A stretch of DNA of 38,024 nucleotides, taken from NCBI GenBank assembly GCA_902785075.1, contig CACZXN010000018.1, forward strand, positions 1 through 38,024, given 5' to 3'. The notes below the pieces were generated by a model. The model had not been told where the DNA came from. It was given only the letters and a program-made list of their open reading frames with translations, and did no database searches. Position numbers and translations under genes: made by a program. This DNA is from an uncultured Bacteroidales bacterium (lineage in GTDB: Bacteria > Bacteroidota > Bacteroidia > Bacteroidales > Bacteroidaceae). Each line of letters starts with the position of its first letter. Positions within the stretch are counted from its first letter, which is position 1. Below, piece after piece: positions 1 to 38,024 of this stretch.

Positions 1-746
1 ATCAAGAGCAGTTTGAATTACTCTACGACTTTACACTTTCCACAGGCGATAGCATACAAACCTCAGAACAGCTATTACTAGTCAATAAAGCCTCTGGAGG
101 TATCCCCGGATTTAAAGGTACATATTACAAAATAGGAGATGTAGAACGTTGGTTAGAAGGAGTTGGCAGTGAAACCTTCCCTCATGCTAATTTCTCATGG
201 AATGGCAATATAGGTGCTCTCATAGCATGTTGTGTAGGTGATGAAGTCATCTATTTCAATGAACAACTCGCAGACAAACTGAGCTATGATAATCCCACCT
301 ATGCCAAGAAACGTCGCTTCGACTTCAACCACACTATTAATACCCAGCCAAAGGCGCCTGAGCGGAGAGCGGAAGCCGTCTCATTGTATGGCGAATACAA
401 CGACCAATTGCTCGACATCAACCTCAACCCACTTGATGAGGCATACTTGGTACGCATCACAGACAAATCAGGCAAAGTGGTATATGAGAAGGCTGTGAAT
501 GCAAGTACTATCGTAGCCCTGAATATCGACATCTCTAAGTATCCAGAGGGACAATACACCATAACGATTGACAACAGCAACGAAACCTTCAATGGTGTGT
601 TCGATACAACCACTACAGGTATTGCAGAAATCGTAAATGGTAAATCGTCAAATAGTAAATCAATCTACAACCTGCAAGGACAGCGAATCAATGCTTTGCA
701 GAAGGGACTGAATATCATGGATGGTAAGAAGATATTCGTGAAGTAA
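1..746 (+). CDS. Secreted protein with shared C-terminal tail (5' end outside window)
   Basis: The frame is open from the left edge (from base 3) to a TAA at 744-746, so only the last 247 residues are visible. The first part (LLYDFTLSTGD, then RWLEGVGSE) resembles the beta-rich repeats common in Bacteroidales secreted hypothetical proteins, and the 4284-5186 protein looks related. Residues about 125-200 look like a small beta-sandwich of the DUF3244 kind (DKSGKVVYEKAV, then PEGQYTITID). A linker of simple repeats follows (631-661, GTAAAT-like). The final 28 residues (660-743) are the tail IYNLQGQRIN...DGKKIFVK, shared with the next two genes. A strong terminator follows at 808-839. Function is unknown; extracellular or surface location is inferred from family resemblance and the tail. 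Confidence 0.75.
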   Translation, partial: QEQFELLYDFTLSTGDSIQTSEQLLLVNKASGGIPGFKGTYYKIGDVERWLEGVGSETFPHANFSWNGNIGALIACCVGDEVIYFNEQLADKLSYDNPTYAKKRRFDFNHTINTQPKAPERRAEAVSLYGEYNDQLLDINLNPLDEAYLVRITDKSGKVVYEKAVNASTIVALNIDISKYPEGQYTITIDNSNETFNGVFDTTTTGIAEIVNGKSSNSKSIYNLQGQRINALQKGLNIMDGKKIFVK

Positions 747-807
747 TGGAGAAAAGGGTGAAGGGTGACATACATCTGTTCCTATAGCCCTTAGATTTAG
801 AGATGTT

Positions 808-839
808 AAAGGTGCTTGGCATTGTCCAAGCACCTTTTT
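808..839 (+). terminator. Rho-independent terminator
   Basis: A perfect 12-bp stem (AAAGGTGCTTGG / CCAAGCACCTTT) with a 6-nt loop runs into a T tract. It lies 62 bp after the stop of the partial gene at 1-746 and ends that transcript. Confidence 0.85.
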
Positions 840-865
840 CGTCATAATATATCATTTTACCAATC

Positions 866-975
866 TCTTTCCATGCTCTTGCAAAAGTCTTTCCATAGAA
901 AAAAACAAGAACTTCTCATAACCCTCTAATTTGCTGAGAGTTACACCATCATCACTTCGATATCTTTTCCATAGG
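866..975 (+). promoter_or_regulatory. Three TTTCCAT sites upstream of the CotH gene
   Basis: TTTCCATG (868-875), TTTCCATA (890-897) and TTTCCATA (966-973) precede the -7 element at 1006. The last sits in TTTTCCATAGG (965-975). The first two are 22 bp apart, and TCTT recurs at 866, 877 and 888, every 11 bp. The same series with spacings within 1 bp lies upstream of the 4284 gene, so this is probably an operator region. The binding protein is unknown. Confidence 0.5.
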
Positions 976-1005
976 TAACATAACTATTCCGACAAGATAA
1001 TATCG

Positions 1006-1013
1006 TAACTTTG
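1006..1013 (+). promoter_or_regulatory. Bacteroidota -7 promoter element (CotH gene)
   Basis: TAACTTTG followed by C matches the TAnnTTTGC -7 element of the primary sigma factor. It predicts a transcript start near 1018, about 20 bp before the first possible ATG (1039) and 70 bp before the preferred ATG (1087). No clear -33 TTG box is visible. Confidence 0.75.
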
Positions 1014-1086
1014 CCGAAAAAACAAATACAGAAAAAATATGAAAGTTGCACCATATTTAAGTATGTATTTAAAAAAGGGAAAGTAT

Positions 1087-3879
1087 ATGAGAAGGTTATA
1101 CAGTTTAGTATTGGTTGCCATGGTTGGAATGAACATAAACGCCCAGCGAAATGATGCTCGTTCAAACACATTAATAATCACTGAGGTTTGTGTAGCAAAC
1201 ATCGACCAAACGATCGATTACTCTAATAACTACGGCAGTTGGGTTGAGTTATACAATCCGACCTATGCAAATGTTTCCTTGGATGGATGGTATATAAGCA
1301 ATGATTCGGAAGAGCTGACTAAGCATCGATTGACCGGTTATGATGTATTGAAACCTGGTTGCTACGAATGCATTTTCTTCGACCACAATGCAGCAGATGG
1401 AGAATATGGTCAGGATGCAGCAATGCAGGTGAGATTCAAACTGAACAGGAATGGAGGTGTCATCTATCTGTCGAAAAATGGAGTAGATGTGGATTTATCC
1501 ATCACTTACCCGGAGTCTGTTCCGCGTTGCAGTTATGCAAGAGTGAGTATATGGGCAGACGAGTGGCAGTATTGTGGTGTGCCTACTCCAGGATTGCCCA
1601 ATGCTGGGCATTATGCACAGGACCGCTTATTGATTCCTGAGGTTGACTGCGACTCAAGGCTCTTCACTTCACAATTCGATGTACATGTACAAATACCAGC
1701 CGGAACGACTCTTCGCTATACGACGGATGGTAGCACTCCGACACTTTGGGACGGACATACAAGCCCGGATGGTCTTTTCACGATTTCAAAGAACACCGTT
1801 TTGCGTCTGCGTCTGTTTGCTGACGACAAACTTCCAAGTAGCGTGGTCACACGTACCTATATTTACAAAGACAGGAACTACTATCTGCCCATCGTCGCAG
1901 TTACCACTGACCCCCACAATCTCTACGATGATATGATTGGTTGCTATGTGAATGGGAAAAACGGCATAACAGGACGAGGCTCAACGGGGAAATCCAACCT
2001 TAACATGGATTGGGAACGTCCAGTCAACTTCGAGTATCTGACACCCGACGGCAAGATGGTCATCAATCAAGAGACAAGTTTTGAAGTTGCTGGTGGATAT
2101 AGTCGCCATTTTCAACCAGCATCGTTCAAGGTACAGGCAAAAAAGCTATATGACGGCAATGGTCATTTCGCCTATCCTGTGTTCACAAACAAACCATATC
2201 AGGAGTATAAGCAACTTTTAATACGAAACGGAGGGAATAACAACAGAACAGATGGCGGACCACGTATCAAGGATGCCATCACCCAACAGGTGCTGACTAC
2301 AAGCGGATTTTATGTTGATGCTCAAGAGTATCAGCCTGTACATGTTTTCATCAACGGAAAATATTTAGCAATGATGAATGTTCGTGAGCCAAACAACCGC
2401 TTTCATGGAGCAGCCAACTATGGCTACGATGACGATGAAATGGACGGATTTGAATATAGCAGCGGTGGTTATCACCAAAAGTGCGGAACCCCTGAGGTGT
2501 TTGACAGGTTAATTCAGATGTCCTATGAAGCCTATTCAGATGAGGTATATGAGCGTGTGAGGGAATTATTGGACATCGATGAGTTTGTAGGCTATATGGC
2601 TACTATCTGCTATACTGGCAGTTATGATTGGCTTTATACCAACAACAACGTGAAAGGATATCGCTCTTGGGAAGATGGTAAATTCCATTTTGTTTTGTTT
2701 GATCAAGACTTAACTTGGGAGAGAACAAACAACGTGGAAACCATCGGTGGAGTCAATACGAATGAGGTGTTGATTCTTTATAACAACCTCAAGCAAAATC
2801 GCACATTCCGCAACCAATTTGTCACAGCCTATTGCATTCTGAATGGAAGTATTTACACTCCTGAGAGATGCATGTATATTGCAGACAGCATTTGTGCCCT
2901 TGTGAAGGATGCTCTATCGTTTGATAATCGCTCAACCGCTATCACCTACCGCAAACTACAAGAAACCATGTGGGATGAAAAACATAGGGAGGAGCGCATC
3001 CAATCACTTATGCATGCATACGCTCTTCCAAATAGCATCAATGTGAATATCAGTACCAATTGTGCATTTGCCAGCATTCAGATTGAAGGCATTGATGTGC
3101 CTTTCAGCAAGTTCTCAGGAGAACTGTTCGGTCCCATATCGGTTAACACAAACTCTGCTGAAGGCTATCGCTTCATTGGATGGGCAGATCAGCAGGGCAG
3201 ATGGGTGAATCATGAAAAAACATTACAAATACAGACAAAAGGCACTTACATAGCAGTCTTCGAAAGAGCAACAGATAACGTATCGCCTCTCTGCATCAAC
3301 GAAATTAGTGCCGCAAATAACATCTATGTAAACGACTATGGCAAAAGAGCTGATTGGATTGAGTTATATAACCGAGGTATGGAACCAATTGATGTATCTC
3401 AGTGGTATTTTATTACAGACGGAAAGGATTCCGAACAATATCAAATCAATGCAGCTAATAATGTAAATACGATGATACAGCCCAATGAACACCTGATTGT
3501 GTGGTGCGATGAAAAACCATCTGTGTCGGAGTTGCATTTACCATTCAAACTGAAGAATAATGACAACAATACCCTGATTCTGCAATCATCAGATGGTAAT
3601 TGGAAAGATTCGATACACTACAACTCACATTCATCGAAAGAAACAGTAGGCAGATACCCTGATGGAGGAACCGACTGTTGGGTGTTCTATCATCCCACCA
3701 TAAGAACTCACAATTTGACAACTAGCTATGACCATGAAGTAAGTATATATTCTAATGATATACTACCTCTTTCACACACACCAACCAAGAAGGCTATTTA
3801 CAACCTCCAAGGTCAGCGGATCAATGCACCCCAGAAGGGTATCAACATTGTCGATGGAAAGAAGGTCTTTGTCAGATAA
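1087..3879 (+). CDS. Secreted CotH-family protein with lamin-tail domains
   Basis: About 930 residues. I prefer the ATG at 1087 because it puts a standard signal peptide at the N-terminus (MRRLYSLVLVAMVG..., cleavage after NAQ). An in-frame ATG at 1039 would add 16 residues. Domains in order from the preferred start: lamin-tail domain (about 25-120), chitobiase-like beta domain (LRYTTDGSTPT, about 205-240), CotH kinase-like domain (about 265-620, with the family motif FDQDLTWERT near 537-546), a short InlB-type repeat (FIGWADQQGRWV), a second lamin-tail domain (about 735-860), and the shared tail (3793-3876). CotH proteins are atypical kinases; the B. subtilis member phosphorylates spore-coat proteins, and those in Bacteroidota surface proteins have unknown targets. 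Export is clear; the substrate is not. Confidence 0.88.
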   Translation: MRRLYSLVLVAMVGMNINAQRNDARSNTLIITEVCVANIDQTIDYSNNYGSWVELYNPTYANVSLDGWYISNDSEELTKHRLTGYDVLKPGCYECIFFDHNAADGEYGQDAAMQVRFKLNRNGGVIYLSKNGVDVDLSITYPESVPRCSYARVSIWADEWQYCGVPTPGLPNAGHYAQDRLLIPEVDCDSRLFTSQFDVHVQIPAGTTLRYTTDGSTPTLWDGHTSPDGLFTISKNTVLRLRLFADDKLPSSVVTRTYIYKDRNYYLPIVAVTTDPHNLYDDMIGCYVNGKNGITGRGSTGKSNLNMDWERPVNFEYLTPDGKMVINQETSFEVAGGYSRHFQPASFKVQAKKLYDGNGHFAYPVFTNKPYQEYKQLLIRNGGNNNRTDGGPRIKDAITQQVLTTSGFYVDAQEYQPVHVFINGKYLAMMNVREPNNRFHGAANYGYDDDEMDGFEYSSGGYHQKCGTPEVFDRLIQMSYEAYSDEVYERVRELLDIDEFVGYMATICYTGSYDWLYTNNNVKGYRSWEDGKFHFVLFDQDLTWERTNNVETIGGVNTNEVLILYNNLKQNRTFRNQFVTAYCILNGSIYTPERCMYIADSICALVKDALSFDNRSTAITYRKLQETMWDEKHREERIQSLMHAYALPNSINVNISTNCAFASIQIEGIDVPFSKFSGELFGPISVNTNSAEGYRFIGWADQQGRWVNHEKTLQIQTKGTYIAVFERATDNVSPLCINEISAANNIYVNDYGKRADWIELYNRGMEPIDVSQWYFITDGKDSEQYQINAANNVNTMIQPNEHLIVWCDEKPSVSELHLPFKLKNNDNNTLILQSSDGNWKDSIHYNSHSSKETVGRYPDGGTDCWVFYHPTIRTHNLTTSYDHEVSIYSNDILPLSHTPTKKAIYNLQGQRINAPQKGINIVDGKKVFVR

Positions 3880-3920
3880 ACATGAAATAATGAAACGCAA
3901 GCTTCATTGAATTGCGTGTG

Positions 3921-3953
3921 GGTGCCTGGATAGCGATTTCAGACACCTTTTTT
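3921..3953 (+). terminator. Rho-independent terminator after the CotH gene
   Basis: GGTG-c-CTG pairs with CAG-a-CACC (one internal mismatch) around a 10-nt loop, followed by a run of T. It starts 41 bp after the CotH stop codon. Confidence 0.7.
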
Positions 3954-4051
3954 ATTGTAATGATACAACGTTTATTGAACTGACAAAATACCATAAGAAA
4001 ATAGTATAAGTCCTGTAAAAAGAGAGCTATTTAGGCTTAAAAGCAGCGTTC

Positions 4052-4159
4052 TTTCCACCCCCTAGGAAAATCTTTCCATACCTGTTGTTAGGTGTTAACG
4101 TCTATCTCTATGATTTGCAACGAGTTTCGCTTTGTAGTTCTATTATTATTTTCCATAGG
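4052..4159 (+). promoter_or_regulatory. Three TTTCCA sites upstream of the 4284 gene
   Basis: TTTCCACC (4052-4059), TTTCCATA (4073-4080) and TTTCCATA (4150-4157, within TTTTCCATAGG at 4149-4159) precede the -7 element at 4189. Spacings are 21, 77 and 39 bp, against 22, 76 and 40 bp upstream of the CotH gene. This points to common regulation or common ancestry of the two promoter regions. Confidence 0.5.
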
Positions 4160-4188
4160 GAATGCTTTTTTCTTTATAAATAATGTTG

Positions 4189-4196
4189 TAACTTTG
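4189..4196 (+). promoter_or_regulatory. Bacteroidota -7 promoter element (4284 gene)
   Basis: TAACTTTG followed by C. The predicted transcript start is near 4201, leaving an untranslated leader of about 80 nt before the ATG at 4284. Confidence 0.75.
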
Positions 4197-4283
4197 CGGT
4201 GCGATACCCTAAAGTTACATCCGTTTTGTTTCTTGTGCGGTGCTAAAGCAAATATTGTTTAACTACTAAACAACTATCAAACA

Positions 4284-5186
4284 ATGAAAACGATTACATT
4301 GAATTCAGCACTTGTGGCAATCTTATGCTTGGCGAGTGCGAATGGATGGGCACAAGACTACCCAACCATGTTAGAAGGTAATCCAAAATGGATATGCCTT
4401 GCATCCGACGTTGATGGAGAGCCTACGTTTAAAACCTTTTATTTGGACGGTGACACAACTATCAATGGGAAAACCTATCAAAAATTGTACTATGAATGGA
4501 TGTATAAGAATGGCAAATCTGTTCTTGGTCATCCAGTGAATATTGCAGCCCTTCGTGAATACGATGGTAAAGTTCTTGCTGCAAAAGCATTCTATCAAGA
4601 AATGTTTTTGGAGTTTGGCAATTACTATGAAGCTTTTGAAGAGCGTAGTGATGAGGTTGTCGTGTACGATTGGAATGTCTTAAGAGAAGCTAAAAGCGTC
4701 AAAGTATTCCAGGACGGAAAAACCACAGAACGAGAAATCGTAGAGCGTACAATTACTGATATGAGTGATGGATCAAAACGTATAGTGTACAAGCTGTTCA
4801 ACCATGACCCAGAGAACTTACGTAGGGGCCAACAGGCTTATGTGGAGATTATCGACCAAATGGGATGTATAAATATGCCAAAGGCGTTGGTTCACTATCT
4901 ATGGGAACCCAAGGTATTCGTATATTCAACCTCTCCGTCCAATGCGATTGCAGGTACAACGATGAATTTCATCCAAAACGGTACAATTGTCTATCAAGCT
5001 CCAACGAATGAATATGTGTCTTATGACTTCATAACGGATTTGGTGCCAACAGGAATCGAAGAAATAATTCATAATGCACAATTCATAATGCATAATGATG
5101 CAATCTTCAACCTGCAAGGGCAGCGCATCAATGGGTTGCAGAGGGGTTTAAATATTGTGGATGGAAAGAAGGTGTGGGTGAAATAA
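4284..5186 (+). CDS. Secreted hypothetical protein with shared C-terminal tail
   Basis: 300 residues. A signal peptide is visible (MKTITLNSALVAILCLASAN, cleavage after GWAQ). The mature part is rich in aromatic and acidic residues with short beta strands (DGDTTINGKTYQKLYY, then LREYDGKVLA). It resembles the large group of Bacteroidales secreted proteins of unknown function, including the partial gene at 1-746. Residues about 261-272 are encoded by a low-complexity repeat (ATTCATAATGCA-like, 5069-5098). The last 28 residues (5100-5183) are the tail IFNLQGQRIN...DGKKVWVK. It has its own promoter at 4189. No enzymatic motif is seen; extracellular or surface location is inferred. Confidence 0.8.
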   Translation: MKTITLNSALVAILCLASANGWAQDYPTMLEGNPKWICLASDVDGEPTFKTFYLDGDTTINGKTYQKLYYEWMYKNGKSVLGHPVNIAALREYDGKVLAAKAFYQEMFLEFGNYYEAFEERSDEVVVYDWNVLREAKSVKVFQDGKTTEREIVERTITDMSDGSKRIVYKLFNHDPENLRRGQQAYVEIIDQMGCINMPKALVHYLWEPKVFVYSTSPSNAIAGTTMNFIQNGTIVYQAPTNEYVSYDFITDLVPTGIEEIIHNAQFIMHNDAIFNLQGQRINGLQRGLNIVDGKKVWVK

Positions 5187-5341
5187 GACCCCCCAGCCCC
5201 CCTTTAGGGGGAGCTAAAAGACCCTCCCCCTTACCTTCAATGGTCTTTGCACCCCCTTCGGTTCCCCCGTTATCGGGGGACAGAAACCCTCTATGGAGGG
5301 GAGAAAAGCCCCCTGCCCTCTTTAGGGGGGCTAATCTGTAA
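5187..5341. repeat. Cluster of short GC-rich hairpins
   Basis: The stretch after the 4284 gene is packed with C-runs facing G-runs: CCCCC-ttta-GGGGG (5198-5211), CCCCCG-ttat-CGGGGG (5264-5279), CCCTC/GAGGG (5287-5300) and CCCTcttt-AGGGG near 5326-5340. The joining text (AAAAG, ACCCTCCCCC) repeats and recurs at 5768-5830. It may act as a transcription end for the upstream gene and looks like a dispersed intergenic repeat family. Confidence 0.6.
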
Positions 5342-5464
5342 AAAAAGGGACAAACGAATCATGGGACGGTTCTCTGATTTGTTTTGAGCGAATCGCAGAA
5401 CCGACTCCATGGTTTCCGTGGTATTGCTAATTCTTCCGAAAGCACCATACATATATTTCGCCAT
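5291..5464 (-). CDS. Small ORF, MAK-type, 57 aa (tentative)
   Basis: ATG at 5464 reads through 57 codons to TAG at 5291. The N-terminus MAKYMYGAFGRISNTTETME resembles that of the second small ORF at 34824-34925 (MAKVYLDMYGVQGRVGGTMG): both start MAK and share YGxxGR followed by a small or polar stretch. The 3' half runs through dispersed repeat sequence (a GGACGGTTCTCT copy and the GC hairpins), so it may be a remnant whose end was replaced by repeats. An 11-bp array begins 76 bp upstream of the ATG. Short Bacteroidota proteins of the DUF6266 kind also begin MAK with a YGxxG-like motif; that link is a guess. No promoter is recognised. Confidence 0.35.
   Translation of the reverse strand: MAKYMYGAFGRISNTTETMESVLRFAQNKSENRPMIRLSLFLQISPPKEGRGLFSPP
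5356..5375 (+). repeat. Direct repeat, GAATCnnnGGACGGTTCTCT, copy 1
   Basis: This 20-bp element matches 5680-5699 at 18 of 20 positions in the same orientation. The two copies lie 324 bp apart and flank the small-ORF start and the CTAG array. Sequences of the GGACGGTTCTCT type recur in many bacterial genomes, sometimes near REP-associated transposases; none is present here. Confidence 0.6.
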
Positions 5465-5539
5465 TATTTTGTTATATGATTCTTATATTTGTCGTATGTT
5501 CTACTCTACTTTAACTCTAGTATATCTCTAATTATTAGA

Positions 5540-5605
5540 CTAGAGATGAACTAGAGATGAACTAGAGATGAACTAGAGATGAACTAGAGAAGAACTAGAG
5601 AGATG
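5540..5605. repeat. 11-bp tandem array A, CTAGAGATGAA x6
   Basis: Units start at 5540, 5551, 5562, 5573, 5584 and 5595. Units 1-4 are identical (CTAGAGATGAA), unit 5 differs by one base and unit 6 is degenerate at its end. The self-palindrome CTAG therefore recurs at exactly 11 bp, and another CTAG lies at 5517, 23 bp before the first unit. The array is in a non-coding gap, 76 bp upstream of the small ORF at 5291-5464. It is contiguous, with no spacers, so it is not a CRISPR. Confidence 0.9.
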
Positions 5606-5679
5606 ATTTGTAGGAATTAAGGAGTTTTATTGGAAGAACCTAATAGAATATAAAAAGGCTTTAGACAGGAGAATCAATA

Positions 5680-5699
5680 GAATCAAAGGACGGTTCTCT
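5680..5699 (+). repeat. Direct repeat, GAATCnnnGGACGGTTCTCT, copy 2
   Basis: Second copy of the element at 5356-5375, on the far side of the 11-bp array. Confidence 0.6.
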
Positions 5700-5767
5700 T
5701 CGAGCAAGCGTGGGTTATGCTCCGATAATGCTGGGTTATTGGAAAGGGAAAAAAATGAGAGCTAACA

Positions 5768-5830
5768 GACCCTCCCCCTGACCCCTCCCTTTAGGGCGGG
5801 GAGAAAAGCCCCTCGAACTCCCCCTGTAGG
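5768..5830. repeat. GC-rich C-run/G-run repeat
   Basis: ACCCTCCCCC, CCCTCCCTTTAGGG-like and CCCCTGTAGGGGG segments repeat the composition and wording of 5187-5341, including the AGAAAAGCCCC joiner. It runs directly into the REP-like element at 5828. Confidence 0.55.
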
Positions 5831-5898
5831 GGGAGGAATGGGGTGCATACATGAGATAGGGCTTCCGCCCTATCCTAAATTATTTCGCCCCGTTGGGG
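5828..5898. repeat. REP-like palindromic element, copy 1 (71 bp)
   Basis: Identical over 71 bp to 35631-35701. It contains a perfect hairpin GATAGGGC-TTCC-GCCCTATC and, at its right end, CCCC-GTT-GGGG. The compact paired hairpins in intergenic DNA are typical of REP-type elements. No transposase is nearby. Confidence 0.85.
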
Positions 5899-6022
5899 CT
5901 GTTTGAAATAAACAGTCCCATATTGGGAACATGGAACTATAGAACGGATGGTTCAGAGCCATGTATGGTGCTTACATATGAAGTTTTATGAAGAATTGTG
6001 AGGTGATGTCACAAAAACATTG

Positions 6023-6030
6023 TAACTTTG
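6023..6030 (+). promoter_or_regulatory. Bacteroidota -7 promoter element (menA)
   Basis: TAACTTTG followed by C, 23 bp before the menA ATG. The predicted start near 6035 gives a short leader of about 20 nt. Confidence 0.75.
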
Positions 6031-6052
6031 CAACGCAAAATATTGTATTCGT

Positions 6053-6940
6053 ATGAAGCATTCTGTAAAAAGTTGGATTATAGCCACTCGTCCTTGGTCG
6101 TTCCCTGCTTCTGCAATGCCTGTAATCGTTACGATTGCTTGGCTGTGGAGTGTAGGTTATGACGTTCAGTGGTGGTTGGGTTTGTTGGCAGTAGTGACGA
6201 TTGTGTTTGTACATGCTGCGGGTAATGTGTGGAGCGATATTGCAGATTATCGCAAAGGTGTGGATGCTCCCGATGTGGTCTGTACACGTCTGCTGGTTGA
6301 TAAGATTTTCACGATTCAGGAGTTTAAGCGACTGTCTGTCTCGCTCAATTGTGTTGCCATCGTTTTGGGATTGCTGATGGTCTTTCTCACTGGTCCAGTG
6401 ACGCTGTATATCGGTATTGCTGGCATTTTGCTGTCGCTCGGCTATCCTTTCCTGAAATATAAGGCCTTGGGTGATGTAGTTATCCTGTTGTGTTATGGTT
6501 TTCTGCCAATGATAGGTACTTCGTATATCATCACAGGTGAGATTGTGTGGAATGTGTTGTGGATTACTGTGTCGATTGGATTGATAACACTGGCAATCTT
6601 GCATGTCAACAATGTACGTGATATTGCTACAGATCGCAGGGCAGGTATCCAAACTTTCCCGATGCTGACGGGTGCTCAAGTAGGAGTGTGGATGTATGTG
6701 TTCTATGTGCTTTTCCCATTCCTTTGGCTGGTTGTCATTGTTCTCCTTGGAAATGTGTCGTGGTGGGGCCTCGTTGCTTTATTGGCTTTGCCAATCGCCA
6801 TTACGAATGCCCGCACCATCATTGCTGAGCGCAACAAGCAGTGGGTGAAGAGTGCATCGCTCGACGAAAAGACGGCTCAACTTCAATTGGCATTCGGAGT
6901 ACTGCTTACGATAGGTATGGTGCTTGCTCATTTCTTTTGA
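6053..6940 (+). CDS. menA: 1,4-dihydroxy-2-naphthoate polyprenyltransferase
   Basis: 295 residues, a UbiA-superfamily membrane prenyltransferase with about eight hydrophobic helices. It attaches the polyprenyl chain to 1,4-dihydroxy-2-naphthoate in menaquinone synthesis at the inner membrane. The first Asp-rich motif NVWSDIAD (N58, D62, D65) and the second, DIATDRRAG (D190, D194), bind prenyl diphosphate through Mg2+. The sequence DIATDRRAGIQTFP is typical of MenA rather than UbiA or protoheme farnesyltransferase. A -7 promoter lies 23 bp upstream, and a CPBP-family gene follows 22 bp downstream, probably in the same transcript. Other menaquinone genes are not in the window. Confidence 0.88.
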   Translation: MKHSVKSWIIATRPWSFPASAMPVIVTIAWLWSVGYDVQWWLGLLAVVTIVFVHAAGNVWSDIADYRKGVDAPDVVCTRLLVDKIFTIQEFKRLSVSLNCVAIVLGLLMVFLTGPVTLYIGIAGILLSLGYPFLKYKALGDVVILLCYGFLPMIGTSYIITGEIVWNVLWITVSIGLITLAILHVNNVRDIATDRRAGIQTFPMLTGAQVGVWMYVFYVLFPFLWLVVIVLLGNVSWWGLVALLALPIAITNARTIIAERNKQWVKSASLDEKTAQLQLAFGVLLTIGMVLAHFF

Positions 6941-6962
6941 TGCTATCGGATAAAGGCCGCTG

Positions 6963-7574
6963 ATGATGAAACGACTTGTCTGTTCTTTGCTGGTTGCAGC
7001 TCTCCTGTGGTTTCTGATGTTTTCGCCCCTCATCAGCCTACCGTTCAGTTTCTGGTGGGCTATGACTATTTCTGCCACGATTCTCATCACGCTGGCGTTT
7101 GGTTTGGGCGGCAAACAACCCCTTCGTGTTTGCTTAAGCGAGGTTGGTATGGGAGTTGGGATTGCTGTATTGCTGTGGGGTGTGTTTTGGTTGGGTGACA
7201 AGGTGTCACAATGGATGTTCGACTTTGCCCGTCCACAGGTTGACCTTATCTACGGCATGAAAGACGGACAAAGCCCTTTGTGGGTATCGCTTGCCCTGTT
7301 GCTGATTATCGGACCTGCCGAGGAATTGTTTTGGCGCGGATATGTCCAACGCACCCTCTCTTCGACTTATTCGCCCAATATCGCGTTTCTTGTGACTACC
7401 ATTATCTATGCTTTGGTACATCTACCTTCAGGCAACTTCATGCTTATCATGGCTGCGCTTGTTTGCGGTATTGCATGGGGAGGACTCTACCGTTTATTCC
7501 CTCGCCATCTGACTGCCATTATTCTGAGTCATGCACTCTGGGATGCAGCTGCCTTTGTGTGGTTCCCGTTCTGA
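6963..7574 (+). CDS. CPBP-family intramembrane metalloprotease
   Basis: 203 residues with about six membrane segments. The CPBP (Abi/Rce1-like) catalytic pattern is complete: EELFWR with E120, E121 and R125, a His in the next helix (H153, LVHLP), and SHALWD with H190 and D194. Family members cleave within the membrane; the substrate here is unknown. Two adjacent ATG codons (6963 and 6966) could start it. It follows menA by 22 bp and is likely co-transcribed, though this does not by itself link it to quinone metabolism. Confidence 0.85.
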   Translation: MMKRLVCSLLVAALLWFLMFSPLISLPFSFWWAMTISATILITLAFGLGGKQPLRVCLSEVGMGVGIAVLLWGVFWLGDKVSQWMFDFARPQVDLIYGMKDGQSPLWVSLALLLIIGPAEELFWRGYVQRTLSSTYSPNIAFLVTTIIYALVHLPSGNFMLIMAALVCGIAWGGLYRLFPRHLTAIILSHALWDAAAFVWFPF

Positions 7575-7642
7575 AAAGGACGAAAATTGCAACTATTTCA
7601 TAAAATATGTTGCTTTTTCCTGCTCAATACGAAAAAATGTTG

Positions 7643-7650
7643 TAACTTTG
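7643..7650 (+). promoter_or_regulatory. Bacteroidota -7 promoter element (recN operon)
   Basis: TAACTTTG followed by C, 41 bp before the recN ATG. It is the only good -7 match found ahead of the six-gene run recN to gldH. Confidence 0.75.
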
Positions 7651-7690
7651 CACTTTCAAAGTACAGAGTACTTTCAATCGTTGACGACAA

Positions 7691-9370
7691 ATGATACAAT
7701 CATTACATATTGAGCACTATGCACTGATTGACAGGCTGGACATCAGTTGGCATTCGGGTTTCTCGGTCATTACGGGCGAGACGGGTGCTGGTAAGTCCAT
7801 CATTCTGGGTGCCATAGGGCTGCTGTTGGGTGAACGTGCAGACACGAAAGCCATCAAAGCGGGCGAAAGGCGATGTATGATTGAAGCGGAGTTCGAACTG
7901 ACTGACAAACAGGCCGCAGAGGAGTTCTTCGCCCAAAACGATTTGGACTTCGACGGCTCGCACTGTATCGTACGTCGTGAACTGACAGCGGAGGGTAAGA
8001 GCAGAGCTTTCATCAACGACACGCCTGTCAACCTATCACTATTGAAGGAACTGGGTAGCCAGCTCATCGATATCCATTCCCAACACCAGAACCTGTTGCT
8101 GGGAAAAGAGGACTTCCAACTGAACTTGTTGGACATACTGGCACATGATGCTGAGGACCTGAAGAAATATAAGGACCTTTATGCTCATTACCTGACAACC
8201 CGTCAGCAACTGAAGGAGGCAAAGGAACTGGCTCAACACAGCCACGAGCAGGAAGACTACCTGCGGTTCCAGGCAACTCAATTGGCAGAAGCCGCCCTGA
8301 AAGCAGACGAGCAAGAAGAACTGGAAGCCGAGCAGGAAATGTTGAGTCATGCAGAGGAAATCAAGCGAAACCTGTATATGGCCCAGCAGTGTCTGGAAGC
8401 CGATGAGGATGCCAACACGCTGGAACGTGTGAAGCAAGGCATATCCGCACTTCAGAGTGCCAGCAAAGTGTATGCGAAAGTAGAGGAACTGACGCGACGA
8501 CTGGATAGCTGCTACTTAGAACTAAAGGATATTGCCGATGAAATCGGGCAAAATGCCGATGAGGTGGAATACGACCCACAACGGCTGGAACAGGTGGAGG
8601 AACGGTTGGACATCCTGTATTCACTACAGAAGAAACACAATGTCGATAGTGTAGGTGAACTCATCCAACTGCAAAAGAATCTTGAGCAACAATTGGCTCT
8701 GATAGACAACAGCGACGAACAAATTGCAGAACTGGAGCAGGCATTGAACGAAGCACAGAAGGCAGTGATGACGCAAGCCAAGCAACTGACAATGATGCGT
8801 CAGGAGGCCAAGAAAACCTTAGAAAAGGATATCGTAGGACGACTCATCGCATTGGGAATGCCTAACGTGACGTTCGAAGTGAAACTGACACAGACGGCAG
8901 AACCAGGATGGAGCGGCATTGATAAAGTGGAGTTCCGCTTCTCTGCCAACAAGAACGTACCCACACAACCCCTCTCTCAAATTGCTTCAGGCGGTGAAAT
9001 CGCACGTGTCATGCTGTCATTGAAGGCATTGATTGCTAGCACAGCAAAACTACCTACCATCATCTTTGATGAAATCGACACAGGCGTATCGGGCAAGATT
9101 GCCGAACAGATGGCACTGATGATGCAAGGCATGAGTCGGCAAGGGTGCCAGGTGGTGAGCATCACTCATCTGCCACAGATAGCCGCACGAGGTCAGCACC
9201 ACTATAAGGTGTTCAAGGAAGAGGGTGATGATAGTACCCTGACCCACATCACCGAACTCTCTGCAACGGAACGAGTTGAAGAGGTTGCTCACATGCTGAG
9301 CGGCTCCACTCTCACAGAAGCTGCGTTGAACAATGCAAAAGAGCTTTTAAGCAGCGAAGGAGGAATATAG
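7691..9370 (+). CDS. recN: DNA repair protein RecN
   Basis: 559 residues, the usual RecN length. It is an SMC-like ATPase acting early in double-strand break repair. The Walker A motif GETGAGKS lies at 29-36, a long coiled-coil region runs about 160-390, the ABC signature (SGGEIARVMLSL) is near 432, and Walker B (TIIFDEIDTGVSG) is near 456. It is the first gene of a tight run: the next gene starts 4 bp after its stop, and an AGGAGG Shine-Dalgarno for that gene (9358-9363) sits inside its 3' end. No SOS box is apparent, as is usual for Bacteroidota. Confidence 0.97.
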   Translation: MIQSLHIEHYALIDRLDISWHSGFSVITGETGAGKSIILGAIGLLLGERADTKAIKAGERRCMIEAEFELTDKQAAEEFFAQNDLDFDGSHCIVRRELTAEGKSRAFINDTPVNLSLLKELGSQLIDIHSQHQNLLLGKEDFQLNLLDILAHDAEDLKKYKDLYAHYLTTRQQLKEAKELAQHSHEQEDYLRFQATQLAEAALKADEQEELEAEQEMLSHAEEIKRNLYMAQQCLEADEDANTLERVKQGISALQSASKVYAKVEELTRRLDSCYLELKDIADEIGQNADEVEYDPQRLEQVEERLDILYSLQKKHNVDSVGELIQLQKNLEQQLALIDNSDEQIAELEQALNEAQKAVMTQAKQLTMMRQEAKKTLEKDIVGRLIALGMPNVTFEVKLTQTAEPGWSGIDKVEFRFSANKNVPTQPLSQIASGGEIARVMLSLKALIASTAKLPTIIFDEIDTGVSGKIAEQMALMMQGMSRQGCQVVSITHLPQIAARGQHHYKVFKEEGDDSTLTHITELSATERVEEVAHMLSGSTLTEAALNNAKELLSSEGGI

Positions 9371-9374
9371 TCGA

Positions 9375-11090
9375 ATGAATAAGCAATCAAAAACATATAT
9401 GAAACTGAAGATTATCATCATAACAGCTTTGAGTGTTGTCTGGTCGACGATGCAAGCCCAGGAGGCAGCAGTGCCTAAATGGGGCAGCAAGGCGATGAAA
9501 GCAATCGTGTCAGTACTGACGTACGACAAAGATAACAACCTGCTGAACTCAGGCACAGGATTCTATATCAACACCGAGGGAGTAGCCATTGCAGACTATC
9601 ATCTGTTCAAGGATGCCTATAGTGCCGTTGTGGTAGATGTGAATGGAGACAAGAGTCCCGTTAAATGGATTCTTGGCGCAGACGACACCTATTCGATTGT
9701 GAAATTCAAGGTAGATACAAAGAAGAATGTGGCGCTCACCAAAGCAGAATCTCCTTCATCCGAAGGTGCAATCGTATTTACCCTGAAATACACGAAAGGA
9801 AAACTGTCATCATGTCCAAGTGCTCAAGTCAATGCGATCAAGACGATTGCAGAAAGCTGTCCATACTATACGGTGTCGTATGCAACCGATGAATCATATC
9901 TGGGTGCACCTGTGTTTAACACCAAAGGTGACCTGATAGGTGTCACTCAACCTTCGATGGGTAGCAACGGATATGTGCTCGGTATAGGATTTGCAGACTC
10001 TCTTTCAATCAAGGCGATTATGTCAAAGATGAACGCAATGGCACTCGAAAACATACATATCGCAAAAGGATTGCCCGACAACGTATCGGAGAGTTTGGTT
10101 TACCTCTATATGAAGTCAAGCACGATGCCTAACGAGGAGTATCTCGACCTGCTCAACTTGTTTGTTGAAACCTATCCAGATAATGCAGAAGGGTATTTCC
10201 GCAGGGCAACTCCACTGATTGACCTACATCGCTTTGACGAAGCCGACCGCGACCTACAGACTTATTACAAGCTCAGCCCAGAGAAAGCGCTTGCCAATAC
10301 CAAGATTGCTGATATCATCAACACCAAACTTGTCTATCAGCCAGAGCCTCCTTATGAGAAATGGACGTTCGACCTCGCTTTAGAGTATATCAACAACGCA
10401 TTGGCAGAACAGCCTGATATCATCGAATATAAAATGCTGAAAGGCCAGATACTGATGTCGAAGAAGGATTTCAAGGCTGCGATTGACCATTATGACGCTA
10501 TCTGTAACAGCAAAGATCGTTCGCCCGAGGTGTATTACGCAGCCAGTCTTGCCCACGAAGGAGCAGGTGACAGCATAAGTGTGCAGATAGCGATGATTGA
10601 CAGCGCTTTGGCGATGTTCCCAACCCCAATGCCTGCAGAAGCAGCCAACTACGTGCTACGCAGAGGGCAGCTCTATTCTTTGGCAGAACACTATCGTGAA
10701 GCCGTAAGCGACTATAACCAATACTGTTTCCTATGCAATAACAAGGTGAACACATCGTTCTATTATGACAGAGCAAGGTTGGAGCAGAAAGCCAAGATGT
10801 ATCAGCAAGCCCTCGACGACCTGACAACAGCGATAGGCATGTCGCCACAAGCCGCTGTGCTCTATATCGAGAAATGTGCGCTATTACTGAAAGTGAACGA
10901 ACTGAACGAATGTATCAATACTGCAAACCAACTCCTTGCCATTGATCCGCAGAACGTAAATGCCCTCCGCATCATGGGTTATGCACAAACCCAAAACGGA
11001 GAAAAGGCAAAAGGAATCGCCAACTTGCAGAAAGCTGCAGACTTGGGCGACGAATCGTCAAAAGAACTGCTGAAAACTATTAATGAGTGA
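9375..11090 (+). CDS. Exported trypsin-like domain plus TPR protein, probably inactive
   Basis: 571 residues. ATG 9375 has AGGAGG 11 bp upstream; an in-frame ATG at 9399 would also start the signal peptide (KLKIIIITALSVVWSTMQA). Residues about 35-215 follow a trypsin-like fold: GTGFYINTEGVAIADYHLF supplies a His (H76), and DDTYSIVKFKV gives the Asp region (103-104). The segment that should read GNSGGP reads SYLGAP, placing Leu176 at the nucleophile position. About six TPR-like repeats fill residues 240-570. A periplasmic scaffold is a reasonable inference. It lies between recN and the acetyltransferase gene in the same transcript. Confidence 0.75.
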   Translation: MNKQSKTYMKLKIIIITALSVVWSTMQAQEAAVPKWGSKAMKAIVSVLTYDKDNNLLNSGTGFYINTEGVAIADYHLFKDAYSAVVVDVNGDKSPVKWILGADDTYSIVKFKVDTKKNVALTKAESPSSEGAIVFTLKYTKGKLSSCPSAQVNAIKTIAESCPYYTVSYATDESYLGAPVFNTKGDLIGVTQPSMGSNGYVLGIGFADSLSIKAIMSKMNAMALENIHIAKGLPDNVSESLVYLYMKSSTMPNEEYLDLLNLFVETYPDNAEGYFRRATPLIDLHRFDEADRDLQTYYKLSPEKALANTKIADIINTKLVYQPEPPYEKWTFDLALEYINNALAEQPDIIEYKMLKGQILMSKKDFKAAIDHYDAICNSKDRSPEVYYAASLAHEGAGDSISVQIAMIDSALAMFPTPMPAEAANYVLRRGQLYSLAEHYREAVSDYNQYCFLCNNKVNTSFYYDRARLEQKAKMYQQALDDLTTAIGMSPQAAVLYIEKCALLLKVNELNECINTANQLLAIDPQNVNALRIMGYAQTQNGEKAKGIANLQKAADLGDESSKELLKTINE

Positions 11091-11126
11091 AGCAAACAAT
11101 AATCCAATCAGACAAATAATTAAATC

Positions 11127-11882
11127 GTGAACTACGCATACCCCATCAATACAGCCAAAGAGATCGCCACACTCTCGAGGTCTATTCTCTTTCCAGATTT
11201 CTACGGAGACGATACCCGTAGTGTTGACACGAAGAAAATGTTGCTGAAAGACCTATTGGTAACACGTGTCATGACTCAGGAACTGGCAGAAGAGTTTATC
11301 AAACGACTCGACAACATCAGCCATAGCCTGCAAACCGATGTAGAAGCTGCCTATAATGGTGACCCTGCAGCAAAGAGCTATGATGAAATCATCTGTTGCT
11401 ATCCTGTCATCAAGGCACTCATCAACTACCGTGTGGCACATGAGTTGCTGACAATGGGGGTTGAGTTGATTCCACGTATCCTGACAGAGATGGCACATTC
11501 TGAAACAGGTATCGACATTCATCCAGGAGCACAGATTGGTGATTACTTCACGATTGACCACGGAACTGGAGTGGTGATTGGTGAGACCTGTGTGATCGGT
11601 AAAAACGTCAAACTATATCAGGGTGTGACGCTCGGAGCAAAGAGTTTCCCTCGTGACGAGAATGGTAACCCCATCAAAGGAATACCCAGACATCCTATAT
11701 TGGAGGATAACGTTATTGTATACAGTAACGCAACCATCCTTGGACGAATCACCATTGCTCGTGGAACGGTTATCGGAGGTAACCTCTGGGTAACAGAGAG
11801 TACGAAACCTGGAGAGCAACTGGTACAAGCTAAGAAACGTAAGAGTCATATTGTTAGACCAGAAGACTGGGGAGGACTATAA
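11127..11882 (+). CDS. cysE: Serine O-acetyltransferase (EpsC type)
   Basis: 251 residues. It makes O-acetylserine from serine and acetyl-CoA, the first step of cysteine synthesis. An N-terminal helical domain is followed by a left-handed beta-helix of hexapeptide repeats (about 125-235). Catalytic residues fit D130 (in DIHPG) and H145 (in IDHGTG), with the 15-residue spacing seen in E. coli CysE. The start is GTG: an in-frame TAA lies at 11121-11123 and the next Met is about 37 codons in. It is 36 bp after the TPR gene and 23 bp before the methyltransferase gene, so probably co-transcribed. Confidence 0.93.
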   Translation: MNYAYPINTAKEIATLSRSILFPDFYGDDTRSVDTKKMLLKDLLVTRVMTQELAEEFIKRLDNISHSLQTDVEAAYNGDPAAKSYDEIICCYPVIKALINYRVAHELLTMGVELIPRILTEMAHSETGIDIHPGAQIGDYFTIDHGTGVVIGETCVIGKNVKLYQGVTLGAKSFPRDENGNPIKGIPRHPILEDNVIVYSNATILGRITIARGTVIGGNLWVTESTKPGEQLVQAKKRKSHIVRPEDWGGL

Positions 11883-11905
11883 AACGACAAAATTGGAACG
11901 ATAAG

Positions 11906-13372
11906 ATGAAGATCATAGCCAAAACATTTGCCGGCCTTGAAGAACTGTTGGCAAAAGAATTAGAGAAATTAGGAGCTCAAAATATAGAGCAAGGAATTCG
12001 CATGGTGTCGTTCACAGGCGACAAGGCAATGCTCTATCGTGCGAACTTCTGTCTGCGAACAGCCGTCAAGATATTGATGCCTATACACGAATTCAAAGCA
12101 AGCGATGCAGACGAAGTGTACAATGAAGTGAAGAAAATTGACTGGTCGCAATATATGGATAATGACAGCACATTCGTTGTGGATGCTGTCGTGTTCTCAG
12201 AAGAGTTCAGACATTCACGATTTGCTGCCTATCGGGTAAAAGATGCTATTGCTGACTATTTCAGGGAAAAGACTGGCAAACGACCAAATGTGGGTATTTC
12301 GAACCCAGACATTCGAATCAATCTGCACATCGCAGAGGACAGAGTCACCATCTCACTCGACAGTTCAGGCGAGAGCCTGCATCAAAGAGGCTATCGGGTC
12401 GGAACAGTCACAGCTCCTCTCAACGAGGTATTGGCTGCAGGCATGATTATGCTGACAGGATGGGACGGAGATTCCGACTTCATCGACCCAATGTGTGGCT
12501 CGGGTACGATACTGATTGAGGCAGCATTAATTGCCCGTAACATCTACCCAGGTGTGTTCAGAAAGGAATTTGCATTTGAACGTTGGAAAGATTTCGACCC
12601 CGACCTTTTCGATGAAATCTATAACGATGACTCACAAGAACGGGAGTTCACACATAAGATTTACGGCTACGACATCAATCGTCGTGCAGTAGCTATTGCA
12701 CAGGAAAACGTAAAGGCTGCAGGTGTCAGCAGTTTTGTCGAAGTAAGTCAGCAAGACATCCGGGATATGGAGCAACCTCAGCAACCAGCTATCATCGTTA
12801 CCAATCCACCATACGGAGAACGTATCACCAGTGAAGACATTTTGGGATTGTATGGTGATATCGGTAGGACACTCAAGCATGCATTTGTAGGGAATGACGC
12901 TTGGATACTCAGCTACCATGAAGAGTGTTTCTCGAAAATCGGATTCCGTCCATCGACACGCATCATCTTATATAATGGAGCATTAGAGTGTGAGTTCCGC
13001 AAATATCAGGTCTTTGAAGGTAAACTGAAGGAACGTCGTGAAGAAGGTATGGACATCAAAACATCGGAAGACCGTCAGCGCAACTTGAAGTTCAAGAAGA
13101 AGAGACCTCTCCCGAATAGCTCTGAGGAAGCAGATCAAGATACGGTCGAAGAACCTCGACTGACCCGCCACAACTTTAAATGGGGCGACCGAGGTGCTGA
13201 TTACCGCCCCGATAATGACAATCATTATTTCAAATCGCGTCCGTTCGAGAAGAAAAACTCGGACAGAAAGCCGAAAAGCGATAGAAAAGAATGGCGCAAG
13301 GAGAAGCCCAAAGAAAACACGCGTAAACCAAAACTGAGATTTGATAGCGAAGGCAGACCGATAAAGGATTAA
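11906..13372 (+). CDS. THUMP-domain class I rRNA methyltransferase (RlmL-like)
   Basis: 488 residues. A THUMP RNA-binding domain (about 45-155) precedes a Rossmann methyltransferase with the SAM motif DPMCGSGTILIEA near 194 and the catalytic NPPYGERIT near 302, typical of N2-guanine methylation. It matches the first enzyme module of E. coli RlmL (23S m2G2445) and stand-alone YpsC-type proteins. The last 110 residues form a highly basic, Lys/Arg-rich, probably disordered tail likely to bind rRNA. It is 22 bp ahead of the PSP1 gene. Assignment to the exact rRNA position is inference. Confidence 0.88.
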   Translation: MKIIAKTFAGLEELLAKELEKLGAQNIEQGIRMVSFTGDKAMLYRANFCLRTAVKILMPIHEFKASDADEVYNEVKKIDWSQYMDNDSTFVVDAVVFSEEFRHSRFAAYRVKDAIADYFREKTGKRPNVGISNPDIRINLHIAEDRVTISLDSSGESLHQRGYRVGTVTAPLNEVLAAGMIMLTGWDGDSDFIDPMCGSGTILIEAALIARNIYPGVFRKEFAFERWKDFDPDLFDEIYNDDSQEREFTHKIYGYDINRRAVAIAQENVKAAGVSSFVEVSQQDIRDMEQPQQPAIIVTNPPYGERITSEDILGLYGDIGRTLKHAFVGNDAWILSYHEECFSKIGFRPSTRIILYNGALECEFRKYQVFEGKLKERREEGMDIKTSEDRQRNLKFKKKRPLPNSSEEADQDTVEEPRLTRHNFKWGDRGADYRPDNDNHYFKSRPFEKKNSDRKPKSDRKEWRKEKPKENTRKPKLRFDSEGRPIKD

Positions 13373-13394
13373 AAAACAAAAGACATTATAAAAT

Positions 13395-14504
13395 ATGAAC
13401 GAATTCAAAGTAGGTAATTGCTGCTGTGGACTTTCTGTGAAAGGATGCAACAAACAAACCGACAAACTCAACTCATACGACTGGCTGGCCGATTTGCCAG
13501 ACAACGAACACGCTTCAGAGCTTGTGGAGATACAGTTCAAGCCTCCTCGCAAAGGGTATTTCCTCAATTCCAACAATCTACAATTGGAAAAAGGAGACAT
13601 CGTAGCTGTTGAAGCAAGCCCTGGCCATGATATCGGAACGGTTACAATGACCGGTCGACTCGTAGCCTTGCAAGTAAAAAAAGCCAACTTACGTCCTGGG
13701 ACAGAATTCAAGCGGATTTATAGGAAGGCCCGTCCTGTGGATATGGATAAGTTTGCAGAGGCAAAAGCACGTGAGCATGAAACAATGATAGAATCACGTC
13801 AGATTGCCAAGAACCTAGGACTAGAGATGAAGATTGGCGATGTAGAATACCAAGGTGACGGAAACAAAGCAATTTTCTATTATATTGCAGACGACCGTGT
13901 GGATTTCCGCCAACTCATCAAGGTGCTGGCCGAGCGATTCAGAGTGCGTATAGAGATGAAACAGATTGGTGCACGCCAAGAGGCAGGCAGAATAGGAGGT
14001 ATAGGACCTTGTGGACGCGAATTGTGCTGTGCAACGTGGATGACAAAGTTTGTCAGTGTATCCACCAGTGCTGCCCGATTCCAAGACCTCTCACTCAATC
14101 CACAGAAACTAGCTGGTCAATGTGCCAAACTCAAGTGTTGCATGAACTATGAAGTTGACCAATATGTAGAATCGCTTAAAGGACTGCCTTCACGAGAGAT
14201 TTCCCTGCATACGATGGACGATGAATACTTCTATTTCAAGTCGGACATCATGGCGAAAATGATTACCTATTCAACAGATAAGCACTCACTGGTACGTGAG
14301 GAAACCATTACTGCTGCACGTGCTTTGGAAATTATAGGTATGAATCGCGAAGGGAAGAAACCTATGTCGTTACGCGAGGATTCTGTACCTGTTGATAATC
14401 GACCATACGACTTGTTGGATCAGGATAACATCAACAGATTCGATGCTGCCAAGAAAAAGAAGAAAAAGAAGAAGAAAAAACCTACAGAAGGACCAAAAGA
14501 GTGA
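13395..14504 (+). CDS. PSP1-domain protein, RicT/YaaT-like
   Basis: 369 residues. A Cys-rich N-terminus (CCC at 9-11, Cys18) and two Cys clusters, GPCGRELCC near 206 and GQCAKLKCC near 242, surround the PSP1 domain. In B. subtilis, RicT (YaaT) joins RicA and RicF in an Fe-S complex affecting RNA processing and phosphorelay; here RicA and RicF are not in the window. The C-terminus is a run of about 11 lysines, unusual for a folded end. The stop overlaps the gldH GTG by 4 bp (GTGA), giving translational coupling. Regulatory or RNA-related function is inferred from family only. Confidence 0.85.
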   Translation: MNEFKVGNCCCGLSVKGCNKQTDKLNSYDWLADLPDNEHASELVEIQFKPPRKGYFLNSNNLQLEKGDIVAVEASPGHDIGTVTMTGRLVALQVKKANLRPGTEFKRIYRKARPVDMDKFAEAKAREHETMIESRQIAKNLGLEMKIGDVEYQGDGNKAIFYYIADDRVDFRQLIKVLAERFRVRIEMKQIGARQEAGRIGGIGPCGRELCCATWMTKFVSVSTSAARFQDLSLNPQKLAGQCAKLKCCMNYEVDQYVESLKGLPSREISLHTMDDEYFYFKSDIMAKMITYSTDKHSLVREETITAARALEIIGMNREGKKPMSLREDSVPVDNRPYDLLDQDNINRFDAAKKKKKKKKKKPTEGPKE

Positions 14505-15007
14505 AAAGTAAGACAGCAAATAGTCAACAATCAACACACCATGGTAATCGATTTTCCCTCCGGAACATCGGCCACATCCTCGTAGTTCTGGTATTGATGG
14601 CATGCTCTGGAGGTACTATCTTACATGAATACCATGATGTGGATTTATGGGGATGGGATGCAACAGATACTGTCTCGTTTGTACTACCAACAATCACAGC
14701 ATCAGGTCATGTTGTCGCAACAATCGGTGTTAGATTCACCAACTCCTATCCTTATAATGATTTATTCTTACTTGGAACTCTAGAACGCGATTCAACAGTC
14801 GTCAGGAAGGACACCATCAAAGTGAGCATCTATAATGAGAAAGGAAACAATGAAGGCGAAGGATTCCCGTATGCAACCATAACCCAACCGATTGTTCCGA
14901 TTGAAGTTGACTCTGGCTATGCGTATGAATATAAGGTCAACCACATGATGCAAGACCCTCAAATAAAGGGTATAACAAGTGTTGGTCTTCACTTGAAATC
15001 AAACTAA
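14501..15007 (+). CDS. gldH: Gliding motility lipoprotein GldH
   Basis: 168 residues. A GTG start inside the PSP1 stop (GTGA overlap) gives a lipoprotein signal: the hydrophobic stretch HILVVLVLMACSG has lipobox LMAC. The mature part has the GldH pattern of an aromatic, acidic start (YHDVDLWGWDATDTVSF) and a beta-sandwich. GldH is a lipoprotein tied to gliding and the type IX system in Flavobacterium and is kept in non-gliding Bacteroidales. Its stop overlaps that of the opposing sulfatase gene by 4 bp (15004-15007). Confidence 0.88.
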   Translation: MKSKTANSQQSTHHGNRFSLRNIGHILVVLVLMACSGGTILHEYHDVDLWGWDATDTVSFVLPTITASGHVVATIGVRFTNSYPYNDLFLLGTLERDSTVVRKDTIKVSIYNEKGNNEGEGFPYATITQPIVPIEVDSGYAYEYKVNHMMQDPQIKGITSVGLHLKSN

Positions 15008-16977
15008 CGAACCACCAATTGATCCTCTATCATCCGCTCCATATAGGACTGGATGATTGCTTTGAGTTCACGTTCCATCTGATGTTCAACTTCACCCGTT
15101 TTCCCTAACAGGTTGTTCTTCATGTACCAATCGTCTTTATAGTTATAGACAGCCTTGAGGGTTCCACTTTCAGTGAATAAGATGACATAGTCTCCCTTTG
15201 CATAAAAGTATACCCCATTGTTGTTACCAACAAGCCACATCTGTTCTGTCGGGGTATTAAAAAGATCTATACCGAACGCTACATACGGACGATTATAACC
15301 CAAATAATTTAGGATCGTAGGCATGATGTCGATATGTTGTGCAATACCTTTTCGTCGCTCAGGTTGCAATTGACCAGAAGGGTCGAAAAAGATTAGCGGC
15401 ACACTTACAAGCCCCATTTCTGTCTGATACTCTTGACGCGAACTGAGATTGGTATGATCGGCAGTAAGCACAAAGAGCGTATTCTCGTACCATGGTTGTT
15501 GGCTGGCAGTCTCAAAAAAGAGTTGTAACGAATGATCTGTATAACGGATGCACTTATGCATAATATTATCATCGCCAGGTTCATCCTTGTAGATGTCACG
15601 ATAGCGTTCAGGTACCACGTATGGATGATGTGAACTAGCGGTAAACACGGTTGTGAAGAATGGCTGTTGCATCTCGCTCATCTTCAAAGCATAGAATTGC
15701 AGAAACTCCTCGTCCCAAATGGCCCACATACCATCGAAGTCTTCGTCACCTTTGAAGCGGGCATCTTGATTGTACTCAGTACGTCCGAAATAGTCTGTAT
15801 AGCCTGTCGCATGGGCAAATGCTTCAAAACCCATCGATCCGTTTTCTGCTCCATGAAAGAAAGCTGAGTAATAACCCAACTTACCTAATTCTTCTGCCAA
15901 TCCACTCACATCATTGAGGGAAGCAGGCGTCAAAAAGAATGGCTCGATAAAACGGGGTATACTGGATAGAATGGATGGCATACCGTCAACACTCTTGCGA
16001 CCATTCCCAAATGTAAACTCGTATGTTACAGAACGGTCTATGAGTGAATCAACAAAAGGTGTATAGCCCTGATAGTGACCACCATCGAGCTGGGTATTGT
16101 AGGCTCCAATATATTCACGTCCAAAACTCTCAAGTATCAAAACGACTACATTCTTCTGTCGCTGAACAAGAGTGTCGGATGGTGTGTGAATAGGAGTATA
16201 GATGGTGTTCAGTTCTTCACGTGTGAAATAGTTTGGGTCAGCAAAAACAGCCTTGTTAATCGTACGAATCAAGGAGAAAGGAGTGTTAAGAATCAGCGCT
16301 GCCTCTGCCGGACGATTGATGTACTGATTGGCATTACTGATGGTAATAGGCCGAGTAGCTGTTGTGGCACCTCCTCGCATACCACAAATCGTAATAGGAA
16401 TATAGAGAGCAAAGCATATTAACTGTACAGCATAATAGCGAACATACGATTTCCAACCACTAAGATGGAGACGGCCATGAGGTTTCACATAGAGGAAAAA
16501 AATGCCAACAATAAGCAAAACCCCTAACAATACAAGATACCAATGATGGAGCAACTCAACGCCAAACACTCCTGCTAAATTGGATTCGTGACTAAACTCA
16601 CTGAAAACGGAAGTTGTAGTTCGTCTCCCTGTGTATTGAAAATAGACTGCATCCGAAAGGTTAGCAATGATGCAGATTGCATTCATCACAATATATATCC
16701 ACTTTGCTACCGATTGCCAGAGATTGGTCTCCTTGAAATGTAAAGGCAATAACATCAAGACAGCATATAGTGCATTCGTATAAAGAATAGCAGAAGTATC
16801 GAACAGCCAACAGCCCTTAAAGGCATCCCAGAACGACAGGGAATCAAAGCCTGCAGACAATACAGACCAATTCTCAAACAAATATGCAAGACGACAAATA
16901 CCATAAACGGCATACATCATTGCCATATTACATACAAACGCAAGTGGTGAAGAAATATATGACGATTTGACTTTCAT
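15004..16977 (-). CDS. LtaS-like membrane sulfatase/phosphoglycerol transferase
   Basis: 657 residues. About five membrane helices (10-200) precede an alkaline phosphatase-superfamily sulfatase domain. The metal-binding start VVVLILESFGREYIGAYN is near 275. The nucleophile segment NGRKSVDGMPSILSSIP (Ser, near 325) and the late metal site LTADHTNL follow. Relatives transfer phosphoglycerol or phosphoethanolamine to glycolipids at the outer face of the inner membrane. It is last in a three-gene operon, 8 bp after the phosphoesterase gene and downstream of a glycosyltransferase, consistent with envelope glycolipid modification. The donor and acceptor are unknown. Confidence 0.85.
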   Translation of the reverse strand: MKVKSSYISSPLAFVCNMAMMYAVYGICRLAYLFENWSVLSAGFDSLSFWDAFKGCWLFDTSAILYTNALYAVLMLLPLHFKETNLWQSVAKWIYIVMNAICIIANLSDAVYFQYTGRRTTTSVFSEFSHESNLAGVFGVELLHHWYLVLLGVLLIVGIFFLYVKPHGRLHLSGWKSYVRYYAVQLICFALYIPITICGMRGGATTATRPITISNANQYINRPAEAALILNTPFSLIRTINKAVFADPNYFTREELNTIYTPIHTPSDTLVQRQKNVVVLILESFGREYIGAYNTQLDGGHYQGYTPFVDSLIDRSVTYEFTFGNGRKSVDGMPSILSSIPRFIEPFFLTPASLNDVSGLAEELGKLGYYSAFFHGAENGSMGFEAFAHATGYTDYFGRTEYNQDARFKGDEDFDGMWAIWDEEFLQFYALKMSEMQQPFFTTVFTASSHHPYVVPERYRDIYKDEPGDDNIMHKCIRYTDHSLQLFFETASQQPWYENTLFVLTADHTNLSSRQEYQTEMGLVSVPLIFFDPSGQLQPERRKGIAQHIDIMPTILNYLGYNRPYVAFGIDLFNTPTEQMWLVGNNNGVYFYAKGDYVILFTESGTLKAVYNYKDDWYMKNNLLGKTGEVEHQMERELKAIIQSYMERMIEDQLVVR

Positions 16978-16985
16978 TTGATTAT

Positions 16986-18326
16986 TTATTTGATTCCTTT
17001 TCGTTCCTTGTATTCTTGTATCCGCTCTGCAAATTGCCGGTCTTTTCGACTATTCGGGTCAGGACAGAAGGTGATAACCTCAGGGATGTTGGTTCCATCA
17101 TCCTTGACTTCAACACTATTTCCTTTTTTTATGATTCGCAGGGAATCATATAACTCCCCAGAAACGGCATCATAAGCTGATACAAACATTGTATCAAGAT
17201 GAGTACATACTTTCTGATAGTAACGGCTTCCTGAACCAAATTTATCGAACTGTTCATCAAATTCTATACGATAACTCTTGGGCGAACAATGACTCACAAT
17301 ATAGACAGGAGTGGTACCTCCGTCTGTAATCATCCTCGCATAAGCATGTTCATGACCTTGCAAAACCAAGTCAACCCCAGCATCACATACCAAATCGTTA
17401 AACAACCAGCGTTGAATTAGATTATTAGTATTCCTAACGACCGAATAAAGTGGATGGTGCAACACCACTATTTTCCATTTTGCACTGCTTGCGGCTAATC
17501 GTTCTTTCAACCATTCACGCTGCTGCCATAAATACCAAAACTCACGGTTACTATCCAGAGCAAAAAATTGAATATTACCATATCGAACAGTAAACACTTG
17601 GTTTTCTCCAACCTGAGATTCTTGATAGAAGGAGTTCACGAGGGTGAAACGCCGATCTAACTGGCAGACAACACCTTTCCAATAGTCGTGATTGCCCGTA
17701 ATGGTAAAAATAGGCATCACTTGAGCAATAGAATCAAGGGATTGGAACATCTCTTTCCAATAACAATCGAGCGGTCGTTCGATTAAATCGCCTCCGCATA
17801 CTAGAAATGCAGCTTCAGGATGCTGATAAAAGGCCTTTTTTAACAACTGATTAGCTATACCGGCAATGGTGTCTTGGATATCGCCTACATAAAGAAACGC
17901 TGAAGAATCTGGTGATGTAGTAACGGAAAATTCAAACCAATCGGAGTATCGGTCATCAGTACATACTCTGTAACAATAATGGTGACCAGACCTCAAGCCT
18001 TTTAAACGAGCTACGTAATAGGCGCTTTTTCCGCCTGGCGACTCGTATATCTCACCTTTTGCTGTAACCGATTGCACAATCGGTTCTTGCATATCGCGAA
18101 ACTCAAGATGTGATGCCAATAAAACGGTGTCACATTGCCAACTTACTTGGCGATTTTCACCGATGGAATCGGCAAAAGTTAGCAAAATTCTCGATGGGGC
18201 CATCGATGGAATATATTTTTCTTCTGTGGGATTACCAAACCAAACAGTCCATCGACTCCATATCCATGCTGCACAACTTACCGACAACACGCCAACAACA
18301 ATCCATATAATCGTCTTTCTTTTCAT
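16986..18326 (-). CDS. Membrane-anchored purple acid phosphatase-like phosphoesterase
   Basis: 446 residues from ATG 18326, which overlaps the stop of the upstream gene as ATGA; an ATG at 18359 would give a longer overlap and displace the signal anchor. The N-terminal segment KTIIWIVVGVLSVSCAAWIW is a signal or anchor; a fibronectin-like purple acid phosphatase N-domain follows (about 40-130). The calcineurin-like core has GDIQD, GGDLIE, TGNHDYW, LHHPLYS and GHEHAYAR, the full set of di-metal ligands. It probably removes a phosphate from an envelope or periplasmic substrate. Its place between a glycosyltransferase and a phosphoglycerol transferase-like enzyme suggests glycolipid work. Confidence 0.87.
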   Translation of the reverse strand: MKRKTIIWIVVGVLSVSCAAWIWSRWTVWFGNPTEEKYIPSMAPSRILLTFADSIGENRQVSWQCDTVLLASHLEFRDMQEPIVQSVTAKGEIYESPGGKSAYYVARLKGLRSGHHYCYRVCTDDRYSDWFEFSVTTSPDSSAFLYVGDIQDTIAGIANQLLKKAFYQHPEAAFLVCGGDLIERPLDCYWKEMFQSLDSIAQVMPIFTITGNHDYWKGVVCQLDRRFTLVNSFYQESQVGENQVFTVRYGNIQFFALDSNREFWYLWQQREWLKERLAASSAKWKIVVLHHPLYSVVRNTNNLIQRWLFNDLVCDAGVDLVLQGHEHAYARMITDGGTTPVYIVSHCSPKSYRIEFDEQFDKFGSGSRYYQKVCTHLDTMFVSAYDAVSGELYDSLRIIKKGNSVEVKDDGTNIPEVITFCPDPNSRKDRQFAERIQEYKERKGIK

Positions 18327-19375
18327 AATTTCTTCATGAATTCCTGTAATCTGTTCCACACATACTCTTGAGTGACTAATCCATATTTTTCCTCTCGAGT
18401 CAACTGACGATAGTTTTGCTCTGAAAGATGATGATCAGCCAACGTATCAATAGGCGAAATCCCTTCTGCCAACACGTGAGTTTGCGGTATCCAGACTTTC
18501 TTGCTGTTCTCTGGTGCACATATCGCTAAAGATGGACATCCAGCCGCTTGTGCTATATGACGTGCACCACCCTCATTTCCAAAGAAAAGAGTCATCAACC
18601 CTGACATTGCAACAAGTTCTCTTGAAGAGTGGGCCTGAACGTCAATGAACACCTGCTGTGGTTTTCCCAATTTAGAATAGATACGACGTGCATTCTCCTC
18701 TTCCTTCCCTGGAGCATAGTTAAAGATGATTTGGTATTCAGGATATTGAATTAGGAAACGATTCAGCACCCAAACCATTCTGTCTTCCATCCATATTTTA
18801 GAGGGTAATTTAGCCGTCACATTCGCCAACATCACAGGACGACTAAGGTCAATCCCTTGAGATGTGAGATAGGTACTAAAGACTTGCTTTTCCTCTTCTG
18901 TAATCTGTAGGGTGAAGTTGATAACTTGCTCAATGGGGCGCAAGGACTGTAGTGGAAGAGCATAGCGTGTGTCATATTCCACCATAGAATATCGATTGGC
19001 ACATGGTTCGAGGGTATGATTAAAAGCAATTTTGGTATAACCCTTATCCATACCTATTCTATATTTAGAAGAGGGCGATAAAAGGGCAAAAAGCATTGTG
19101 TTGAACGTGCTTCGCAAATCGATAATCACATCGTAATGGGTTTCGTGAACGATACGCCAAATCTTCCGGACATAGGTTAATGCATGATGACGTTCATTGT
19201 CCGTGAAAGTAATCAACCTGTCAATAGAAGGATGTCCATTAAACAGGGGCGCAATCCGTTCATTTAGTACAAAATGAATTTGAGCCTCTGGGAAATTATG
19301 TCTAAGCGTGTTGAGTAGTGCTGTTGCTAAAATCGCATCACCCATCTGCCGAAACCTGATTACGAGTATATTCAT
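18323..19375 (-). CDS. Glycosyltransferase family 9 (heptosyltransferase-like)
   Basis: 350 residues from ATG 19375. The start is set by MNILVIRFRQMGDAILATAL, the family's N-terminal motif (R..GD...), and by a -7 element at 19415-19422 that puts transcription about 35 nt upstream. The longer frame from 19447 would begin upstream of that promoter. The C-terminal half has FFGNEGGARHIAQAAGCPS, the nucleotide-sugar binding signature of GT9. Members add heptose or related sugars to the LPS core on the cytoplasmic side. First gene of the minus-strand operon; divergent from another glycosyltransferase. Confidence 0.9.
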   Translation of the reverse strand: MNILVIRFRQMGDAILATALLNTLRHNFPEAQIHFVLNERIAPLFNGHPSIDRLITFTDNERHHALTYVRKIWRIVHETHYDVIIDLRSTFNTMLFALLSPSSKYRIGMDKGYTKIAFNHTLEPCANRYSMVEYDTRYALPLQSLRPIEQVINFTLQITEEEKQVFSTYLTSQGIDLSRPVMLANVTAKLPSKIWMEDRMVWVLNRFLIQYPEYQIIFNYAPGKEEENARRIYSKLGKPQQVFIDVQAHSSRELVAMSGLMTLFFGNEGGARHIAQAAGCPSLAICAPENSKKVWIPQTHVLAEGISPIDTLADHHLSEQNYRQLTREEKYGLVTQEYVWNRLQEFMKKL

Positions 19376-19414
19376 TGTCAGCGCTTTGAAAGAGTTAAAA
19401 GCAAAACATGGGTT

Positions 19415-19422
19415 CAAAATTA
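19415..19422 (-). promoter_or_regulatory. Bacteroidota -7 promoter element (GT9 operon)
   Basis: On the minus strand this reads TAATTTTG, matching TAnnTTTG. The predicted start near 19410 gives a leader of about 35 nt to ATG 19375. Confidence 0.55.
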
Positions 19423-19507
19423 CTGCTTTTTTCTTGGATAACAGCATTTTTATATGCTTTTTTGTGTTTTAAAGGCCAAAAAACATTGCCATACCTCAAA
19501 AAATGCA

Positions 19508-19515
19508 TACCTTTG
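19508..19515 (+). promoter_or_regulatory. Candidate -7 element immediately before the GT4-type gene
   Basis: TACCTTTG matches TAnnTTTG but ends only 4 bp before the ATG at 19520, so transcription would begin at or very near the start codon (leaderless) if it is used. Confidence 0.4.
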
Positions 19516-19519
19516 TGAT

Positions 19520-20581
19520 ATGGGAAAGAAAACTGTATTGCTCGACATTTGTGAAATTGGCAATCCAACCAGCGGTTTCGGACAGATTGCGAAGAACTAC
19601 TATCGCCTCTATCAATCGATAGAGGACAAGGATCTATCGTTTCATTTCCTGCTACCCGAAGGATTTAAGGTTGAGAGCGATGCAAAGGTTCAAATGACCA
19701 ACATCCGTAACAAGTATCATAAGCATTTCAGCAAAGGGCTGCCTGAAGTTGATCTGTGGCACTCCACCAATCAGCAACAAATCAAACGCAAACGAGGAAA
19801 ATGCAAGAAGTTTGTCCTCACAATTCACGACCTAAATTTCTTAACAGAGAAAAACTGGATTCGCCAGCTGAAGCACAGATTCTTTCTTCAACGAGCAATT
19901 AATCAGGCTGATGCTGTAACCTGCATCTCACAGTTTGTTGCACATCAGGTAGAGAAGTTATTCAACATGAGAGGAAAGCCTGTAAGAGTTATCTATAATG
20001 GTGTGGAAGATATCTCAGAACAACCAGAGGAGAAACCCTCATTCGCAAAGGGACGTCCTTTTTTCTTTGCTATCGGACAGATTCGAGCCAAGAAGAACTT
20101 CCATCTGTTGGTAGATATGATGCGCCAGTTCCCAGATTACGACCTCTACGTATGTGGTGATGACCATTTCGACTATGCCCAAACCGTACGTGAACATATC
20201 AATCAACTACCAACTCACAACGCTTATTTGTGCGGAAAGATTCAAGCGGAGGAGAAGGTTTGGCTCTATCGTCATTGTGAAGCATTCCTCTTTGCAAGTC
20301 AAGGAGAAGGATTCGGCTTGCCTGCCATCGAAGCGATGCAATTTGGCAAACCTGTCTTCATTGCTAACGCTACTTGTCTGCCAGAAATCTGTGGCGACTG
20401 TGCTTATGTCTGGCCCTCGTTAAATCCCGATGAAATGGGCGATTTTGTAAAATCTACCTTGCGTTGTTTTAATGATTCGCCTGAGCGAACAGAACAGATT
20501 AAAGAACATGCTAACCTATTCAGTTACGACAGACATATTCAGTCATATCTACAACTTTACAAGGAACTGCTATGCGAATAA
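19520..20581 (+). CDS. Glycosyltransferase family 4 (GT-B fold)
   Basis: 353 residues from ATG 19520 (MGKKTVLLDICEIGNPTSG, a natural GT-B N-terminus). An ATG at 19454 in frame would add 22 residues of unlikely sequence. The C-terminal donor domain has FAIGQIRAKKNFHLLVDMM and the EX7E-type motif around GEGFGLPAIEAMQFGKPV. It transfers a sugar from a nucleotide donor, probably to LPS core or another envelope glycan. Its 3' end overlaps the next gene by 10 bp, so the kinase-like protein is translationally coupled. Donor and acceptor cannot be told from sequence. Confidence 0.85.
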   Translation: MGKKTVLLDICEIGNPTSGFGQIAKNYYRLYQSIEDKDLSFHFLLPEGFKVESDAKVQMTNIRNKYHKHFSKGLPEVDLWHSTNQQQIKRKRGKCKKFVLTIHDLNFLTEKNWIRQLKHRFFLQRAINQADAVTCISQFVAHQVEKLFNMRGKPVRVIYNGVEDISEQPEEKPSFAKGRPFFFAIGQIRAKKNFHLLVDMMRQFPDYDLYVCGDDHFDYAQTVREHINQLPTHNAYLCGKIQAEEKVWLYRHCEAFLFASQGEGFGLPAIEAMQFGKPVFIANATCLPEICGDCAYVWPSLNPDEMGDFVKSTLRCFNDSPERTEQIKEHANLFSYDRHIQSYLQLYKELLCE

Positions 20582-21303
20582 ATATCACCATCAATCCAAC
20601 CTATCAGCATTTGAGCGATTTCATCGAGTCTCTTCCTTCAATCTTTGAAACTGAAGGGGAGTTGGTTTACGATGAACGCAATCAGGTAAGGTATTTTACT
20701 ATCGATGGTATGAAACTCGTCGTGAAACAGTTCAAGAAGCCGATGCTGCATCAACGAATCGATTATACCATATTTCGCCCCAGCAAAGCCAAACGTGCCT
20801 ATCTGTTTGGAATGAAACTCCTTGAGTTAGGCATTTGTACACCTACCCCAATAGCTTATATAGAGACTTACTGCAAAGGGTTGTTCTGTCAGGGGTATTT
20901 GGTAACAGATTATTGTGGTGACCCCGATGCACGTATCTTACGTGAAGAGCCGGATGGACATAATGAACTATTTGAAGCACTCGCTATGTATTTGGTGGAT
21001 TGCCACGAAAAAGGATTCATTCATGGAGATACAAATCTCTCCAACTTCCTCTATCATCGGGAAGGGAACGGTTACCATATTACAACAATAGATATCAATC
21101 GTTCGCATTTTTCGCCCAATCCATCGAAAAAAGAATGCCTTGAAAGCCTATTTCGTCTTACTCATGTGAGACCTACCTTGAAGCGTATCGTGGCACGTTA
21201 TGCTGCCCTACGAGAATGGGATGAAGAAGCAGCAGTAGATGTTGTTGTAAAGAAACTTGAAAAGTTCGAAAAGCGCAAAAAAATGCTCAAGCTACATCGT
21301 TAG
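20572..21303 (+). CDS. LPS core kinase-like protein (WaaP/Kdo kinase family)
   Basis: 243 residues. The protein-kinase-like fold is seen in GMKLVVKQF (lysine of the N-lobe), the catalytic loop [13 protein letters not shown] (HGD with a following Asn) and [11 protein letters not shown], the metal-binding Asp segment; WaaP proteins likewise have IDLHR in place of DFG. Members phosphorylate heptose or Kdo in the LPS inner core. The 10-bp overlap with the preceding glycosyltransferase supports a joint role in LPS core assembly. The 3' end overlaps the opposing rsgA by 4 bp. Confidence 0.82.
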
Positions 21304-22244
21304 TAACCTGAGCGGTATTTCTCTTCGTTTTCATCATCCAACATGGACAGATAGGAGTTGTAGCGGCTCTCACTAATATCATGTCGTTCCACAGCTGCCC
21401 TAACAGCACATCCTGGTTCGTGGGTATGTGTACAGTTGTTGAACCTGCAATCTTTGGAAAAATGGAAAATTTCCTTGAAGTAATGCCCCACTTCCTCACG
21501 CTCCATGTTGAACGTACCGAATCCTTTGATGCCTGGCGTATCGATAATGTAGCTATGGATGCCATCCAATTCATCCAACTCATACATCTCCGAAAAGGTT
21601 GTTGTGTGTTTTCCTGTATTGTATGCATCGCTGATTTCGCAAGTCTTCAGGTTCAAATTAGGCAATAGGTAGTTGATAAAAGTAGATTTGCCCACACCGC
21701 TATTGCCTGAGAGTAGGGTAACTTTTCCCCGCAATTCTGCACGAATTTCCCCCATTCCATCGCCTGTTACCAAAGAAACAGCCAAACATTTATAGCCTAT
21801 TGTTTCGTATAAATTCACCATTCCATCGAGATACTCCTTATCAGCATCATCGTAGATGTCTATCTTGTTAAAGATAATCGTAACAGGAATGCTGTATGCT
21901 TCAGCGGTAGCAAGAAAACGATCGATAAAAGTCGTGGATGTGGTGGGATGACTGATTGTCACAAACAAGAAACACTGATCAAGATTGGCAGCCAGAATGT
22001 GCGATTGCTTCGACAGGTTGGTTGATTTCCTTATAATATAGTTTTTGCGCTCATCAATATCAGTGATGAGCGCTGAATTGTCAGGTTGTGGTATGAACTC
22101 CACACGATCACCAATTGCCACAGGGCTGGTTGAACGAATACCCTTCAGACGAAAGTTGCCTTTCACCTTACAGTCAATTATACTTCCATCGTCCGCACGA
22201 ACGGTGTACCAACTACCTGTATTCTTAATGACAAGTCCTTTCAA
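21300..22244 (-). CDS. rsgA: Ribosome small subunit-dependent GTPase RsgA
   Basis: 314 residues. A circularly permuted GTPase that releases RbfA and checks late 30S maturation. An N-terminal OB fold (about 1-70) is followed by the permuted G motifs: NKID at 126-129 (G4), GNSGVGKST at 180-188 (G1) and DTPG at 235-238 (G3). The C-terminal zinc site matches CX4CXHX5C exactly (C266, C271, H273, C279). It lies 7 bp after frr, in a translation-related run. Confidence 0.97.
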
Positions 22245-22251
22245 TTGTCAA

Positions 22252-22812
22252 TTAAACTGTCATGATTTCCTTATTCTTCTCCTCAAGCATACCGTCAATC
22301 TTCTTGATATACTTATCATGAAGTTTCTGGCACTGTTCCTCTGCATCTTTTTCTACATCCTCAGGCACTCCGTCCTTTATGCTCTTCTTGAGTTTCTCAA
22401 TTGCATTTCTACGTGCGTTTCTTACACTTACCTTTGCTGATTCAGCCTCCTTGGAACATTGCTTCGACAACTCCTTACGGCGCTCCTCAGTCAGTACAGG
22501 AATACCTAAACGTAGCTGCTCACCGTTGTTTTCTGGCATGATACCTACGGATGAATCGATAATTGCCTTCTCAATCACTTTCAGCATATTCTTATCCCAA
22601 GGTTTGATAATGATAGAACGTGCATCTGGAGTGGTGAGAGTTGCGACATTACTCAAAGGCATCATTGCGCCATAAGAGTCGACGCGTATTCCATCGAGGA
22701 TATGAACGTTGGCGCGTCCTGCACGAATGCGACTTAATTTCTCATCAAGATTCATGGCTGCCATTTCCATGTCTTCCTCTGCGGCATTGAGGTATTGTTT
22801 TACATCTTCCAT
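22252..22812 (-). CDS. frr: Ribosome recycling factor
   Basis: 186 residues, the standard length. With EF-G it splits the post-termination ribosome. The signature SRIRAGRANVHILDGIRVD near 27-45 and the helical C-terminus (RNARRNAIEKLKK, then DVEKDAEEQ) are typical. It is 53 bp downstream of the fumarase gene and 7 bp upstream of rsgA, so probably one transcript with rsgA. Confidence 0.97.
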   Translation of the reverse strand: MEDVKQYLNAAEEDMEMAAMNLDEKLSRIRAGRANVHILDGIRVDSYGAMMPLSNVATLTTPDARSIIIKPWDKNMLKVIEKAIIDSSVGIMPENNGEQLRLGIPVLTEERRKELSKQCSKEAESAKVSVRNARRNAIEKLKKSIKDGVPEDVEKDAEEQCQKLHDKYIKKIDGMLEEKNKEIMTV

Positions 22813-22865
22813 ATAATTTGTAATTAATAGTTCGTTTTCATCTATTATATCTCAGGGAATAGGAT

Positions 22866-24518
22866 TTACATAATTGTGCATCCCTCGCAAGGTTTCAACT
22901 GCTTGAAGAAGTCGTTGCCCTTATCATCAACGAGGATGAATGCAGGGAAGTCTTCCACTTGGATTTTCCAAATGGCTTCCATTCCCAACTCAGGATATTC
23001 TACACACTCAATACTCTTGATGCTGCTTTGAGAGAGAACGGCTGCCACACCTCCAATGGTTCCCAGATAGAATCCTCCATGCTTCTTGCAGGCATCTGTC
23101 ACTTGCTGGGTACGGTTTCCTTTGGCAATCATCACCAAACTTGCGCCGTTTGCCTGGAACTCATCTACGTATGGGTCCATACGATTGGCTGTGGTTGGTC
23201 CCATCGAGCCACATGGATAGCCTTCTGGAGTCTTTGCAGGACCTGCGTAGAGCACAGGATAGTCCTTGAAATACTGAGGCATGCCTTCGCCGGCATCCAG
23301 ACGAGCCTTTAGTTTTGCATGAGCGATATCACGAGCCACGATGATTGTTCCCTTGAGATTCACACGGGTTGAAACAGGATATTTGGTCAATTCGGCACGA
23401 ACGGCATCGATACCCTTATCCAGGTCGATTTCTATGCCTTTCGTTCCTTCGCCAGGTCTGCGATACTCTTCTGGAATCAGTTCGCTTGGGTTATCGTCCA
23501 TTTTCTCCAACCAGATACCGTCCTTATTGATCTTCGCCTTGATATTACGATCGGCACTACAGCTTACACCCATACCTATTGGACAAGATGCTCCATGGCG
23601 AGGCAAACGAATTACACGAATGTCATGAGCAAGATACTTACCTCCAAACTGTGCACCCAATCCAATCTTGAATGCTTCTTTCAGCAGTTTCTGTTCCAAA
23701 TCAATATCACGGAAAGCACGTCCTGTCTCATCGCCAGTGGTAGGCAGGTTGTCATAATACTTGATGCTTGCAAGTTTCACCGTCAGCAGGTTCTTCTCTG
23801 CTGATGTTCCTCCTATCACAAATGCGATGTGGTATGGTGGGCATGCTGCGGTTCCCAGATGCTTCATCTCCTCAACCAGGAATGGGAGCAATGTGCCTTC
23901 GTTCTGAATCGTAGCTTTCGTCATAGGATAGAAGTAGGTCTTATTGGCAGAACCACCACCTTTTGCAACCATCACAAAACGATACTCAGCACCCTCAACG
24001 GCTTCTATGTCGATTTGAGCAGGAAGGTTACACTTTGTGTTCACCTCGTTGTACATATCGAGCGGAGCATTCTGTGAATAGCGGAGGTTATCCTGCGTAT
24101 AAGTGTTGAATACTCCAAGGCTCAGCGCTTCTTCGTCCTCGAAACCTGTCCACACCTGCTGGCCCTTTTCTCCGTGGATGATGGCAGTACCTGTATCCTG
24201 ACAGAATGGAAGTACACCTTTGCAAGCCGTTTCTGCATTGCGCAAGAACTGCAAAGCAACATATTTATCGTTCTCCGAAGCCTCGGGATCCTTCAATATT
24301 TTAGCTACTTGAAGGTTGTGCTCACGACGCAACATGAATTCAACATCATGGAATGCCTGTTGAGCCAACAAAGTAAGGGCTTCTTTCGATACCTTCACAA
24401 TTTCATGTCCTTCAAACTCACTTACACTCACCCCTTCTTTCGTTAATAAACGATACTCTGTGTCATCCTTGCCTACCTGAAACATAGGAGCATACTTAAA
24501 ATCTGGAATAGTTGCCAT
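22866..24518 (-). CDS. fumA: Class I (Fe-S) fumarate hydratase
   Basis: 550 residues, with alpha and beta parts fused as in FumA/FumB-type enzymes. It interconverts fumarate and malate, in anaerobic Bacteroidales mainly in the branch from oxaloacetate to succinate. Cluster ligands fit C106 (FCQDTG), C226 (AACPPYH) and C320 (GVSCSADRN), with the 120 and 94 residue spacing expected of the family. The C-terminal part holds [20 protein letters not shown] and [15 protein letters not shown] -7 element (24547-24554) lies 29 bp upstream. The 4Fe-4S cluster makes it oxygen-sensitive. Confidence 0.95.
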
Positions 24519-24546
24519 ATATTACTCTTTTTATAAATTTCAACCA

Positions 24547-24554
24547 CAAAAGTA
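24547..24554 (-). promoter_or_regulatory. Bacteroidota -7 promoter element (fumarase)
   Basis: On the minus strand TACTTTTG, a TAnnTTTG match, 29 bp upstream of the fumarase ATG (24518). Confidence 0.65.
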
Positions 24555-24758
24555 CGATAAATCGCGGAAAGTGCCAAATAATCAAGCAGAAAAGTATGGA
24601 TTTCTCATGAAGATTGTAGAAAAACAGGGTAATAAATAACTTTCCTTTCGCTGTCTGCAAGAGGAAAGTACCTAATAAAGATGAGGCAATGAGATAGAAG
24701 TTGACACTTATGAATCTTCTCTATCTTTCTTGCTGTTCATAGGGTTCGAAATATTGTT

Positions 24759-24856
24759 CCCCCTAAGGGGAATTTTTGCAGCCCCTAGGGGTAACAAATT
24801 TTTCCCCTAAGGGTAATTGCTATTTCGTGACTGAAAATAGAGATAACCCATAGGGG
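24759..24856. repeat. 22-bp phased palindrome array G
   Basis: CCCCTAAGGGG (24760), CCCCTAGGGG (24782) and CCCCTAAGGG (24804) start exactly 22 bp apart. A fourth weaker palindrome, ACCCATAGGGG, starts at 24846, 42 bp on. AT-rich tracts (AATTTTT, AAATTTTT) fill the turn between palindromes. It begins 29 bp after the porN stop, in the gap that also carries the fumarase promoter. It could act as a transcription block between operons or as a protein-binding array. Confidence 0.75.
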
Positions 24857-24884
24857 AAAATTTAGTCTTTAAGAGCGATTCTTA

Positions 24885-26153
24885 TCAATGGCGTTCACGG
24901 CGGACAGATACACGAGGTGCACTGCTTCCTGAACTGCTTGATTTCTCTTTCTTTGTGCTTTCTGACTTCGTAGAGCGAGCCGTAGTACGTGTTGAAACAG
25001 CCTTCTTTGTCTTCTTCGTAGCAGCTTCTGCTGCTGCAATGGAATCCTGGCGAGCCAATGCTACAGAATCCACAGGTGCTGCCCAAATATGTTTCTCAAA
25101 ATCTTTGATTTCTTTCTCGATACGGTTCTGCTCGCGTTGAAGGGCTTTTTGAGATGCTAGTTCTGGGTCAAACTCCATATCCAAAGCAGCTGAGTCAGGA
25201 GTCATTTGGAATGAATCGCCAACCATTTGTGCAAGCGACTTACCCTGCATGTTGGTGGTCATATAGATTGTTCCCTTATATTTGTTGGTCTCAAAGAAAT
25301 CAGCCATTGACATCGTTGCAGCATTGTTGATATTGCTGGTCATCAACATGTTCTGACTGAGATAGGATTCGATATCTTCCATCTTCACCCAGAATAGAGG
25401 AGATTTCTGTACGTCTGCACTCATACTTGGCGAGTTGAAGTCGACATAACCGCCAGAACGATGCAAGACAGGACAGAGCGCTACGACGCGTGAATGGTAG
25501 GTAGCTGTATGCTGATCGAAGTAGCTACTTTCCTTCACGAAGTAGCTGAGTACATCATTCGATGGGATGTCGATTGGTTCAACCTTGATCGTATTACCAT
25601 TTACCTCATACGGAATCTCATAGCGATCGAGCATATCCTTGAAGTGCATACGATTATCCTTGTTGTAATTCTCAAGTCCGCTGGTATCGTAAGTATATGC
25701 AGGTATCTTTCCTGTATTCAGCAATTGGAATAGCAGGGTAAACAGATTCACCCTTCCTTCCTGAGGCTCTACAGGGTAGTATAATGGAGCATTTGCATCC
25801 TTCGTAAGATCAAGTTCACGATAGATGTCTCGACGCCATACTACGTCAGCAGGCACTTCGACAGCTGTTGGGAACATGATACTAGCACGACTGACAGCTG
25901 GTTTTGCTGCCTGTGTATTTCTGGTAGCCGTCTGACGAGTCACCCCAGAAGGTTGGGCTTGAGTCGTAGTTGGCCTCGTTGTCGTAGTCGGCCGTGTAGT
26001 TGTGGTTGACCTTGTTGCAGGCGTAGCTGGTGCTGCTGTTGTGGTTGGCCTCGTTGTGTTGGTGTTACTCTGCGTCACTCTGCTGTTTGCAGGTTGCGCA
26101 CTCATGCTGAGTGTGGAGCATATACCTAATATTACGATGATGATTCTCTTCAT
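24885..26153 (-). CDS. porN: Type IX secretion protein PorN/GldN
   Basis: 422 residues. PorN is a periplasmic protein that joins PorK in the large ring of the type IX system. A signal peptide (MKRIIIVILGICSTLSMSAQ) is followed by a Thr/Pro/Arg-rich repeated linker (about 32-65), then the GldN core (VVWRRDIYRELDL near 104, VEPIDIPSNDVLSYFV, and PLFWVKMEDIESYLSQNM). The C-terminus is a Lys/Ser/Thr-rich, probably disordered tail. Last gene of the operon, 12 bp after porM. The low-complexity segments make it longer than many homologues. Confidence 0.92.
   Translation of the reverse strand: MKRIIIVILGICSTLSMSAQPANSRVTQSNTNTTRPTTTAAPATPATRSTTTTRPTTTTRPTTTQAQPSGVTRQTATRNTQAAKPAVSRASIMFPTAVEVPADVVWRRDIYRELDLTKDANAPLYYPVEPQEGRVNLFTLLFQLLNTGKIPAYTYDTSGLENYNKDNRMHFKDMLDRYEIPYEVNGNTIKVEPIDIPSNDVLSYFVKESSYFDQHTATYHSRVVALCPVLHRSGGYVDFNSPSMSADVQKSPLFWVKMEDIESYLSQNMLMTSNINNAATMSMADFFETNKYKGTIYMTTNMQGKSLAQMVGDSFQMTPDSAALDMEFDPELASQKALQREQNRIEKEIKDFEKHIWAAPVDSVALARQDSIAAAEAATKKTKKAVSTRTTARSTKSESTKKEKSSSSGSSAPRVSVRRERH
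25959..26060 (-). repeat. In-frame repeats encoding TTTTRP units in PorN
   Basis: An 18-bp imperfect unit encodes TTTTRP/TTTTRP/TTTQ blocks in the N-terminal linker of PorN. Such in-frame repeats can vary in copy number by slippage without breaking the frame. Confidence 0.7.
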
Positions 26154-26165
26154 ATGCTGATCTTG

Positions 26166-27734
26166 CTAATTGATGATTACTTCCATAGAACTTGGTAGGG
26201 TACGCTCAATGCCATCAGGTCCGATAGCATGCACCCTTGAGATATAGAAACGTTTTCCTCTGTTGAGTCGACGAATCATATCACGTTGACGATCGGTGAA
26301 ATTGGCCGATTTAGATACCTCTGGGAGGACATTACCCATATTGTCAAAGAATGTGGTTTCGAAACCTACAACACGGAACTGAATATCGAGCAAACCGTCA
26401 TCGATTGCTGCACTGATACCAGTTGTATTAAGCAGGGATGCTTTGCCGAATGGCTGACCACCTTTGTAACGAATTGGGTTACCCTTATCGTCTGTATAGG
26501 CAATATAAGCTGTTGGATCAGGCAATTTACGCACATGGAACGTGAATTTACCCATCTCTTGTGAACGGCCCTGATTATCTGCTGTGACAGTGATGACCAC
26601 ATCCTCGCCCACTTTCGAAGGAATAGCGACATACTCTCCATCGCTTTTCTTCGTGAGCGTTCCTCCGCTCATCGTGGCATTCACCTTATTCTTTGGCACA
26701 CCTGGAACACTGACACTAATAGGATTCTGATAGCCTGCATAAAGCATATTCATCATGGTTGCAGACACAGTTGCAGCAGGCTCGACAACGGTGTATGGCT
26801 GTGCAAAATCACGACGGATTTCCTCACCATTACCGTTACGCATAATCAAATAGCCTCTCAGCGTAAAGTCGCCTGTTGAGTTACAGATGGTCTCGTAGTG
26901 TCCGTTGCTCGACTTCAACAAAGTGTTGCCAATATAGATTTCTGGACGTGCTGTAGTGTCAACAGCTGCCATGATAATATCAGCAGAGAAGCGACCTCCA
27001 CGAACGACAGTTTGTGCATTTGGAATGACGAACGCACTGATTTCGTTCACACGTACATCCTTGATGTCAATATTTGCAACCAGCTGATGAAGTATTTCTC
27101 CTTCTGCACTTCGTACGTCATTCTGCAGTTTTGTCAACAAGGTCACAGATGCTATCACAGGAGTATTTTCAAACATATATTCCTGCCAGTTCTTACCAAG
27201 CACCTTTGCCTTTGTAGGAACTGTGGTAGAAAGGTTGTCAGAGATAATCTTGCGCATGCTAGAGTCGTTTGACATCTCTGTGATGAAACTTCGATAGCCA
27301 TTAATGGCCTTATAGAGTTCACCTCCTCGACCTATGCCTGGAGCCAGCATCACATGGGTAGCAGCTTCCAGATTCTCCTTATTATTTATATTTAATATAT
27401 CACCGTCTTTGCCGTCAGCTTCACGCACGATTGCCCACTTCAGGTCTTCTGCCAATTGATAAAGCGAGTCAGACCTCTGACGCACGTTCTGCGCTTTGTT
27501 GTACCACTCCTTCACCTTCTCTGGATTCTGCTCCATCGCTTCGTCCAAAGTCTTGTATATTGCGGCATTCTGAGATGATTCGTTTTCCTTGGAGCGATTC
27601 AGTCCTTCATCGACCAATGAGAATCCATTCAGCACATCCGAACTGACGTTCAATGCGAGCATTGCCATCAGTACGAGGTACATCAGGTTGATCATCTTCT
27701 GACGTGGTGATAGTTTTCTCTTCTTTATTGCCAT
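26166..27734 (-). CDS. porM: Type IX secretion motor protein PorM/GldM
   Basis: 522 residues. GldM forms a dimeric shaft that spans the periplasm and, with GldL, makes the proton-driven rotary motor of the type IX system. One N-terminal membrane helix (MINLMYLVLMAMLALNVSSD, about 14-33) is followed by the helical D1 region (about 35-220) and three beta domains (PNAQTVVRGGRFSADI, then SVSVPGVPKNKVNATM, then a C-terminal domain with VVGFETTFFDN). Length and layout match the family. It starts 24 bp after porL ends and is 12 bp before porN. Confidence 0.96.
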   Translation of the reverse strand: MAIKKRKLSPRQKMINLMYLVLMAMLALNVSSDVLNGFSLVDEGLNRSKENESSQNAAIYKTLDEAMEQNPEKVKEWYNKAQNVRQRSDSLYQLAEDLKWAIVREADGKDGDILNINNKENLEAATHVMLAPGIGRGGELYKAINGYRSFITEMSNDSSMRKIISDNLSTTVPTKAKVLGKNWQEYMFENTPVIASVTLLTKLQNDVRSAEGEILHQLVANIDIKDVRVNEISAFVIPNAQTVVRGGRFSADIIMAAVDTTARPEIYIGNTLLKSSNGHYETICNSTGDFTLRGYLIMRNGNGEEIRRDFAQPYTVVEPAATVSATMMNMLYAGYQNPISVSVPGVPKNKVNATMSGGTLTKKSDGEYVAIPSKVGEDVVITVTADNQGRSQEMGKFTFHVRKLPDPTAYIAYTDDKGNPIRYKGGQPFGKASLLNTTGISAAIDDGLLDIQFRVVGFETTFFDNMGNVLPEVSKSANFTDRQRDMIRRLNRGKRFYISRVHAIGPDGIERTLPSSMEVIIN

Positions 27735-27758
27735 AGTTGTGTCTTACTATTCGACAAT

Positions 27759-28544
27759 TTATGCGTTAGTATTGTTTGTCATATTCACTTTCAGTGCCTC
27801 AACCATTCGAGCGTAAACCTGATTCAGTTCTTCAAGCTGACTTGCCAGGCGCTTCGTCTGAGCATTCACGTCGTCTATGGTTGCACTTTGTGCACTTACA
27901 CTACGCAACTGCATCTCATAGAAGCGGTTGATACCCGTAAGCGTACGATTCATGTTCTCCATCTCTTCTGAGTCGCGAGTAAGTCTTGCTGACTGTTCTG
28001 CAACCTTCTTCAAGATTTCTGTTAACTCATTCAGTTGGTCAACATACGTCTGCGTAGCCTCTTGCATCTCAGGACACATTCCTGCAAATTGGGGTGAAGT
28101 AACAATTGGCGATGCTGCAATAGCACTAGCCAATTGAGCTGCATCAACAGGAGTTTCTTCTGACTCGCCTGTAGCTGCTGCTGGCTGACTTCCTCCATTA
28201 CCGCCAATGATGATTGTTCCACCTGCAGGTACACCTCCACCAACAATCACGGTACCTCCTGCAACTGCTGGCTCTACATCAGCTTGTCCTGCTTCGTCTG
28301 CAATTTCTTCTTTCTTGCCATCATCGTCGTATGGACGTTCAAATCCTGCAAGGAAGAACACAATGACCTCTGTTCCCATACCTAAGAACAACATGAAGTC
28401 GGCACCATCGATATGGGTAATCTTGAACAAAGCACCCAAAATCACGATTGACGCACCCCAACTATATGCATAGTTCAAGAACATCTGACCGGGCTTACTA
28501 TCCATCCAGCGTTGTAGCTTTGCTATTATATTATTCTTTGCCAT
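27759..28544 (-). CDS. porL: Type IX secretion motor protein PorL/GldL
   Basis: 261 residues. GldL is the inner-membrane stator with two helices, here about 18-38 (MFLNYAYSWGASIVILGALF) and 46-66 (ADFMLFLGMGTEVIVFFLAG, carrying a membrane Glu that matches the proton-binding residue). A Gly/Val/Pro-rich linker (about 85-130; GGTVIVGGGVPAGGTIIIGG) separates these from a cytoplasmic coiled-coil region (about 160-255). It lies 31 bp after porK and is in the conserved porK-L-M-N order. Confidence 0.95.
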   Translation of the reverse strand: MAKNNIIAKLQRWMDSKPGQMFLNYAYSWGASIVILGALFKITHIDGADFMLFLGMGTEVIVFFLAGFERPYDDDGKKEEIADEAGQADVEPAVAGGTVIVGGGVPAGGTIIIGGNGGSQPAAATGESEETPVDAAQLASAIAASPIVTSPQFAGMCPEMQEATQTYVDQLNELTEILKKVAEQSARLTRDSEEMENMNRTLTGINRFYEMQLRSVSAQSATIDDVNAQTKRLASQLEELNQVYARMVEALKVNMTNNTNA

Positions 28545-28575
28545 TTTTCTAATTTAATAAAGGTTATGTGAATAT

Positions 28576-30003
28576 TTATTTCTTTTGTTTTGTGGCAGTT
28601 CCTACTTGTGTTCTTACACATCTGAATCCTACAAACGAACGTCCTACATTCTGGAACTCAGACGTACGCCAAGCCGACTTGATGAAGCTTTCAGGGTCTT
28701 TCCACGATCCACCACGAACTGATTTCTTCTTCAATGCGTATGGATCTTCAATAGCTGCATTATACTTGAGTGTAGGGTTCAGGTCGCTCATCGAAAGCAC
28801 GCCTGCCTCTGTATAGACGGTTGAAGTCCACTCAGCTACGTTTCCAGCCATATCATACAAACCATTTGAATTGGCAGAATAGATGCCGACTTTCGATGTG
28901 ATGATGTTACCATCCATCGTGTAGTTACCTCTATCAGGTTTGAAGTTCGCATAATAGCAACCTTTGTCGCTCTTCACGTCTTCGTTTTCCCAAGGGAGTT
29001 CGTTTCCTTCTTTTCCACGAGCTGCAAATTCCCATTCTGCTTCGGTAGGCAGACGATAGCGCTGGATAAACTTCGCATTGCCGCCCAATCCTTTCATCAG
29101 GAAGTCAGTACGCCAATTGCAAAATGCGTTTGCCTGTTCCCAGTTAACCCCGACTACAGGATATTCGTTGTAGTTAGGATGACTGAAATACAATCGCATG
29201 TAAATCTCGTTCTCTGCATTCTGGAAATCATTTACCCAGCAAGTGGTATCAGGATAAATATTAATAATGTATGTATTGACAAAGTCCCACATGCTCGACA
29301 GAGGTCTGGTAAGTGTCTGACGAACAATACGTCCTTCATCGTCGATATAGGCAGTATCCTTCGAAATCATCACCTCTTCATTTGGATCGACTACGATATC
29401 CGTGTTGAGATTACGTTCTGATGGGTTCAGACGATATTTGCGTTGTGCTGCCAATGCATAATCAAACGTTTCATAACGATAGTTCATCTGACTGGCATCC
29501 AGCATCTTAGTTCCGTCAAAAGGATGGTAGGTGTACACACTTTCCAAAATACGCTGCTCATCTTCGTCAGGATTACGCCAAGGTAGCGCTTTCGACCAAT
29601 TAAGATGTGGAGGTACAGGGTCACCATTCTTGTCTTCCTCGATTCTGTACTCATCATATCCGGCATCAGCCAATCGCTCACGGAGAATGGAATCACGTAC
29701 CCAAAGCACGAATTGGCGATACTTCGAGTTGGTCACTTCTGTCTCGTCCATCCAGAACGCATCTACAGAAATCTCTCTTTCTGGCATTTTCTTGCCCCAC
29801 AAGCTGTCGGTATTGTCTGTACCCATCTTCAACGAGCCACGTTTAATCAACACCATCCCAAAAGGGGCGGGTTCGGAAATGGCAGAACCACCAACACCAG
29901 TCACTTCACCTCCTGCCGCTTCAGCCGAGCCTCGTGAACTCATACATGATACGACCGTGATGAATAGTGCCAAAATGCCTACTGCAAATAATCCTTTTTT
30001 CAT
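28576..30003 (-). CDS. porK: Type IX secretion lipoprotein PorK/GldK
   Basis: 475 residues from ATG 30003, which starts a lipoprotein signal MKKGLFAVGILALFITVVSC (lipobox VVSC). An ATG at 30030 would put nine polar residues in front. PorK is an outer-membrane lipoprotein that forms the periplasmic ring with PorN. It has a formylglycine-generating-enzyme/sulfatase-modifying fold: WMDETEVTNSKYRQFV, YRLPTEAEWEFAARG, GLYDMAGNVAEW, SVRGGSWKD, and VGFRCVRT at the end. No catalytic role is expected. It lies between porP and porL. Confidence 0.95.
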   Translation of the reverse strand: MKKGLFAVGILALFITVVSCMSSRGSAEAAGGEVTGVGGSAISEPAPFGMVLIKRGSLKMGTDNTDSLWGKKMPEREISVDAFWMDETEVTNSKYRQFVLWVRDSILRERLADAGYDEYRIEEDKNGDPVPPHLNWSKALPWRNPDEDEQRILESVYTYHPFDGTKMLDASQMNYRYETFDYALAAQRKYRLNPSERNLNTDIVVDPNEEVMISKDTAYIDDEGRIVRQTLTRPLSSMWDFVNTYIINIYPDTTCWVNDFQNAENEIYMRLYFSHPNYNEYPVVGVNWEQANAFCNWRTDFLMKGLGGNAKFIQRYRLPTEAEWEFAARGKEGNELPWENEDVKSDKGCYYANFKPDRGNYTMDGNIITSKVGIYSANSNGLYDMAGNVAEWTSTVYTEAGVLSMSDLNPTLKYNAAIEDPYALKKKSVRGGSWKDPESFIKSAWRTSEFQNVGRSFVGFRCVRTQVGTATKQKK

Positions 30004-30057
30004 ATATTCTCTGTTTTTTGTAATATTCAACTTTGTTTTGCCTGCATGTGTCCGTCA

Positions 30058-30999
30058 TTACAGGAATCGTGCACTTTTATGCAGATTCTTGCCTTTCTTG
30101 AACAAATCGAGATTGGTCTTATAGTTCAACACCAATTCGTGTGTTCCATGAGCTGCTCCCACTCCTTGAGTGTACATCTGGTAGGAATATCCCAACTGTA
30201 CGCCGTGGAAATTTCCACCAATCATCGCCGTTACAGATATCCCTGGGCTATATCCAACGCCTGCGAAGAATGTCCTGGCATCATATTCATAGAGCGCTTT
30301 ACACTGGAAGTCCTCACGCCACGACTGAAAGTCTGACTGGACCATCACAGCAGGTTGTAAAGATAATAACGTATTTTTTAGCTTAATATTGCCTCCAGCC
30401 ATAAAATAATATGTACGCGAGACTTCAATTTCGTATTTTTCGCTTACTTCAATAGTAGGTGCCATCAGGTGACTTGCCGATAATCCTGCCCATAATTTGG
30501 GGCTGTAGTAGTACACTCCTGCTGCAAAGTCAAAATGCTTGCCCTCAGCTACTGATGTAGGAAATGCGGGGTCTTTGGGGTCAGCAAGAATGATGTTTCC
30601 TGGGTCGATTTTCTCGTTCAACATACCACCTTGAACACCCACAGCTATGCGGCCTTTCTCACCCAATTTCATGTTAAATGCATACTGAGCAGCTAGCTTT
30701 GAGGTCTTAAAAATGCCGATTTCATCGCTATAAAGGCTGATTCCAGCTCCATGGCGAGGTCCGAAGAAATAGATAGGCATGTGTGCTCCTGCATACATGG
30801 TTTTCGGAGCACCGTCATAACCTGCAAACTGCAACGAATAAGCGATTGATACATCCAGCAATCCGTCCGTTCCTGATACTGCAGGGTTATAATACGAACG
30901 CAGGGTTGTGAAGTCGGTAAACTGCACATCCCACTGAGCATGTACTGCCTGCACTGTTGCTGATAGTACTGCTATGATGATCAAAAACTTTTTGTTCAT
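30058..30999 (-). CDS. porP: Type IX secretion membrane protein PorP/SprF
   Basis: 313 residues. A signal peptide (MNKKFLIIIAVLSATVQAVHA) is followed by an outer-membrane beta-barrel of the PorP/SprF family: FTDFTTLRSYYNPAVSGTDG, then GAGISLYSDEIGIFKTSKLA, then GVQLGYSYQMY. PorP-type proteins help dock secretion substrates on the type IX apparatus. It is the first of the five-gene porP-K-L-M-N order known from Porphyromonas gingivalis. I see no -7 element in the 39 bp separating it from the upstream HD-domain gene, so transcription from further upstream is plausible. Confidence 0.93.
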   Translation of the reverse strand: MNKKFLIIIAVLSATVQAVHAQWDVQFTDFTTLRSYYNPAVSGTDGLLDVSIAYSLQFAGYDGAPKTMYAGAHMPIYFFGPRHGAGISLYSDEIGIFKTSKLAAQYAFNMKLGEKGRIAVGVQGGMLNEKIDPGNIILADPKDPAFPTSVAEGKHFDFAAGVYYYSPKLWAGLSASHLMAPTIEVSEKYEIEVSRTYYFMAGGNIKLKNTLLSLQPAVMVQSDFQSWREDFQCKALYEYDARTFFAGVGYSPGISVTAMIGGNFHGVQLGYSYQMYTQGVGAAHGTHELVLNYKTNLDLFKKGKNLHKSARFL

Positions 31000-31038
31000 T
31001 GACTATATTAACTCAATTTTGGCTTTTTTATTGCCTTG

Positions 31039-33105
31039 CTATGCGTTTTTATTTAGCTCAGGGTACGAAATTCTTGTATGATACATGATTTTCAGCTTCT
31101 CTTTCATCACTTCTTTGGCGTCTGCTATATCCTTGAATGTGATAGGGCAGAACTCGAAGTAGCCTTCTTTCACTTGAGTATCTACGATTGTATCGACCCT
31201 TTCGCTGATTGTTTCTTCGGTATATTCTGTTAAACTGCGTGAGGCGGCTTCCACAGAGTCGGCCATCATCAGGATGGCTTCCTCCTTGCTGCGTGGGTTA
31301 GGTCCTGGATACTGGAAACGGTTCTCGTCCACCTCCTCGTCTGGATGTTCGTTCTTATAGGTAATCAAGAAATACTTGGCCTTTCCAAGTCCATGATGGG
31401 TGGAGATGAAGCCCTTGATTTGTTCAGGTAAATTATATCTGTCAGCCAATCCCAGTCCTGTTGTCACATGGGAGATGATGACTTCTGCACTTTTCACAGC
31501 ACTGAGGTGCTTGTGTGGATTGCCTCCTGCCTGATTCTCTGTAAAGAATGCCGGTCGCTCCAGCTTTCCGATATCGTGATACAGAGCGCCTGTACGTACC
31601 AACTGCGACTTCGCCCCGATTTTCTTGGCTATCTCTGATGCCAGATTGGCAACCTGCATCGAATGCTGGAAAGTGCCTGGTGCCTCTTCCGACATCTTTT
31701 GAAGCAATGGATGATTGATGTTCGACAATTCAACCAACGTCACGTCGCTGACAAATCCGAACGTCTTTTCCATCACCCAGAGGAACGGATAGGTGAAGAG
31801 CAACAATAGGCCATTAATGCCGAAATACATGAAAATCCTACGGTCCAAATCGCTGACACCTGCACCTATAGAGAATTCGTATGCGGTATAGAACACATAA
31901 TAAGTCAGCGTGATTAATATCGCTGTCTGTACTATCTGCGAGCGTTGGGTCAACTCACGCAAACTAAGTATCACCACAATACCTGCAAGGATTTGGAAAA
32001 GGAGGAACTCGTAAGGGCTATTGAGCGATAACGAAATCAACAACACCATTGCGATATGCGAGATGAAAGCCGTTCGAGAATCCATGAACACACGGATGAT
32101 AATCGTGCCCATGCAACAAGGTATCACAAACACATGGAACAGATGGCGTGACACCAAAACGTATGAAACAATGCAGAAGAATACCACGATCGAGAAGAGC
32201 AGGATGACACTTCGTGGGTTCTCGATATAATCAGCACGGAACACCGACAAATAGCTGACGAGAAGCATGAACACAAGGGCAACAATCGCTATCTGTCCCC
32301 ATAAGAGGATGCCCGAACGCCCATTCTCTTCGGCACGATGATTGATGACTGCTTCATACGATTTCAGTTTCTGATAAATCTCTTCGGTCACCAACTCACC
32401 TCTATCCACGATTTTCTCATTCACGCGGACAAATCCCAAACTCGAATTCATCGCATCGTAGGCAGCTTGCAACTCTTCTTCCGATTTCATCGGTTCATAC
32501 TCCAAGTTTTCAGCCAAGATGGTGTTGATATTCAGCGCTCGTATGTCCCGATTGGTGAAGCCCGAAAGGTTGTGTCCAACGATGAATTGGTAGGCTTCTT
32601 GTAACGACATCACACGATCAAATGGGACAATTTGAGCCTCATTGCCCCTAATTACGCGAATGTAGTTCGTTCCCAATGCCTGTAAACTATCATAAGTCGT
32701 TCCCAGCATCACACCTTGTTGAAACACACTGTCAATCATCGTGATGACATGTTTGGTCAGACGTTCATCTGCATTGAGTCGTCTCAAACGGTCCTTCACA
32801 CTCGCCTCCATCTGCAGATTGCGGGTGAAATAGGGAACAAATGAACGGGCAAGGCTGTCGCGTTTCATGCCCAACGTCGAATCGCTCATCTGGATATTGA
32901 ACTTCTGGGTCGATATCATCGTGCCATAATGCCAAGGTTGGTTCAGTTCATACGAGTAGTTGAATTCACCCATTCTTGGCAGAAAATACACGACAATTGC
33001 CGTAGCGACAACAACAATCGCTATTTTCAGCAACAGGAGATTCATCGCATGATCCTTCTGCTGTTGCAACTTAGTACGCGCTTTCTTATTCTGTCTCAGT
33101 TTCAT
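31039..33105 (-). CDS. 7TM-HD phosphodiesterase, PgpH-like (c-di-AMP)
   Basis: 688 residues. An N-terminal membrane helix (about 23-41), an extracytoplasmic 7TMR-HDED region (about 45-265) and seven further helices (about 268-455) precede a cytoplasmic HD domain. Metal ligands include H481 (TFQHSMQVANL) and the HD pair H510-D511 (ALYHDIGKLERP), then HKHLSAVKSA and ISTHHG. PgpH-family enzymes hydrolyse cyclic di-AMP; that is the likely role, though the nucleotide is inferred. Its own -7 element lies at 33126-33133. The type IX operon follows 39 bp downstream on the same strand. Confidence 0.9.
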   Translation of the reverse strand: MKLRQNKKARTKLQQQKDHAMNLLLLKIAIVVVATAIVVYFLPRMGEFNYSYELNQPWHYGTMISTQKFNIQMSDSTLGMKRDSLARSFVPYFTRNLQMEASVKDRLRRLNADERLTKHVITMIDSVFQQGVMLGTTYDSLQALGTNYIRVIRGNEAQIVPFDRVMSLQEAYQFIVGHNLSGFTNRDIRALNINTILAENLEYEPMKSEEELQAAYDAMNSSLGFVRVNEKIVDRGELVTEEIYQKLKSYEAVINHRAEENGRSGILLWGQIAIVALVFMLLVSYLSVFRADYIENPRSVILLFSIVVFFCIVSYVLVSRHLFHVFVIPCCMGTIIIRVFMDSRTAFISHIAMVLLISLSLNSPYEFLLFQILAGIVVILSLRELTQRSQIVQTAILITLTYYVFYTAYEFSIGAGVSDLDRRIFMYFGINGLLLLFTYPFLWVMEKTFGFVSDVTLVELSNINHPLLQKMSEEAPGTFQHSMQVANLASEIAKKIGAKSQLVRTGALYHDIGKLERPAFFTENQAGGNPHKHLSAVKSAEVIISHVTTGLGLADRYNLPEQIKGFISTHHGLGKAKYFLITYKNEHPDEEVDENRFQYPGPNPRSKEEAILMMADSVEAASRSLTEYTEETISERVDTIVDTQVKEGYFEFCPITFKDIADAKEVMKEKLKIMYHTRISYPELNKNA

Positions 33106-33125
33106 GCCGACTTCGTTTTAACATG

Positions 33126-33133
33126 CAAAGATA
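33126..33133 (-). promoter_or_regulatory. Bacteroidota -7 promoter element (7TM-HD gene)
   Basis: On the minus strand TATCTTTG followed by C, 20 bp before the ATG at 33105. It may also drive the type IX operon by read-through. Confidence 0.7.
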
Positions 33134-33216
33134 ATAAAAAAAACAGAATTTATCTCATTATTCATCATTTTTTTCATTTTTTCAATTCGTCAATTCTCCA
33201 ATTCTTCATTTTTTAC

Positions 33217-33224
33217 TAACTTTG
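33217..33224 (+). promoter_or_regulatory. Bacteroidota -7 promoter element (nucleoside transporter)
   Basis: TAACTTTG followed by C on the plus strand. The predicted start near 33229 leaves a leader of about 65 nt. It is divergent from the 33126 promoter, with CAATTC-type short repeats (33182-33208) in between. Confidence 0.75.
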
Positions 33225-33294
33225 CGCTCGGAACCTACGAATTAATCCATCTCGTCAGTCATTACGATTTATCAATTTTACAAACAAATATAAA

Positions 33295-34569
33295 ATGGCA
33301 TCAACAACTAATTCGGGCGGTTTGAAATTCCGCCTCACCGTTCTAAATTTCCTTGAGTTTGCAATATGGGGAGCCTACCTCACCTGTATGTCACGTTATC
33401 TCATAACAGCCGGTTTGGGCGACTATATCTCATATTTCTATAGCGTACAAGGCTTTGTGTCACTATTCATGCCCGCATTGATGGGTATCGTAGCCGACCG
33501 CTGGATTCAAGCACAGAAAACACTGTCATTGTGTCAGTTCATAGCAGGTATAGCCATGTGTGCGGTTGCATTCTATGGAAACAGCGCTGGATCGAATGCC
33601 GATTTCAGCATCTTGTTCTCGTTATACACCCTCAGTGTTGCATTCTTCATGCCAACCATTGCATTGACCAACAGTGTGGCTTATGCAGCACTCGAAAATG
33701 CAGGGGAAGACACAGTGAAGGCATTCCCCCCTATTCGCGTTTGGGGAACCATCGGATTCATCATCTCCATGCTATGTGTCGACTGGAGCGGATTGCAGGA
33801 CAAACCTTGGCAATTCGCCGTCTCAGGCGGTCTCAGCATCATCATGGCATTCTATGCCCTGACCATGCCAGCATGTCCTACTAACCAAGGAGGAGAGAAG
33901 AAGTCGTTCATCGATGCCCTCGGACTCCGTGCCTTTACACTGTTCAAGCAAAAGAAGATGGCGATCTTCTTCATTTTCTCGATGATGCTTGGTTCCGCAT
34001 TGCAGATTACGAACGGCTATGCCAATCCGTTCATCGCATCATTTGGAGCCGAGGAAGCCTTTGCCGACACCTTTGGCGTACAACATGCCAACACACTGAT
34101 TTCGCTGTCACAGATATCCGAGACCCTCTGCATCCTGCTCATTCCATTCTTCCTCAAGCGGTTTGGCATCAAGATTGTGATGCTCATGTCCATGTTCGCA
34201 TGGGTACTACGCTTCGGTTTCTTTGCCATAGGCGATCCAGGATTCCCAGGAGTCATCCTGCTCATCCTATCAATGATTGTCTACGGAGTAGCATTCGACT
34301 TCTTCAACATCAGCGGATCACTGTTTGTCGACCAAGAGACAGACCTTAACATCCGCAGCAGCGCGCAAGGCTTGTTCATGATGATGACCAACGGATTTGG
34401 AGCCTCCATAGGTATGTTGCTTGCAGGAGGGGTAGTCAACCACTACACAAAGCAAGACAACGGTTACACCATAGGCGAATGGGACACCTGTTGGTACATC
34501 TTTGCAGGCTATGCACTCATCGTAGCCATCCTATTTGCCATCCTATTCCGGTATAAGCATGTAAGATAA
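33295..34569 (+). CDS. Nucleoside:proton symporter (NupG-like MFS)
   Basis: 424 residues with about 12 membrane helices. The N-terminus LKFRLTVLNFLEFAIWGAYL and the loop MPALMGIVADRWIQAQKTLS are typical of the NupG/XapB nucleoside-H+ symporter family, as are FPPIRVWGTIGFI and the late SAQGLFMMMTNGFGASIG. It imports nucleosides across the inner membrane. It is a single-gene unit: promoter at 33217, followed by a long repeat-rich gap. Codon use looks like that of its neighbours. Confidence 0.9.
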   Translation: MASTTNSGGLKFRLTVLNFLEFAIWGAYLTCMSRYLITAGLGDYISYFYSVQGFVSLFMPALMGIVADRWIQAQKTLSLCQFIAGIAMCAVAFYGNSAGSNADFSILFSLYTLSVAFFMPTIALTNSVAYAALENAGEDTVKAFPPIRVWGTIGFIISMLCVDWSGLQDKPWQFAVSGGLSIIMAFYALTMPACPTNQGGEKKSFIDALGLRAFTLFKQKKMAIFFIFSMMLGSALQITNGYANPFIASFGAEEAFADTFGVQHANTLISLSQISETLCILLIPFFLKRFGIKIVMLMSMFAWVLRFGFFAIGDPGFPGVILLILSMIVYGVAFDFFNISGSLFVDQETDLNIRSSAQGLFMMMTNGFGASIGMLLAGGVVNHYTKQDNGYTIGEWDTCWYIFAGYALIVAILFAILFRYKHVR

Positions 34570-34623
34570 TAGCGAAAACTTGTTCTTACCTCTAACTCAC
34601 CCATACCGTTCACTCGCTCTACC

Positions 34624-34663
34624 CATACTCTAGCTATACTGTTTGAGTAAGCCTAGAGTATGG
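34624..34663. repeat. 11-bp inverted repeat leading into array B
   Basis: CCATACTCTAG (34623-34633 region) is the exact reverse complement of CTAGAGTATGG (34653-34663), the array B junction sequence, with a spacer of about 19 nt. In RNA from the transporter gene it could form a hairpin; no T tract follows, so terminator use is uncertain. Confidence 0.55.
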
Positions 34664-34756
34664 CTAGAAGCAGCTTAGAGTATGGCTAGAGTAAGCCTAG
34701 AGTATGGCTAGAGTAAGCCTAGAGTATGGCTAAGGTATGCTAAGGGTATGGATAGA
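34647..34756. repeat. 11-bp array B with alternating units, about 10 units
   Basis: Ten contiguous 11-mers start at 34647 and every 11 bp after. GTAAGCCTAGA and GTATGGCTAGA alternate, with one variant (AGCAGCTTAGA) and three degenerate units at the end. The palindrome CTAG (or a near match) recurs each 11 bp, and the preceding bases alternate AGCC/GGCT, which are reverse complements. It lies 77 bp after the transporter gene. Confidence 0.9.
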
Positions 34757-34823
34757 AACCCTCTTGAATCTTCATTAGGTCTGCACGGTTTATCCCTTAG
34801 ACTGGACTGTTTTCGCATGTATC

Positions 34824-34925
34824 TTATCTATCATTTTGCTTTGTTATCCTTGTAACAAAGTACTCCCCCATTGTTCCACCAACACGACCTTGAACACCGT
34901 ACATGTCTAAATAAACTTTTGCCAT
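34824..34925 (-). CDS. Small ORF, MAK-type, 33 aa (tentative)
   Basis: ATG at 34925, TAA at 34824. The product starts MAKVYLDMYGVQGRVGGTMG and ends TRITKQNDR. It shares MAK...YGxxGR with the 57-codon ORF at 5291-5464, although the two loci lie 29 kb apart. Array C begins 45 bp upstream of the ATG and array B lies 67 bp beyond the stop. No -7 element is seen upstream. It could be a small protein, the start of a decayed longer gene, or part of a mobile repeat unit; the DUF6266-like N-terminus is a guess. Confidence 0.4.
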   Translation of the reverse strand: MAKVYLDMYGVQGRVGGTMGEYFVTRITKQNDR

Positions 34926-34969
34926 AATGCTAATAAGTTTTAATTAATACCTAAATCATACCCTTGGAG

Positions 34970-35024
34970 ATAGAGAGAGGACTGAGAGGAGACTGAGAGG
35001 GGACTGAGAGGGGACTGAGCAAGC
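34970..35024. repeat. 11-bp tandem array C, ACTGAGAGGGG type
   Basis: Units start at 34970 (degenerate), 34981, 34992, 35003 and 35014 (partial). The central three read ACTGAGAGGAG, ACTGAGAGGGG and ACTGAGAGGGG. Unlike the other arrays the unit has no palindromic core. It lies 45 bp upstream of the small ORF at 34824-34925. Confidence 0.85.
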
Positions 35025-35077
35025 CTTGTGCAATCATCCCGAAAACATCCTAAAATAACGAAAGATACGAAAATCTA

Positions 35078-35256
35078 TTCTTACTGATGACAATCATGGA
35101 TGATTGCTTTGCTTAGCAAAGGTTTTGTTTTTCTAAAGTGCTTCTGAATGCTAGTTTCAAGACACTTAAGCAAAATAAAACTTATCATCAATACTAAAAC
35201 ATCTGTGTGAATCCGTAAGATCCGTGGTCGTTAAAAAAACATATCATCAGTAAGAA
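35078..35256. repeat. 179-bp segment bounded by a 13-bp inverted repeat
   Basis: TTCTTACTGATGA (35078-35090) is the exact reverse complement of TCATCAGTAAGAA (35244-35256). A weaker third copy (TATCATCAATACT) lies near 35183. Inside are two perfect small palindromes, AATCAT-gg-ATGATT and CTTTGCT-t-AGCAAAG. It could be a miniature mobile element; no target-site duplication was recognised. Confidence 0.5.
35201..35228 (+). repeat. CTGTGTGAATCCGT-type repeat, copy 1
   Basis: ATCTGTGTGAATCCGTAAGA and the following TCCGTGG resemble 35314-35348 (CTCTGTGTGATCCGTGTTAT). Repeats worded like this recur in Bacteroidota intergenic DNA. Confidence 0.5.
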
Positions 35257-35313
35257 CCTACCTATTTATTTTTGCATTGGTTTCGTATTTTCGCACTTTT
35301 TCGCAATCCATGA

Positions 35314-35348
35314 ATCTCTGTGTGATCCGTGTTATCTGTGTGAGGTTA
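35314..35348 (+). repeat. CTGTGTGATCCGTG-type repeat, copy 2
   Basis: TCTCTGTGTGATCCGTG, then TTATCTGTGTGAGG: the second half repeats the first imperfectly. Partner of 35201-35228. Confidence 0.5.
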
Positions 35349-35417
35349 AACAACTATTCAAAGTTCAAGGTTCAAGCTGAAGGATTCAACTTCAATTTTT
35401 CAACTGCCGCTTTGACC

Positions 35418-35506
35418 TGCCTTCGGTGAAGCCTCTCCGGCCCCCACATACTACCTTCTCTCTCGTAGAGAGAAGTACGTATGGGGTCAGAGCTTCACCT
35501 ACGGCA
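35418..35506. repeat. Long imperfect palindrome, about 89 bp
   Basis: TGCC-ttc-GGTGAAGC pairs with GCTTCACC-tac-GGCA at the outside, CCCCACATAC with GTATGGGG in the middle, and CTTCTCTCT-cgt-AGAGAGAAG (35455-35475) at the tip. The whole segment folds into one cruciform or stem-loop. It is intergenic with no neighbouring transposase. Confidence 0.75.
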
Positions 35507-35530
35507 ACTCCTAAAATCTAAGACCAAAAA

Positions 35531-35596
35531 CAGCGTAAATTCCAAACGAATTAAGCCTAAATTCAAGGAGAATTCAGCGTAAATTCCCATCGAAGT
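35531..35596. repeat. 11/22-bp array F with AATT every 11 bp
   Basis: Three 22-bp units start at 35531, 35553 and 35575. The self-palindrome AATT starts at 35538, 35549, 35560, 35571 and 35582, each exactly 11 bp apart, with a near match (AAGT) at 35593. CAGCGTAAATTC opens units 1 and 3; unit 2 is a variant. Confidence 0.85.
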
Positions 35597-35630
35597 CAGG
35601 CTCCAAACTCACTTCATGTGTTTGTCATGC

Positions 35631-35701
35631 AGGGGGAGGAATGGGGTGCATACATGAGATAGGGCTTCCGCCCTATCCTAAATTATTTCGCCCCGTTGGG
35701 G
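35631..35701. repeat. REP-like palindromic element, copy 2 (71 bp)
   Basis: Identical over 71 bp to 5828-5898, in the same orientation, with hairpins GATAGGGC-TTCC-GCCCTATC and CCCC-GTT-GGGG. The flanking sequences differ, so the element itself was copied or moved. Confidence 0.85.
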
Positions 35702-35719
35702 GAGAGAAATCATAAATTC

Positions 35720-35774
35720 ATGTTAGGTTTATGTTAGGTCTTAGTTACCTCTTAGTTAGGTCTTAGTTACCTCT
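35720..35774. repeat. 11-bp array D, GTTAGGT/GTTACCT alternating, 5 units
   Basis: Units start at 35720, 35731, 35742, 35753 and 35764: ATGTTAGGTTT, ATGTTAGGTCT, TAGTTACCTCT, TAGTTAGGTCT, TAGTTACCTCT. The cores AGGT and ACCT are reverse complements and alternate over the last four units. An extra ATGTTAGGTCT lies at 35831-35841. Confidence 0.85.
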
Positions 35775-35911
35775 TTAGAGAACCGAAAACACGACTACAA
35801 GTATCTGCAAAGCTATTTTTAGGGTATTTTATGTTAGGTCTTTGCGAATTTCATATTATTCTGCATTATTCATCGAATCATCCGAGAGATTTGACACACG
35901 GTATGTCGAAA

Positions 35912-35977
35912 CGGTCCCTCACTGGGAATCAAGCGGTCCCACACTGGGAATCAAGCGGTCCCACATTGGGACTCAAG
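35912..35977. repeat. 22-bp array E, three units with TCCC/GGGA
   Basis: Units start at 35912, 35934 and 35956. Each holds the near-palindrome TCCCA-nnn-TGGGA (TCCCTcacTGGGA in the first) between CGG and ATCAAG or CTCAAG. A single similar unit, TCCCAtatTGGGA, lies at 5916-5928 just after the first REP-like copy. Confidence 0.85.
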
Positions 35978-36010
35978 AGATGTTGAGCTGTAGGAAACGG
36001 AAACCGTTAG

Positions 36011-36048
36011 GGTAAGAGCTGTAGAGCAGAAGGGGGCTCTTTCTTACC
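36011..36048 (-). terminator. Possible hairpin at the 3' end of the fasciclin gene
   Basis: GGTAAGAGC (36011-36019) can pair with GCTCTTTCTTACC (36036-36048) with a bulge, overlapping the stop codon. It has no T tract, so termination is uncertain. Confidence 0.25.
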
Positions 36049-38024
36049 ACTTATCCTCAGGATAGATTTCGTTGTTGTAAACGGATCGTGGACATAGTTC
36101 CATGTAGTCGAATGCGAAGGAGCCATTCGAGGTTTCCAACTTCTGTTGTACACGTACCCAGTGTTCGGACTTTCCGTCAGAATGGAAGATGGTGTAGATG
36201 CGTCGCATGTCATCACGGATGGTACGCTGGAGTGTTCGTCCACCGGTACCGTCTGCTCCAGTTGCTCCATACGATGCCGGTCCTTTCATCCATCCACGGT
36301 TGTGAAGGGCTTTGTCGTATGCTGCGATTGCTTCATCGTCGCCCAAATCGTCATCTGACTTCCATCCGATTGACGGGTCGTCGCCGTGTTTGCGGAGGTC
36401 GATAGGTATGCCACAGGGTGCTCCGTCGAAATAGACTTGTATGATGCCTCGGGTGGCGAATCCGATACATACCTGGACACGGAACTCGTATTCTCCTTCG
36501 GGTACGGGTGGTATCTTGAACTGGATGTCGTACATGCCTGTTATCTGTACTTCGTCGCCTTGATATGACCAGAAGTCGAGATAGCGATTGCGGACGTGTA
36601 TGTGTGTTTTTGCGTCTTCGAATTTGAAGTTCTTGAGCGATCCTGCCTTAAAGGCGAGACAGGTATTGGGATTTTGTTCGGGATCGTAGGATGTGCTACG
36701 TGCGCCATATTGACCTGGGTAGTCGGGACAGCCTCCTGTGCCTCGCACTCCATGTCCGCGTGCGCCACTGGTGATGAAATCGGGGGACAGGGTGGTTGCA
36801 TCAATACGAAGGCGCTCGTTCAGCACTTCTTCCTGTGTCTGACGCCCATAGTCGATGATGTCGTTGAGGTAGTGGTACACTCCGTTGGTTGCCAAAAGGT
36901 CGATGGAGGCTTCGGACGGGGAGAGAATCCTTGAGCCTGGGATGAACACTCCTCTGCTGTCCTTACGATTCTGCACGCCCCTACGGTTGATATATCGTCC
37001 TGCTGATGAGCCTGAGGGGTATGATATCTTCATGATGGAATAGGGCATCATGGTCTCATACCAATCTGCCACATCCCAATGTTTGCGGTCGAAATTGGAT
37101 GCAAGCAGTCGGTTGTCGCATGTTAGCATGTTGTAAATGATTCGCTCGGGCAACAGGTGGTAGGACACAAACCGATTGAGTGAGTTTCGACGGTCGGTTT
37201 CGTCTGTCACATCTGCATCTTCTGGATACATCTCGTCGTAAACTTGCTTGGCATAGGCACGTAGGTCGTCGATGGTGTAGATGCCATGCTGGGCAAACAC
37301 TTCGTTCTTCTCAGCAAAGGCTGTGTAGCATATATAGCGTTTTTCCATGTATGACACATTATCGACTGTTGAGCCTGTAAGGTGACAAACTCCTTCTGCA
37401 AACGAGTCAACTGAACAATGATAGTTCTCGTCGATATAGTCGCGCAGGGAATCGTCCATGTGGGTAAGGAACAGTGCTTGTGTGAAGAGTGAGATGGTTG
37501 AATCCTGAAGCATGTAGTCGGGCAGCATCTCCGTTGCGGCATTGATGACGTGGTCAATGGTGTGAACCACACCGTTTTCTACAGAGTCGTCGCGATGGAT
37601 GATCTGTGCCGAGCGATTGATATAGTAGTTGATGGGCACGGATTCGGACTCTGTAGTGTCCTGCTCACATGTGATAGTGAGATAGCGGTCAAGCATATTC
37701 ATCGTAGGTAGTGTGGCATCCGAGAAATAGTAGGTGAAATAAGACTGCTCAATAATGTGTGTGGCTGCGATGGTGTCGCAATCCTCCACACTCAGCTCGT
37801 CGACTGACGAGAGGCCGCGTCCTGCCAAGAAGAGGTCGATCGCCTCATCGGTGGGAGCAAAGACGGTATAAGAACCGTAAGTGCCCAAAAGATCGAGGCT
37901 AACCATGCGCGACTTATTGATGATCTCGACAAACTTACTGAACAACTCAGGTCGTTTCAGCAAGTATGCATTGGCCATATCGCCCTTAGCGGTGTAATAG
38001 TTCTCGCGGTCGGGAGTGTCGTCA
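36044..38024 (-). CDS. Fasciclin-domain surface protein (5' end outside window)
   Basis: The frame stays open to the right edge: 15 further codons (DDTPDRENYYTAKGD) precede the first internal Met at 37978, so the N-terminus is missing. About 659 residues are visible. The first FAS1 domain has YGSYTVFAPTDEAIDLFLAG and GVVHTIDHVI; a second, more divergent one has LNRFVSYHLLPERIIYNML and GVYHYLNDIIDY. The last 220 residues (VPEGEYEFRVQVCIGFATRG, then HDGKSEHW-like text) form a beta-rich C-terminal domain. Such proteins in Bacteroidales are usually lipoproteins encoded near SusC/SusD pairs; adhesion or glycan binding is inferred. Confidence 0.8.
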   Translation of the reverse strand, partial: DDTPDRENYYTAKGDMANAYLLKRPELFSKFVEIINKSRMVSLDLLGTYGSYTVFAPTDEAIDLFLAGRGLSSVDELSVEDCDTIAATHIIEQSYFTYYFSDATLPTMNMLDRYLTITCEQDTTESESVPINYYINRSAQIIHRDDSVENGVVHTIDHVINAATEMLPDYMLQDSTISLFTQALFLTHMDDSLRDYIDENYHCSVDSFAEGVCHLTGSTVDNVSYMEKRYICYTAFAEKNEVFAQHGIYTIDDLRAYAKQVYDEMYPEDADVTDETDRRNSLNRFVSYHLLPERIIYNMLTCDNRLLASNFDRKHWDVADWYETMMPYSIMKISYPSGSSAGRYINRRGVQNRKDSRGVFIPGSRILSPSEASIDLLATNGVYHYLNDIIDYGRQTQEEVLNERLRIDATTLSPDFITSGARGHGVRGTGGCPDYPGQYGARSTSYDPEQNPNTCLAFKAGSLKNFKFEDAKTHIHVRNRYLDFWSYQGDEVQITGMYDIQFKIPPVPEGEYEFRVQVCIGFATRGIIQVYFDGAPCGIPIDLRKHGDDPSIGWKSDDDLGDDEAIAAYDKALHNRGWMKGPASYGATGADGTGGRTLQRTIRDDMRRIYTIFHSDGKSEHWVRVQQKLETSNGSFAFDYMELCPRSVYNNEIYPEDKW

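Follow-up and report, generated by a model that had tools for sequence, protein, structure and literature searches.

The window, by which we mean the whole 38,024-nucleotide stretch analysed, comes from a 2.9-Mb genome assembled in 105 contigs and 85.5% complete. It includes a gap bounded by a nucleoside-symporter-like gene (33295–34569) and an opposite-strand fasciclin-domain gene (36044–37978), with no open reading frame (ORF) of at least 100 aa anywhere in it. In the nearest genomes the flanking genes are 77–78% identical and the same gap is not alignable. After merging of overlapping rows, TRF places five arrays with a score of at least 50 in the gap, with periods of 44, 11, 22, 22 and 22 bp, and no further array at that score; across 300 dinucleotide shuffles of this gap the mean was 0.003 such arrays. 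A sequence-only reading had described these five as unrelated in sequence and of a period of exactly 11 or 22 bp. All were found where that reading had placed them, but "exactly 11" is not strict for array D, since its half-units lie 11 or 12 bp apart in sister species. On the other side of the symporter gene, about 100 bp (33125–33225) between this gene and a divergent HD-domain gene match a sister contig (L009/L159) at 85%, but in the opposite orientation with respect to the genes on either side; a promoter segment that is invertible or symmetric may lie here.

Array B (34645–34757) is built of 22/44-bp units in which each 22 bp consists of two similar 11-mers, GAGTAAGCCTA and GAGTATGGCTA. 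Array C (34973–35019) has 11-bp units, GAGAGGGGACT, without a dyad. Array F (35531–35599) consists of three weak 22-bp units (70% matches) with loops and linkers that vary between units. The palindrome AATTC-N5-GAATT is present in two of these units, and its right arm is altered in the third. The alternation of short cores with their reverse complements, proposed for arrays B, D and E, is real. Counted as 11-mers, B, C and D have 10.2, 4.3 and 4.4 copies in TRF; E has 3.0 copies and F 3.1. With 40 of 87 candidates scored, the matches listed place B at two other sites in the genome (C3 and C65) and include no other genomic match for C or F. The window has two further arrays, both, like B, C and F, with no strand assigned: an 11-bp array at 5539–5601 (unit ACTAGAGATGA), in which TRF detects units that have CTAGAG in common with array B, and a CCC/GGG array at 24757–24815 with three unlike dyads at 22 and 22.5 bp, which is absent from the TRF list of the window.

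One non-coding element of about 260 bp, read here on the forward strand, has arrays D and E at its two ends. Array D (35722–35776), at the left end, alternates the 11-mers GTTAGGTCTTA and GTTACCTCTTA, with GTTAGGT and GTTACCT taking turns to give the 22-bp period; array E (35912–35977), at the right end, repeats the dyad TCCC-N5-GGGA three times with a pitch of 22 bp. Between them lies a middle part (35777–35911) that is conserved when element copies are aligned, and in front of D a left module with a GATAGGGCTTCCGCCCTATC hairpin (35628–35721), of which 35628–35701 is a 99% identical copy of window positions 5825–5898. The segment carrying D and E (35628–35980) has at least 36 matches in its own genome, and at least six non-self matches span at least 190 bases of the 386-base element query, in each case with 22 of 49 candidates scored. 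Six aligned copies have the middle part in common; their count of D units varies, and E units number three or four per copy. The left hairpin module is found in four of the six, one of them without part of the hairpin, and another repeated left module in the other two. The element with both end arrays is present in the genome carrying the window (G000) and in the sister species G006, G010 and G003.

The copies are dispersed, intergenic, multiple and without a transposase gene, as are those of a MITE of the BrickBuilt type. Inverted pairs were found in one of three copies tested: copy L089 has pairs of 12–15 nt (83–92%) that link array D to the right flank, no pair connects one end of copy L153 with the other, and the window copy has none of at least 9 nt within 35610–36010. 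The element middle shows no conserved RNA fold (−1.6 kcal/mol, with a double change in 0 of 9 predicted pairs). Two observations concern the left modules. A match to Acido-Lenti-1 (Rfam RF01687) lies at 5855–5900 of the window, with a near-identical copy of the segment at about 35660–35705 and similar pieces at many sites in the genome; and a 63-bp repeated module (CTACGGGGTTTCTAAGTTCCCTCGTCC...), seen at L095 (14695–14820) and in L107 and L096 leftward of array D, takes the place of the hairpin module at the left of some element copies. The gap is best explained as an island of short dispersed intergenic repeats. With D and E belonging to one dispersed element and B matched elsewhere, the five arrays do not have five independent origins.

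The spectrum of unit lengths was examined in a sample that covers about 27% of the genome and in which "unselected" denotes the first 20 kb of 20 contigs, stretches that may exceed the average in repeats as ends of draft contigs. Sequence outside ORFs of at least 100 aa was taken as intergenic, so that some small genes may be counted with it, and a lag was scored for an intergenic region when a 12-base stretch recurred with at most one mismatch. Among 139 unselected regions, lags 7, 14, 21 and 42 were present in 23, 14, 20 and 9 regions, lags 22, 44 and 11 in 10, 8 and 3, and lags 8, 15, 16 and 18 in 9, 7, 7 and 8; lags 10, 12, 13, 17, 19, 20 and 23 occurred in 0, 0, 1, 1, 1, 0 and 2. Shuffles of the same regions gave at most 0.5 per lag (0.2 each for lags 22 and 44), and coding pieces of equal lengths at most two per lag. 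The stretches selected by their match to the gap, which are biased upward, had lag 22 in 26 and lag 11 in 16 of 122 intergenic regions. Removal of every region with the D motif or a CCC/GGG dyad left 108 of the 139, with lag 21 in 12 and lag 22 in 4, so much of the peak at 22 comes from these two families. TRF reports 55 non-coding arrays in the unselected stretches; 27 have a period of 7, 14, 21 or 42 bp and nine a period of 11, 22, 33 or 44 bp. When related units were merged, the sample held eight families at 21 bp, ten at 22 bp and at most one each at 17–20 and 23 bp; the merging joins 7-mers too readily, and the count of 7-bp families is left out.

Intergenic unit length in this sample is thus quantised, with 7/14/21 favoured at least as much as 11/22/44, and one unit length is common to unrelated non-coding arrays of the same genome. 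What the sample shows is a genome-wide class of intergenic tandem repeats with restricted length and free sequence. A genome-wide excess at 11 and 22 bp had been named as a check; lags 22 and 44 are raised over shuffles, and lag 11 is present in only 3 of 139 regions. A helical-turn rule as the general cause is rejected because lags 7, 14, 8 and 16, which are not whole turns, are equally prominent. A quantum of 11/3 bp was also dropped, as the lags beyond 24 fall on multiples of 7, 8 and 11. Arrays of 7, 14 and 21 bp (ATGGTCA, GTTTACC and AGAACTA among them) form the commonest class, with 26 of the 55 unselected arrays, and occur at L103, L104, L107, L119, L128 and other loci; those of 7 and 14 bp are not clearly biased towards any gene arrangement, and our literature search returned no description of such 7/14/21-bp arrays for Bacteroides. 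An array with a 52-bp period (2.3 copies; L109, 18229–18351), a unit size also reported from Bacillus, was seen once in the sample of this genome.

Related genomes have the same habit in part. Three sets of sister-species stretches show the same lag peaks as the genome itself, one of these species (G006, 61 regions) having lag 7 in 13, lag 21 in 7, lag 22 in 9 and lag 20 in none, and their merged families number 13 at 22 bp, one at 21 bp and four at 18 bp. Across 33 further Bacteroidales loci (L013–L047, 189 regions), lags 7, 21 and 22 were found in 18, 16 and 13 regions; eleven Prevotella-like loci (72 regions) had lag 22 in 9, lag 44 in 7 and lag 7 in only 2. Ten Flavobacteriales loci (110 regions) gave at most three regions per lag, a sample drawn from 12 more families within the order (98 regions) likewise at most three for lags up to 45, and two genomes of the same family (18 regions) at most one for lags up to 45. 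The length habit is thus patchy within the order.

Within the genus, units of 21–22 bp are enriched in dyads. A stem of at least 5 was found in 16 of 35 such families against 5.3 expected (9 of 20 in the genome itself and 7 of 15 in sister species), compared with 7 of 24 for genus families of 13 and 15–20 bp (5.4 expected) and 2 of 13 for 21–22-bp families of other Bacteroidales (1.6 expected). An alternative dyad score reached p 0.05 in 9 of 39 units of 21–22 bp and in none of the 51 units of 7, 11 or 14–16 bp. Since dyads are not enriched in the other Bacteroidales, the constant length seen in those genomes calls for an explanation other than dyad binding. The main dyad family of the genus units is CCC-N3..6-GGG, which is nearly absent from sampled loci outside the genus. 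Among neighbouring dyads of this family within 60 bp of each other, 43 of 73 pairs from the genome itself and 19 of 33 from sister species are spaced at 20.5–22.5 bp; none of the pairs is spaced at 14–20 bp and 11 of 106 are spaced at 23–30 bp. Threefold shuffling yielded nine pairs, none of them at 20.5–22.5 bp. When 61 whole genomes were searched for TCCC-N5-GGGA occurring twice with a linker of 2–20 bp, the paired dyad turned up in 5 of 17 genus genomes (29, 3, 12, 5 and 11 matches), in none of 20 other genomes of the same family and in one of 24 genomes of the order (one match). The pitch in the genus is 22 bp in 58 of 60 pairs, 21 in one and 19 in one, although many of these pairs are copies of one element and not independent cases.

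Related CCC/GGG dyads hold roughly this pitch where their flanks differ. Merging of pairs more than 75% alike reduced the 62 pairs at 20.5–22.5 bp to 19, of which six have a flank identity of 0.43 or less and seven have neighbours with different loop lengths. This comparison took in only pairs already at that spacing, and runs of four C or G leave loop length and centre uncertain by half to one base; an earlier list of unlike loops, in which 10 of 25 pairs reflect merely an extra G or C in the run, was replaced by the 7 of 19 given here. One pair with unlike loops is spaced at 23.5 bp. Flanks of neighbouring units are 0.50 identical, compared with 0.39 between units of different arrays, and this greater likeness of neighbours means that tandem duplication took part.

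A broader claim, that hairpins of unrelated sequence form a mosaic at this spacing, shrank once redundant pairs had been merged, and we therefore confine ourselves to the CCC/GGG family. For hairpins of any sequence, unlike neighbours at 21–22 bp number 13 against 3.6 in shuffles for the genome itself, where a spacing of 29 bp is raised too (8 unlike pairs against 1.5), 2 against 1.7 for sister species and 5 against 1.5 for other Bacteroidales. The position of the arrays between genes was similarly reassessed. When all 22/44-bp arrays are pooled, 18 of 42 lie in convergent gaps (8.9 expected); the 31 CCC/GGG arrays taken alone show no such preference, with 17 in co-directional, 6 in divergent and 8 in convergent gaps (16.9, 7.6 and 6.6 expected).

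Judging from sequence and spacing, we favour a reading, to which we give a probability of about 0.4, in which arrays of the E type are serial sites for a putative homodimeric DNA-binding protein, set in a dispersed intergenic repeat. Each TCCC-N5-GGGA dyad would take one putative dimer, and the 22-bp pitch, equal to two helical turns, would align the dimers on one face of the DNA with neighbours touching. The candidate protein may be a mover or maintainer of the element, or a nucleoid protein. Symmetric cores at a strict two-turn pitch, with flanks free to vary, are compatible with adjacent dimers on a single DNA face. The loop lengths of 3–6 are unusual for a rigid dimer, which counts against this reading, as do the absence of a preferred gene arrangement for the CCC/GGG arrays, the greater likeness of neighbouring units and the raised 29-bp spacing of hairpins of any sequence. 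Cooperative binding, as the sequence-only reading had suggested for all five arrays, is plausible for the CCC/GGG dyads; the other period classes (7/14/21 and array C) need not share the dimer mechanism.

The strongest competitor, which we hold to be somewhat unlikely, is a mutational origin: slippage and unequal exchange would produce arrays without function, with a unit length set by the way replication or repair in this lineage duplicates short DNA, and element copies would spread them. That this genome favours 7, 14 and 21 no less than 22 speaks for it, as does the varying number of D units between element copies. Exact isolated two-copy duplications point the same way: in three sets pooled (29 duplications in all at 9–60 bp), five of the six duplications of 17–26 bp measure 21–22 bp. 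However, a blind process should blur the pitch by insertions and deletions, and the retention of 22 bp in nearly all E-type pairs across five species, despite diverged flanks, counts against such an origin, although many of these pairs are element copies.

We regard as improbable a role as RNA or single-stranded DNA, in which the units would be transcribed and fold into a series of short hairpins with a part in RNA stability, in termination or as a sponge. The excess of stems in genus families would suit this explanation, and so would the over-representation of the pooled 22/44-bp arrays in convergent gaps, but the CCC/GGG arrays alone lack that preference, the element middle has no conserved fold and dyads such as CCCCTAGGGG leave almost no loop. 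Covariation in 16 E arrays is weak. Standard pairs make up 84.1% compared with 82.3% in shuffles, whole-structure pairing exceeds that of all slid versions and was reached by 19 of 500 shuffles, and E unit 1 has an outer pair with clear covariation (GC in 8, UA in 7, other in 1). Wobble-type pairs in the E arrays favour one strand: read in the D-to-E orientation, 25 of 48 cells have G-T at pair 7 and 5 have A-C. On the other side, pairs with a double change number 7 against 5.7 in shuffles (reached by 127 of 500), the number of pair types was reached by 445 of 500 shuffles, and the opposite strand scores almost equally.

The three TCCC-N5-GGGA dyads are a defined bait for finding a binding protein, if one exists. 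For the genus, the value of the arrays is that one family keeps its pitch while its flanks change and is tied to one conserved element. Some bacterial genomes carry constant-size satellites of free sequence that still lack an explanation, and a wider proposal, which we consider unlikely, is that some gut Bacteroidales build dyad arrays in which unit sequence varies, the two-turn pitch is held and a putative polymerising protein reads them. If this were true, constant-size bacterial satellites would be protein rulers rather than duplicated words.

Tandem repeats of constant size and variable sequence in bacteria were reportedly described by Subirana and Messeguer in the Journal of Bacteriology in 2020. 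A paper by these authors (PMC8161180) describes repeats of constant size and mutually unrelated sequence, 20–21 or 52 nt long in Bacillus and 20–23 nt long across many groups, with short characteristic sequences that often occur with their reverse inside one repeat; it remarks on two helical turns and proposes a protein that needs a constant size to polymerise. The sequence-only reading had known of no described system with such a rule, and that statement does not stand beside this paper. The same authors published a survey in 2019 (PMC6749651). Against the published search threshold, at least four repeats of at least 10 nt, arrays B, C and D (as 11-mers) lie above and E and F below. The repeats found here resemble those in PMC8161180 in being non-coding, with a unit length near two turns, unrelated units within one genome and a motif with its reverse inside the unit. 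They differ in belonging to a Bacteroidales genus, in their size classes (21–22 is a major class, as 20–23 nt would have it, but 7, 14, 11 and 44 are prominent beside it) and in a dyad family of strict pitch at the end of a dispersed element. That a general nucleoid protein binds these satellites through species-specific short motifs, as the two authors propose for Bacillus, is distinctly improbable for the present arrays. The matching description in PMC8161180 and the absence of promoter bias from the CCC/GGG arrays speak for it; the classes of 7, 14, 11 and 44 that stand out here beside the 20–21 and 52 nt given there, and the placing of one family in a conserved dispersed element, speak against it.

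Two mobile systems come close to the element that we take to carry serial dimer sites. BrickBuilt, a minisatellite MITE of Porphyromonas gingivalis, is dispersed and intergenic and has a 23-nt array and terminal inverted repeats (PMC4596501). The element shares with it the order Bacteroidales, the dispersed intergenic position, a conserved leader and tail and a tandem array of about two turns; BrickBuilt is bounded by its terminal inverted repeats and has a single array at its centre, whereas here there are two different end arrays. The ends of Tn7-like transposons carry arrays of transposase sites of about 20 bp, 22 bp in Tn7 (PMC8649781), and resemble the element in having several units of roughly 20–22 bp per end, seen here as sequence arrays. 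In Tn7-like transposons both ends hold inverted copies of one type of site; the D and E units are unrelated. Membership in this class was rejected, as D (GTTAGGTC) and E (TCCC-N5-GGGA) units differ and no transposase was linked to them. REP/BIME sequences, which are served by RAYT transposases, are likewise short intergenic palindromes in clusters. The Y1 transposase domain of RAYT (PF01797) had no match in the 85.5% complete assembly, and we rejected this membership as well. Our literature search, which covered few subscription-journal papers, returned no paper on quantisation at 7/14/21 and 11/22 bp in Bacteroidales. In our judgement the general rule, constant size with unrelated sequence, is already in print; what looks new is the TCCC-N5-GGGA dyad family, its pitch held at about 22 bp between unlike flanks in a dispersed element.
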